From the NCBI GenBank assembly GCA_964017185.1, contig OZ024875.1:65219043-65283042 (forward strand): DNA of 64,000 nucleotides, read 5' to 3'. A program made the translations under genes and the position numbers. The DNA comes from Rugalucina vietnamica (Eukaryota; Mollusca; Bivalvia; Lucinida; Lucinidae). Position 1 is the stretch's first letter. Each line of letters starts with the position of its first letter. The notes beneath the pieces are model-generated. The model was given only the letters and a program-made list of their open reading frames with translations, was not told where the DNA came from and did not search any database. Of this stretch, positions 1 through 64,000 are shown piece after piece.

Positions 1-26
1 TATTTGCTTTCTGTGATCTTTTGTTA

Positions 27-261
27 TGAGCCTGTGAGTGAGAAAAACCAACAATATGGGTTCGGACCAGGTCCGACACAAACTGGGCTGTACAGGTCAA
101 AGAAGATGGTTAGAGGCTGGAAAATTTTAGATTTAGAAAGAAGAGGAATTGTACTATCTGAGTAGTGAAAACAAAGGTGCTGATCAGCTTAGCAATTACT
201 GCACAGCTAGCTGATCTGTGCCATTGTTTTCGCCTATGCAGATTGTTTATTTTCCCATATT
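27..261 (+). mobile_element. TGAGCC-ended MITE, copy 1
   Basis: This is a non-autonomous foldback repeat of about 235 bp. It starts with TGAGCC followed by an AAACCAACAA block and ends with the inverted form of that block. The centre carries the family signature GAGGAATTGTACTATC and a CTGATCAGCTT hairpin. Other full or partial copies lie near 6.4, 10.9, 15.7, 50.6, 54.4, 59.6 and 62.4 kb. It has no coding capacity. The right terminus is diverged. Confidence 0.7.
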
Positions 262-310
262 GCTTTGTATATTGTCATTTAAACCTTGTTACGCTATGGT
301 CAGTTGTTTC

Positions 311-527
311 AGTTTTGTTTGTTTGTTTGTATTGAGGTTTAACATCCCAGTCAACAATTTTTCAGTCATGTTGGGACAGAACAATCGCTTCTTAGATATT
401 AACCAGTACTCTGGAGAGTTAAAGTGTCTGGCTCAAGGATACAACATAAGGATATCGAACCCAAGACCTCTCCACTCGGTGTCAGATGCTCCACCATCAG
501 GCCACCGCTCTCTCCCGTTTCAGTTTT
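311..527 (-). mobile_element. tRNA-derived SINE (family A), minus strand
   Basis: On the minus strand a tRNA-like head (right end, about 440-527) has box A near GGTGGCCTGATGGTGGAGC and box B near GGGTTCGATATCC. The body matches the second copy at 54,047-54,262, including a block around CAGTCATGTTGGGAC. It ends in a CAAA-repeat tail at about 311-335. The head no longer folds as a full tRNA, so this is a SINE and not a tRNA gene. Confidence 0.7.
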
Positions 528-909
528 AAGATAAAACCATCAATAAATATATCAAAATTTAGATGGATGGATATGGGTAAACCATGCATTACCAGAAGTA
601 TTTCAGACTAGTCCTTAATAAAGGTGACGGCCCTTCCTCGTCATTTTGTGAACATTGTTGAAATATCATTGATTGATCCACAAATACACAAAGGCAAAAT
701 CATGGCTACTTCAATCCCATAGATGTTTAGACCAATGATTTTTTATAAACCATGTTCATTGCAAAAAATGCTTTGTCTAGTATACCTTTGTCCAGAAAAA
801 CATGCTTCTTAAGCCGAACCAGGGGAATAAAATTTTGAGGGAGATCATAATTTCTCCGGGGATACAAAAACAATGGGATATAAAGTAAAGCTAGTTTGCA
901 CCAGGTTTC
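528..909. other. no gene recognised
   Basis: This is AT-rich sequence. I see no coding exon, RNA gene or clear repeat border. Short reading frames on either strand have no recognisable protein features. Confidence 0.5.
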
Positions 910-1124
910 GAGGTTATAAAACTTTTTTTCATGCTCAACTCTGCTGAGCATGAAATTTCAACTGCTCATAAATACTCAAATAGCCTGAATTTGGGTTTAG
1001 ACAATCAAAGTCAATAATTTATCCTGCTTATTAATGTTAAATTGCCAAAAATTATTGGCATTTTGATATTTATGAGCAGGATAAATTTTAGTCTCAGCTG
1101 AGCATGAAAAAAGTTTTTAACCTC
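910..1124. mobile_element. short foldback MITE
   Basis: Inverted ends of about 27 bp: the left reads GAGGTTATAAAAC then a T-run and CATGCTCA, and the right is its complement ending TTTTTAACCTC. The interior has further inverted pieces (TGAGCATGAAA, CTGCTCATAAAT). A fragment of the same family occurs near 6,313-6,345. No ORF. Confidence 0.65.
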
Positions 1125-2404
1125 CGGACCTTTATTTCACAGTCAATGTTGCCATAACTTCATACATGTATCTTTGTAAATGTCTGAGACTTTTGTAAAT
1201 TTTAGTATCTTAAATTCTGTTTAAGTATCATTATTATATAAAAATGTTTTATAACAAGGATCAAAAGTTAAATGTTTTAAGAGGTATATATATCCTGAAA
1301 TAATAATTAAGAAATGCAAATAAATCTTTGTTAAATGAAGTATTGTGGTGTTTTGTTTTTACAAACCAGGCAAAATTATGCAACAACACTTCTTAAAAGG
1401 ATCCCATGTATAATGCTGTAAAAAACTTCAAATTTGGGTCATTTTGATTCCCTGCCTATTTTTGTCTGGACTGTCAAGCCCAAATAGCTCATACAATTCA
1501 AATGAAGACGTCATCATTCTTTACAAGCCCCATCAAAAAGAAGTAGCCCTATGGCATGCGTTTCAGAAATTTTGCACTGAAAGGTGCACAGTGAGTGATA
1601 AAAGCTTTGTACTGATGATGATAAAATGCGACAGTGAGATACAGATGACATCAATATTCTTCAGTCATACTAGTGACATTGTTTAATCTATAGTATAAGC
1701 ATGTATTGTTTCCGACTGGCAGTACTTGTAATGCATTACTTTGAGAAGTAATTGCATAGTATATAACTACCCCGTGACCAAATAAACTGATTTATCAGGC
1801 TAGGATTAGTAAACAAATGAAATAGCGAGCTTTCAGCGAGTTTATTTTTGGTCATTGGGTAGTTATTCACTTTATAATGCAACCAGTCGACAAATTGTAA
1901 GAAAAAAACTCACTCGATGTGATTCCCTTTCCGCCATTTTGTTTATTTAGTCAACAGCTCAGCAATCACTCCGCAGAAGGACTTCTCAAAATTCTCCACC
2001 ATAGCAGTACATTTTGTTTATAATTTTCTTGTTCATTGTTTCATCTATGTAACGCTGCCGTACAATGGCGGAGAATGACGTCACAAAGCGTGACTAAAAT
2101 TGACGTCACTATTGCACTTCTTTTTGGTGCGTTAAACAAAACCTTAACACAGTCTTTATTTAGTCAGCAGAGGTGGCATTTATTTGGTCAGTAGCTCAAT
2201 AAAGCAACAATTTATGAAACCCCTTTATAAGCCTGATCTTTCGAGTCTTTGCGTTATAAAAATAACATCATCAAACCTCTGTAATTGTAATGTAATGTTT
2301 TTGTAATAAATTACATTTCAAAGTAACCAACCATGGGTCTGTAGCTCAAAGGGCAAAATCCACTCATGCGAACCAACTTAACTAGAAGTGGACCATTAGT
2401 CCCG
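1125..2404. other. intergenic, with a small inverted repeat at 1,763-1,866
   Basis: No gene was recognised. A 104-bp structure at 1,763-1,866 has 26-bp arms (left ATAACTACCCCGTGACCAAA, right its complement with a few changes) and is probably a small MITE. The frame at 1,444-1,686 has no recognisable features. Confidence 0.4.
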
Positions 2405-3099
2405 AGACGCTCACCTGAGATTTGGCCTTTGTAAAATGACCTTTGACCAAGGTAAAAAATAACCTTAACCTTGACCTTTAATAGTCATTTAATTTCATTA
2501 ACTCAGTAAATGGTCTATATCTACCAATTTTCTGGTGACAGGCTACTAAATTTTCTGAAAAATTTGTTGCTTACATTTTTTCCCAACGAAAAGCCTGGCT
2601 TTGATTAGTAAATCTGAGATAATAAAGTTTAAATTTTTATGTGTAAATGACCCTCTATCCAAGGGCAAGACATGTCCTTGAATACTCAGTGACATAATTT
2701 CAATAGCTCAATGTGTTTACCAACTGTCATGTCAAAGGCTTGGAAACTTTCTGAAAAAAACTTTTCCATTTATTTCCTATTGAAAAGTGGCCATGCCATA
2801 AAATAGGTCAAGGTCAGTCAAATGTCATGATTTATATATACTATAATGGGCCAAAATCCTGTGTGTTACATACCAAGTTTCGTTGAAATTGGTCCATTGG
2901 TTCACCATATATGAACAGGACGACCATCTTGGTCATGTGACCTGGACCATTTATACAAACTTTGGTCCCCTTCCTTAGGATATGCCACAAAGTTTGACTT
3001 TGACTGGCCACGTGGTTTCAGAGATATATGAACATTGTGGACAATGACGACGACCATAGATGCCAGAGTATGCCTATTCTATAAGCTCACCTAAGCTAA
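2405..3099 (-). mobile_element. CTCACCT-ended Helitron-like repeat, copy A
   Basis: The segment is bracketed by CGCTCACCTGAG (2,406) and AAGCTCACCTAAGC (3,084). Its interior has the block with GGTCATGTGACCTGG and many AAGGTCA motifs seen in the 54,914-56,675 copy, in the opposite orientation. It is non-coding. The borders and the Helitron assignment are inferred from the related copy. Confidence 0.4.
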
Positions 3100-4034
3100 A
3101 TAAGAGCTGTCGCAGGACAGCGTAGCTCGCCTGACTTGTGCTTTGCCACTAAATCTATTAAATCTATGACCAAAGACATTGACCTCAATGTCACTCAGGT
3201 GGGTCATGATGGTACAGCATAAAACGTCAGACCAATATCTACCAACATGCTAAGTTCAACTTGATCCATCTACATATTTGATATAGACTTATAACCTAAA
3301 ATCTAAGCCTGTGACCTTGACCAAAGGTGAGTCAAGATGCTACAGCATAATAAAAGAATAATATCTAACAGCAAAGTATCAACTAGATCCATCCATCTGT
3401 TCCAGCAATATACAGTTCAAAACACTTTAAGCAAAAGCTTTAACATAAAATTTCAAAGTCTATGACCTTGAACTCAAGGTCACCCAGGTGGGTCATGATG
3501 GTACAGCATAAAACTTCAGACCAATATCTACCAACATGCAAAGTATCAACTTGATCCATCTACATATCCAAGAGATATAGACTTAAAAAAACTTTAACCA
3601 AAAACTCTAACAGAAAATTTCTAAGTCCGTAACCTTGACCTCAAGGTCACTCAGGGTGGGTCATGATGGTACAGAATAAAACGTCAGACCAATATCTACC
3701 AACATGCAAAGTATCAACCTGATCCATCAACAACTTCAAGAGATATAGACTTATAAAAACTTTAACCAAAAACTTTAACCAAAAATTTCTAAGTCTGTGA
3801 CCTTAACCTCTAGGTCACCCAGGTGGGTCATGATGGTATAGCATAAAACTTCAGACCAATATCTACCAACATGCAAAGTATCAACTTGATCCATCCACAA
3901 CTTCAAGAGATATAGACTCATAAAAACTTTAACCCAAAACTTTAACATTTTGAGCAACGCCGACGCTAACGCTAACGCCGACGCCGGGGTGACTGCAATA
4001 GCTCTTCCTGTACTTTCGTACAGGCGAGCTAAAA
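3100..4034 (+). mobile_element. Helitron2/pearl-like element 1 with central tandem array
   Basis: The 5' end has a hairpin (GCTGTC-GCAG-GACAGC) followed by GCTCGCCTG. The 3' end has a hairpin (CTGTAC-TTTC-GTACAG) followed by GCGAGCTAAAA. The inner ends are complementary (GCTCGCCTG/CAGGCGAGC), as in HLE2-type elements with asymmetric terminal inverted repeats. The core holds about five copies of a roughly 165-bp unit (3,140-3,955), each with GGTCATGATGGTACAG and a TCAAGGTCA-like motif. A GACGCY-rich stretch precedes the 3' hairpin. No Rep/helicase ORF is present, so it is non-autonomous. Confidence 0.7.
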
Positions 4035-5077
4035 ACTAAAAAGTATCAAAGCAAGAGAAAAGGTTGAAATCAAACATGGATTCCAATCCAGAAAACTGCA
4101 ACTTCCTGTTTTCAAGACATTTCTAATATTTTTGGTAGCTGCAGGTATGTGTAATCTTCATACGATCATATTGGCACTGGTCATTTTTCAAACTGGCACA
4201 ATTACATGTAGTACATGGGTCGAGAACATAGTATGCTGGATCTTGAAAGTGCAAATCTTTTGTGATTCACATCTCACAGACGAGTCCTTGGTGTTCTAAA
4301 CAAACAGTGAGATAACCTTCAAATAATTTATTTCTTGAAGACACAACTATAAAGAATTTTTGTACGTTTAGCACTAACATTTCCTTTAAGTCTTTAAATG
4401 TCTGTATAAAAAGAAATACATCCAGGGATGAAGATGGTGTTGATGCCAGGAACTGAATATAATACTGGAGTCTCAGGTTATTAGTGTTGTCATAACCATG
4501 ATTCATGCACAAAACCAGTATTTTTGTGTATACATAAGTAAAGGCTCAGATCAGCTGTGCTACCACACAAATTGATGAGCAACTTTTTTGTTTCTGCCTA
4601 AATAATGACTCTAGCAAGCCACTGAACAGGCCCATTTATGTCCAACCTGGTCAGAAAATCCACAGGCAAGCTGGCCTGTAAAGTGACCTGACAAGTTTCA
4701 GTCCATGTTACTTTGCCCTGAGAATATGGCATACAAATTGGTCTTCGATGTTTGCCTAACTTAAACAGAAAGCTGGTAAGTAAAACAGGTTAGACTAACA
4801 TTTGAAGATGGCTAAGTACCAAAGCTCCAGGTATTTGCCACCATTATGCCAGCCTCAAACTTTCATTAATATGCCAAAGTTGAAATTTATACAGACCACA
4901 ATAGCAACATGCTTTCAATGGGGAAATCTCGGTGCTCGAACTGGTCCATATTTTGTCATCAAATGCAAGTCCAATCAATTTCACCGACCTTCACCTTCTA
5001 ATGATAGTCACCCCTTGAAATATCAGAGACCTAAAAACACATGTCTATAGCACATAATGACCTATATCACACTGGGA
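4035..5077. other. downstream flank / possible 3' UTR of ATP5F1C
   Basis: No gene was recognised. Since ATP5F1C is transcribed leftward and stops at 5,078, part of this stretch is probably its 3' UTR. A minus-strand AATAAA lies near 4,326, but no signal closer to the stop is convincing. Minus-strand frames at 4,267-4,512 and plus-strand frames at 4,802-5,050 have no recognisable features. Confidence 0.3.
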
Positions 5078-5178
5078 TTACAACGCCGCAGCTCCTGAGA
5101 TAATTTCTATCAATTCTCTGGTGATCACGGCCTGTCTTGTTCTGTTGAAGGTCAAGGTCAATTTGTCTATCATCTCAC
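5078..5178 (-). CDS. ATP5F1C: ATP5F1C last coding exon (exon 7)
   Basis: The acceptor is TTCCAG before 5,178 and the stop TAA is at 5,080-5,078. It encodes the C-terminal helix: [32 protein letters not shown]. It joins exon 6 in phase through a glycine codon split G|GT. This helix runs inside the alpha3-beta3 barrel. Confidence 0.93.
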
Positions 5179-8100
5179 CTGGAACAGAAAATGGGTCAAG
5201 ATCAATAATCTTACCAAAAATAGGTCATGGTCAACAATTTTATAGAAATAGTGAAGGCCACGGGGAACTATATTACAGAAAGAATAGGTCAAGGTTGACA
5301 TTCTAACTTTATATTTGGAATGATTTGAGGGATCCAGTGTTAAAAAGAACAGGGCAGAGTTAACAATCTTTCATAATAAATGCTTTTGTATCTTCCATCC
5401 ACCAACTTTTTCAGTAATCTCTGTATAGTAATGCCATTTTTCTTGAACCAGTATTCTGGGGAACTTCAAATGTTTTGTTCTATGATAAAGCATGGTGGTG
5501 GTAGTTTTTAAACTGACTTTAATATTAATTTCTCTTTCCTGCAGTATAAGGCTCTACCACTGTTTTCCTTACTATAGAAAAGGTTGTTTGATCCTATTTA
5601 CCAGCACTCTTGCTAGCGGGATCCATGGCAGTCATTCTGCCTCCTTGAGAGAGTAACAGATCAAGCTTGTATACTGAAACTCAAGACAAGACTGCAGGAC
5701 CTCGAAATCTATACTGTCGTACAACACAAATAAACTTACCGGCATTCTTGCTAGCGGCGTCCATGGCAGTCATTCTGCCTCCTTGAGAGAATATTAGATC
5801 AAGCTGGTAAACTATAGCTCAAGGTATCAGTGTCATACTGTCATACAGTGTTATACTGTCATACAACAGAAACTAACTTACCGGCATTCTTGCTAGCGGC
5901 GTCCATGGCAGTCATTCTGGCACTTTGCTCACTACACGCTGCCTCCTTGAGAGAGTAATAGATCAGACTGGTAAACTGGAACTCAAGGTACATGTACGAC
6001 TGCAGGACCTCCGAGTCTATACTGTCGTACAACACAACTTACCGGCATTCTTGCTAGCGGCGTCCATGGCAGTCATTCTGGCGCTCTGCTCACTACACGC
6101 TGCCTCCTTGAGAGAATAGTAGATCAGACTGGTAAACTGGAACTCAAGGTACGACTGCAGGACCTCAGAGTCTATACTGTCGTACAACATCAGTTTCTCT
6201 GCGTCTTTGACAGTCTCCTGTCTGGCCAGAGGCAGTTTTGTGGTTCTGTAGGATATCACTGATCTGAAACAAGAGACAGAGTAGATAGTTTTAGGCTACA
6301 AACCTTTTATTTTCCTGAACATGAAATTTCAACTGCTCATAAAGATTAAAGAAGTTAAAATAACAAAATCTGTTTTCCATTATTCTATACAACTGAGGGT
6401 ATACCGATGGACAACAGCTGAAATTATATGACCATATTTAGACCATTTGCGCCGCGATGTGAGAAAAAAAGGTTTTCGGGGATTCCAACCAGGTCTGACA
6501 CAAACTGACCTGTACAGTCAAGGAAGCAGGCTAGAAGCTGGAAATTTTGGATTTTAAGTAGAAGAGGAATTGTACTATCCGAGTAGCGAAAACAAAGGCG
6601 CTGATCAGCTTTGTAGATTATATTTTGCTGTTATGCGAAGCTGATTTGTGCCTTTGTTTTCTCATAAGCGAAAAACCGGTTTTCTCATAAGCGAAAAACC
6701 GGTTTTCTCATAAGCGAAAAACTGATTTTCTCATAAGCGAAAAAACGGTTTTCTCATGAAACGACTCATTTAGAAGACAAATCTTCATAAAGGACACATG
6801 CCAGATCTGACACTCGATCTTGGAGACCACAGATCTTTTTCTTTTCAACATAAGTCGACACACAAAAAAACTGAGCTATTGCTCCTTAAACCAAATATTT
6901 TATACTGAGCACCAAGCCAAGTCCTGCTTGCTAGTGTGCCAAGTTTCTCTCCTGGTTCACCAGATTTTGCTCTATCTACAAATTGGCCTATCTACAAATT
7001 GGCTAATCTCATATGAGTGCATTATTCTTTGGAGGAATGTAAAATCTCCTAAAAAGTTTTATGGACCTTTTGAGTCACTTGGCAACAAACAGATCTGTGA
7101 GATGAGAGCAATTCTTTGTACATGTTTTAAAGAGAGGAAATACCAGGGGTTGCAGGTTCATTCCTGGGCTTCTCTAGTCTGTCAGATGAGACTATAAACC
7201 GAGGTCCCGTCTCCATATGACCTTAGCTGCTGGTGGAACCTTAAACCCCAATCGATCAATCAATCAAAAAGAGGAAATAACTTACTTGAAAAAGTTATAA
7301 TAGAGTGTTCCTACATCATATTCGTACGGTAGTTCAAGTATAGATTGTGACAGGAAGGCTGCATCAGCAAATGATGGTGGTCTCTTGCCAATGTTGTTGA
7401 ATGACATCAATACATTCTTGCCATACAATCTAGAAATAGAAAATTTTAAGATTTTAAGAGACATGCTATGATTTGTTTGTTTTGTAGTTAAACATCTAAC
7501 TGATGTACATGCATATAAAGGTAATGGTGTTAAAGGAAATTGCAATGTAATTGGTCATATAATTTGTTCTGTTTAAAAGTTCGGCTAGATTTAATTTTAT
7601 GGTGAAATCTAGATACAAAAAAAGCCTCTCAAAGAAAGATAACCAGAACTTAAAGCAAATTCCTTTAACCACTAAATGAAAATTGCTCATGAATCAATAG
7701 CCTTTTTCTAATTATCATTAAACTAGAATTGTCAGAGAATCTGACTATAGCCCCGCTTCTCAGCTTTTTTGTAGGGTGAAAAAAACAATGACAGGTAACA
7801 ATCCCAAGCTAGATCTCATCAATATTGATGCGCATTTTTGGTCTGATTATGTCAATTCGTTCTCAAGATATTGAGCAGAAACGAAATTCTGAAGTCAATC
7901 AAGGGCCGTAACTCCATCAAAATTTTGCAAAAATGACCGGTAACAATCCCAAGCTAGATCTTGTCAATGATGAAGTGCATACAAAATTTGGTCGGATTCT
8001 GTCAATTCGTTCTCAAGATATTGAGCGGAAACGAAATGCTGACGTCAATCAAGGGCTGTAACTCCTTCAAAATTTTGCGAAAAATGACGGGTAACAATCC

Positions 8101-11100
8101 CAAGCTAGATCTTGTCAATGATGATGTGCATACAAAATTTGGTCAGATTCTGTCAATTCGTTCTCAAGATATTGAGCTGAAACGAAATTCTGACGTCAAT
8201 CGAGGGCTGTAACTCCGTCAAAATTTTGCAAAAAACGACGGGTAACAATCCCAAGCTAGATCTTGTCAATGATGATGTGCATACAAAATTTGGTCGAATT
8301 CTGTCAATTCGTTCTCAAGATATTGAGCGGAAACGAAATTCTGACGTCAATCAAGGGCTGTTACTCCGTCAAAATTTTGCGAAAAATGACGGGTAACAAT
8401 CCCAAGCTAGATCTTGTCAATGATGATGTGCATACAAAATTTGGTCAAATTCTGTCAATTTGTTCTCAAGATATTGAGCGGAAACGAAATTCTAACGTCA
8501 ATCAAGGGCTGTTACTCCGTCAAAATTTTGCAAAAAATGACGGGTAACAATCCCAAGCTAGATCTTGTCAATGATGATGTGCATACAAAATTTGGTCAGA
8601 TTCTGTCAATTCGTTCTCAAGATATTGAGCTGAAACGAAATTCTGACGTCAATCAAGGGCTGTAACTCCGTCAAAATTTTGCAAAAAATGACGGGTAACA
8701 ATCCCAAGCTAGATCTTGTCAATGATGATGTGCATACAAAATTTGGTCGGATTCTGTCAATTCCTTCTCAAGATATTGAGCGGAAACGAAATTCTGACGT
8801 CAATCAAGGGCTGTAACTCCGTCAAAATTTTGCGAAAAATGACGGGTAACAATCCCAAGCTAGATCTTGTCAATGATGATGTGCATACAAAATTTGGTTG
8901 GATTCTGTCAATTCGTTCTCAAGATATTGAGCGGAAACAAAATGTTCACGGAATGACTGAATGACGGAATGACAGAATCACGGAACCACGGAAGGACAGG
9001 GTGAATCCAGTATAGCCCCACTTTTCCAAAGCGGGGCTATAATAAGATGTGGGACCCAATTAGCAAAAGCTATGAAATGTATACTTAGCAAAACTTCTAC
9101 ACTGAAATGGTTCAACACGAAACTGAAAGAACGAGATTTTTTGTATACTTACCTTGCATCACCCTTGCCAGCTTTGCAAATTTACTGTAAATCCGTTTTC
9201 TGCCTTTATTTAATGTGCATCACATCACCTGCAGGGTGCTGGTGGACTTACTACTGTAACTGAGCCTTGTCTTCTATCAGCACTATTTTGCCTCACTCGT
9301 GTCTTTGTGTTCCAAGTCGGACTTTATTGTTTTACAGATGGACAGTGTACACCCACCTGCCCCCTTCCCAACTGCCCAACCGGGCTGACTTACTTCTGTA
9401 ACTGGGCCTTCGCCTTGTCTCCTATGAGCACTAGTTTTGTCTCACTGGTGTCTTTGTCTTCTAAGTCATGCTTGATTGTTTTACAGATGGACAGTGTACA
9501 CCCCCCTGGCCCCCTACCCTTCCCAACTGCCCAACAGGGCTGACTTACTTCTGTAACTGGGCCTTCGCCTTGTCTCCTATGAGCACTAGTTTTGTCTCAC
9601 TGGTGTCTTTGTCTTCTAAGTCGTGCTTGATTGTTTTACAGATGGACAAGTGTACACCCCCCTGGCCCCCTACCCTTCCCAACTGCCCAACAGGGCTGAC
9701 TTACTTCTGTAACTGGGCCTTCGCCTTGTCTCCTATGAGCACTAGTTTTGTCTCACTGGTGTCTTTGTCTTCTAAGTCGTGCTTGATTGTTTTACAGATG
9801 GACAAGTGTACACCCCCCTGGCCCCCTACCCTTCCCAACTGCCCAACAGGGCTGACTTACTTCTGTAAGTGGGCCTTCGCCTTGTCTCCTATGAGCACTA
9901 GTTTTGTCTCACTGATGTCTTTGTCTTCTAAGTCGTGCTTGATTGTTTTACAGATGGACAGTGTACACCCCCCTGGCCCCCTACCCTTCCCAACTGCCCA
10001 ACAGGGCTGACTTACTTCTGTAACTGGGCCTTCGCCTTGTCTCCTATGAGCACTAGTTTTGTCTCACTGGTGTCTTTGTCTTCTAAGTCGTGCTTGATTG
10101 TTTTACAGATGGACAAGTGTACACCTCCCTGGCCCCCTACCCTTCCCAACTGCCCAACAGGGCTGACTTCCTTCTGTAACTGGGCCTTCGCCTTGTCTCC
10201 TATGAGCACTAGTTTTGTCTCACTGGTGTCTTTGTCTTCTAAGTCGTGCTTGATTGTTTTACAGATGGACAGTGTACACCCCCCTGGCCCCCTACCCTTC
10301 CCAACTGCCCAACAGGGCTGACTTACTTCTGTAACTGGGCCTTTGCCTTGTCTCCTATGAGCACTAGTTTTGTCTCACTGGTGTCTTTGTCTTCTAAGTC
10401 GTGCTTGATTGTTTTACAGATGGACAGTGTACACCCCCCTGGCCCCCTACCCTTCCCAACTGCCCAACAGGGCTGACTTCCTTCTGTAACTGGGCCTTCG
10501 CCTTGTCTCCTATGAGCACTAGTTTTGTCTCACTGGTGTCTTTGTCTTCTAAGTCGTGCTTGATTGTTTTACAGATGGACAAGTGTACACCCCCCTGGCC
10601 CCCTACCCTTCCCAACTGCCCAACAGGGCTGACTTACTTCTGTAACTGGGCCTTTGCCTTGTCTCCTATGAGCACTAGTTTTGTCTCACTCGTGTCTTTA
10701 TCTTCCAAGTCATGCTTGATTGTTTTACAGATGGACGAGTGTACGCCACCACACAACCCTCGGTCGGAGGTCAATGCCACTATCAGCTTCTTGGGTTTGT
10801 CCTCATCTTGTTTGATATCTGCCTTTTCATAGAATGCTGAAAACAGACATGGAAAATAATTATTTTATGGCTCCGAGAATTGCATTTGAGCCTGTGCATG
10901 AGAAAACCAACAATTTGGGTTTCCGACCAGCTCTGACACAAACCAGGCTGTATAGTCACAGAAGATGGGTAGAAGCGGGAAAATTTATATTTAGAAAGTA
11001 GAGGAATTGTACTATCCGTGTAGCAAAAACAAAGGTGCTGATCAGCTTCCCAGTTACTGCGAAGCTGATCTGCGCCTTTGTTTTTGCTTATGCAAATTGT

Positions 11101-14100
11101 TGGTTTTCCCATGCATCGGCTCATTTTTAAATGCATGTAATACATACCAGCCTCTCTATTCTACAATGAAGTTTTGGAAACAAATTTATTACACGTATCA
11201 TTGCTGGAGCCTAAATGACCATTTTAAACTTACAAATAAAGTACAAATTGTAAACATATTTATACCTAACTACAGTTAACTCTTTTTATAAAACAGACTG
11301 GATATCAACCAAGGAAATTGACTTAGTTGTGGCCAACCTGAAACACATTTCTTTCTTTTTATATCACCACAAAATACCCATATCTTTGTTGCACTTTTTT
11401 CACCACAAAATACCCATATCTTTGTTGCACTCTTTTCACCACACAACACCCATATCTTTGTTAGACTTTTTCACCACAAAATACCGATATCTTCGTTGCA
11501 CTTTTTGCACCACAAAATACCCATACCTTTGTTGCACTCTTTTCAGCACAAAATACCCATATCTTTGTTACAATTTTCACCATAAAATACCCATATCTTT
11601 GTTGCATTTTTTTTTTCACCACAAAATACCCATATCTTTGTTGCACTTTTTTCACCACAAAATACCCATATCTTTGTTGCACTTTTTTTCACCACAAAAT
11701 ACCACAGGCGCTCGACGACTGGACTCATTTTTTTTTTTTTTTGCATTTTCACCCGTTGGAGACCCTTACGATATGTTCATGCAATTATTTTACCTTTAAA
11801 ACCTTTTCTATCAATCCTCAATCAACCCTCGTCTATGGGCTACTATATAGACAAGGTCGGAAACGCGGTGTCCTAGTTTAATTAGGGTCATGGGATTCCC
11901 CGCATCTCAAACTCGTACTTCACCCTTTACCGTTATTTCAATGCTGAGTGTCTACTTATGAGCGACTATGTAAAAGGTCTCACCCATTGCCTTCGTCAAA
12001 AATAAGCATAGTCGCCCGTAAACTTATATTTTATACCACCACCTGTCTACTTGGATGGGATCCCGAATGTTTTTGTATGGTGACCTTTCGTTTCTAGAAA
12101 TCAGTGGAAGGTCACTGTAAATATCGTATGAAAGAATCAATCTTACTGGATAATTGTATTGCATTGTTGCCATGACACTAGATCACAAAGTGTTTTGATT
12201 GGATATTAAATCAGCAACCTATGAAAACCAACGTAACACATATCACGTGCTGGCATAACACGTCGTGTGACCAGTGTATTTATAGTAATGTCACGGCTAG
12301 ATTGCCGATTTCATTCGGGATGTCCTCCAATTCTGTAGAATGCTTTAATTGTTAGTTTTTACGGGCGGTGGTGCTTATTTTGAATAAAGGCAATGGTCGA
12401 GATCTTTTACAAAGACACTCATGTATTGACAGCCAGCATTGAAATAACGGTAAAGGGTGAAGTATGAGTTTGAGATGCGGGGAATCCCATGACCCCAATT
12501 AAACTAGGACACCGCGTTTCCGACCTTGTCTATATAGTAGCCCATAGACGAGGGTTGATTGAGGATTGATAGAAAAGGTTTTAAAGGTAAAATAATTGCA
12601 TGAACATATCGTAAGGGTCTCCAAACGGGTGAAAATGCAAAAAAAAAAAAAAAACAAAAAAAAAACAAACAAACAAACAAACAAATAAGAGCTGTCGCAG
12701 GACAGCGTGCTCGACTGCTTCTGACCTTTGTCAAACATAAGGCCAAACCCGACCAGTAACCCAAAGCATTATGCTCATACATCTTTTTGCCTTGATGCAA
12801 TAAGGCAAAATCACTGAACCATGAAAGTTAACTGTAACTACTTAAGATTTAAAAATCTCACTCATATTGTGAAAGAAGTGTGTTCATATACCAACTGAGT
12901 GCCAAGACTCAAGGCAAAATCACTGAACCATGAAATAAGGTCACACTGACCTATAAGTATTTCAGGGTCAAAGGTCTAGTGATACTTACTCATAATGTGA
13001 AAGAAATATGATCATATACCCATTCAGTGTTGAGATATAAAGCAAAATCACTGAACCATGAAATTAGGTCATAGTGACCTATAAGTATGTTTGAGTTAAA
13101 GGTCTGGTCATACTCATTCATAATCAGAGGAAGTATGAAAAAATACCAACAGAGTGTCGAGATATAAGGCAAAATCACTGAACCATGAAACTAGGTCACA
13201 GTGACCCAGGAATACTTTACGGTCAAAGGTCTTGTCATACGCAAACATATCATGAAAGAAGTATGTTCATATATCAATTGAGTGCCGAGATATAAAGGAA
13301 AATCACTGAACCGTGAAATTAGGTCATATTGACCTAGGACTACTTTAGGGTCAAAGGTCTTGTCATACACAAACATAGTGTGAAAGAACTTTGTTCATAA
13401 ACCACTTGAGTGCCGAGATATAAGGCAAAGTCACTGAACCGTGAAATTAGGTCACAGTGACCTATAAGTATATTGGGGTCAAAGGTCTGGTCATACTCAC
13501 CCATAATCTGAAAAAAGTATGAAAATATACTAACTGAGTGTCAAGATATAAGGCAAAATCACTGAACCGTGAAATTAGGTCACAGTGACCTAGGACTACT
13601 TCAGGGTCAAAGGTCTTGTCATACGCAAACATACTTTGAAAGAAGTTTGTTCATAAACCATTTGAGTACGGAGATATAAGGCAAAGTCACTGAACCGTGA
13701 AATTAGGTCACAGTGACCTATAAGTATATTGGGGTCAAAGGTCTGGTCATACTCACCCATAATCTGAAAAAAGTATGAAAATATACTAACTGAGTGTCAA
13801 GATATAAGGCAAAATCACTGAACCGTGAAATTAGGTCACAGTGACCTAGGACTACTTCAGGGTCAAAGGTCTTGTCATACGCAAACATACTTTGAAAGAA
13901 GTTTGTTCATAAACCATTTGAGTACGGAGATATAAGGCAAAGTCACTGAACCGTGAAATTAGGTCACAGTGACCTATAAGTATATTGGGGTCAAAGGTCT
14001 GGTCGTACTCACTCATAATCTGAAAGAAGTAAAAAAATATACTAATTGAGTGCCAAGATATAAGGCAAAATCACTGAACCATGGAAAGTAGGTCAACTGA

Positions 14101-16258
14101 CCCTTACCGTCATGACACACAAGTCAGTGTCACAAAGTCAAAAGATGAATGACCAACCATCTTCCTAAGTTGTTTCTATTAAAAAATAAAAAGAAAAAAA
14201 AATTCAGGGAGTTCTAGATTTTGACCTCTAGCCCCGCCCCCCTGACTCCGACCCAGAGGTCCGATGTCATGGAACCTAATGTGTATGAAGTATGAATGCT
14301 TTATGATAAGTTGTTGTCAAGATATGGACTCCTTGTAAAAGTTACACAGCAGTACATCTATTTTTTACAGTGTTCTAGTTTTTAACCTCTAGCCCCACCC
14401 CCCAGGCATGGACCCAGAGATCCGATGCCATGAAATGAAACTCAGCCCTACAGGGTACCTATGGTCCGAGTATGAAAGCCCTCTGATAAAAGGTTTTCAA
14501 GATATAGACTTCTAGAATACTATATCACAGAAAAGCCATTATTATTAATGGTGTTCTAGATTTTAACCTCTAGCCCCACCCCCTGGCATGGACCCAGGGA
14601 TCTGATGCCATGGAATAAAAGCCGACCCTACAGGGTGTCCATGGCCCAAGTATCAATGCTTTCTGATGAGTGGTTGTCAAGATATAGACTTCTAGAAAAC
14701 TTTAACACAAGAATTGCCATTTTTGAAGGTGTTCTAGATTTTAACCTCCAGCCCCACCCCATGGCCTGGACCCAGGGGCCCGATGCCATGGAATGAAAGC
14801 TAACCCTACAGGGTATCTATGGTCCAAATATGAATGCTTTCTGATGAGTGGTTGTGAAGATATGGACTTCTAGAAAACTTTAACGCAAGTGTGACGCGCA
14901 CGGGAACGCGCACGCGCACGCGCACGGGAACGGGAACGTGGACGACCGGGGTGACTGCAATAGCTCTATGCACTTCGTGCAGTCGAGCTAAAAATGAGTC
15001 CAGTCGTCGAGCGCCTGTGCAAAATACCCATACCTTTGTTACAATTTTTTTCACCATAAAATACCCATATCTTTGTTGCACTATTTTATCATCATACCCA
15101 CCTTGAGCCCCTGCCCCGTATGATCTTGCGGGTCTTAGATCCCTCTCAGCCTTAGCATACTTGGCGGCTGACACCATCTTCATGGATTTGGTGATCTTCT
15201 GAATGTTGGTTACTGACTTCAATCTCATACGAACTGAAACGATCAACAGATGATTAGAAATTGTGAAAAACTTCAAGCTCACTTGCTCAGCAACATGTCC
15301 CTGGGAGTTCACACTAAGCACAATAACTTGTTAAAGGGTTAATGAGAAAATACAGATATGTAATTGTTTTTATAATTCAAACAGTGAAGACGGAGCAAAT
15401 GTATAATCATTGTCTAGCATAGGTTGATATCTTTTAAGCATAGGTTGTGCACATGCAAGTACAATGCAATGACACTAACTTTTAGAAACAGATATCAAGT
15501 CTTTATATGCTTGATGCGATTTGCTCTCATTATTACTGTGATTTGATCTTAGAAGTTTGGCAATTATGCCTGCATCTGTTTGAAAAAGTACCTTTGTGAA
15601 AAATTTTCTACCAAAACACTGATTATTGCTATACAGACATTTATAATGATACGAGCCATGTCGTGAGAAAACAAGAATTTTGTGCATACGAAAAAAACAG
15701 GCGCAGATCAGTTGTGCAGGAACTGCCTTTGTCTCTGCTCCATGGATAGCATGATGCCTCTGCTTTCTTAATCTGTAGTTTCAAGCTCCTAGCTTTCTGC
15801 TGTGACTGCACTGCCTGATTGGTGTTGGACATGGTCGGAAACTCCAAAGACCAGTTCTTCTTGTTTTGTTTGTTTTCCTGTTACTCCCATCAATCAATTT
15901 CTGATTATTCTTGGGAGGTGTACATTGTACACTCCGGTGTGTTTGCAGGATGAGCCTACATGCTTGAGGATAGAACCTGTGTAGGGATCTTTAACCTGCA
16001 CAGGGGATGACTGTCCCTGCACAGGGGGCCTCCAGTTAACGTCCCGATCCGAAGGACGGCGCACTGTATCATGTCATTCCTGCAAATGACACAAAGGGAA
16101 GCAAGTTCGGACCAACAAATTTTCCTCGCCGCCGGCGGGGATCGAACCCGGGACCTCTAGCACAAGAAGCCAGTGCGCTAACCACTCGGCTATCTCGCTT
16201 CCCGCGGCTCAAATGATACTTACTCTCTTTCAAGGTAGCCATGCCACGCACCTGGGTG
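5078..16258 (-). CDS. ATP5F1C: mitochondrial ATP synthase subunit gamma (whole gene, six exons placed)
   Basis: This encodes the central rotor stalk of F1Fo-ATP synthase, which couples proton flow to ATP synthesis at the inner mitochondrial membrane. Exons on the minus strand: 16258-16224, 15233-15102, 10836-10638, 7429-7286, 6263-6043 and 5178-5078. All borders are GT-AG and the phases agree: 832 nt, which is one split-codon base plus 277 codons including TAA. Family marks are MATLKE then [17 protein letters not shown] (N-terminal helix), [21 protein letters not shown] and [17 protein letters not shown] (C-terminal helix). About 276 residues are encoded from exon 2 on, which matches the usual mature length. 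The first coding exon is uncertain: the acceptor TTTTTTTTCAG before exon 2 implies an upstream exon, yet reading through it gives an in-frame ATG at 16,296. Introns are packed with repeats, and exons 4 and 6 have tandem partial copies next to them. Confidence 0.93.
5602..6042 (-). repeat. three tandem partial copies of ATP5F1C exon 6 plus its 5' splice site
   Basis: Three units of about 140 bp abut true exon 6 on its donor side: about 5,602-5,735 (most diverged), 5,740-5,875 and 5,880-6,035 (closest). Each repeats the 3' part of the exon through the GCCG|GTAAG donor. In the nearest copy only about 9 bases separate the true donor from the start of the copied exon sequence, so there is no acceptor and the copies cannot be normal exons. 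The two outer copies lack the block encoding CSEQSAR and are decaying. All three keep a GT at the donor. Confidence 0.85.
6043..6263 (-). CDS. ATP5F1C: ATP5F1C exon 6
   Basis: The acceptor is TTGTTTCAG and the donor is GCCG|GTAAGTT. The 221-bp exon encodes [14 protein letters not shown], then [20 protein letters not shown], then [18 protein letters not shown]. These are strongly conserved gamma-subunit segments. Its 3' part is the source of the adjacent partial copies at 5,602-6,042. Confidence 0.93.
6443..6770 (+). mobile_element. TGAGCC-type MITE copy with an internal 23-bp tandem expansion
   Basis: It carries the family signature (GAGGAATTGTACTATCCG, CTGATCAGCTT) within intron 5 of ATP5F1C. 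The right terminal region has expanded into four copies of a 23-bp unit (TTTTCTCATAAGCGAAAAAC plus CGG) at about 6,656-6,755. Both termini are diverged. Confidence 0.6.
6771..7285. other. intron 5 remainder with a SINE-tail-like fragment
   Basis: Most of this stretch is unrecognised. The part at about 7,170-7,270 (ATAAACCGAGGTCCCGTC then an ATCA-rich tail) resembles the 3' portion of a molluscan SINE I know from memory. This is a weak call. The frame at 6,820-7,197 has no recognisable protein features. Confidence 0.3.
7286..7429 (-). CDS. ATP5F1C: ATP5F1C exon 5
   Basis: The acceptor is CTATTTCTAG and the donor is TTCAA|GTAAGTT. The 144-bp exon encodes [20 protein letters not shown], then [20 protein letters not shown] and TLYYNFFK. 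It matches the family segment that follows the SDRGLCG region. It is in phase with exons 4 and 6. Confidence 0.93.
7723..9044 (+). mobile_element. Helitron2/pearl-like element 3 with eight 151-bp repeats
   Basis: The 5' end has a hairpin (GTCAGA-GAA-TCTGAC) followed by TATAGCCCCGCTT. The 3' end is a hairpin with TATAGCCCC paired to GGGGCTATA. The two ends are complementary (AGCCCCGCTT/AAGCGGGGCT). The core has eight tandem units near 7,797, 7,941, 8,092, 8,243, 8,394, 8,545, 8,696 and 8,847, each with AACAATCCCAAGCTAGATC. It lies in intron 4 of ATP5F1C. Reading frames across the array are by-products of a 151-bp unit. A truncated inverted copy lies at 51,815-52,398. Confidence 0.75.
9236..10637 (-). 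repeat. nine tandem partial copies of ATP5F1C exon 4 plus its 5' splice site
   Basis: Units of 155-156 bp lie directly downstream (minus strand) of true exon 4. The same internal landmark recurs at 9,416, 9,571, 9,727, 9,883, 10,038, 10,194, 10,349, 10,504 and 10,660 (the last is the real exon), and a more diverged unit lies at 9,246. Each unit contains exon sequence for about [16 protein letters not shown], then [20 protein letters not shown], the donor and about 50 bp of intron. No pyrimidine-rich acceptor precedes the units. Plus-strand frames here are artefacts. Two units have a mutated donor (10,170-10,171 and 10,480-10,481). Confidence 0.9.
10638..10836 (-). CDS. ATP5F1C: ATP5F1C exon 4
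   Basis: The acceptor is CTGTTTTCAG and the donor is CAGAA|GTAAGTCAG. The 199-bp exon encodes [20 protein letters not shown], then the hallmark [16 protein letters not shown], and ends [10 protein letters not shown] plus a split lysine codon. It is the only full-length copy: the downstream units lack the first half that includes SDRGLCGG. Confidence 0.93.
10889..11122 (+). mobile_element. TGAGCC-ended MITE copy in ATP5F1C intron 3
   Basis: The left end TTGAGCCTGTGCATGAGAAA and the right end GGTTTTCCCATGCATCGGCT with CA are inverted and complementary. The family core (GAGGAATTGTACTATCCG, GCTGATCAGCTT) is present. No clear target duplication. Confidence 0.7.
11345..11703. repeat. 35-bp minisatellite, left part
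   Basis: About ten units of roughly 35 bp built on CACCACAAAATACCCATATC followed by TTTGTTGCACTTTTT. The array resumes at 15,022-15,085, next to the exon 3 donor. It was therefore one array, now split by the 3.3-kb insertion between. Confidence 0.85.
12687..14994 (+). mobile_element. Helitron2/pearl-like element 2 with two tandem arrays
   Basis: The 5' end (AGAGCTGTCGCAGGACAGCG) is shared with the element at 3,100 and is followed by GCTCGACTGC. The 3' end has GGGGTGACTGCAATAGCTC, a hairpin GCAC-TTC-GTGC, and GCAGTCGAGCTAAAA. The inner ends pair (GCTCGACTGC/GCAGTCGAGC). Array one (12,800-14,090) has eleven units of about 127 bp. Array two (14,205-14,880) has four units of about 170-180 bp with TTAACCTCTAGCCCCACCCC. 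A GCACGC-rich stretch (14,890-14,940) precedes the 3' hairpin. No transposase is encoded. Confidence 0.75.
12939..13974. promoter_or_regulatory. array of nine GGTCAnnnTGACC palindromes (nuclear-receptor-type sites)
   Basis: Perfect GGTCAnnnTGACC inverted repeats start at 12,939, 13,067, 13,194, 13,322, 13,450, 13,578, 13,706, 13,834 and 13,962, about 128 bp apart, with spacers CAC, TAG, CAG, TAT and then CAG five times. Nearly every unit also has GGGTCAAAGGTCT or a close variant, a DR1-like arrangement. IR3 and DR1 are established binding layouts for estrogen-receptor and RXR/HNF4-type receptors. Actual binding here is inference. Confidence 0.45.
15022..15085. repeat. 35-bp minisatellite, right part
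   Basis: Two units of the 11,345-11,703 minisatellite (CAAAATACCCATACCTTTGT and relatives). It ends about 17 bp inside the intron from the exon 3 donor at 15,102. Confidence 0.85.
15102..15233 (-). CDS. ATP5F1C: ATP5F1C exon 3
   Basis: The acceptor is GTTTCAG and the donor is CTCAAG|GTGGGT. The 132-bp exon encodes [40 protein letters not shown] and AGAQ. This is the conserved N-terminal rotor helix of subunit gamma. It joins exon 2 through a split isoleucine codon and exon 4 through a split alanine codon. Confidence 0.95.
15648..15850 (+). mobile_element. degenerate TGAGCC-type MITE fragment
   Basis: Weak match: CGAGCCATGTCGTGAGAAAA at the left, GGCGCAGATCAG in the middle and a GGTCGGAAAC end near 15,842. 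It is too diverged for firm borders. Confidence 0.3.
15862..16207 (-). mobile_element. tRNA-derived SINE (family B) in ATP5F1C intron 2
   Basis: On the minus strand the head (about 16,207-16,125) has box A TAGCCGAGTGGTTAGCGC and box B GGTTCGATCCC, as in a tRNA with a long variable arm. A body with AACTGGAGGCCCCCTGTGCA follows, then an A/C-rich tail near 15,870. It sits only about 16 bp inside the intron from the exon 2 donor. There is no tRNA-like 3' end or processing site, so I call a SINE. Confidence 0.7.
16224..16258 (-). CDS. ATP5F1C: ATP5F1C exon 2 (presequence cleavage region)
   Basis: A 35-bp exon reading [11 protein letters not shown] between acceptor TTTTTTTTCAG and donor GAGA|GTAAGTATC. 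It corresponds to the junction of the mitochondrial presequence and the mature N terminus (VRxMATLK in known subunits). If no upstream exon exists, translation could start at an in-frame ATG at 16,296. That would give the leader [13 protein letters not shown], which is basic and hydroxylated and not impossible. Confidence 0.85.
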
Positions 16259-16354
16259 CTGAAAAAAAATGATATCATATTCATGAATCTTGCCATTAGA
16301 AGATATGTCCTTGTCTACAATGTCATAATTTCTACAAAATCAAAATCAATCTTA

Positions 16355-16927
16355 AACAGCAGTCACACATTAGCGTATAGGCCGGGCGTGTTGACAAAAA
16401 CGTAAAATTCAACTTACGCCAGGAGCACGTCGGAGACATGTTAGAAGCGCATTACATGCGCGCTTTGTACGCTTGGTGTACGTCCGGTGGGCGTCGCTGT
16501 ATGTCGCTAAAAATCGTTTAGTAGCATTTGGGATTAAAAAAATTTAAACATGCTTCAAAATTTTCTTATACGTTTTGAATAAGTTCCACGCTTGTTACAG
16601 GCGCGTTGAATACGCTTCTAACACGTTCGGCACACGTTTGAGGCACGCCAGTGCATGCTACATACACGTTCCGATTTTATAAGATATTGCTTCAGTAGCG
16701 TGCCCCAAGCGTGTGTGTATCGCGTGTTTGGGACGTAACACAAACATACTCCAAAACGTTGAGATTTTTATACGTCCGGCACACGCCTCGGTCACGCGCT
16801 ACTGTGTGACTGCTAAAGCGAGTTAAAGAAACAAATCAATTTTTATACGTCCAAAATCTTCAGCGTGTTGAGATTTTTCATACGTCCGGCGCGCGTTTGG
16901 GTTATACGCTACAGTGTGACTGCTGTT
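16355..16927. mobile_element. PIF/Harbinger-like MITE with TTA target duplication
   Basis: Terminal inverted repeats of about 25 bp (AACAGCAGTCACACATTAGC then GTATA, with two mismatches on the right). They are flanked by TTA at 16,352-16,354 and 16,928-16,930. A 3-bp TWA duplication is typical of PIF/Harbinger. The interior repeats scrambled ACGC/GCGT and ACGTCCGGC motifs. A further inner copy of the terminus lies near 16,797-16,815. No ORF. Confidence 0.7.
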
Positions 16928-17337
16928 TTAGTTCTTGTATAAATCAGACACAATTTAAGACAAGTGAAAACTTTATCAACCTAGATGCAAAGTATGGAAA
17001 TATTTATAGTTTTTTTGTTGTCTTGTTTTAATTTGAAAGTAGGTGGTGATCAGAAAATGATCAACTCAGCATCTAAGTAGTTACCCAAATATTGATTAGT
17101 AAAGGTTTGGGACTTGGAGCCAGTGACTCCCAATTGTTCAATGACATAAAAAATTGGATGTCAGAAAGTCGCTGACCACCAATATCGCACATACTCAGTC
17201 TTTTCAAGTGTTTTATATACATCTACTTATAAGATTTTATATAGAAATTTGTTTTCATATTGTAATTTGAAACAGTTGGAAATTCTGAATGAAAATAACT
17301 ACGACTTGGCTTGATTTCCAGACAATATGCAGGATTG
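16928..17337. other. no gene recognised
   Basis: A short piece at about 17,043-17,080 (GGTGATCAGAAAATGATCAA then CTCAGCATC) resembles the tail of the LINE fragment near 34,420-34,455. Nothing else stands out. Confidence 0.4.
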
Positions 17338-18567
17338 CAGGTAGGGGAAAGATATTGATTTATAGCGTTTCTATAAATTTATAGATACCCTTTAAGGCTG
17401 AACTTAAAAAATTGGATGAACTTAAAAAATTCTCTGTTTGTCGTCACCCGACCGACCCATCAAAATTGCCCCTACCCCAAAAAAATTTTTATTGACATTC
17501 ACAAGGAATTTTTTCAATATATATTTGCCCGAGAGTGCAATATTGTGCAGTCCTACAGTATGAAGAGTAGCTTTCTATATGATTCTGAACAAAAATCGAA
17601 TCCTTTCCTCTGTAAAAGTCAAATAAAAAATATCATTTAGTTCAGTCAAAATAACAAAAAAAAAAAAAAAAACAAAAAAAACAACAACTACCGGCCGACT
17701 ACCGATCGACCGACCCAATCATAAAACTATGGGTTGGGTGACAGCAAACAAAACATTTATTAAGGATGGCCTAAATTTATAGAAAAGAATGTTTTATAAA
17801 TTTATAGATCAAAAAGGTAATCTGTCTGCGAAATGTCACAGAATGAGAAACGCATCCTGAAACGGTGTCCACATTCGTGTCTAGGGTCTATGCCACGGAA
17901 TGTCGCTTTTCATTTTTGCGTGGGATGTGTAGCTTGCTGATGAAGTTACAAACAAAACAGCGCATCTTTTCTAATCAGATTTAACTACGCATATAGATAT
18001 AATTGATTAAAACTACTCATATTATCAAGCAAATGTATGATGAGAAAGTATTACTACAAGGCAAACAAAAAAGCCAATAAATCTTTATGAAACAAAATCA
18101 TAATAATTCGACTGCCTTTCAGAGGAATTGGCTTTATAAATGTAAAAAGCTAGTACTTGTTTAAGGTTGACAAAGCCTTAAAGCAACATTGCAGCAAAAC
18201 TAAAGAAATTAGACTGACTTATTTATTCCAGATGGCATCCAAAAATATAGCTGGAACAACTCTGATGATAAATCCAGCTCTGAAAGTCATTATACCAAAC
18301 ATAAATGGTGAAATACATGAAGCATTTTCAATTCAGTTTCTGTAGCAAACTACACATCCCATGCAAAAACGAAAGGCGACATTCCGTAGCGCAGGCCCTC
18401 GATACAAATGTGTACACAATTTCAGGATGCGTTTTTCATTCGGTGATGTTTCGCAGACAGTATACCGGTTTGATCTATAAATTTAAAAAACATTTTTCTA
18501 TAAATTTATAGACTGATACTCTATAAATTTCTAGAAACTCTATAAATCAATATCTTTCCTCTACCTG
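17338..18567. mobile_element. long-armed foldback element (CAGGTAG termini)
   Basis: The ends are CAGGTAGGGGAAAGATATTG and its complement. The arms then continue with ATAAATTTATAG repeats and a long pair: 17,775-17,940 against 18,330-18,510 (CTGTCTGCGAAA, CGCATCCTGAAA, GGAATGTCGC, TGGGATGTGTAG in both). The left arm is interrupted by a separate insertion at about 17,391-17,771. No target duplication was found and no transposase is encoded. Confidence 0.75.
17391..17771. mobile_element. nested MITE in the left foldback arm
   Basis: This interval is missing from the right arm. Its ends are inverted: TTTAAGGC...CTGTTTGTCGTCACCCGACC on the left, and GGGTTGGGTGACAGCAAACA...GGATGGCCTAAA on the right. 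It holds a frame at 17,416-17,640 with no recognisable features. Confidence 0.6.
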
Positions 18568-20100
18568 ATATGTATAGGGAAATCTCCAATCATGTCATTC
18601 ATTGATTCATTGCAAACCTAAAAGATGATTCCAGATCTTGTCCTCCTTTTAGCCAAATATAGATGTTTAAACAATATTGATATCATTTCAATTACACAGA
18701 TATCTCATGGAACTTATATATGCGTTATTTAAGGAACAGATGTTGGCATTATGTTGTCAAATGTGGTTGAGGAAACCAGAGAACCTGGGAAAAACCACTG
18801 AACAATCCACCAACCTTAGACAGGCGACCACTACCCTGCCGTCTGCCTTGGCCTGGATTCAAACCCACATTACCGAGGAGACAAGCTGGTGTGTTATACA
18901 ATGGCAGTGGCTAGAGATATGGTAGAGATATGGCTAAACGTACTGTACCATATCTCTAGCCGTTGGGCTAAAGATACTGTATTGTATCTTAATTTAGCCA
19001 TTCTGTTGGGTATGGCTTAAGGTATGGTATAGAAAAAATCGAAAGTATATCTAATGCGAATCATATGACTAAGGATACGGAAGACTTAAGATACAAGAAA
19101 TCAATCTTGAGGTTTAAAGTTTTTTATTTTCAAACGAACCTCAATAAAAATCTCTATCATTATACATTTTTATGTGTGTGCTATGCGGGCATGTGTGTGT
19201 GTGTGTGCACTATGCTCAGTCAAGACATACAATACTTTAGATCAATATCAAAAGGCATTGAGTTGTTTTTGTAACTAGTATGTACGTTCTTGTCGATGCA
19301 TGAAGATAGAAATAGCCTTGATTAGGTATTTAAACAACCCCAGGAATAAAATGTCAACCCCACAATGTGTGTACAACAATTAATCTGTTAATGACATACC
19401 AGGAGTCTATAATCTTATAGGCTCCTGTAACATACTGATTAATTTTGCCATGTCACTAAAACACTTAAAAGATAAACAATTAGCCATTGACTCAGCAAAG
19501 CCATCTAAGCCAACTCACTACCATACTTTTAGTTTCGTTCTTTCATGACCCTGACTCGCAGTGCCTGCCAAAAATGCTTGCGAGGGCATAGGCAGTATTC
19601 GAAGATAGATAGTTAGAAGTTATGAAGTAACTATTTAAATGAAAATCCAAAGCAATTAAGATTTTTATTCAATTCAAACATGGTACATTTTTATTGCATG
19701 CAGAAGATTCGACTCATATCGTCAGAATATCACTTTAAGTCAGGAAAAAAATCTGCTGCTTAGTGCTATCAGAATGCAGAAAGTGTTAATTTCTACACAG
19801 ATTTAAGAACGCGATGTTGCATGTCACGCTTAATAGGAACTGTTTGGATAAATGTCAAATTCGAACGTATGCGTCGTTGAGTGTTACATACCTTTAGCCT
19901 GCAGGCTAAAGAATCAGAATGCGCTATTAGAATGCAGAAAGAGTAGATTTCTACACAGCCTTAAATACGAGACATCGCACGTCACGCCTGATAGGAACCG
20001 TTTGGATATCAAATGTCAAATTTGAATGATATTAAATGTCAAATTTGAATGTACCTGTTTAGTGTATTTAAATATAGTAATATACACATACATGTAACAT
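18568..20100. other. intergenic with small repeats
   Basis: No gene was recognised. Seen: short ATATCTCTAGCC palindromes at 18,900-18,990; a (TG)n tract near 19,190; a LINE-tail-like piece at about 19,546-19,613 (TGCGAGGGCATAGGCAGTAT then AGATAGATAG); and a diverged direct duplication, 19,767-19,868 against 19,923-20,036 (AGAATGCAGAAAG, TTTCTACACAG, GTCACGC, ATAGGAAC in both). Confidence 0.45.
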
Positions 20101-20814
20101 CAGGCCCTGCTCAAGTCAAAATTTAGGTAGTGTACCTCAATCGAGGTACATAACCTCCATTGAGGTTTGAAAATGTACATGAAATTGTTTATATTGAGAA
20201 AAACAAATAGCTATGCAAAAATTGCAACATCATTCCTGGCCAAAGTTGCTTGCAAACTGTGCAGATTTCTAATGAAACATTTCTCAGCAAAATCTGTTGA
20301 AGTTTTTTTGCAAATTCCTCCATTTCATAAGTGGAAGGGGTAATCTTTTGAGATTTTAAACAGTATTCTTCAATGTATGACATAATTTGAATAGTGCAAC
20401 AGTATTTCTACTACTTTTAGTTTCTGTATATTTTATACCTTTGTTCATAAGAATTACATCATTTGATGCTTAAAATTGCTGAACTGCTGCTAAAACAAAA
20501 ATTGAAAACAAGTAAAAGCTTTTCTAAAAAACATGAAACAAGTATGAGCTTTTAAAAAGGCAAACCACTTACCCTTTGTGCCAGTGGCAGAAAACAGTGT
20601 TAAAATTATTCAGAAAGACATCAGGGAAGGACATACTCCAATTTTTTGAGTTCGCATTCAATTTTTTTTTTTCATCGGATATTGTCAGTATGAATGCGAA
20701 TGTCGTCACAATTCAGCCAGATAACATAAACATAAATATAAAAAGAAAATAACCAATGAAAACGTAAAATAAAAATGTGAATGATAATAATTGAATTATG
20801 AAGTCTCATTTGAT

Positions 20815-23730
20815 AGTTCGTCTCTCACTAATGAGAAAGACCATCATTATTTCTTGAATAGTGCTGATGTGTGTTGGTGAGTTCTTTGATGGCTGACTAG
20901 GCCAATTCTGGCTCTAAACTGTCGGTTGCAAGTAGAGCAAGTCAATGTCATAGAGTCTGCTGGTGGCACATTTGTTTTGGCTTTGCGCTCTCTTCGCTTT
21001 CTTTCAGCTTCACAGATTCTCTTCTTTTCATAGAGAGCTGCTCCTTTGTTGCTGAGACCTCGCCACTTTGATCGCTTCTGTGCAGTCTGTTCCCAGGACC
21101 CCATTGGTATTTCGAAATCCTTCAGAGAGGCTTTGAGGGTGTCTTTGTAGCGTTTCTTCTGGCCACCTTGAGAGCGCTTTCCCTCCTGTAGTTCTCCATA
21201 GAAAACTTTCTTTGGAAGTCGTGCATCAGGCATTCTTATAACATGGCCAGTCCATCTTAGCTGTGCTAGCTTTAAGACTGTATGCATGCTTTGCATCCCT
21301 GCTTTCCTCAGGACCTCTGTGTCTGGAATCTTGTCCTGCCACTTGATTTTTAACAACTTTCTCAAACAGCTTAAGTGGAAATGGTTAAGTCTCTTTGCAT
21401 GGCGTTGGTATACTGTCCAGGTCTCACATGCATACAAGAGGGTTGGCAGTACCACAGCCTTGTAGACTTTCAGCTTGGTGTCAAGCTTGATTCCATTTCG
21501 CTCCCAGACATTTGCACGGAGTCTTCCGAATGCCACACTAGCTTTTGCAATTCTGGCAGTGATCTCATCATCAATATGCACTGCTCTGGAGAGAGTGCTT
21601 CCCAGGTAGGTGAACTTGTCAACAACTTTCAGTTTTTGCCCATTCACAGTGATGGTTGGTTCATTATATGGTTTTCCGGGGGCTGGTTGGTGTCTTTTTT
21701 GTGCTGATTGTGAGATCATAGTTATCACATGACTGTGAGACTTGATCCATGGCTCTTTGCATTTTTGCCTCTGTGTTGGCATTCTTATCCATATCATCTG
21801 CATAGAGGAGCTCATCTAGCACATCAGTCTGGACCTTAGTTTTGGCTTGCAACCTTCTGAGGTTGAATATGTTGCCATCAAAACGGTACCTGATTGGAAA
21901 ACCAGTGTCACTGTCCTGAAAAGCATCCATAAGCATGGCAGAAAACATCATGCTGAACAGTGTTGGTGCCAGAACACAGCCTTGTTTGACCCCATTTGTT
22001 ACTTCAAATGGTTCAGAGAACTCTCCATCATTTTGCACACGTGCCTGCATGCCATCATGAAACTGCCGCACCATAGCTATGAATCTGGGTGGACAGCCAA
22101 ACTTGGCCATGATTTTCCAGAGTCCATCACGACTAACAGTGTCAAAAGCTTTGGTGAGGTCAACAAACGTCATGTATAGATCTATATTCTGTTCTTGGCA
22201 TTTCTCCTGAAGCTGTCTTGCTGTGAAGATCATGTCTATTGTCCCTCTGTCTTTTCTGAATCCACATTGACTTTCTGGGATGAGTCCTGTCTGATCAAGA
22301 TGAGCATTCAGACGATTTAACAGAATTTTTGCAAGTATCTTCCCAGCAATTGATAGGAGGGAGATGCCTCTGTGATTGTCACAGACTTGAGGATTTCCTT
22401 TCCGCTTGTATAGGTGGATTATGGATGCATCCTTAAATTCTTGTGGGATAGCCTCCTTCCTCCACATACAGTGAAACAACTCTGTCAGTTTCTCTGCCAT
22501 GGGTAGCCCCCCAGCCTTGTAAACTTCGGCAGGAATTGCATCTGCACCTGGGGCTTTGCCAGATGATAGTTGTTGAACTGCTTTTCTTGTTTCCGTAACG
22601 GTAGGAAATTCATCTAACAGAACATTGCACTCTATCTGTGGAAGTCTGTCGATTGCATCCTGATTGATGCTTGATGGTCGATTAAGCACACTATTGAAGT
22701 GTTCTGCCCACCTTTCCAAGATAGCTTCTTTATCTGTGAGAAGAGTGTTTCCATCTGCACTGAGCAATGTGGTGGCTCCAGAACTCTTTGGACCATAAAT
22801 GGTTTTCAGTGCATCATGAAATTTCTTCATGTCCTTTCTATCCGCAAAAGACTGAATTTCTTCTGTTTTCTTCCTCAGCCAGGAATCTTGCATGTCCCTA
22901 AGCTTGGTCTGGACTGTCTTACAAATGTTGCTGTAGGCTGCTTTCTTTGATACTGAGCTAGTATCATCTTGATGTGCCTTGAGCAAACGGTGCTTTTCTT
23001 CAAGAAGCCTCTGAATTTCATCATCATTCTCATCAAACCAGTCTTGATGTTTGCGAGATGGATGGCCTAAGGTGCTTGCAGCTGAAGAAAGAACTGTTTT
23101 ATGGAAAACTGTCCAGTTTTCTTCGGGGTCCTCTGAACTGAGATTCATTGCATCTAGTTGGTTGCAAATGTCTGTTAAGAAATCTTGTCTCATGCTGTCT
23201 TTATTCAGCTTTGAGACATCCAGTCTCTTAGGAGCTTTCTTGCCTTGAGGTCGCCTCGCAGGCTGTATTCTTAGGTTGAGTTTGCTGACAACCAGTCTAT
23301 GATCTGTCCAGCAGTCTGCACCACACATAGTCTTTGTCACTTTAACATCCTGCCTGTCTGTTCTCCGCACTATGACATAGTCTATGAGATGCCAGTGTTT
23401 GGAACGGGGATGCATCCAGGATGTTTTGTTCCTATTAGGTAGACGGAAGACTGTGTTGGTGATTAGAAGATCATGTTCAGCACACTTCCTGAGAAGCAAG
23501 AGACCATTGCTGTTGCACTTTCCAACCCCTTCTGGACCTATAACTCCTTCCCAGGTCTGGTGGTCTGTACCCACTCTGGCATTAAAGTCGCCAAGAAGGA
23601 TAAGCTTGTCTGTGCGGGGTGTTGCAGAAATAACATTGTCTAGGTCATCATAGAACTTGTCCTTGACCTCATCTGGATTGGTCTTATTTAATGGGACTAG
23701 GAAGGACAGAAAAGTAAAGTTCCACAAGCT
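20815..23730 (-). pseudogene. non-LTR retrotransposon (APE-RT with C-terminal C2H2 finger), 5'-truncated
   Basis: The first frame (23,727-21,664) has the second half of an APE endonuclease (LLGDFNARVG at about residues 44-53, TDHRLV at 141-146). A reverse transcriptase follows, with GISLLSIAGKILAKILLNRL, VDLTKAFDTV, GVKQGCVLAP and the YADD box. Near 21,690 a frameshift moves the protein into the frame ending at 20,847. That part has the thumb (YLGSTLS, LLYACETWTV, RWTGHVIRM) and a C-terminal finger CSTCNRQF...HQRTH (CX2CX12HX3H). Residues after YADD look deleted. The clade is uncertain, perhaps RTE-like. A 3' fragment of the same family is at 60,027-60,231. Confidence 0.85.
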
Positions 23731-23819
23731 AGAAATTTTTATAGGATTTTAACATTCTCATTAAAATTATGTATGGAAATTGTCACAAATCAGTGGTAGC
23801 ATAAGGAAAAACATGTTTT

Positions 23820-23821
<2 letters not shown>

Positions 23822-23850
<29 letters not shown>
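23822..23850. repeat. poly(A) tract
   Basis: An uninterrupted run of about 29 A just beyond the truncated 5' side of the minus-strand LINE, within the larger TIR element. Confidence 0.9.
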
Positions 23851-23853
<3 letters not shown>

Positions 23854-24149
23854 CCTGATGAATTTTCAAAACAATTGTATCATAAGAAGTAAATGGCCAA
23901 GGTTTACAGATTTATCATAACAAATTTTGCAATTTTCAATTTTATACTAAATTTTTTTACATTTTGCAAATTTCTATGCAAATTGCAAACCTCAATGTAG
24001 GTTATCTCGTCTGAGGTACACTACCAAAATTTTGACTTAAGCAGAGCCTGAACATACCGGGAATCAGCTGTAAGTTGAATACATGCTGTGATACACCAGT
24101 AACACACAGTATTCAACCCGGGGTATTCAACCATCTCAGTTGGAAAGAA

Positions 24150-24591
24150 AACCCACTCAGCACTAGCAAGTCTTGAAATTGCTGATATTAGCATATCATG
24201 CTCAGAAAATGTAAAATTACTAGGAGTTGAGCTTGATTATAAACTTGACTTTGATATTCAAGTAACCCAGATTTATCTTATCTTATCTTATCTTATCTTA
24301 TCTTGTTTTCTTGCGTATATGTCTACATGTTGACAACCTGATGATGTGAAGATTTGTCTTTGTTACATACCTCAAAAGGAAGGGAAACAACCCGAACAGT
24401 TGAATGCTGTAAATCTTTTATTCACTAGCGTCCTTTGTGACGACTAGGCGTATGTTATATACGTGTTGATTCGCTTCAGCAACTAAATTCTGAACTATGT
24501 TCTTGTTTTTGCATAGACATGCTCTCTTATTATCAATTATCACTCAATACATTATTTGTGATACATGTTCTGCTCTCCATAAGTGTCCGAA

Positions 24592-24630
<39 letters not shown>

Positions 24631-26255
24631 TGCCACTTGCGTTATAATGACTTACAAACATATATATAGACAAAATGTATTTTATGCATGTATGTCTCAC
24701 CAGTTTCTGTTGTCGTCATATTACCTCACATGTCAAATGACCTGAGATGATTCAATAAAGATGTTTGATTTGATTTGTAAAAAAGCTGCAAGGCAATTAA
24801 ATGTCTTACAAAGATTGAGCAAATTTTTAAATGTGAAATCTAGATTTTTAATAAACAAATCTTTTATTCAATCAAACTTCAATTATTGTCCACTTGTATG
24901 GCACTTCTGCAGCAAAACGAACACTGAAAAACTTGAAAAGATTCAGTTTCGAGCCTTGAAGGTTGTCTTCTGTGATTATTAGTCGGACTATGCAACACTT
25001 CTGAACAAAGCTCAGATGCCTACTCTTCATATCAGCAGACTGAGATGTATTGCTGCAGAAGCATACAAGTGTATATATAACTTATCTCCAGACTATATTA
25101 GGGATCTCGTGGAATTAAAACAGTCTTCTTACAATTTCAGGTATGAAAATACAGCAAAAGTCCCTAAAGTAAGAACCACTGCATATGGAAAGAAGTCCTT
25201 CCGCTTTGAGGCGGCCCGGGTGTGGAACAGCCTCCCAAATGAGATGAGGACAGCTGAAAACTTCCCAGAATTCAGGAGAATGGTCCGCACCTGGACCGGC
25301 CCAAGGTGTGGATGTGCCATATGCAGTTGCTCTGGAGGTTAGTCTATCCCAGTTATTGTTTTATTATTTGTTCTGTTGCTCTTACACTAGCCGTATTGAG
25401 CGGTGTTTTTCACTGCAATCAGTGTTTCTGTTTCTACTAGGCTGACTTGGGTGTATGCGCGTATGCGGGGTGCAGCAGCTTAACTGTTCCTTTGCATGGG
25501 TGCATACATGTACTTAGGCTCACCTCAGTACGGCAGAGTGTTGTTTAAACTGCTTCAGTTTTATGTTCTTGTTATTTTAATTATATCTTACTTTAGTTTT
25601 TAAGCCAGGATGGCTTATAATTTGCTAATGAAACTCATGTAAAGAATTTTCCTAAATTAACTTTTAAGATTAACTTTTAAGATTATTTTTAACATACGCC
25701 ATCTTCATTTCAGAGCTTTTGGTAGCTTTCGCTTTTCGGAGAGAGGCTCGTAAGGAGTCTCTTTTTGCGTTTCTTTCGGTTTTTCGACCTAAAGCTCACA
25801 ACTAGGATGATGTATGAATATATATCAGTTTTTCCTGCAATCAATCAATCATGTGATAAATTCTATTTAATATTTTTTTTTTCCTAGTACATGTACATTC
25901 TGTACATATTTAGTATTGAATTTCTTAAAATTCTGTAAATATATTAATAATTTCATATGATCTCAAATGCACTTCCTATACATAATTTGTACTCTTAAAA
26001 CTATGAAATTTTTATGTAAATTCAAATGAACTTTACTGCAACAAAATTTGTTTTAAATTATATATGTACGTATTATTAATCATAATATTTAATCTTATAT
26101 TCAATACTTATTATTAACTTAAATACCTTTTGTTTTACAGCTGCTATATTATAACTTATTCTACTATCATGTTTGTCGGAAAATAGCTCATGTAGCTAAT
26201 GTTTATTGTTATACTCATAACCGACGTTAAATAAAGTTTCTTGTATCTTGTATCT
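24150..26255 (+). pseudogene. non-LTR retrotransposon fragment (RT thumb and 3' UTR), interrupted
   Basis: Coding sense resumes at about 24,150 (ENVKLLGVELDYKLDFDIQV) and breaks at 24,263. It continues at 24,772 (KKAARQLNVLQRLSKFLNVK, NYCPLVWHFCS). After a stop at 24,980 it reads MPTLHISRLRCIAAEAYKCI and ends TWTGPRCGCAICS at 25,340. A 3' UTR of about 900 bp ends in AATAAAGTTTC with two TTGTATC units. The EN and most of the RT are absent. A related fragment on the minus strand lies at 35,462-35,990. Confidence 0.75.
24264..24771 (+). mobile_element. insertion within the LINE fragment, with TCTTA and CT microsatellites
   Basis: The interruption starts with (TCTTA)n at 24,270-24,304, has a (CT)n tract at 24,593-24,628, and ends AATAAAGATGTTTGATTTG. 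The tail form suggests the 3' end of another retroelement. Removing it restores the reading frame (VTQ|ICKKAARQ) across a shared ATTT. Confidence 0.6.
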
Positions 26256-26454
26256 AACCACAAAAACACAACAACATGAAACAATCCAACTATGCTTGTT
26301 GAATAGGCCATTCATTGACTGGTTCCTTAAATCCTGTATCTTTATGGGCGTATCTTTAGCCTGCAGCCTAAAGGTACCGTACCATATCTCTAGCCACTGC
26401 CTTAAACAATACGCTATGCACGAGGGCAGAAAAATGATTTCTTAATTGGAGACC

Positions 26455-28867
26455 CCCCTTAATTCATATTTTAGGTGATTTCAACTTTAGAGATATTGTA
26501 TGGCCGGACAGACTCAGCAAATCTGGGTCATCATTGAGTCCGACGGAGGGTCAGATTTTGATAGATATCATGAATGACCATGGTTTGGAACAATTAGTCA
26601 ATTTCCCCACCAGAGAAAGAAATACTTTGGACTTAATTTTGACCTCTCTTCCTGGTCAGTTTGTAGACATTCATTCCCCGGATAAGCTCAGTGATCATGA
26701 CATTGTTTCTGGCACATTGAGAATTGCTATCCCCCCTATAAAGAAACCTAGGAGAAAAGTGTATCGTTATCAGAAAGGTGATTATGAATCTATGAGAGCA
26801 GAAACACTTAAATTTGCAAAGGAAAGATACTTCAACGGTTACTCAGATACTCGGTCGGTCCAGGAAAATTTCAATCTCATTACATCGTTTATTCAGGAAT
26901 CGGCAGATAAACATATCCCCTCAAAAACTAGTCGCTTAGTTTCCTCTGTCCCTTGGATAACACCTGAAATAAGAAGGAAGATTCGCAGAAAAAATGCAAC
27001 TCATGCAAAAGCTAAAAAGACTGGTAGTGCAAAATTTAGATCTAAATTTGAATCTTTACGGAAAGAGATCAAAGCTGATATCAGGAAGCAGCATGATCTT
27101 TATGTGAACAACTTGGTAGGAGATGTTAAGGCTAATCCTAGAGATTTTTACAGGTACATAAACAGTCAGAAAAAAGATACCCAAGGTATTCCCCCGTTGA
27201 AAAAGAGAAATGGAAGTGGAATAGCTCAATCTGAATTTGAGAAGGCGGAAGAATTTAATGGTCAGTTCTCGGATGTTTTCACTAAAAGTGAATACAAACA
27301 GGTCCCTCTTATGGATAGATCTGCCCCATTCATGCATGATATTGTGGTCACAAAGGAAGGGGTGACCAAACTTCTCAAAGGTCTAAACCCGTCTAAAGCC
27401 TTAGGGCCTGATGAGCTTCATCCTAGAGTCCTAAAGGAACTGGCTATGGAATTAGGGCCAGTATTCGCCCATCTCTTCCAGCAGTCAATTGATACAGGTG
27501 AAATTCCTAAAGAATGGTCTCTTGCTAATATTTGCCCCCTGTTTAAGAAGGGCGACAGGTCACTTGCCCGCAATTACCGCCCTGTTTCTTTGACATGCAT
27601 TCCTTGTAAGCTTCTTGAACATATTGTATGCTCAAATATTATGGCCCATCTTGATGAACATGAGCTCCTGTCGGACAGGCAACACGCATTTAGGAAATGG
27701 CATAGCTGTGAAACTCAGTTGACTACAGTGATAAATGACTGGGCCAAAATCTTAGACAAAAAAGGCCAGGTCGACACTTTTATACTCGATTTTGAAAAGG
27801 CTTTCGATACTCCTCCCCATGAACTCCTTAAAAGCAAATTGTTCAGCTATGGAATAGGTGGAACAACACTGAATTGGATAAATGCTTTCCTTTGTTTCAG
27901 ACAACAAAGGGTAGTGGTTAATGGTATTAAATCGGATTGGGCTCCAGTTGTGTCGGGTGTCCCTCAGGGCACCGTTCTCGGCCCCTTGCTGTTTTCCTTG
28001 TATATAAATGACATCTCAGCAGACATAGAGTCTGAAATAAGACTCTTTGCTGATGATTGTGTTTGCTATCGTGAAATCAAGAATGAAGAGGATACATTGA
28101 AACTTCAAAGAGACATTGATCGCCTAGGCAGTTGGGCTAGAAAATGGGGAATGAGATTTCAACCCGTCAAATGCAACATGATGCAGCTGACAAATAAACG
28201 GTCTAGTAAGATACAGGCTAACTACACCCTTGAGGGCACTTTACTGGAAAATGTTGAAAGCATAAAATACCTGGGTGTAACTATCACAAATGATTTGAAA
28301 TGGAATACTCATATTTCCAATGTTTGTACAAAGGCTAACAGAACTCTCGGATTCTTGAGGAGAAATTTGTATTCTTGTCCCCCAGATGTGAAAGAAGCAG
28401 CTTATAAAGGACTGGTGCGGCCGGTCTTGGAATATGGAAGCTCAGTTTGGGACCCTCACACTCATGGCCTCCAGGAAGAACTGGAAAAGGTCCAAAATCG
28501 TGCGGCAAGGTTTGTGACGGGAAATTATGTTTTTGAAACTGGGAGCATGACTGGCATTTTAGGTCAACTGAAATGGGAATCCCTTAAGAAAAGGAGGAAG
28601 GATAGTAGACTTATATTGCTATACAAAGGTCTAAAGGGTAAAGCCAGAATACCCACAGATGACCTTATCCCAAAGAATAGGCGTTGTAGAAATCAACACT
28701 CGTTGGCTTTTCAGATACCTTCAGCTAGCAAAGAAGCGTACAAAAGTAGTTTCTTTCCACAGACTATCAGGGACTGGAATGACCTCCCTGATTCACTTGT
28801 CTCCTCTGCTGAAATGTCTGATGACTGTGTGTCCAAGTTCGCTTCACTCGTGCGTTCAAGGGACTAA
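26455..28867 (+). CDS. non-LTR retrotransposon polyprotein (partial EN, complete RT), CR1/Jockey-like
   Basis: An open 777-codon frame runs from ATG 26,534 to 28,867, and in-frame coding extends back to about 26,455 (LGDFNFRDIVWPDRLSKSG). The element is thus 5'-truncated within the endonuclease. Seen in order, numbered from ATG 26,534: the EN C-terminal motif SDHDIV (residues 53-58), RT fingers PLFKKGDRSLARNYRPVSLT (about 335-354), catalytic ILDFEKAFD (417-425), GVPQGTVLGP (475-484), FADD (505-508), thumb KYLGVTITNDLKWNTHISNV, and C-terminal FFPQTIRDWNDLP. The catalytic aspartates are present and there are no internal stops, so this is a fairly recent copy. A short 3' UTR ends near 28,955 with ATTCAG repeats. 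Confidence 0.85.
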
Positions 28868-28955
28868 TTTCCCCCCCATCCGAACCCCCTGGTGAAATAA
28901 TGTCATTTGGCGTGTCACCAGTAAACTATTCAGATTCAGATTCATTACCCCACCC

Positions 28956-29350
28956 ACCTGGTTCCATAACATGACCTTGAATAAAGGAACAGTTTCTGCA
29001 AATGCCCCTACACAAAAAGGAGACAGAAGTATGCATAAGTAAAGAATGCATTAATTGCAATGTGACAGGGGTTTTCAAAAACTTCTTACCTCTGTGGCAG
29101 GCATATTTGAACTGATCTTGAGAACATGTCGGTTTTCCGATTGCGTTCCCAAATCGAGGCTGAGGATAGCGCAGTTTGTTTATTGATTTGTGCTGGACGA
29201 CCTACTCTGGCCTACTCAAAATTTCATATTGGTACGATTTATTATAGGAGAGAGTGCGAAGCTGAAAGGACGTGTGAAAGGGCTCTGAAGAATATTTTGT
29301 TTTATCCACGCACTGAAATTTTACAATTCCTTCACTGTGTTTTATTCACA
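28956..29350. other. no gene recognised
   Basis: Spacer between two LINE fragments. The short frame at 29,126-29,340 has no recognisable features before LINE-like coding begins at about 29,350. Confidence 0.4.
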
Positions 29351-30282
29351 AAGCCCCATCCCTGTCTCCTCTGGTGTCCCGCAGGGCTCTGTTCTCGGAC
29401 CAATCCTATTCTTAGCCTACATTAATGACCTTCCAGAATAGGTAAGGTCAAGAGTCAGACTTTTCGCAGACGACACAGCAATGTATCTATGCATCAGCTC
29501 ACTCTCAGAAGCAAACATCCTTCAAGAAGACCTCCTGAAACTCGAGAAATGGGAAGAAGATTGGGATATGAACTTTAACCCAGCAAAATGTCAGGTCTTA
29601 CATGTGACCAGATTCAAGACTCCCATTCCATCCAAATACTTTCTACACAACACTGAACTTGAAAGTGGTACCCGCTGCCAAGTACCTTGGGGTCACAATA
29701 TCAGAAGACCTCAGCTGGGGAAATCACATAAATAACATCACTAAAAAAGCAAATCAAACGCTGGACTTTCTCAAACGCAATATCAAAGTTCATAACCAAG
29801 ACCTCAAATCCACAGCCTACAAAACACTTGTCAGACCACAGCTGGAATACGCCTCCTCTGTATGGTCTCCCCACACCGACACTGACATAAAAAAGATAGA
29901 ATCTGTTCAACGTAGATCGGCCAGGTGGGCTACCCATGACTACAGGTCCACCTCCAGTGTTACTGAAATGCTCAATAAACTTTCCTGGCGTCCATTAGAC
30001 CAAAGGCGAATAGATACCCGACTGATCATGCTGTACAAGATCACATATGATCTTGTAGCAATCCCTCTAACTGACTATCTCACACCAAATCGCAGGCAGT
30101 CCAAATTCATCCACCCGCTGGCATACAGACAAATCAGCACTTCTACCAATTACTGCAAGTATAGCTTTTTTCCAAGAACTGCAGTACATTGGAACGCTTT
30201 ACCCATCAGTATTGTCATGCTCCCCACCGTGGCACAGTTCAGTCATGCTGTTTGCCAGGTGGTGCATGTGTCTCCCTAATCA
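29350..30282 (+). pseudogene. non-LTR retrotransposon RT fragment with stop and frameshift
   Basis: It starts abruptly at [20 protein letters not shown]. An in-frame TAG at 29,439-29,441 follows, then RLFADDTAMYL and NPAKCQVLHV. A frameshift near 29,665 leads into PAAKYLGVTISEDLSWGNHI and a clean C terminus with FFPRTAVHWNALP, ending at 30,279. It is close in type to the larger copy at 31,856-33,618. 5'-truncated and inactive. Confidence 0.8.
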
Positions 30283-30570
30283 CCAGATTCTGTTTTTTAT
30301 CTTTTAAACTATACTAACACTCTTCTTTCACTGTACAAACTCATTTCACCCACTTCACTTTTCTTTTATTTCAGCTAACCCCCTTTAGCACTTGGTATAC
30401 CGGAATTCCTTCTGAAGTCCTCTGATGAGGTTAAGAAGTAGTGGAAGATAGATACTGTATATAGCTGCTGTATATATGTAGAAAATTCTTATCCCAAATT
30501 GACTTTTTAAGAGAAGGACATGGTCAGTGAGTCTGTTGCGGAACACTGGAGGGAGTCATTGGCTCGTGTA

Positions 30571-31086
30571 GTCTGGCGGGTCAGCCGTCAAAATGAATTT
30601 TTGATAACTGATTTATCATTTTGACGTCTGACTCCAACACTATCAAAATTTCCCAAGTTCTATTAATATCTCTGCAAGCTGTTTTTAGACATTGATTTTA
30701 TGGGAATTCCTAATCTGATTGGTTGATGGCTGGGTGCTGAGGTCATGCACTCTCTAAGAGTAAATCAGAAGCTCGCAGTTAGAATTGTCTCCCCTCTCAG
30801 ATGACTTTTTTGTCAGCCATGTTGAATGACTTCTTTTAAAAAAAAAAATCATCAAAATAAACAAAATTTGGATATGTTTTATGAATTTTCAAATGGAGGT
30901 TTGTTTATTTTTTTTGTTTTACAATGTTTTACACCATTTGTTTGTATAAAAACTTGTTATTCTGTAAATAATGACTTTCACCCAGAAGTGGCCGACAGCT
31001 TGGCTTTTTGACAATGTGCTGGAGTCAGACGGCAAAATGAACCACTGGGTATGATACTTCATATTTTGACGGCTGACCAGTCAGAC
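30571..31086. mobile_element. TIR MITE with TA target duplication
   Basis: Inverted ends of about 68 bp: GTCTGGCGGGTCAGCCGTCA on the left, and GTCTGACTGGTCAGCCGTCA read inward on the right. Both continue with AAAAT and later TTTTG-CGTCTGACTCCA. The flanks are TA at 30,569-30,570 and 31,087-31,088. The TA duplication suggests a Tc1/mariner-type or other TA-targeting family. No transposase is encoded. Confidence 0.75.
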
Positions 31087-31855
31087 TATGGTTCGTGATG
31101 CTCGATGTAAAACAACGTTGAGATTCCTTGCATATGAAAAAATTTCCATTGGTGAAGCTCATCCAGTCTGGAGTTCCACGGACAACTCCATCATCGATGT
31201 CAGGAAGGCGATAGTTAAAGCCAGAATCCTATCTGGGATATGTATCCTACAGTCGAACCTACACATATTTAGCCAATACCGAGAGGATCCCATGTGTAAA
31301 CTGTGTAAACAACAGGAGGAAGACATTTTCCACGTGCTGCTGTACTGTCCTTTGCTGGCTGAGGTGAGAGGAGTCGAATACAAAGTACTCAGAGACTATG
31401 TAAAAAACAAAGTGGGGCCCGATGTCTGGTGTAATGTCTTCACCACAAAAGAGAGTATTGTCCAGTTAATAATTGACTGCCGCGAGTTCTCCAATCTGTT
31501 CTTGGACATTCATAACATATTAGAGGTTGAGAAACTATCCAGAAATTTGTGCTTTAAACTTTACAATAAGAGACTATCACTTCTTCGAAGTATTGAAGAT
31601 GGTGGCCCGGGAGATAACACCTAATCTGATGTACCGATAAGTTTTTCCCCAGAAATAGCCCAGAGACACTCAATAACAATCAACGTAAACCTACCCTGAG
31701 TACAGGGGTGCTCCTACATAGAGGAGGCTTATACGAATCAGAAGAAGAAGATCAAAATCTTATCAACTGCAACGAGTACAAATATCTTGGATGCATACTA
31801 AATTCGAATGGAAATTTTACAGCTGCAAAAAAGGATTTGTCGCTGAATATACAAA
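31087..31855 (+). pseudogene. non-LTR retrotransposon C-terminal fragments
   Basis: The frame to 31,624 encodes a C-terminal domain with a CCHC knuckle (CKLCKQQEEDIFHVLLYC). A second piece at about 31,690-31,855 (CNEYKYLGCILNSNGNFTAA) is a thumb motif that should precede it, so the pieces are rearranged or come from two copies. The second piece joins directly to the next LINE at about 31,856. Confidence 0.65.
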
Positions 31856-33815
31856 CTACAGGCAAGACCAGGAAGGCATACCACCTCTGAAAGACAATGA
31901 CTTCCTCCTCACAGAAACACCCGCCAAAGCCAACCTGTGTAACCAACAATTTCAGTCAGTCTTCACAAAAAATCCCCACTTTCCCTTTCACGTCTAGCCC
32001 AAATGAAAGTACAGGACCTAGTTGATGAGGGCAGCATACCTCCTGAATCCATTCCAGACCCCTACCTTAATTCCACCCCAGTCATGCCAGATATAGATAT
32101 ATCCCTCAATGGCCTCTTGAAACTCCTGAAAAATCTAAAACCTGGAAAAGCCGCAGGACCAGATCAGCTCAAACCATTGCTGCTCAAGGAGCTCTGGGAT
32201 GAGATAGCACTAGTTTTCAAAGTTATTTTTGATAAATCTCTCCAGACAGGAACGCTACCTACAGAATGGCTTACCGCTAATGTAATACCTGTCTTCAAAA
32301 AGGGAGATAGATCCTTAGCGGCTAATTACAGACCTATTTCCCTAACCTGCATTCTCTGCAAGGTACTCGAACACATCCTAGCGTCAAACATAGTTAAACA
32401 TTTAGACGCGCAGGAAATCATGTATGACATGCAGCACGGTTTCAGAGAAAAAAGATCCTGTGAAACCCAGCTTGTCATGATGATTGAGGACCTTGCAAGG
32501 AATGCCAATGCGGGAAATCAGACAGACGTAATACTCCTTGACTTTTCGAAGGCTATTGATATAGTCAGTCACAGTAAGCTTCTCTGGAAACTGCACCAAT
32601 ACGGTATCAGGGGCAATGTGCTGAGCTGGATTCAAGCCTTCCTTGGGAATAGGTCCCAGCAGGTTGTCATTGATGGCGAGGAGTCCGACTCCATACCAGT
32701 GAATTCCGGTGTCCCCCAAGGATCGGTTTTTGGTCCGATCCTTTTCCTCGCCTATATCAACGACTTGCCTGGTGGGATCTCGTCCCAAGTACGTCTTTTT
32801 GCAGATGACACTGCCCTCTATCTCACTATCAAGGGTAAGGAAGACAGCTCGGCACTTCAGAAGGACCTGGACACACTGTCGGTATGGGAGTCCAAATGGG
32901 ACATGCAGTTAAACCCATCTAAATGCCAGGTGGTACAGGTGACAGGATCCAAGAGTAAGAAACCTATAAATTCAGAATATATTCTCCATGGACAGGTCTT
33001 GGAAACTGTCACTTGTGCCAGATACCTTGGTGTTGACGTGTCAAGCACCCTATCTTGGAACTCCCATATCGATCGTGTGGTCAACAATGCTAACAGGACC
33101 TTAGGCTACATCCGTAGAAATATTAAATGCGAAAATACAGATGTCAGGGAGTCAGCCTATAACACTCTAGTTAGGCCCCAGTTAGAGTATGCCTCTGCAG
33201 TATGGGACCCACATACTAAAGAGCGTATCTCTAAAATTGAAATGGTCCAGCGAAGGGCTGCTCGCTGTACTCTTAGAAATTTTGACCATCAGGCATCTGT
33301 AACTGAGATGATTAACAAACTAGGATGGAGAACATTGGAGCAAAGGCGAGCTGATGCCCGTCTTTGTCTTTTTTACAAGATTGTCTATGGTGTGTAGCAG
33401 TCCCTCTCCCAGATCATGTGCAGTATAGCCACAGAATCTCTAGATACTGCCATTCGATGACCTTTAGACAGGTGTACACTTCAAGAGATTATTATAAGTA
33501 TTCATTTCACCCCCTCGCCATTGTCCAGTGGAATGCCCTCCCCGAATCTGTTGTATGCTTACAGAGTTTGGATGCCTTCAAGGCTGCTATCTGTAAGCTG
33601 CAACATTCTCGACCATAATCCCACAAAGCTTGTTTTAACCCTGCTTTTAGCTAATTCTTATCTATTTTAACCTATCATCTTTTTTATCCTTCACTTTCAC
33701 CCTTTCATCCTCCCTAAATTTCATTCTTTTACCTGTCTGATACTAACAGACTATGCGCACACCTGCCTAGAATGTCCGCGAGGGCGTATGGCAGTATATA
33801 GAGATAGATAGAGAT
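31856..33815 (+). pseudogene. non-LTR retrotransposon (RT and C terminus), near intact but frameshifted
   Basis: Coding sense begins near 31,856 (YRQDQEGIPPLKDNDFLLTE), shifts near 31,995, then runs open for 464 codons (32,003-33,397). It includes VIPVFKKGDRSLAANYRPIS, VILLDFSKAID, GVPQGSVFGP, RLFADDTALYL and YLGVDVSSTLSWNSHI. A small deletion near 33,395 moves the C terminus (VAVPLPDHVQ, VQWNALPESVV) to the next frame, ending at 33,618. The FSKAID motif replaces the usual KAFD. The 3' end (GCGAGGGCGTATGGCAGTAT with an AGATAGATAGAGATA tail) is at about 33,770-33,815. Confidence 0.8.
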
Positions 33816-33825
33816 ACAGGGTAGT

Positions 33826-34075
33826 CGACAGAAAGACTAGTATTATCTAAATGAGACCAACTTTATTAAACATTGGTTGGAAAATGGATCTTGGCCGATA
33901 ATAAGTTTCTGATTTCTCAGAATAGAATAATGAAAATATAAAAGTACTGCACTATGGATGATGTACGGGGAGACTTTTTAGGGCCGCCACACGGCACAAC
34001 ACCAGCTGCAGTAATAGCAAATAAAAATTAAGTTTACCTTGAAACAACGCTGGGTTTAATATAATAGTAGACACC
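33826..34075. repeat. duplicated block, copy 1 (SINE-free)
   Basis: About 250 bp repeated at 34,463-34,705: TAGTCGACAGAAAGACTAGT, then GATGATGTACGGGGAGAC, then CACCAGCTGCAGTAATAGCA. This copy continues without a break through TTTACCTTGAAACAACGCTG. A third, inverted relative is at about 51,370-51,590. Confidence 0.75.
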
Positions 34076-34460
34076 AGCTGCAGTGTCTCTTGACAAAGAT
34101 AAATATCTGACCCCGGCACCCAGATTAAGATCTACCAGGGCATCTCATGATTCACAGTACACAAGATACATGTCTTATACTGATGCCCTGAAGAATTCAT
34201 TCTTCCCAAGGACTATTCCATTGTGGAATAGTCTTCCTTCTTTAGTGGTCGCATCTAAGACCACGGAAGAATTTAAGGCTCTTATGTAGAACCAAGGGTC
34301 CAGGGATATACGTTTTAGTATGCCTCTCATCTATATCTTGTAAATAGTTTTAATGGTCCACTCCAAATGTTTTCTTTTCCCTTGACTAAATTCTAAATTT
34401 AGCCACCCACCCCACACCTGAGGTGATGATCAGAAATTGATCGACTCAGTATCAGAAGAT
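34076..34460 (+). pseudogene. non-LTR retrotransposon C-terminal fragment
   Basis: It encodes KNSFFPRTIPLWNSLPSLVV and ends at 34,289. A 3' UTR follows with GGTGATGATCAGAAATTGAT and an AGATAGATAG tail. This is the last roughly 65 residues of a CR1-like LINE, lying between the two duplicated blocks. Confidence 0.7.
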
Positions 34461-34462
34461 AG

Positions 34463-34705
34463 ATAGGTAGTCGATAGAAAGACTAGTATTATCTAAATGG
34501 GACCAAATATATTAAACATTGGTTAGAAAATGAATCTTGACCGATAATAAGTTTCTGATATCTCAGAATATCCTTGCTGATCTCAAAAGACCAAAACAAA
34601 ATATGCTCTGGACTATGGATGATGTACGGGGAGACTTTTTAGGGCCGCCACACGGCACAACACCAGCTGCAGTAATAGCAAATAAAAATTAAGTTTACCT
34701 TAAAA
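34463..34705. repeat. duplicated block, copy 2 (SINE-interrupted)
   Basis: Matches 33,826-34,070 with scattered changes and a roughly 25-bp difference near 34,575-34,600. It breaks after AAGTTTACCTTAAAA where the SINE enters. The block resumes after the SINE at AAACAACGCTGGGTTTAA (about 35,021). Confidence 0.75.
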
Positions 34706-34918
34706 CCGGTCCCGATAGCGTAATGGTTAGAGCATCCGCTTCGGAAGCGGGAGGCGCGGATTCGAACCCGGGCCGCGTCATACCAAAGACGTTGAAAATG
34801 GTACCAGTGGCTACCTTGCTTGGCGCTCAGCATTCATAAGGCAAGCACTGGCTTCTCTTCTCTCACTCTTCTCTCACTCTCTCTCTCTCTTAAAAAATAA
34901 ATAAATAAATAAAAAGAA

Positions 34919-34974
<56 letters not shown>

Positions 34975-35020
34975 CCTGCACATAATCCTCGCAAGAGGGT
35001 GCTGCAGTATATATAGATAG
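34706..35020 (+). mobile_element. tRNA-derived SINE (family C) with exact empty site nearby
   Basis: The head has box A TAGCGTAATGGTTAGAGC and box B GATTCGAACCC. A body with GTACCAGTGGCTACCTTGCT follows, then CT-rich and GA microsatellites, and an ATAGATAGATA tail. The uninterrupted duplicate at about 34,030-34,060 shows the pre-insertion site, so the borders are well fixed. The lack of a tRNA acceptor end argues against a tRNA gene. Confidence 0.8.
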
Positions 35021-35197
35021 ATAAACAACGCTGGGTTTAAACATAACATAAAACACAACATTAAAGGAGCATAACATACAGTTTTGCACACATAGTACAG
35101 CTTACTGACCTAACTTTTTTATTAGCCACACATGGCGCAATTACATCGTGGGCACACCCATGTGCGAATCAGACCCTTGAACTCCTGAAAGCGTGTC

Positions 35198-35441
35198 ATT
35201 AGGAAAACATACCCGTGATATGTATACCCCTTGAACCCCACTTCTATATTTCTTATTTTTGCTCTACAACATAGATTGTGGGTACTCGTTAGAACTGCCT
35301 TGGCGAGGCGTGTTATAACGTGTACTCACAATCTATGTTTTGAGCAAAAATAAGAAAAAAATATAAAAAATTTTCATCTGAAAATTGTCATTTTTTACAA
35401 CTTTAAAAATCTCTGTACGTTGCATGGGCATGTTTTCGTAA
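35198..35441. mobile_element. palindromic MITE (CGAAAACATGTCC family), copy 1
   Basis: The ends are GGAAAACATACCCGTGATAT and its family complement GCATGGGCATGTTTTCGTAA. The centre holds CATAGATTGTGGGTACTCGT followed by its inverted form ACAATCTATG. Four other copies lie at 57.1, 57.7, 62.6 and 62.9 kb. Non-coding. Confidence 0.75.
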
Positions 35442-35461
35442 TATTGTGGTCCTCAGTTCAT

Positions 35462-35990
35462 TGGATTAGCTGTTCCACAGACTCTTGGCTGTCTTTTCGT
35501 ACCAGAAAGAATATTTTGAGATTTTAGTCTCAATAAGATCCCTGAGGTACACCGGGGACAAGTTGTTGATACATTTGTAGCATTCTGTAGCAATGCATCT
35601 GATCCTGGGAGTTGGGAGATTAACCCTACTCAGAAGACTCTCATAGCTAGAGGAATGGTCATTGAAAACAATCATGAGAGCTCTGTATTGCAGTTTTTCC
35701 AAAGTCTCTGTGTTCGGTTTGCTGCAGAAATGCCATAGATCTATAAATGGGCAATGGTTAATGAATAAATGAGTCTAGTATCCTCTGCTAAAATTTACTA
35801 AGTCTCTATAAAACATTTCATTGCCGCGCTGCCTTCATGCTCATTGTCGTGATTTGATTATCAAAATTAAGCAAGAAATCCAGCTCCACACCCAAAAGCT
35901 TTACATTTTGCTCACAGGGAATGTCAACACCAGCACACCTGGTCAAATGATTTCATTCCAACTGCCTGTTTCAAAATCCGCCTTTTCATA
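35462..35990 (-). pseudogene. non-LTR retrotransposon thumb fragment, minus strand
   Basis: Minus-strand sense reads EQNVKLLGVELDFLLNFDNQ with frameshifts. After a gap it has MEKLQYRALMIVFND, LPTPRIRCIATECYKCINNL and SPVYLRDLIETKISKYSF. It is the same family as the fragment at 24,150-25,340, but more decayed. Confidence 0.65.
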
Positions 35991-36185
35991 ATCATATTTT
36001 TCTGGAGATGCTTCAGAAAACTGTGATCTTAAAAATGGTAGTCTCTAAAAGATAGTGTAATCCTAAGGTCAGTAAATCTATATCTTCTAATATTAACCAG
36101 TCGATGGATTTTGGAAATTTTAAAATGTTTATGCTTGTAACATTGCTGCTCAGGTTCATATAAAATCATGGAAATTAGGGAACAT

Positions 36186-36796
36186 CTGTGATAACGTAAA
36201 GACCAGCATACAGTTGAACCAAGCTCTAACAACATATAAATATTTTAAGACCGAGTTTGTCTTTGAAAAATATCTTAATTTATTACCAGAACGACTACGT
36301 GTTTCTTTGAGTAAACTACGACTTTCAGCTCATTGTTTACGTATAGAAACTGGTCGGTATGGACGGGCTAGAATAGACAGAAATCAACGACTGTGTGTTC
36401 TGTGTAACTCTGACATTGAAGGCGAATATCATTTCGTCATAAAATGTCCAACATATAATGATATTCGAAGGAAATATATAAGTACCGCGTATATTAGAAA
36501 CCCTAGTATGTACAAATTTAATGAACTGATGAGTACTGATAGGAAAAAAGTACTCGTAAAACTTTCTAAATTTATATCCGAAGCATTGGACTTGAGAAAA
36601 TCCTTGATTAATCCTACTTAAGAACATATTACTTAATATGTTCATCCTCAGTGAGATGAAAGCCACGAACTGCAATTATATGTACAACATATATGTTATG
36701 ACTGATACATAGTTCTATTATTGATAATGTGTATTTGTATGACGAGAAACATTTTGTTTAAGTCAATAAAACTATCTGTCTGTCTGTCTGTCTGTC
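36186..36796 (+). pseudogene. non-LTR retrotransposon C-terminal CCHC fragment with TCTG tail
   Basis: The 135-codon frame ending at 36,621 has LSKLRLSAHCLRIETGRYGR and a CCHC knuckle (CVLCNSDIEGEYHFVIKC). This is typical of the last domain of some LINE polyproteins. The 3' UTR ends AATAAAACTA followed by (TCTG)n at 36,773-36,796. Confidence 0.7.
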
Positions 36797-37871
36797 ATTT
36801 GAATGTATAGGCCTATATCTTTGAAAAACGTTTGAAACACATTAATTACTGTCGGAATCCGCTTCTGTGTGAGACTGGTGAGCATCAAACATAAACTGCC
36901 ACAAACAGCGGTCATGTTTGATTCAGACAGTTTATGTCTGAGGAAAACGCGCTTATATTCTTTGAGATACATGTAACTTTGTTCCAATAATTCACTTTAA
37001 CGCGAGCATCAAGCTTACTAACTGTTTGTTGTTCAAAGTTTGATCATGAATTCCTTATTTTCTGGCCAGCTGTCAGCCGGAATCAGTTTGAATTGATATT
37101 TCGAAAATATCCAAGGTTTTGTTTTGCAAACTGCAGACAATGTAGGATTAAATGTTTTGTCAATAAAACATAAAGTTATTAGATCCAAAGCCGTTTCTTC
37201 TTTGCAAATGACCAGATTCAACATTTCATGTCTGTTTTGCTTTCCAAAAGTGAGTTTTGTAGAGAGTAGAAACGAAAAGGCAAATTCAAAGTCAGTGAAA
37301 GTGGATTTTTGATACATGACTTATTGCACACTCAAAGACAAAGTGTTTTGAACCTCAGTAATTTGGCATGTATCTAGGGCATGTTATGAAATATATGTGA
37401 TAAAAATTCAGTATCGCCAGTTAACAGGATTGTTTTACTTTAAAGTCTTCCTTAACTTTATTTCATGCGTATATTTTATGTAACATGACATACATAGGTC
37501 TCGCTATACGACGAAATAGCTAGTCCTTCATTAGACCAAAAATTATATATCTGTATTAAGTTGGTCAAAGTTGTTTTAAAAATTTTTTGCTGATATCATT
37601 GGCAAATCTAAGCCAAAGTTTCTTTTTACAAATTGTAATTTTCATGATAAGACAGATCAGTTAAGAGTAAATAGGTTTGAAAATCAAGTTCAAATCGTTA
37701 AATTTCAATAAGTTAATACTGTAATAGTTTCGATTAGACGATAGTTGATTAATATGCATGTAAAAACCAAAAATGATACTTTCTCACTTTATATACGCGC
37801 CATTTTACATCTTAAGTTTTCCAATATGTCTTATGTAGGAAATTTTCGAATGGATACTTTATGCTTTTTGG
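36797..37871. other. no gene recognised
   Basis: AT-rich intergenic sequence. Short frames on both strands (36,772-36,987, 37,033-37,317, 37,124-37,312) overlap one another and show no domain. Confidence 0.45.
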
Positions 37872-38760
37872 TAGGGATGTCATTTGGTGTCAGATTTAAG
37901 GTTCGGACGTTCGGAAATAAACATCCGGATGGTTCGAACGTTCGCATTTTTTTTTTCGGATGAGGTCAATATTATATGTACATTTACATGCATGTCCTTG
38001 AAAGAACATTCATAATCAAGAGTCACTGAGCTTGGCGTTGTTTCCATTGATGCTACGCAGAAACGAAACGCCATGCAATTTAGGAAAATTCATTTACATT
38101 CACAAAAGTAACAAAAATCACGCTAAAACAGCATTACTCATCTGCTCATATGCCATGATTATCAAAAATTCACGAACATTCACCGAGTTCCAATTTTGTC
38201 GAACTGGCGTGTCAGAAAACAAATTCAATTTTGTCACAGTATTATGGTATTATGAATTTGTTTCTTCTTTGCATAAACGGGTCAGCTTAAGAATCCACCT
38301 ATTAAGATCAAAGTAAGCATACTTGTTTTGTCTAATCCCAAAACATAATCTGTTAAATCATCTGGCATGTTGTTTTGATGTGCGACGGTCTGTATAATTA
38401 TTATTTTTTTAAAACTCGATAAGTGTGGATCATATCGTTTTCAAAAGGCAACGAAAGAGGCCAATTATCATCTTTAATCCTGTCTTTGTTTATTGTCGCT
38501 TCCCCGTGACCTGCATTGTCCCGTTAACCTGTTACACCTTAGTGACCTTTGACACTTCATGTTTAGAAATTCGTATTAAATACCTTGTTTTCTATTTTGC
38601 TAAGAAGATATTGTGTATTTTTGTTATATATTAATGGCAATTTACCTAATATTGGACATGATATTGATTTTTTTAGCGAACGTCCGGATGCTAAAATTTG
38701 GATCCGAACTTCGGTACGGGATCCGAAGTCCGAACGTTCGGACTCCGGTTGACATCCCTA
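37872..38760. mobile_element. hAT-type non-autonomous element with exact 8-bp target duplication
   Basis: The terminal inverted repeats TAGGGATGTCA / TGACATCCCTA are flanked by CTTTTTGG at 37,864-37,871 and again at 38,761-38,768. An 8-bp duplication is diagnostic of hAT. Subterminal regions are rich in GTTCGGACGTTCGG and CCGAACGTTCGG motifs on both sides. Length 889 bp, no transposase ORF. Confidence 0.88.
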
Positions 38761-38843
38761 CTTTTTGGCTTTGGTCTTGCGTTTTTATTGGACGTTATCA
38801 TGTCGGGAAATTGATATTTTATTAAGCAATCAGCGTTAGTTCA

Positions 38844-38847
<4 letters not shown>

Positions 38848-38902
<55 letters not shown>

Positions 38903-38919
38903 GCACGCACGCACGCGCG
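38848..38919. repeat. (CA)n microsatellite with a (CGCA)n end
   Basis: An almost pure CA run of about 50 bp passes into CGCA repeats and a short CGCG stretch. Confidence 0.95.
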
Positions 38920-39539
38920 TGCATTTTGACACCATAAGGTGTTGATGGTTGACGTTGCTTTAGAAATGAACGTAAAATAAGAAAGAAGACTTTTAGACGA
39001 TATTAACGACCCGAAAAGCTGAAAGAAAAATAGCTTCCATTTAACGCATACTTATATACATATTCATTTGTAACCCCCTTTTCTTTAAATGTTAGTTATC
39101 GGAGCTCTAAATGACTTGAAAAAATAGGTCTATCAAGTCACGCGTTTGTAAAGTGGTTCAGTATATTTTAGGTAAAAATTAAGATACACGTAACATGCGG
39201 GATTCCCAAATTGCTTAGCCATAACCTAGACACAAATCGGCAAGGAAGTTTCTTTAGTAGATTTTGAGGAATATAGGGCTTCGCGTGTTGTGTAAGACAT
39301 TGATTAAAACTTTTATTTTACATTCATAGTACGGTTCCTCCTTGGTTTGACTATTAAAATTGTACAAAATAATAGCTTATATTTTGTTTAGTACATTTGA
39401 CAAATTTCACATAATTAATTTCACCTTTTAGTGTCTAATGAATGTGTATATACATGAATTATGAAATAATCTTTAATATTACTATAATAACAAACTAACT
39501 TTTTTAACGCAAAAACAATTAATTATGAATGCAGCTATT
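38920..39539. other. no gene recognised
   Basis: AT-rich sequence without repeat borders or coding signals that I can support. Confidence 0.45.
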
Positions 39540-40140
39540 TTATGGGCTGGAGCTTGTCTGTTGCTTGGCCCCAACTGGTGTTTTTTTTTTGCTCCAGAGT
39601 TATTAAGTTATTCGGCGCCCAGGGATCTCCATCGTCGGGCAGCTTACTCAATCTGAGTCTGGTCTTTGATTCATCAGGATGTTTATCATGATTTATTTGT
39701 TTGTTCTTGATGATTCATTGACTAGTTAGAGATTCACCACGAGGACCGAAGAACTAACTAATTGTGAACCACTGCAGAAGCTGAGGCTGAGGTTATAGCC
39801 ATGTAAAACCGGTTTAAGCCCGCCAGTAATTTTGTGTTACTGATCGTTCCAAGGCGATACTTCTGTGGTGGTTCTTTTTGTTTTATGTCTTGGTGTTTAT
39901 TTTTTTTTTGTGCTGTTGGCGCCTGATGTATGTTTTCATATTTTTAGTTAAGTTAAGGTAACTGAGTGGCCACCTATTGGGAAAATAGCTGCTCCTTCGG
40001 CTTACGATATGTTTTCATGGTTTAAGTAACCTGATGGTTAATTTAGTTTTTTCTCACCTCGGTTTTTGGAATGGGAATCTTTTTCTGATTGCGCCTTTTT
40101 CTGATCTTTGCCTACTTGTACCTTTTTATGAACCTAATAT
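39540..40140 (+). mobile_element. 3' module of a Penelope-like element, copy 1
   Basis: It shares blocks in the same order with 56,115-56,590 (minus) and 61,530-62,110 (plus): CGCCCAGGGATCTCCATC, TTGACTAGTTAGAGATTCA, ACTGATCGTTCCAAGGCGAT and GGTAACTGAGTGGCCACCTA. In the 60-62 kb copy this module lies downstream of a decayed reverse transcriptase, so it is probably the 3' region of that element. Non-coding here. Confidence 0.5.
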
Positions 40141-40608
40141 AACTTATACATTACATAATACTCAGGGAGCCAAGCCCGGTTTTGGTCGAAGGAGGTGACA
40201 TCATGAGCTATTGTTGGTTTGAATACATTTTTGGTTATGACTGACCATGTGATTGAAAGTCTGAATGGACTGCTTGGGAAATTGGTTTTGGTTTAAACAA
40301 TATTTATTTTCATTTCAAGAACATGTACAAACGAAATTTGAATTAGTTACATGGCAGGATTTGAAAACCAGCATTCAGCATTCAGCTTATACGAATCATC
40401 TGTGACTATATATGAGCATGCGTGAATGGCATATTTTATTTCCTTACACTTGTCGTAGCCATAGCGGATCTGTAGATAATCCTGATCAAAATAATTTTCA
40501 AAAGAATTTATCCAAAATATAAAACTAGAATTTTTTAAAACGAACTTGGCCACTTGACTCTTGATTCAAACATGTTTCATTCCGTGGATAATGACGTCAA
40601 CATCTTTA
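40141..40608. other. no gene recognised
   Basis: A minus-strand frame at 40,347-40,553 has no recognisable features. The stretch leads into the 5S-like repeats. Confidence 0.4.
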
Positions 40609-41112
40609 AAGTAACTGATGGTACCCTACCATGAGCACCCGAGTACCCCTACCATGAGCACCCGACTACCCAGTGGTCCATGCTCCAACTTGGGTCACCC
40701 ATCCAGCCATTAACAATGCTCAACGTTGCTTAACTTGCAACAATATCCAGACACACTACGCGTCGCTGTAAAAGCTAGCTCATACAGCAAGGCTGTATAT
40801 GTGTCTGATATACCTGTGGCACCCCAGCCACTACACTACTCCCTCCTTTTTCCCGAAGGAGCGAAGCATATCCTCGCATGAGCTCGTCAATTACCACGTC
40901 GCCAGTAAAGTAACTGATGGTACCCTACCATGAGCACCCGACTACCCAGTCGTCCATGCTCCACCTTGGGTCACCCATCCAGCCACTAACCAAGCTCAAC
41001 GTTGCTGAACTTGCAACAATATCCAGACACACTACGCGTCGCTGTAAAAGCTAGCTCATACAGCAAGGCTGTATGTGTGTCTGATATACCTGTGGCACCC
41101 CAGCCACTACAT
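40609..41112 (-). repeat. two direct copies of a 5S-rRNA-like repeat (SINE3-type candidate)
   Basis: Copy 1 is at about 40,609-40,835 and copy 2 at 40,908-41,112. Read on the minus strand both contain AGCAACGTTGAGC, a GGTTAGTGGCTGGATGGGTG ACC block and GGGTGCT. This follows the 3' half of 5S rRNA, including the box C region (GGTTAGTACTTGGATGGG in known 5S). The 5' half of 5S is not recognisable. Copy 1 has an extra 23-bp internal duplication (CCCCTACCATGAGCAC). Confidence 0.55.
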
Positions 41113-41172
41113 CTTGTTCACGTCAATGGTTCCCGGCGCATATACAGAAACACGATCGAGAAAGCTTTCTTT

Positions 41173-42004
41173 AATACCCCTATCACACTACGACAAATTG
41201 CCTCACGAATCGTTACGAATTGACAATTTTTGACAATTTTTTCGATTCGTAGCTGAAACGTAATCGATTTGTGACGTTCTTAACTAATTCTTACAGTTCA
41301 TAGTAAATTCTTGCGAATCGTGGATCAGTCAGAAATTCGCGACCAAAGTTTTGAACTGTTCAAAACTTTGGTCCCGAATTTTCGACCAAACAAATTCGCA
41401 TTTAATTCGCAACAAAGTCGTAGTGCATTCAATGACATCGTAACTGAATCTTATCTGATTCGGTTGCATTCGTAACTCTTTCGGGAATTCCTGAGTTTGT
41501 CACCCAGCTACGAATTGACAACGAATCCGTTACGAATGTCGCGAATTCATACGGAAGCAGATACGTAATAGGTAAGAACTATCTACGAATTCACATCAAT
41601 ATGCGAATCAGCCAAGAGTTTCGCGAATTACGTACGGCTTAACGAGTTCTATTAGAAGCTGGAGATTAATGATCTCACGAATTGTCAAGAACAGTTACGG
41701 ATATTTATAACTCGCACATGTTATCATCATACTTGCAACCGATTCGTAACTGATTCTCGAACTTTCGCGCAGCATATCAACAATAGATAATTGTAAATCG
41801 TTAAGAATTCTTGCCAAGTTCGTGCGATTGCAGCCGAATTAAGCCGAGTCTACCGAATATTCGTATCGCTATCGTGTCTGTGTCCAAACAGATTCGTAAG
41901 CAATTTCGAATAAATAAAAATGTTCACGAACTTCCACGAATCCTAAAATTTATCGATTCGTGGCAATTCGTGGAGTTTGGTTTCGTAGTGTGATAAGGGC
42001 ATTA
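41173..42004. mobile_element. TIR element with an ACGAATTCG-rich interior
   Basis: The ends TAATACCCCTATCACACTAC GA and TAATGCCCTTATCACACTAC GA (read inward) are inverted. The interior of about 800 bp is filled with permuted, diverged ACGAAT/ATTCGT motifs on both strands. I cannot fix a target duplication (TA or TTA possible). No supported ORF. Confidence 0.7.
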
Positions 42005-44640
42005 CACACGGTTATCAAAGGCGGTTCGCTGATTTTCCCGAAAACGAAAGATACCATGCAAGTTATCTTTCGATATTGGTTGCTAATATTTTTTGCAATT
42101 ATTTTCTATCATTTTGACGAAGTTTTCGTCCTAAAATCGAATATTGCGACATATTTAAAAGCGGTGTCATGGTACTTACTCCGAATCACGTTTAACGGCA
42201 TTTTGTCATTTTATGCCATCAAAGGACTAGGATTGTTTGATGTTTAGAACTAAAGGTATATTTTTACATTCTTGGTGTTTAAGTTATAAAATTAAGCGTG
42301 AACAATGAAATAATCTGCGCTTTTAACAAGCATCATATAATATTCCGTCGTTATTCCGATCTCCCATGGAACATCGTGTGTTCGATGGGGTGGGGTTGAG
42401 CAAACATATCTATGGGAAAATGCCGCCGAAATAAGGTTCACTGTATGACTACATGCTCAGAATTTGAAGGATAAACCCATCGGTGGTGATATATAGTCCA
42501 TGATTCGGATTACCTCCAATTGATTCGCTTTGACTTCAATTATGCATTGACTTTCACGCTCCAGGGGTCACAGTCGCGTGCTTGGTCAAAAATTAAAACC
42601 ATTGAGTTGGCGAGGAAAGATGATACTAAGTTTATAATACTCAAATCATTCATATGCGCATGCGCAGCAATTGTCATGAGCTTGATCCGGAATGGGTAGA
42701 ATAATTGTATTTAATACAAGCAATTGTTTTGGGGTGATGGTCAAACAAAGCAATGTTTAATGGCATTGTCAGAAGTGTTACTGCATATAATATATTATAT
42801 GAGTCGTGGAGTAGGACATGGAAAACTGGCTTTCTCTGATAAAATTTGTCTCGGTGCGAACGGCGAATGCAACACACGCAACACGTTTTTAATGCACCAG
42901 TCTTTTGTAACCACTGCTCCCCCACATACGCGGGAAGGGCGGGGATAATGACTTTTCAGCTTTCAGTGCCCTTCTATGTGCCTCACCGCAGGGGCCAAAC
43001 TGGAGGTCAAAACATTGCTCTTTGCCCCGCCTTCGCAATAGAAAAACCCTCTGGGCTAAGGATCCTAATGTCAAAACCCAGTCACTCCCCCTGAACTGAG
43101 AGGACACTCGAAAAGTAATTGCCCTGCACTTTTACCCGGCTACCCAACCCTTCCCCGTAGGTGGAGGGACAGTGGTTACAAATGACTGGAGCATACCATC
43201 ACCGGAATTGAGTTTTCCATTACGGTACCACTCCAAAACTTCAGTCCAATGTTCTACACGGCTACCAAACAGTTAAATGCGTAGCCGCCGGTTGAGATTA
43301 GACATCCGATTCACGTCCTTCCGGTTTTGCGTGTGAGGTGCAACAAAATGTAAACAAAACATACACTACTCGTTTCGATCGATAATTATTTTGTAGTACA
43401 GAACGGTATCAAAAATCTATGAATGCTATTTTGTCACTTAGTTCTCATTGTTAGACAGCACCAAAACAGTTTGCAACATTACTTGATGTTTTTGGGGGTT
43501 ATTTGTTCCCTACTTCGAAATATGTGTTTCAACACGGTCAAGAACGGCAAAATACAACTAAAAATTGGGCAGTTTGCTGTTAAATATCATGTTTTTGTGA
43601 TTGTTCCGCGACAAAGTAGTTATATATCAAATAAATTACAACTGATGTCTGCCACAGTAATCACTTTTCTTAGGGTTCAACATTTATTTTATGAAGGGAA
43701 GAAAAAAATGGTTAAGCATTTAATCATTAAAATAAGAAGGATTTATTACAAGATATGTTTGAAAACCTCTACCTGTTTTATGATATTTGACATTCTCTGT
43801 ACAGCGTCTTAGATGAAAGCAAACGAAAATAAAAGCAAATTACAGTATTCACAATGTTTTAAAGTCTAAGTTTGATCATAAACAGGAATACCATACATGT
43901 GAATTACAGTGTTTTGTATTGCATGTTTGTTGCAAAAATGTTTGTATTTTGATATATACCAAGTACTCTCACTGCAAACATCACAAATAAACCAATTTTG
44001 GATTTTTTTTTTCATTTTCCTTGAGAGGGGGTATTAACTGGGTTAATTATTTTTAACATTATCACTCACTAAAACCATGAGCAAAAGGAAAACCAAGGTA
44101 TATTTAAGGCTTTTGTATATGCAGATTCTCGTTTGTTTGTTTTTTCTTGCACACCACTGTAAGTCAAAAACCCTTCAATAAAACTTGATTTGTAGAGGTA
44201 AAAACCATACAAAGATGACGAGACAAGTTGTGATAATTAAATTGTTAAACGTAGAACTCGAGAGAGAAACTAAAATACAGGTGCTTTTAATGTCGATTAT
44301 TTTGCTATCATTCTAATGATTAAATGCGTGACCGAAATTTTGACACAGCTTTCAGCCACATATACATAGAATGAAGCAGTCAATGGCAAGGAAAGTGTTC
44401 ACAGAACTTATACAATGTTAAAATCATCTGTTCGCTGCCTTGCCGTCCGTTTATAATGACGCAATTAGCGGGGATCTAAAAATATCCCTATGACTGACCC
44501 ACATTTTCTTCATGTACAATGCAATCCCAACATGCATTTTGGAGGAGGGAATAAAAATCACGATTATAAGGCAACAAATCTGAAAATCCTTAGAGATACG
44601 ATAAGATCAATTTATAACTAACAAAATTGCATTGAGAAAA
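42005..44640. other. intergenic, no gene recognised
   Basis: I looked for exons and repeats on both strands and can support none. The 129-codon frame at 43,423-43,812 has no recognisable domain or coding-like composition. A GC-richer stretch at 42,890-43,170 may be part of an unknown repeat. Confidence 0.4.
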
Positions 44641-44647
44641 TTTTATT

Positions 44648-44839
44648 ACCTTATGACTGCAATGTTAATCATGGGGAAATATTTTTCATACCTTACTGCA
44701 CGCGCGGTGTCTAGGGCAGTTATGCAGGTAGAGAAAATACTTTACCTTATGACTGCAATGTTAATCATGGGGAAATATGTTTCATACCTTACTGCACGCG
44801 CGGTGTCTAGGGCAGTTATGCAGGTAGAGAAAATACTTT
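44648..44839. repeat. two-copy 96-bp tandem duplication
   Basis: ACCTTATGACTGCAATGTTA starts at 44,648 and again at 44,744, and the copies are nearly identical (one substitution in the GGGGAAATAT region). The second copy is followed by related AAAGTACTTTCC / GGAAAGT pieces to 44,910. Confidence 0.9.
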
Positions 44840-45979
44840 CACGCCTGTCTGGAGGTAAGGAAAGTACTTTCCTCACCCCCAGACCGGTGGTGAAAGTGAC
44901 TTTCCTACCTCCTCACAGCCGATGCATAAAAATGCACTAAAGCGTGGCCATGCCATTCTGATGCAGACTTCAATTCCAACATAACAGCTTTAACTGCCTT
45001 GCAAAAAGTTACATCATCAATAAGTATTGAAATAAGGAACTGACCATGACCAGTGCACATGAGTATCGATTGCTGTGCACTGATCGGACTGGGCAGTTAC
45101 ACTGAGCTGAGAGTCTTTTTGATTTGGAATTGGTTTCTGGTTCTCATATTATTGTTAGTAGATTATTGTTGTTAAAGTGCAAGAACGATGAACCAGAAAA
45201 CAATTTCACACATTATTGCATTGCGAGAATGTTCATGATAAACGACCAACTGTATCCCTTAAATACAGTTGGGCATTTGTATACTGGTCCCCTAACGGAT
45301 TTTAGAAAGTTAGGTCCGTAGGTTTCAAACCCTGCATTACAAACCTATACACGCTATATATACTTATATGAAAATCATTACGAAATGGTATAACGTTTTT
45401 GCATACAAAAGAAATGGTAATTGATATTTACTCTCCCAGTTTGTTAACTGTTTCAATAAAAGATAATTTCTATTGTGATTAGACAATTTGATAAAGAAAT
45501 TGCCATTACAAAATAAGAAAAAATAGGTTTCAAAATGTTTAAAATGCACAAGGGAATAAACTCCATTCTGATCTATTTTTGACAATAGCGACGCGGTACA
45601 GTTGACAAGCCTCCTCGCTTTGCACGTGCAGTGTTCGGTCAATAGTTATATCGAGAGAAAAGACACTTTACCGGTGTGCATTATCGTTGTATAGATCTTA
45701 AAACTAAAATTTCACTCAGTGGGGTCATAAGGTAAGTTAATTACCCGCTTCGCGACAGGTGGGCATGATATTTTCCTGACCTGTCCCGCCAAAAGCATGC
45801 ACCTCGAGCCCGAAGACTTCAACCCATAAAATACACAGTGCCCCACAGTGTTATACCGACTCTTTTGAAACTTTACTTGGCCAACGCAGGGAAATGAATT
45901 CCTTGAAATTGTTTGTTTTAAACATTATAATATTTAAATTCGTTAAAATTCATTCTTGCTAACATATTTGATCTTACAG

Positions 45980-46123
45980 ACAAACAGGCTAGTCAAGATG
46001 GAAGAGACGGACAGACAAAAGATAAGAAGCTACCGCTGTGATATTTTGAAAAGAATAAGTCCTGAAATAAATGGGTTCACAGACAGACTGTATTCTGAAG
46101 GTATCATTGGAGAAAGTATGAAG
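45980..46123 (+). CDS. CARD protein, first coding exon
   Basis: The acceptor GATCTTACAG lies before an 18-bp leader and AAGATGG at 45,998. It codes 42 residues with the first CARD helices (RQKIRSYRCDILKRI, FTDRLYSEGIIGESMK). The donor is AAG|GTAAAC, phase 0. Confidence 0.85.
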
Positions 46124-48082
46124 GTAAACAGTACATACAAAGTACATTTTCAAGAATATTTTGGGCGTTTCGCACAATATTATTTCTCTGTGAATCAAAT
46201 TTCGAAACTTTTGCGATTATTTTCAGTCAATACTTTTAGAATGCAATACAATGACAGGATCATATTTTTTTCTCTGATGTTTCAATTTGTTAGCATAGCA
46301 GTGATTGGGGCAATGTTGTTTGGTGTACTCGGGGACTGAGGGACTTTTTTTCTTGTTCTTGAACTACAGTGGACTCGACAATGGCGAACCACTAAGAGGT
46401 CAAACGTTATTATTTTAAGTACGACCATGAGAATGTTTTTCTATTTGGTACTAAGAACATCTAACATATCTCAGCCAAACAAGAAAATAATAATTTTAAT
46501 TCATTCAATTTCCTAATGGGAGATAACTCTGTTGATATGATACCTCCCGCATTAGACAATGGCGAACCAAACTCGACAATGGCGAATCAAATAGTCTACA
46601 GCCCAAAAGAAACCATCTTAGAATGCTATTTTTGCACACAAATGGTGCCATCTTCATGCGAAACTAAATGGTGTTCGATAATATTGTGTTAATTTGCTTT
46701 TGTGCTTTACGTTCACTGTCAACAGCTAATTCCCCATCAGAAAGGTCAATTTTACCAATTTAAGCATGTCTTATTGCTTTAATGAATCGATGTAAGCCTT
46801 AAATCAAGAGGGTTAAACCACGACTTGCACCAATATTACTTACGTCATTGACCAAACCCAAATGTTCATGGGCGAGCCTTTCAAAGGTAGATTATCAGTA
46901 CTTTGTGCACATTCTTTTTACCACACAAAGTATGATTCGCTATTGTCGAATTTACATGTACACCTTTCCACGCTTATATCTACCTTCAATGTCAAAACTT
47001 TTATCAAAAACATGCATAATGTATAACAAGGGATAATAGGCATTAAAGTAATGCAAAAATGGTTATAATAAAACGCTTAGAAACGGGTTAAGAAACACAT
47101 TTTATCTGAACGGCACTTTCTGCGGAATAATAGACTAGACATCTTAGTTAAGGGGTCAAGCATTTCAGCAACCCTTATTTTATTGTCCGGTGGAATTTTG
47201 ACTCCATTCTTTTACCAAACATCAAGGCATAGATGAAAGTAAATGACTGAGTTATATAATAAATAATATTTTGTCTAAGATTCAAGAAATTCTGCAATAT
47301 CTTTACGAGTGATTCGCCATTGTCGATGATTCTCCATTGTCGAGTTAACTGTATAAGAATTTAAGCAAAGACCATTAATTAACACCGATTTCACCACATT
47401 AACAGAGTACAATAGATAGTTCCCAGCCCGGCGATGACAGAGCAAGAGTTCTCCTCGATAACTTGGTGAGATGTGGGCCAGGTGCTTATTGTGCTTTTAT
47501 AGATGCAATGCTGAAATTCGGCATGGGCGACCTTGTTGAACAGATGGAACGACCTTTTGATGAGAGTAAGTGGTTTATATGAAACATACATGTATTTATT
47601 GGTCCCTGGGGGTTGTCGGTCTCTGCCTGGTGGCTAAATGTATAGTTTAGTTTAAACATATTTTATTGTCATCTCAAAGACAAAGGGGTTGGGCTCCAAG
47701 TTCTGACAACATAAGTTACAGCCCGTCCCCTACAAAATAAATTTACAATGACAAACATGGCTAAAATTGACAACTAACATCATATGTCAATTTTAGCCAT
47801 TGCTAAATGTATATGATCAGACAATTAGTAAAACTTATTTCCCTTCACAACCTTAAGTGTCTTGAAACTTAGCATGTGACATAAGGCCTACTAATTTTTG
47901 TTTTTTTATAAAACATCGTGACTCTGAACTAACGCTTCATCTTATTTAAAAAACCGATTTCAACCGACCTCGGATCGGGTGAACGTTTCAGAACCCGTGG
48001 CCGTATGGTTTATTTCTTATTGCAGGCGTTTCTCTTAGTGGTGCCAGTGGCCCAATACAGAGGGAGAAAACGTATACAGTAT

Positions 48083-48118
<36 letters not shown>

Positions 48119-50205
48119 GAAAGTATATGAAACTTGATAAGATTGATGTGATTGAGTGTATCGAAATTCGCGCGTCCACTCTTCATATGTGAGAAAAGTT
48201 AATATAATAATATAATACCGTTTCTTCGCAGATGTGGAGACGTAGAATTCTCGTGTCACATTAATTTTGGCTTGATTACAAACAGTTTGATAAAAAAGAT
48301 TTTACTAAAAGGTCTCTAGAGTTGTTCTCTTCCAGTCACATTGATTTCAAGCAACAACATATTTGATGTAGACCCAACGGAATGGTTGAGGGGTCTTCTT
48401 GATTCGTATTTATATCAAACATTTCATATATGTACCGGTAATATTTTGTCCACTGTAGAAATGTTAAGGGTAAACACTACTATTGTTTAAGAGCACACTG
48501 TTTGCGCAACGTCGGCGTTTAGTATCGGCATGTTACGCGTAGTTTTTAACGTCGTTTTGTTTTGATTTCCCATTGACGTTGCAAGCTGTAGAATCTAATT
48601 CTGTTTGTTTCTACAGTATTAAGTCCTAAAGCGGGTATACACATTGTTCATTTTTATTTTAAAAGAAGTTCTGTGGCAATTGATATACCCAAATTCGTGT
48701 ATAAGATGAATTATTTGTGAAAACGTTTATTTCGCTGTTGATGACGTCGCATAAATATACGTGACATCAGTGTAACGTTTGGCGTCAAAACGAAAAAGGC
48801 GGGAATATTGAACGTTTTTTCCTCTATATCTTCCAACGCAATCCGGTGACCCTCACTTTTTAGTTAACCTTTAAAATGAGTACCACGTTTCCTATCTCTT
48901 GGTGTAATTTAATCAAAATCATATGCGTAGTTTAGGAGATATCGCACAAATACGTACTTTTTCCAGGTTTGAAAAGATGGCGGGAAAGTTAATTTTGCAT
49001 GTAATCTCCTCAATTTAAGAACAAATAGCATAGCATCAAAATGTAAGAAAATAACACTCATCGTGTGTTTAAGTTGTTTTTTGCAGTAAAAACATATATA
49101 AAAACACATGTCCGTTACGAGTGCGGTTTTCTGAAATGCACGAGAAACATCCAAAAAGTTCTGATACCATGGAAACGAGGCCGGTGACTCCCAACTTTTA
49201 TTTCGATTTTAGTCCAAGGATACAATTATCTGGGAGCATAGGAAGTTTCATGAAAATCATATGCGGGAATCAAATAGTTATGTTTCCCTAAAAACTTCAG
49301 CTAAATTTATATGTGCATTTGAACTCTTTGTGCCATGGACTGTTTGGTTTATTCTTTAGGTCACACAACAAGCTACTTTTATCGCATCTAAAAACCAAAC
49401 AACTGATATGGGAATGAAGCTGGACGCTTTAATTGCGAAAGTTGACGATTTGCATACAGAGAGTAGAGAAATGAGACAAGAAAACATAAAAATGAGACAA
49501 GAATACATGGAAATGAAACAATACGTACAGACCATAGAGGAAAAACTAGAGCTTACAAGAACAAATGGAAAATCCGTTGACGATTTACAGGAAGAAGTTA
49601 ACAATTTTGTAAAACTTAAAGCAGAGTACGACAATCTTAGGGAACAACAAAAACATATCCGGGAGAGGGTAAATGAAACACAGGTAAGACTTAAGAAAAC
49701 TAACTTTGAGAAAGAAATATTGAAAAAAGAGAATGTAAAACTAACAAGTGAGAATGAAAAGCTTACACGCGAGAATGAAAAAGTTACAAGTGAGAATAAA
49801 AATCTAACAAGTGAAGTTGAAAAAGCAAAAGAAACAAAAAGAAACCTTGAGCAACAGAATAGAGACTTGGTGGAAGAAGCAGAGAGTATTGAACACCAAA
49901 AGAAAAAGTTGGAAACAGTAATCAAGATCAAAAACGATGAAATCACTACCATCAAAGAAACGGTCCGTCGGCTTGAGAGTACAACAAACGCCGAAAAAGA
50001 TTCGATTAATCAAATACAGAAGTCTCTAGATCAAATCATGACACAGATTGAATTGAACACTAAAGCAAGAGATAATGAACATCAATTTAAACAGAAAACT
50101 ACTCTGAGTATAAAATGGCAACATTCTTCAAACAATAAACCTAAAAAGCATTGTAAAACAAAGAATGACACCAAATGTTTCAAATCTAATAAAAATAAAA
50201 AATAA
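45980..50205 (+). CDS. CARD and coiled-coil protein (four exons)
   Basis: Exons are 45,980-46,123 (ATG at 45,998), 47,406-47,565, 48,026-48,078 and 49,360-50,205 (TAA). All introns are GT-AG, and the phases join to a 394-residue protein. Residues about 5-92 form a CARD: ILKRISPEINGFTDRLYSEG in exon 1 and GDDRARVLLDNLVRCGPGAY CAFIDAML in exon 2, the classic CARD helix 4-5 pattern. Residues about 118-350 are a strong coiled coil with heptads such as LTSENEKLTRENEKVTSENK. The tail is lysine-rich. CARDs assemble signalling filaments in death and innate-immune pathways, and the coiled coil would oligomerise the protein. I see no catalytic domain, so an adaptor role is inferred. An untranslated first exon ending at about 45,730 (AAG|GTAAGTT) is possible. 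AATAAA lies about 15 bp after the stop. Confidence 0.85.
46367..47351. mobile_element. pogo/Tigger-like non-autonomous element in CARD gene intron 1
   Basis: The terminal repeats CAGTGGACTCGACAATGG and CAGTTAACTCGACAATGG (read inward) are flanked by TA at 46,365-46,366 and 47,352-47,353. CAGT-starting ends with a TA duplication fit pogo/Tigger. The interior repeats GACAATGGCGAA and TTCGCTATTGTCGA motifs, which are subterminal transposase-site candidates. 985 bp, no ORF. The right end lies 54 bp before exon 2. Confidence 0.8.
47406..47565 (+). CDS. CARD protein, second coding exon
   Basis: 160 bp encode STIDSSQPGDDRARVLLDNL, then VRCGPGAYCAFIDAMLKFGM and GDLVEQMERPFDE, the second half of the CARD. 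The acceptor is TTAACAG and the donor GAGA|GTAAGTGG. It splits a serine codon with exon 3. Confidence 0.87.
48026..48078 (+). CDS. CARD protein, third coding exon (linker)
   Basis: A 53-bp exon between acceptor TTATTGCAG and donor ACA|GTATGTAAT. It encodes SVSLSGASGPIQREKTYT, a short flexible linker. It is small, but its phases fit both neighbours. An (AAT)n microsatellite begins about 7 bp inside the following intron. Confidence 0.7.
48085..48117. repeat. (AAT)n microsatellite
   Basis: About eleven AAT units directly after the third-exon donor of the CARD gene. Confidence 0.95.
49360..50205 (+). CDS. CARD protein, last exon (coiled coil)
   Basis: The acceptor is TTATTCTTTAG and the reading continues as VTQQATFIASKNQTTDMGMK. 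It then has about 230 residues of heptad-rich coiled coil, with four adjacent seven-residue repeats around SENEKLTRENEKVTSENK, and a basic tail ending FKSNKNKK. The antisense frame at 49,356-49,955 is a shadow of this exon. Confidence 0.87.
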   Translation, partial: VTQQATFIASKNQTTDMGMKLDALIAKVDDLHTESREMRQENIKMRQEYMEMKQYVQTIEEKLELTRTNGKSVDDLQEEVNNFVKLKAEYDNLREQQKHIRERVNETQVRLKKTNFEKEILKKENVKLTSENEKLTRENEKVTSENKNLTSEVEKAKETKRNLEQQNRDLVEEAESIEHQKKKLETVIKIKNDEITTIKETVRRLESTTNAEKDSINQIQKSLDQIMTQIELNTKARDNEHQFKQKTTLSIKWQHSSNNKPKKHCKTKNDTKCFKSNKNKK

Positions 50206-50629
50206 AAACAAAAAATAATAAATAATCCTTTGACATTGTAGGTCGGTATACAAGCCTGTTTCAAGGTTAAGGTAATTCTTCATGGGCATATCTCTAGCCA
50301 GCGACACAGGATGCATCATCTGATTAAAAGATAAGCATAAAACATTATGAAATACCCTTCATTTTTATCAATTTGAAATTTTCCGAGAAGCCTCATTGTC
50401 TTTGACTAAGAAGGTGCGTTGTAAATGATTTTTTTTTCTACAATTTTAATTTATATCGGTGCATGTCTTTCGACTTCGGTATCTTGGCTTTCAATTTTCT
50501 GTGCAGTACAAGAGCGTCGGGCGTCTGTATTTAAGAGCGAAATCGGTAAATAAAAAAGCAATATACCTACAAAACACCGTCAAGTCAAAAAGTAAATTTA
50601 GGTCCATTTTTCATGTAGAACTCAAGTGA
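50206..50629. other. 3' flank of the CARD gene
   Basis: AATAAA near 50,218 is a likely polyadenylation signal. Nothing else is supported. Confidence 0.35.
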
Positions 50630-50861
50630 TCCGCCTCGTGGGAAAACCAACAATGTGGTTTCCGAACATGTCCGACACAAATCCGGCTGTACAGTCACAG
50701 AAGCAGGCTAGAAGTTTGAAATTTTGGATTTAAATAGAGGAGGAATTGTACTCTCCGAGTACCGAAAACACAGGCGCTGATCAGCTTCGCGGTTATCACG
50801 AAGCTGATCTGCGCCTTTGTTTTCGCATATGCAGATTGTTGGTTTTCCCATGAGGCGGCTC
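50630..50861 (+). mobile_element. TGAGCC-ended MITE copy
   Basis: The left end TGATCCGCCTCGTGGGAAAA and the right end TTTTCCCATGAGGCGGCTCA are complementary. The core has CTGATCAGCTTCGCGG and a complementary CACGAAGCTGATC hairpin. No clear target duplication. Confidence 0.8.
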
Positions 50862-51159
50862 AATTGACATTGGATCCTTTAAGGCATGTATCAGACTTCA
50901 CAATTATGTTTGAACAATGGTTAAACAATAAGTAAGTCTGACTAATACCTTTTCCTTCTGTCAACAAATCGTCTTATGTGCGTCCTAAATATGAAAGGCT
51001 CTGCGTTTCTGAAGTCCCAAGCCTATTAATTTCCATTGACAAGTGTAAAAGCAGTGTATTCTGAAATCAAAGTGTGCACATTCCGCGGAGGTGGATTTGC
51101 AGCCATCCTAAGTACTATCAAGTGAAAGTACATTGTTGAATGTTACTGTGGTACAAATT

Positions 51160-51590
51160 TTATTTATTATGCTTGACTGGGCCCAGCTGATGCTTGGATA
51201 GTAATTCTACATTAACAAAAACAGCAAATGAATTACCGAAAAAAGACACGTCTCTTTGGCCCCATGTTGCCAGATCTATAGGGTCACTGAAGAGGCTTAA
51301 ATAGCCGAAACCGCGGTATGGCCTATCCCCTTTTTCATTAATACGTTCTCTGCTCTTAAAGGACCTCATTTTTTATTTTATTTGCTATAACTGCAGCTGA
51401 TGTTGTGCGTTTGACGGCCCTAAAAGTCTCTCCTTACATCATTCATAGTGCAGATTACATTTTCATTTTGGTCCTTTGGGATCAGCGAAGGTAATCTGAG
51501 AAATCAATAAATTATTATCGGTTTAGATTCCTTTTCTAACCAACGTTTATTATTTTTGACCCCATTTGGATTATAAAATGAAAATATAAC
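51160..51590 (-). repeat. diverged inverted relative of the 34-kb duplicated block
   Basis: Read on the minus strand it has ATGATGTAAGGAGAGACTTT, then TAGGGCCGTCAAACGCACAA and CATCAGCTGCAGTTATAGCA, matching 33,950-34,030 with changes. Minus-strand frame 51,160-51,369 has no recognisable features. Confidence 0.5.
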
Positions 51591-51814
51591 TGAGATTCCT
51601 TAAGAGCAGTGAGCATATAAATAAGAAAAGAGGGATGGGGCATACCGCGATTTCGGCTAGTCGAGTTTCAAAGTTTATTTCTATTGGTAATATAGACCAC
51701 TGGCCCAAAATCACAAACATATACAGTATTTTAAGGATGTTCGCTGCCAAAGAAAAAGTATTCAAACTTTTTTTACAACCCCTCTTTTTTGATTCCAAAA
51801 TACAACACAAGCCA

Positions 51815-52398
51815 TTTGATAATATCTTGAGAACTGACAGTTGTATGCACATCAACATTGACATGATCTAGCTTGGGATTGTTGTCTGTCACGTTTTGCA
51901 AAATTTTGACGGAGTTAGGCCTATGATTGATGTCAGAATTTAATTTCGGCTCAATATCTTCAGAAAGAATTGACAGAATCTGACCAAAGTTTGTACGCAC
52001 ATCAACATTGACAAGATCTAGCTTGGGATTGTTGCATGTCATTTTTTTCGCAAAATTTTTCAGACATACGGCCCTTGATATGTCAGAATTTCGTTTCCGC
52101 TCAATATCTTGAGAACGAATTGACAGAATCTGACCAAAATTAGTATGTACATCAACATTGACAATATCTAGCTTGGGATTGTTGCCTGTCATTTTTTGCA
52201 AACTTTTGACAGAGTTATGACCCTGATTGATGTCAGAATTTCGTTTCCACTCAATACCTTAGAACAAATTGACAGAATCTGACAGACCTTTTTATGTGCA
52301 TCAACATTAAAATGATCTAGCTTGGGATTGTTTCCCGTCATCGTCTTGAAAAAAGCACAGAAGCGGGGCTATAGTCAGATCCTCTGACAATTCTAGTT
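51815..52398 (-). mobile_element. truncated copy of Helitron2/pearl-like element 3
   Basis: Four units of about 150 bp carry CTAGCTTGGGATTGTT (near 51,869, 52,019, 52,169 and 52,318). The intact 5' terminus on the right has GCGGGGCTATAGTCAGATCC TCTGACAATTCTAG. The 3' terminus seen at 9,030 is missing on the left. Confidence 0.75.
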
Positions 52399-53709
52399 TT
52401 TATTATATTTACACATTTTTAAGCCTTAAATGTTGTTTCAGTTTACCCTGGAAATATGTGACAAAACACCACAATGATGGGGTGTAGCTCAAAATGTTCA
52501 ACATGTTTATGTGTTTTTAATTGACTTTTCGTTTATTTTAAATGTTTTATTTTCATCAACGTAGCAATTAAATCATTTGAATTTGTAGTCATTGTATAAA
52601 ATATATGTGCGCCTAGGAGTACAGTGTATGTAATAAATCACATGTCAGATATGGCCAATTCATAGGAACATTCCCATTTCGGGGGATCACATAATGGATT
52701 ACCATGGAATCCAAATAGATTTAGTTTGTTTGGAATGCAAATATTGTTGCAATTCAGGGGCCTCAATAAACGAATTGGAATCAAATAGAAATATTCTTAA
52801 TGATAGCATGTCTGGTACTCTTTATACACCATCATTCAGAAAATGCCTTTTTCGAAATCAATTTTTCTGATACACCTCAAGAAAAATATCACACCGATGC
52901 GTTCTATCAGTTTGAAAAGTGAACCATTTTTTTTTAACATCGGTTAATAAATATTTTTTTATTCCTGAGAATAATTAGGCTTGTCCCTTGTGAATTATGC
53001 TGCTTTTTGTATTAACAAATAGAAGTAAATGAAAGTGTTAGAGTCCAGTGAGTCGTTCCACGAAGCTGCCACAAAACGTCTTATCGTATGACTAAGACTA
53101 GTCACAGAACAGTACTAAAACTATTATATGAGAGACATGTCATATGTGTGACATATCATACTAAGATGCATACTAAATATAGCGGTTTTACAAAATAATT
53201 GGAATTCGATTTGCAGACATTATATAGTAAAATAATTCGTCGAAAAAAGTAAGAAGCAGTCAAACATTAATAGAAATAAATAGATAAATTATTTGAAAAA
53301 AAAAAAAAAAAAAAAAAATGCTGCCGGAATCGATCTGGTATCGGGAATTTGCAAGTTATGAGTACTGTTATTTGGGCTGTGTCAAGAGCTTATTAGACTT
53401 GGCTTTGTCCAATAGGATGCAGTGGAAGATATACAAAAGTATGACTTTATCTTATTTAATTTATTTTATTGGCTTTATTTGAACTATTGGATCTATATTT
53501 AGATCACGTTTCACCATAAGACATATCGTAGAAACAAAGTTATGACATCTGAAGGATGAGACATATCGTTGAACAAAATATGTACTAAGATGGAACTTAG
53601 GAAAAGGACATGTCATAAAACCTTTGATGAAACGACATACTATGAATAATATTTTGTTATATCAAATGGCAAATGCCAATTGGTTATATTCAACGGACAT
53701 TTAACAATA

Positions 53710-53770
<61 letters not shown>

Positions 53771-54046
53771 TTGATATTTAAAGCATAAGTAACAATTTCT
53801 TTAATTTTAAATTTTTAATTCATCACTTTTAACTTTTATTCATCATTTGTCTATTTTGTCTTCCAAACACAAATTATAGTCGTAACTTTTAAATATCACA
53901 GTCGTGTTTACAAATGTTTTATAGTCGATTTTGGTATTACATGAATGTCAATATGCTGTAAAGCGCTTTTGAGCATTTTATGAAACAGTCGTTCTAGGCA
54001 TGTGGAAGTATTATGGTTTTCTTTGATCGAGCCGCTTTACCCGAAA
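52399..54046. other. intergenic with microsatellites
   Basis: No gene was recognised. There is a poly(A) of about 23 at 53,297-53,319 and (ATT)n at 53,709-53,771. Weak inverted similarity between about 53,050-53,160 and 53,560-53,640 (ACGACATA / TATCGTATGAC motifs) could be an old foldback element. Confidence 0.4.
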
Positions 54047-54262
54047 GGGAGCGCGGTGGCGTAGTGGTAGAGCGTCAGACTCCGAATCGAGGGGTCTTTT
54101 CGATCCCCACAGGCGTCACCGTGTTCTGACCTTGAGCAAGACACATTAACTCCCTACTGTACTGGTTAAACCCAGGAAGAGTTGGCTCCGTCCCGACATG
54201 ACTGAAAAATTGTTGATTAGGACGTTTAGCCTCAATACAAAACACACAAACAAACAAAAACG
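54047..54262 (+). mobile_element. tRNA-derived SINE (family A), plus strand
   Basis: The head has box A GGTGGCGTAGTGGTAGAGC and box B TTTTCGATCCC. The body has GACATGACTGAAAAATTGTT and TTTAGCCTCAATACAAA, with an ACAAACAAAC tail. It is the same family as 311-527. Confidence 0.75.
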
Positions 54263-54276
54263 TAAATATTAGCGGA

Positions 54277-54398
54277 ATTATTTAATTCTTCTCTTCTCAG
54301 GAGAAGAATTAAATAAGCTCTAAGCTTCCATTCTAATCCTAATTTGTATAGTATGTAGATTTATATATGTGATTTATTTGAATAAATAAGTTTAAACT
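54277..54398 (+). mobile_element. 122-bp insertion with 13-bp target duplication
   Basis: AAATATTAGCGGA occurs at 54,264-54,276 and again at 54,399-54,411. The insert starts with a 15-bp-arm hairpin (TATTTAATTCTTCTC ... GAGAAGAATTAAATA) and ends in an AATAAATAAG-type A/T tail. The duplication length fits target-primed insertion of a short retroelement end. Confidence 0.65.
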
Positions 54399-54429
54399 AA
54401 ATATTAGCGGAGGGGTTTCAACTCTCTTA

Positions 54430-54565
54430 TCAAAATGAGCATTTTGGATTTAGAAAGTAGAGGAATTGTGCTATCCCTGCAGCGAAAACAAAGGCGAGAA
54501 GCTGAACTGTGCTTTTGTTTTCTGCGGCATATGCAGAATGTTGATTTTCTCATGATGCGGCTCAA
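54430..54565 (+). mobile_element. 5'-truncated TGAGCC-ended MITE copy
   Basis: It begins within the core (TTTGGATTTAGAAAGTAGAG GAATTGTGCTATCC) and ends ATGTTGATTTTCTCATGATG CGGCTCA. The left terminus is absent. Confidence 0.65.
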
Positions 54566-54913
54566 TTATATTATCAAAGGTCAGCCGGCATGCTCAATGA
54601 AATTGCACTACATATCATTTCAGATGATTATCATATATCATTTGGAAAATGATTTTAATAATTAGTAGTACATGTATGTATTATTATTTCTTTTTTATGC
54701 CCCCAACTTCGAAGAAGTTGAGGGGGCATATTGGTTTGGGTCCAGTCCAGTGCGTGAGTTACGCTTAGCATTCGGTCAAGAACCGTTCGAGGTAGGGTCT
54801 TGAAATTTGGTATGCGGTTTGCATATGAAAATTAAGAGGACCCGTGTTTGTTTCTTTTAGGTAACTTCAAGGGAACTAGGGGCCCATTCTGTGAGAGTTA
54901 TTTCCCGTTTTAG

Positions 54914-56675
54914 CTCACATGAGCCGAAGGCTCACAAGGTGAGCTTATAGGATGGCCATGATCCACCGTCCGTCCGTCCGTCGTCGTCGTCGGTCTTCTC
55001 CTCTGAAACCCTATGGCCAATCAAAACCAAACTTGATGTGGAGCATCCTTAGGAAGGGGAAATGAAAGTCTATATAAATGTTCCAGGTCACATGACCAAG
55101 ATGGCCGCCATGTCCATATATGGTAAAAAACGACAAAAAATCTTCTTCTCTGGAACCGATGGACCGGTAGCATAGGGCACTCTGGTCCATTATAATTTAT
55201 ATAAATCATGACCTTGAGTTGACCTTGACCTATTTCATGGCAAGGTCAATTTTGGTTACATAGGCTTTTCAATGGAAAAAAGTGAAAACATTGATTTTTT
55301 CAGGAAGTCTTGAAGCCTGTGACCTGAATAGATACATCAATATGTTGTGCTAATGAAGTGTTGTGAGTATTAAAGGTGAAAGTCATTTCTTTACCTTTGT
55401 CAAAGGTCATTTACAAATTAAATGTAAAAAGTAATGTTCTCAGTAACCGCTTGACCAATCAAAGCCATTTCTTATATATAGTATCCTTGGGATGGGGGAA
55501 CTTAAGTTTATATAAACGGTCAAGGTCACATGACCGAAATGGCGGCAAGGCTATAAATAGAAAAAAACCTTTAAAAATCTTCTTCTCCTACGATTTTGAA
55601 ACTTGGCAGGAAGCATAAGGGGGAAGAGCTCTATAAAGTTTATATAAATTATGACCCTGGGATGACCTTGACCTATTTTACGGCAAGGTCAAAATAGGTC
55701 GCCCATGCGCTTGAATGGGAAAAATTGTCAAAATGTCATTTGAAGGGAAAAACCTTTCATTCTCCCTAAGAATGCTCCACATGAAGGTTGGCTTTGATTG
55801 GCCAAACGGTTTCAAAGAAGAAGAAGATATTTGAATATTATGATAATATACATGTATATTGCCCCTGGGTGGGGGCAAACTTGCCCCTGGGGTCCATTTT
55901 TTTTCAGAATCATAAATTGACAGTCCATTTGTCCATTTCCAGAGAGTTTATATAAATGGTTAAGGTCACATGAACAAGATGGCCACCATGGCTATAAAAA
56001 GCAAAAACCTTTGAAAATCTTCTTCTCAAGAACCAGAAGGCCTATGATTTTGAAACTAGGCATGAAACATCAAGGAGTTGAGCTCTACAAAATTTATATA
56101 AATCATGACCTTGGGAATCAGGTACATATACCTTGAAACATATCGTAAGCCGAATGAGCAGCTATTTTCCCAATAGGTGGCCACTCAGTTACCTAAACTT
56201 AACTAAAAATATGAAAACATACATAAGGCGCCAACAGCACAAAAAAATTAAACACCAAGACATAAAACAAAAAGAAACACCAAAGAAGTATCGCCTTGGA
56301 ACGATCAGTAACACAAAGTTACTGGCGGGCTAAAACCGGTTTTACATGGTCATAACCTCACCCTCAGCTTCTGCAGTGGTTCATAACATTTAGTTAGTTC
56401 TTCGGTCCTCGTGGTGAATCTCTAACTAGTCAATGAATCATCAAGAAAAAACAAATAAATCATGATAAACATCCTGAGGACTCACATATTGAGTAAGCTG
56501 CCCGACGATGGAGATCCCTGGGCGCCGAATAACCTACTAACTCCGGAGCAAAAGAAAAACACCAGTTGGACCCCGGCGGGGTCCAAAAAGTTTGTATAAA
56601 TAATGATACTGGAATGACCTTGACCTATTTTATGGCAAGGTCAGCTGAGGTTGCATATCCAGATCTCAAGTGAGC
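54914..56675 (+). mobile_element. AGCTCAC-ended Helitron-like repeat, copy B
   Basis: The left end has AGCTCACATGAGCCGAAGGC TCACAAGGTGAGCT, a compound hairpin. It ends near AAGTGAGCAT. Internal diverged units of about 450 bp carry GGTCACATGACC, AAGATGGC, TGACCTTGACCTA and GGCAAGGTCA. Frames in it are not genes. It is interrupted by the module at 56,115-56,590. Confidence 0.55.
56115..56590 (-). mobile_element. 3' module of a Penelope-like element, copy 2
   Basis: Inverted relative to 39,540-40,140, with the same blocks (TAGGTGGCCACTCAGTTACC, ATCGCCTTGGAACGATCAGT, GATGGAGATCCCTGGGCG). Flanking sequence of about 30 bp (TTTATATAAATCATGACC-like) is present on both sides, as if the target was duplicated. 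Confidence 0.5.
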
Positions 56676-57122
56676 ATTTACATGACCATTGGTCCTCTGG
56701 TTAATTCTTGATAAAGTGAATAGATAGTGGGTACCTTGTGTGCGCAACTCCTCCTACAGTTTAATACCGATTCTCTTGAAACTTTACAGATATTGTGGCC
56801 ATGCTTTGAAGATATGCATATCATTTGGACATAATCCCCAGATTAATTTTTGTCCCTTTTTTTAAATTTGAACTTGGTCTGAAGATATGCATGTCGTTTG
56901 AATATAATCCTCAGATTATTTTTGTCATTTGAACTTAGTCATTTTGTCTTTGAATTTGAACTTAGTCTTTTTGTCTTTCTTTTTCGTGAATTTTAGTGAA
57001 TGGATATAGGGTAGTTTGTGTGCGCATATCCTCCTACAGTTGAATACCGATACTTTTGAAACTTTACATATGTTGTGGCCATGTTTTGAAGATACGCATG
57101 TGGTTGGGATATAGTCCTCACA

Positions 57123-57377
57123 TTACGAAAACTTGCCCATGCAATATACATAGATTTTTAAAGCTGTAAAAAAATGAAAATTTTCAGTAGAAAATTTTTG
57201 ATGTTTTTCTTAGTTTTACTCAAAACACAGTTTGTGGGTACATGTTAGAACCGCCTCGGAGTACCCACAATCTATGCTTTGGAGCAAAAATAAATATACC
57301 CTCCATACCCCAGTTATGCTATATAAAAGAGGGGTATAAGGGGATATACATTACATGGACATGTTTTCCTGATGAAA
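57123..57377. mobile_element. palindromic MITE (CGAAAACATGTCC family), copy 2
   Basis: The ends ACGAAAACTTGCCCATGCAA and ATTACATGGACATGTTTTCC are complementary in family terms. The core has GTGGGTACATGTTAGAACCG CCTCGG and an inverted ACCCACAATCTATG. It lies inside the ATGCCCCC repeat. Confidence 0.7.
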
Positions 57378-57746
57378 TTATGTTTTGTCACTACTTTTGC
57401 AATTTGAACTTAGTCATTTTTCAGACACTTTCACAATGAAAGTGAGGTACCTTTTGGGGGCATGCATTTTCTAGTTATTTCAATTAATAAAGCTCGTGTA
57501 GTTTTGGACAATGGCAAGAATCCGAATCTTTTCTGAAATTTTAATAAATAAACAGTTATAACGTGACCACATTGTTATTTATTTTGAATAACCTTGAAAA
57601 GCAAAACTTACAGACCTGTTCTAGATACTTATAAAAGTAAATGGAAGCCAATGGAGCCAATGGAGTCGGATGGCGTCGGTTTATGGTCAGAATAAATTCA
57701 AACATCAGTGACATTGGCCGGATGTCCTCTATGAGTACTATATCAC

Positions 57747-58040
57747 TAAAACATTTCCGTGTAATATATACCCCCTTTAACCCAACTTTTATATAATAAA
57801 ATTGGGGTATGCAGGGGTATACTATTTTTCTTTAATATTTTTGCTCCAAAACATTGATTGTGGGTACTCGTTAGAACCGCCTCGCTGAGGCTCGCTGAGG
57901 CGGTTCTAACGTGTACCCACAATCTATGTTTTGAGCGAAAATAAGAAAAAAATGTCAAACATTTTCTATCGAAAATTTTCTATTTTTTGAACTTTAGAAA
58001 AATCTGTATATTACATGGCCGTGTTTTCGTAATGTACATG
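57747..58040. mobile_element. palindromic MITE, copy 3, with extended hairpin centre
   Basis: Ends are AAAACATTTCCGTGTAATAT and ATTACATGGCCGTGTTTTCG. The centre CGTTAGAACCGCCTCGCTGA ... GAGGCGGTTCTAACG is a near-perfect palindrome with an internal GCTGAGGCTC duplication. Confidence 0.8.
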
Positions 58041-58764
58041 TAACATGACCAGCTTAGCCAACACCATCCAAAACAAGGATCCACTTGATGCCGCCTTGTC
58101 ACTTTTGGGTAACTCATAGAATTCAATATGGATTTAAATGGGTTGCCAACTGTCAAAACCTTACAGTATTAGGGCTAAATGTGCAGTACAGGCCTGGCCA
58201 ACCTGAAAATTTGTTCCTTGCAAAACCTATTTGGCCGGAATTTTCTCTCGCTTTGTCAGATTTACTTTTCGTGTACTGAGCTCGACAGTACGATGGTAAT
58301 TACCACCTTATTTGTTTATGAATTATTTGAGGCCTGCGGCCTTGTGTTCAAACACCTTTCTCGTGATCCATCGAATGTCTGAACACTGAAAAACATGGTT
58401 GATTTCTATATTGTTTAGATCTTTGAGTTTATTTTGAAGGAAATGCTAGCTAATTGCATAAAAAATTAATCTACTATCTTACAGTTTATTTCTAGGTGTG
58501 TTCCCCCGGTCTGTTTTACATTCACACATCATATCAAAGTGGCATCCTGGGTCTAGTGGGGAACAGAGTCAGCAAGGCAAAAACGTATTATTTCTTGAAA
58601 TTTTACATGAACTAAAATAAGCACTGTTGTTATGGACAATTTTAAAAATTGTAAATATTCATGGTCGTATTTCTTGTCAAACCGGTGTCAGGGTTCTGTA
58701 GATGTATTTATAGAAATACAGTACAGGTTAAAACAATTTGCTCTCAGTCTATGAATTAATAATG
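58041..58764. other. no gene recognised
   Basis: Short frames (58,085-58,279, 58,179-58,382) overlap and carry no domain. No repeat border is supported. Confidence 0.4.
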
Positions 58765-59240
58765 CAGCTTTCACACTTATCACGATTCGACCACGATTGG
58801 TATCGTAGTCTTCATCGTGGACCAATCGGGACTATCGTATCCAATCCTATCAGATCGCATCACATCTTGATGTCAATCGTGATTATCGGGCTATTCGTGG
58901 AAATTTTTTGTCTGCTAAAAATTTTGCCACGGTTACCACGATTGGCGGGACTATCGTGACCATCGCATCAGATCGTATGACATCGTAACAAATCGCAACA
59001 AGTCGTATCTCATCTTGTTCCTAAATCGCGGTGATCGGGATCGATCAAAACACCGCGATCTGTTGAGATGAGTTGCGATCTCCTAAGAATTGTTACGGTC
59101 TGTTACGATTCGAGAAAAGTTGCCTGGCCCGATTAACTACGAGGCGATGCGAGTGACTCCCGATAGAATACGATCTGATACAAGTAAATGCCGTTTTTGC
59201 CACGGATGTTTACGATCTGTTACGAATTATCAATACATTA
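58765..59240. mobile_element. ATCGTGATTCG-motif repeat, one end seen
   Basis: It starts GCTTTCACACTTATCACGAT TCG and is packed with permuted CGATTG/ATCGTGA/TACGATC motifs for about 470 bp. The style matches the TIR elements at 16,355 and 41,173 (each with a TCACAC-type end and motif-scrambled body). The opposite terminus was not found. Confidence 0.45.
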
Positions 59241-60026
59241 AATACGAGGGGGGTTCAAAAAGTTCGAGGAAAAGTGCTGCCAAATTTGTAATTGTCATGA
59301 GAAATATGTTCTCTGTACGTAAATTAACATATAGTCAACATATGCACAAAATTTGAATAAACTCGGATGAAAATTAGGCATTAAATCACGTGCGTTTCTA
59401 AGGTAACAACAGTAAAACCGGCCAAACGTCATAACAACGTCATGTTATACGCATTTATGCCGCTGTTGGCTAGCTCTTAAGCATTTTTGAAATCTTCCTG
59501 GCACACCAGGGGCGTCTAATTGTCAGTTCTGTGTGTATAGCCATCTTCTATTCTTGTACAGCTCGATTTGTGTCGGACCTGTTCAGAAACCACTTTGTTG
59601 GTTTTCTCAGTATTTTATGTACACTTCGTTGTGCACCAGCATGACAAGTGCAAACAATATGTAAACTGTGATGTGCGTCATAACTTTGCTATTAAGGTTT
59701 TCTGCCTGCTGCTGCCGCCAAACAGGATTAATCCATATCCAAATTAATTATCAAGACCAGTTTTTGTCTATCGCACGCTGACAGTTGACGTCAACACGGT
59801 GTTCATACCCGTTGCGGTATGTTTTTCAGCTGTTGTAAACGAAAGCGCCGTTTGACAAACGCTGACTGCTGATGTTAATATAAGGTGTAAATACCTCCAG
59901 ACGCATGTACATGTAGCTTTATTACATGACTACGCCCATGTCATCATCGACATAGATCTTTCTTAGCATCATGGAAATATCTCAGTTGAACGTTTTTATT
60001 CTTTCTATGATTTACTCAAAATGTGG
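59241..60026. other. intergenic with a mariner-like end and MITE fragment
   Basis: 59,246 begins TACGAGGGGGGTTCAAAAAG TTCG, which resembles an end of mariner-type elements. No partner end or transposase is seen. At 59,555-59,612 an inverted fragment of the TGAGCC MITE has GTGTCGGACCTGTTCAGAAA and TTGTTGGTTTTCTCA. Confidence 0.35.
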
Positions 60027-60231
60027 TGGTTCGTCTCTCACTAATGAGAAAGACCATCATTATTTCTTGAATAGGTTTGTGTGTGTTGGTGAGTTCTTTG
60101 ATGGCTGACTAGGCCAATTCTAGCTCTAAACTGTCGGTTGCAAGTAGAGCAAGTCAATGTCATTGAATCAGCTGGTGGCCCATTGGTATTGGCTTTGCGT
60201 TCTCTGCGCTTTCTTTCAGCTTCACAGATTC
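60027..60231 (-). pseudogene. 3' end of the C2H2-finger LINE, severely 5'-truncated
   Basis: Minus-strand sense encodes GICEAERKRRERKANTNGPP, then CSTCNRQFRARIGLVSHQRT H and the same 3' end (TCATTAGTGAGAGACGAAC) as the larger copy at 20,815. It breaks at about 60,231 next to a GCCGAGGCGGTCCTAACG piece of the palindromic MITE. Confidence 0.75.
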
Positions 60232-60504
60232 CGACGCGCCGAGGCGGTCCTAACGGGCACACTCTATCCGTGCGACGAGCTTGTCCACGTACGATTTTTC
60301 TACTCTGTACTATACCACATTGCAACATCATCTGATCAAAGAAAACTACTCGATTTGATAGAGTGGAAATTTCAAAACGGCATTAAAACTATGGTTCACT
60401 TTATGTGGTCTGTAATGACAGCAAGAATTTTTTCACTTCCTCTGACCAAAGACGATTTACACTTTGGTCATGTCAGAATGTATGCGACGCCTTATTATAT
60501 CTCC

Positions 60505-62110
60505 TGGATTTAATATATTTACATTAGATTTGGAACCAGGTTTTAAAAGCAAATTGTTGGAATTCCGATGGGTACAAATTTTGTACCTATTGCGCCCTTT
60601 TTGTAGCTGAGTTATTTTTTATACTGCTACGACAAAGGTTAATTGATTCTCTTAACCTTGACAACTAGTTTATGTTAACGAGGCTTTTAATTCGACTTCC
60701 AGGAACCTCGATGACCTTCTGAACATTGATAACCCTTATTTCGAAGGCATGGACTGTCAAATTTATCCATCTGAACTACAGTTCAACACCTGAGATACCG
60801 AAACCCCATTTTCAGATACATACATTTCTATTGCAAATGGATTTGCTTCATCTAAAACTAATGATAAGCGCGATGACTTTGACATAGCAAATTTTCGTTT
60901 TTTGGATCGGGTGACGTACCTGGTCGTGCTGATTATGGTGCGAAATAAATGTTTAACAGCCAAAATTCTCCAGCATAAACTTCGAAAAATATTTTCTAAA
61001 CTTTATCGCAGGCACTATGAAAGACGCTTTAACGTGAGGACAACTGTTGGCGCCTTATGTATGTTTTCATAGTTTTAGTTAAGTTAAGGTAACTGAGTGG
61101 CCACCTATTGGGAAAATAGCTGCTCATTCGGCTTATGATATGTTTCATGGTATAAGTACCTGATTGTTAGTTTGGTTTTTTTCCACCTCGATTTTTGGAG
61201 TGGGAATCTTTTTCTGATTGCGCCTTTTCCTGATCTTTGCCTACTTTTTACCTTTTCATAATTTTATGGTGACCTGTGTTTAAAATATTAAGAAACTTAT
61301 AGGAAGGATTTTTCTGTTCATTTAAGAAAAACCATCATACGTAACCAGGACCGTCGTTACAAACGTATAGAATATATATTTGATGCGACAGTCTGCATTC
61401 TTAGTTATTAACCCAATCACGGTTAATAACTATGCTTCTTTCTTTAATTGCATGCTGGCGGGTCGAGCGTCAGGACTCTATGATGGTCCTAACTTAAAAG
61501 CTATTAATTTTAGTTGGTTTTGGCTTGAGCTTGTTGTCTGTTGCTTGGCCCACCGGGGTTCAACTAGTGGTTTCGTTTGCTCCAGATTTTCAGACATGTA
61601 TGTCGCCCAGGGATCTCCATCACCGGGCAGCTTATTGTATCTGTACGAAGTCATCGTTGCTTTTGATTCATAATGGTGTTTATTATGATTTATTCCTTTG
61701 TCATTGATGATTCATTGACTAGTTAGAGATTCATCATGAGGACCGAACAACTAACTAAATGTTGTGAATCACTGCAGGAGTGAGGATGAATTAATGGCCA
61801 TTTAAAATAGATTTAAGCCTGCCAGTAATTTATATTACTGATCGTTCCAAGGCGATACCTTTGTTGTGGTACTAATTGTTTTATGTTTTGGTGTTGAGTT
61901 TTGTGCTGTTTGTACCTTATGTAGGTTTTCATACATTTAGTCAAGTTCGGGTAACTGAGTGACCGTCTGTTGGGAAATAGCTGCTCATTCGGCTTACGAT
62001 ATGTTCCCTTAGTATTTAAGTACGTTATTGTCAATTTAGTTTTTCCCACTTTGGTTTATGGAGTGGGAATTTCTTTCTTATTGTGCCATTACCTGATTAT
62101 TGCCCACGTT
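60505..62110 (+). pseudogene. decayed Penelope-like reverse transcriptase and 3' module
   Basis: Coding sense with stops and frameshifts: KQIVGIPMGTNFVPIA near 60,550, LDDLLNIDNPYFEGM near 60,705, then SNGFASSKTNDKRDDF-like sequence (frame-broken) and LTAKILQHKLRKIFSKLYRR H near 60,960-61,015. The YxDD-type motif has become NLDD. The 3' module (GGTAACTGAGTGGCCACCTA at 61,087, and a diverged repeat at 61,930-62,010) matches the copies at 39.5 and 56.1 kb. Assignment to Penelope-like elements is from memory of similar molluscan proteins. Confidence 0.55.
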
Positions 62111-62367
62111 TACCCTTTTACCACAAATGAGTTTATTTCACGAACATGGTTGTAAGATGCGAACAGAATGTAGCAAACTTTAATGAGAACGGCCAGCTTC
62201 TGACAATCCACGCTGACTTCTGACGTCATCAAGGCGTGAAGGTGATAATACCTTATAGTGCTTCTCGGCATTGATCGTACGGAATGGCTATTTACAGACA
62301 ACTGTCTAACTGTTCTAACCACTGTTCACCTCGCGTTCTCGTCACGATAACATATAATTGTAATATA

Positions 62368-62603
62368 TGAGCCTCCTCGTGGGAAAACCAACAATGGGGT
62401 TTCAGAACAGGTCCGACATAAACCGGCCTGTAAAAGCACAGAAAAGAGCTACAAGCTTGAAATTTCGGATTTAAGTAGAAGAGGAATTGTACTATCCGAG
62501 TAGCGAAAATAAATGCACTGATCAGCTTCGCGGTTACCGCGAAGCTGCTCTGCGTCTTTGTTTTTGCATATGCAAATTGTTGGTTTTCCCATGAGGCGGC
62601 TCA
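62368..62603 (+). mobile_element. TGAGCC-ended MITE with TATA target duplication
   Basis: The ends TGAGCCTCCTCGTGGGAAAA and TTTTCCCATGAGGCGGCTCA lie between TATA at 62,364-62,367 and TATA at 62,604-62,607. It is inserted into the left end of the palindromic MITE that continues to 62,864. Confidence 0.85.
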
Positions 62604-62864
62604 TATACTCCCTTTGTACCCCACTTTTATATAGCTAAACTGGGGTATGCAGGAATATACCTATTTTTCTTATTTTGCTCCAAAACATAGATTTTTGGTA
62701 CTCGTTAAACCCACCTCTGCGAGGCGGTTCTAACGCCGGTGAACACATAAGCTATGTTTTGAGTAAAAATCAGAAAATTGTATATAAAAAAAAATCCACT
62801 GAAAATTTTCAATTTTCACAACCTAAAAAATCTCAGTATATTGCATGGGCAAGTTTTCGTAATA
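62604..62864. mobile_element. palindromic MITE, copy 4 (interrupted at its left end)
   Basis: It continues from ATACTCCCTTTGTACCCC and ends GCATGGGCAAGTTTTCGTAA. The core has TTAAACCCACCTCTGCGAGG CGGTTCTAACG. The first few bases lie to the left of the nested MITE (about 62,350-62,367). Confidence 0.75.
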
Positions 62865-62909
62865 AACTTCGCAATTGGGTGCAATGAGATGTGCTAGACA
62901 GATCTATCA

Positions 62910-63147
62910 CGAAAACATGTCCGTGTAATGAATACCCCCTTATACCCCACTATTATATAGCAAAACTGGGGTATGCAGGGGTATACATATTTTTCTTATT
63001 TTTGCTCCAAAACATAGAGGCGGTTCTAACGTGTGCCCACAATCTATGTTTTGAGCAAAAATAAGAAAAATATTGACATTTTCTACTCAAAATTTTCATT
63101 TTTTACAACTTTAAAAATCTCTGTATATTACATGGACATCTTTTCGT
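62910..63147. mobile_element. palindromic MITE, copy 5
   Basis: The ends CGAAAACATGTCCGTGTAAT and ATTACATGGACATCTTTTCG are well matched. The core hairpin is shortened: the left half of the GTGGGTACTCGTTAGAACCG arm is missing. Only about 45 bp separate it from copy 4. Confidence 0.8.
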
Positions 63148-64000
63148 AATGGTTGGGCGTGGAAAAATGATACATTTTTATCCTTTTGCATCAAACATTT
63201 ATTCAAACACTACACAAATGTCATTTCGGCATGTATGTAAAGTAATGAAATACACAAGCGTGTGATTTTGTACAATTGGCATAAACTGGTACGAGGATTT
63301 GTACACAAGTTTGCAGACGTCGTTTCAAACAGAAAAGATAACTGCATATCATGTAATTACATAAATATACTTTTCCCCCAATCATACGTTCTAAAAGGCA
63401 CGAAAACATTCTACGATAGATAATTTAAACAACACATGAAACAATCCTCAACCTGACGCCAAACTGTCTTCAATAAATATCACAACTGTATTTTATGGTA
63501 AATTTTTACAAATAAAAATACTGACAGTATACATTTTTCACTACTATTTATTTCCTAACAAATCTAATATCTATATGATCCTACAAATTCTTAAAACCGG
63601 GGCAAATCCCATGACAGGTTCTCTGCAAGCACTGACGAAAAGAAGTGACCAGTCATTGTTAAAAATAAATTGCTGAAGACTTGTGCTGGCATCTAAACAT
63701 TAGAAATCGCACCAACCGACAAGCAAGAGAAATAATCAAACAGTGATTACACGATAAGAACTAATTCATAGGAAAATTGAGAAACGATGACCAAAATAAC
63801 TTACTGTTTGTGAATATTGGCGAAATCAGAAGACCCTGTCAGGAGATAGCCCCATACAGGCATATATGTAACAATACCTCTATGCATAATAATCAACGAT
63901 GCGCTCATATGTTGGCGGTTCTAACAAGTATTTGGAGCAAATATATATATACACATGTATATAAGATGAATACCATATCTAGAAAACTGTAAAGCCTCCG
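63148..64000 (-). other. possible 3' UTR of a minus-strand gene beyond the window
   Basis: A minus-strand AATAAA near 63,192 precedes a cleavage-like region, and the sequence to the right is AT-rich without repeats. No coding exon is visible, so this is a weak inference. A short piece at about 63,912-63,930 (GGCGGTTCTAACAAG) recalls the palindromic MITE core. Confidence 0.2.

Follow-up and report, generated by a model that had tools for sequence, protein, structure and literature searches.

According to the accessible parts of two reports, the so-called mirages of lancelets are tandem duplications of exon-intron boundaries, in which either the 5' or the 3' boundary may be involved (PMC3087553, PMC3902484). 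They have been described in Adh3, the globins BflGb6 and BflGb9, troponin C and PGBD5 (PMC3087553, PMC3902484), the second report listing further cases. In the same excerpts the globin units measure 150-160 bp in BflGb6 and 157 bp in BflGb9 (PMC3087553), those of Adh3 being shorter (10-72 bp). Many, but not all, of the copies keep splice signals, and the inner units evolve in concert while the units at the edge have diverged (PMC3087553, PMC3902484). According to these excerpts, splicing of the globins was not visibly disturbed by the mirages as judged by RT-PCR, and haplotypes differ in the number of units, BflGb6 having six and three (PMC3087553). Among the top-listed openly licensed papers no mirage from a spiralian or a mollusc was found; for Mytilus lysozyme, the available part of the report describes tandem repeats within introns only (PMC3448621).

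The window analyzed here, a stretch of 64 kb, lies on one contig of a genome of 1.09 Gb (47 contigs). The best homeobox match to Lox5 in this genome is 96% identical over all 67 residues, the tail PKLTGP included. The KLTGP tail of Lox5 we take to be a marker of spiralians, and the match supports a spiralian and not a lancelet origin of the genome. The minus strand of the window carries the gene for ATP synthase gamma (ATP5F1C), with the following exons:

16258-16224, minus strand: exon 2, with its own acceptor present
15233-15102, minus strand: exon 3
10836-10638, minus strand: exon 4, the real exon, 199 nt, ending CAGAA/GTAAGT before a phase-2 intron
7429-7286, minus strand: exon 5, the true next exon downstream
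6263-6043, minus strand: exon 6, 221 nt, copied in a second array
5178-5078, minus strand: exon 7, the last coding exon, with the stop

When spliced via the first donor of exon 4, exons 2-7 form a single stop-free open frame, and the joined product matches PF00231 from end to end (1-285 of 285) with an E value of 7e-77 and 259.4 bits, against a curated cut-off of 39.9. All five PF00231 matches listed genome-wide fall inside the window. The name "exon 4", used by an earlier sequence-only reading of this DNA, is made plausible by exon 2 with its own acceptor, but no exon 1 of ATP5F1C was found. A short exon at about 9150-9180 was ruled out as the next exon, as the conserved protein resumes at 7429-7286 and the joined frame is open; intron 4 measures 3208 nt.

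Exon 4 is followed by an array of partial copies of itself, the units of which are numbered here in the direction of transcription:

10744-10589, minus strand: u0, the original of the repeat unit, made up of the last 107 nt of the real exon and the first 49 of the intron
10588-9226, minus strand: nine partial copies u1-u9, of 155 or 156 bp in u1-u7, 149 bp in u8 and 125 bp in the degenerate u9

The array anatomy and the copy identities, like the intact and dead donors and the sister arrays described below, were read directly from the DNA. Tandem Repeats Finder reported the array at 9264-10744 (period 156, 9.6 copies, 96% matches, score 2710), and together with the extraction of units this bore out the claim of the sequence-only reading that nine tandem partial copies of exon 4 lie downstream of the real exon. 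Within the exon of 199 nt the unit begins at nt 93, and it spans the exon-intron boundary of the real gene; the length of 155-156 bp given for it holds in seven of the nine copies, u8 and u9 being shorter. Pairwise identity among u1-u8 is 96.0-100%, while u9 shares 81.5-83.1% with all others; the inner units are homogenised and the edge unit has diverged. The complete original exon 4 and its splice site are kept beside the array. When the outer end of the array (9236-9400) was searched for genome-wide, there were at least 10 matches, a lower bound as only the best candidates were scored, and all those listed lie at the exon 4 locus. This much of the sequence-only reading is supported: tandem copies derived from an exon, a succession of decoy donors, and a gene that was found at a single place.

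The array resembles the lancelet mirages in its boundary-spanning units, similar unit size, splice signals in seven of nine copies and diverged edge unit, and, judged by its sequence, it has each of the tested features of the mirage type. It differs in its apparently spiralian host, in having nine copies, against six and three in BflGb6, and a G-quadruplex motif in nearly every unit; moreover, splicing and length instability have been examined in lancelets, whereas the exon 4 array is known from the sequence of one haplotype. We consider it quite probable that this is a neutral minisatellite of the mirage type, and we infer that it grew by unequal exchange or slippage, that the first donor is used and that the array has no function. 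The near identity of u1-u8 (96-100%) could also be expected if the assembler had wrongly multiplied one exon 4, but an artefact of this kind is very unlikely in view of the distinct mosaic differences among copies (two GG donors, a one-base deletion in five copies, a degenerate u9) and of independent arrays of the same kind elsewhere, each with its own variants.

The donor positions of the copies are as follows:

10481, minus strand: donor position of u1, GT lost, reads GG
10171, minus strand: donor position of u3, GT lost, reads GG
10326, 10015, 9860, 9704, 9548, 9393 and 9251, minus strand: first intron bases of seven intact decoy donors

Each copy had been said to have its own 5' splice site, which holds for the seven of nine that keep GT and fails for u1 and u3. 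Between -6 and +8 six of the decoys (10326, 10015, 9860, 9704, 9548 and 9393) do not differ from the real donor; that of u9 at 9251 has diverged, with GT kept. In a phase-2 intron a GTAAGT donor always reads ..G TAA GTN; the in-frame TAA is the donor itself and no separate feature of the copies. If the first donor were skipped, a stop would follow directly past exon 4, and the modelled product from exon 2 has 120 residues and ends in KAQLQK. All decoys would yield this same product, because the frame meets the TAA within the real exon's own GTAAGT. The expectation that choice of a wrong donor would change or truncate the C terminus has thus to be narrowed: truncation is possible, but not a C terminus altered in different ways, since the product of every decoy ends in ...KAQLQK.

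It is most likely, as far as can be told from the DNA, that the first donor is used and is chosen by its position. The acceptor of exon 4 would pair with the first transcribed donor to give an exon of 199 nt; with a later live donor the exon would measure at least 510 nt, and translation would end in it at once. As six decoys match the real donor locally from -6 to +8, order or distance would have to separate it from them. In mammalian test constructs with two identical 5' splice sites, the intron-proximal one is often preferred. Such a preference counts against use of the first donor, since by it the last donors would be used and the protein would be broken. If decoys were used often enough to matter, the stop after exon 4 would lead to nonsense-mediated decay, and the length of the array would tune the output of ATP synthase gamma. 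We regard this as improbable, even though the six decoys are identical to the real donor over those positions, follow nearly the same 107 exonic nt and all bring the same early stop. The nearest decoy, u1, is dead, so that the nearest live donor would need an exon of 510 nt instead of 199, u9 has diverged, and the lancelet mirages apparently left splicing undisturbed, in the accessible part of that report (PMC3087553). A dead nearest donor is expected by chance at about 2/9 (two dead among nine), and nothing is therefore built on u1 being dead.

The real exon was also compared with its copies, the sequence common to u4, u6 and u7 serving as reference. They differ at 6 of 107 exonic sites, five of which are synonymous third positions (P = 0.0016 for at least 5 of 6, the synonymous share being 0.20), and the intronic part shows no difference in the 47 sites entered, against 5 in 21 synonymous sites (Fisher P = 0.002). 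Joint divergence of the exon and the intron start is unlikely, because the intronic part should then differ too. On the simplest reading of this one haplotype, a recent exchange with the array has involved the donor side of the real exon and not its body; the working donor would then seem to be part of the recombining unit. Some copies are mosaic, u2 having GCA and u8 CAT as in the real exon and unlike the other copies, as expected of mosaic exchange. At four of the five synonymous sites u9 can be read, as an older state, and there it agrees with the real exon twice and with the copies twice. Part of the synonymous changes thus seem to have occurred in the copies, and the skew does not cleanly reflect selection on the exon. 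It is possible that the copies were seeded from another allele of the exon, and coding constraint on the copies is possible as well.

The predominance of synonymous substitutions between exon and copies is what could be expected if the copies were alternative exons kept for splicing diversity. This is hardly credible, as the unit starts inside the exon and so lacks the exon's 3' splice site, and a frame-shifting one-base deletion near the unit start is present in five of the nine copies (u2, u3, u5, u8 and u9). The sixth site at which exon and copies differ is a substitution in four of u1-u8 and a one-base deletion in the other four. Inspection of the unit by eye revealed no further acceptor that has a pyrimidine tract.

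Arrays of this architecture are not confined to exon 4, which makes an isolated oddity at this locus less likely. The second array of ATP5F1C follows exon 6:

6034-5600 (3' end approximate), minus strand: three degenerate, donor-bearing partial copies of exon 6, starting at 6034, 5868 and 5726

All three copies keep a GT donor, and the array was partly detected by Tandem Repeats Finder, with periods of 138 and 161. Furthermore, in a gene of the CCT chaperonin family PF00118 (L065, C8:61644000-61648700) an exon is followed by seven donor-bearing tandem partial copies spaced at 171-178 bp, each of which again begins at a point within the exon and extends past a GT donor. About 8 kb from this array, and probably in the same PF00118 gene, an exon with its donor occurs three times in tandem at 144 bp (L064, C8:61636000-61638500). 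The intronic part of the latter is C-rich with CAG at its end, and may look like a 3' splice site; these copies might be complete pseudo-exons. Two further PF00118 exons (L024 and L026) have degenerate partial copies upstream with an acceptor-like AG, mirroring the donor-side arrays, so that both splice sides are affected across the exon-edge arrays of this genome. The recurrence of the architecture at exon 6 and in the PF00118 gene, and the occurrence of both splice sides, are counted in favour of the mirage type.

A further point concerns the G-rich start of the intron, on the sense strand past each donor:

9352-10621, minus strand: nine canonical G-quadruplex motifs, each of the units u0-u8 having one shortly past its donor

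The unit u9 has no such motif, and the total for the window is 10 canonical motifs. Quadruplex formation in this part of the unit may have driven the expansion, given that nine of the 10 motifs of the window lie inside the array, one per unit in u0-u8, as compared with 11 motifs in about 197 kb of survey loci. By its title, one paper ties the instability of the human minisatellites CEB1 and CEB25 to G-quadruplexes or Cdc13 (PMC3486850). The exon 4 array resembles minisatellites of the CEB1 type in its G-rich tandem units with one motif per unit; it differs in its unit of 155 bp, mostly derived from coding sequence, and in having two sister arrays in the genome that lack the motif. The exon 6 array has no canonical G-quadruplex motif, and in the seven-copy PF00118 array the intronic part is, by eye, A+T-rich and without the motif. 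We thus reject quadruplexes as a general cause and think it rather unlikely that they drove the expansion at exon 4, although they may add instability there. In the 144-bp PF00118 array, runs of C would form a quadruplex motif on the other strand.

The association of such copies with exons was assessed in a survey of three families. For PF00118, 48 of 57 matches were used (30 loci and 18 of 19 stretches, L086 being left out), two of which, L034 and L035, were afterwards removed because they copy the L033 exon, both remaining in the flank control of 356 windows; for PF00004 all 21 listed matches were used and for PF00227 20 of 38. At a distance of up to 600 bp, direct copies (partial or whole) accompany 7 of 87 exons and 8 of 356 flank windows (P = 0.015), the 87 exons not being independent (several loci per gene) and a few perhaps not being real exons. 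By family, the exons with a nearby copy were 6 of 46 in PF00118, none of 21 in PF00004 and 1 of 20 in PF00227. Three of the seven cases (L020, L084 and L090) are short or distant degenerate fragments, and a 28-bp match in L060, below the threshold of 40 bp, was not counted. Such an excess at exons is not predicted by a purely random process; however, a slow-evolving exon stays recognisable beside an old copy, so this measure may favour exons. By Tandem Repeats Finder, arrays with a period of at least 60 cover 1.5% of exon bp and 8.4% of flank bp, and 2 of 87 exons are affected. Since the two measures disagree, no targeting of exons is claimed.

In the window and the survey loci together (228 kb), 44 array rows with a period of at least 30 were obtained, some of which represent one array in overlapping loci (e.g., three of 144 bp). 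Half of them (22) have a period of 125-199 bp, and the exon arrays thus share a unit size that is common in this genome. A tblastn search of the surveyed exon peptides against 39 array units, which might have revealed further exon arrays, matched only the two known PF00118 arrays, with peptides from their own loci and from related exons. Several of the other units look like dispersed repeats, for example one common to L021 and L054. In a 96-bp unit at 44634-44839 (2.1 copies, 96% alike), a candidate for another exon array, no conserved exon was recognised. Three muscle-myosin matches on C3 (16465077, 16466025 and 16467003, the last extending to 16467095) are spaced at about 1 kb, have similar profile ranges and were not counted; they are probably ordinary alternative exons, which occur in molluscs for myosin.

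Other repeats of the window include an element at 7739-9048, the terminal inverted repeats of which measure 20 nt and are 90% complementary. Inside it a tandem repeat of 151 bp is present in 7.7 copies, and a unit resembling that of this element lies at 51841-52341. At 11728-12652 there is a foldback structure with arms of 295 nt (89% complementary), and long open frames at 21667-23748, 26438-28864 and 31943-33394 resemble, by eye, the endonuclease and reverse transcriptase of non-LTR retrotransposons.

Tandem duplication involving splice signals is also found in intron gain by tandem genomic duplication, in which AGGT is a known detail. The potato RdRp gene is reportedly a case of this (PMC4974935). 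In the exon 4 array, however, the duplicated block already holds an existing donor and the start of an intron; no new intron is seen, and the array lies inside one old intron. We return to a minisatellite of the mirage type, for which the following course may be proposed. A block made up of the 3' end of the exon, its 5' splice site and the first part of the intron would have been duplicated in tandem, and would then have grown via unequal exchange or slippage. The outermost copy, u9, would be the oldest and decaying, and the inner eight would be under ongoing homogenisation. The array would be tolerated because the duplication leaves one complete exon with its donor at the upstream end, and it is probably a harmless by-product of repeat growth. 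A more far-reaching proposal, to which we give a slim chance, holds that exon-edge arrays are a standing mutation class in housekeeping genes of this genome, that the working donor is exchanged with the array, dead GG units included, that order alone decides which of seven locally identical donors is used, and that array length sets the loss of transcripts to decay.

The present findings extend the rare mirage repeat type, reported from lancelets alone in the papers found, to a distant animal lineage, where it occurs several times in one genome. With decoys that are locally like the real donor, the exon 4 array offers a natural test of 5' splice site choice. Finally, the position of a functional donor inside a recombining array that also contains dead donors suggests that such arrays carry a cost.
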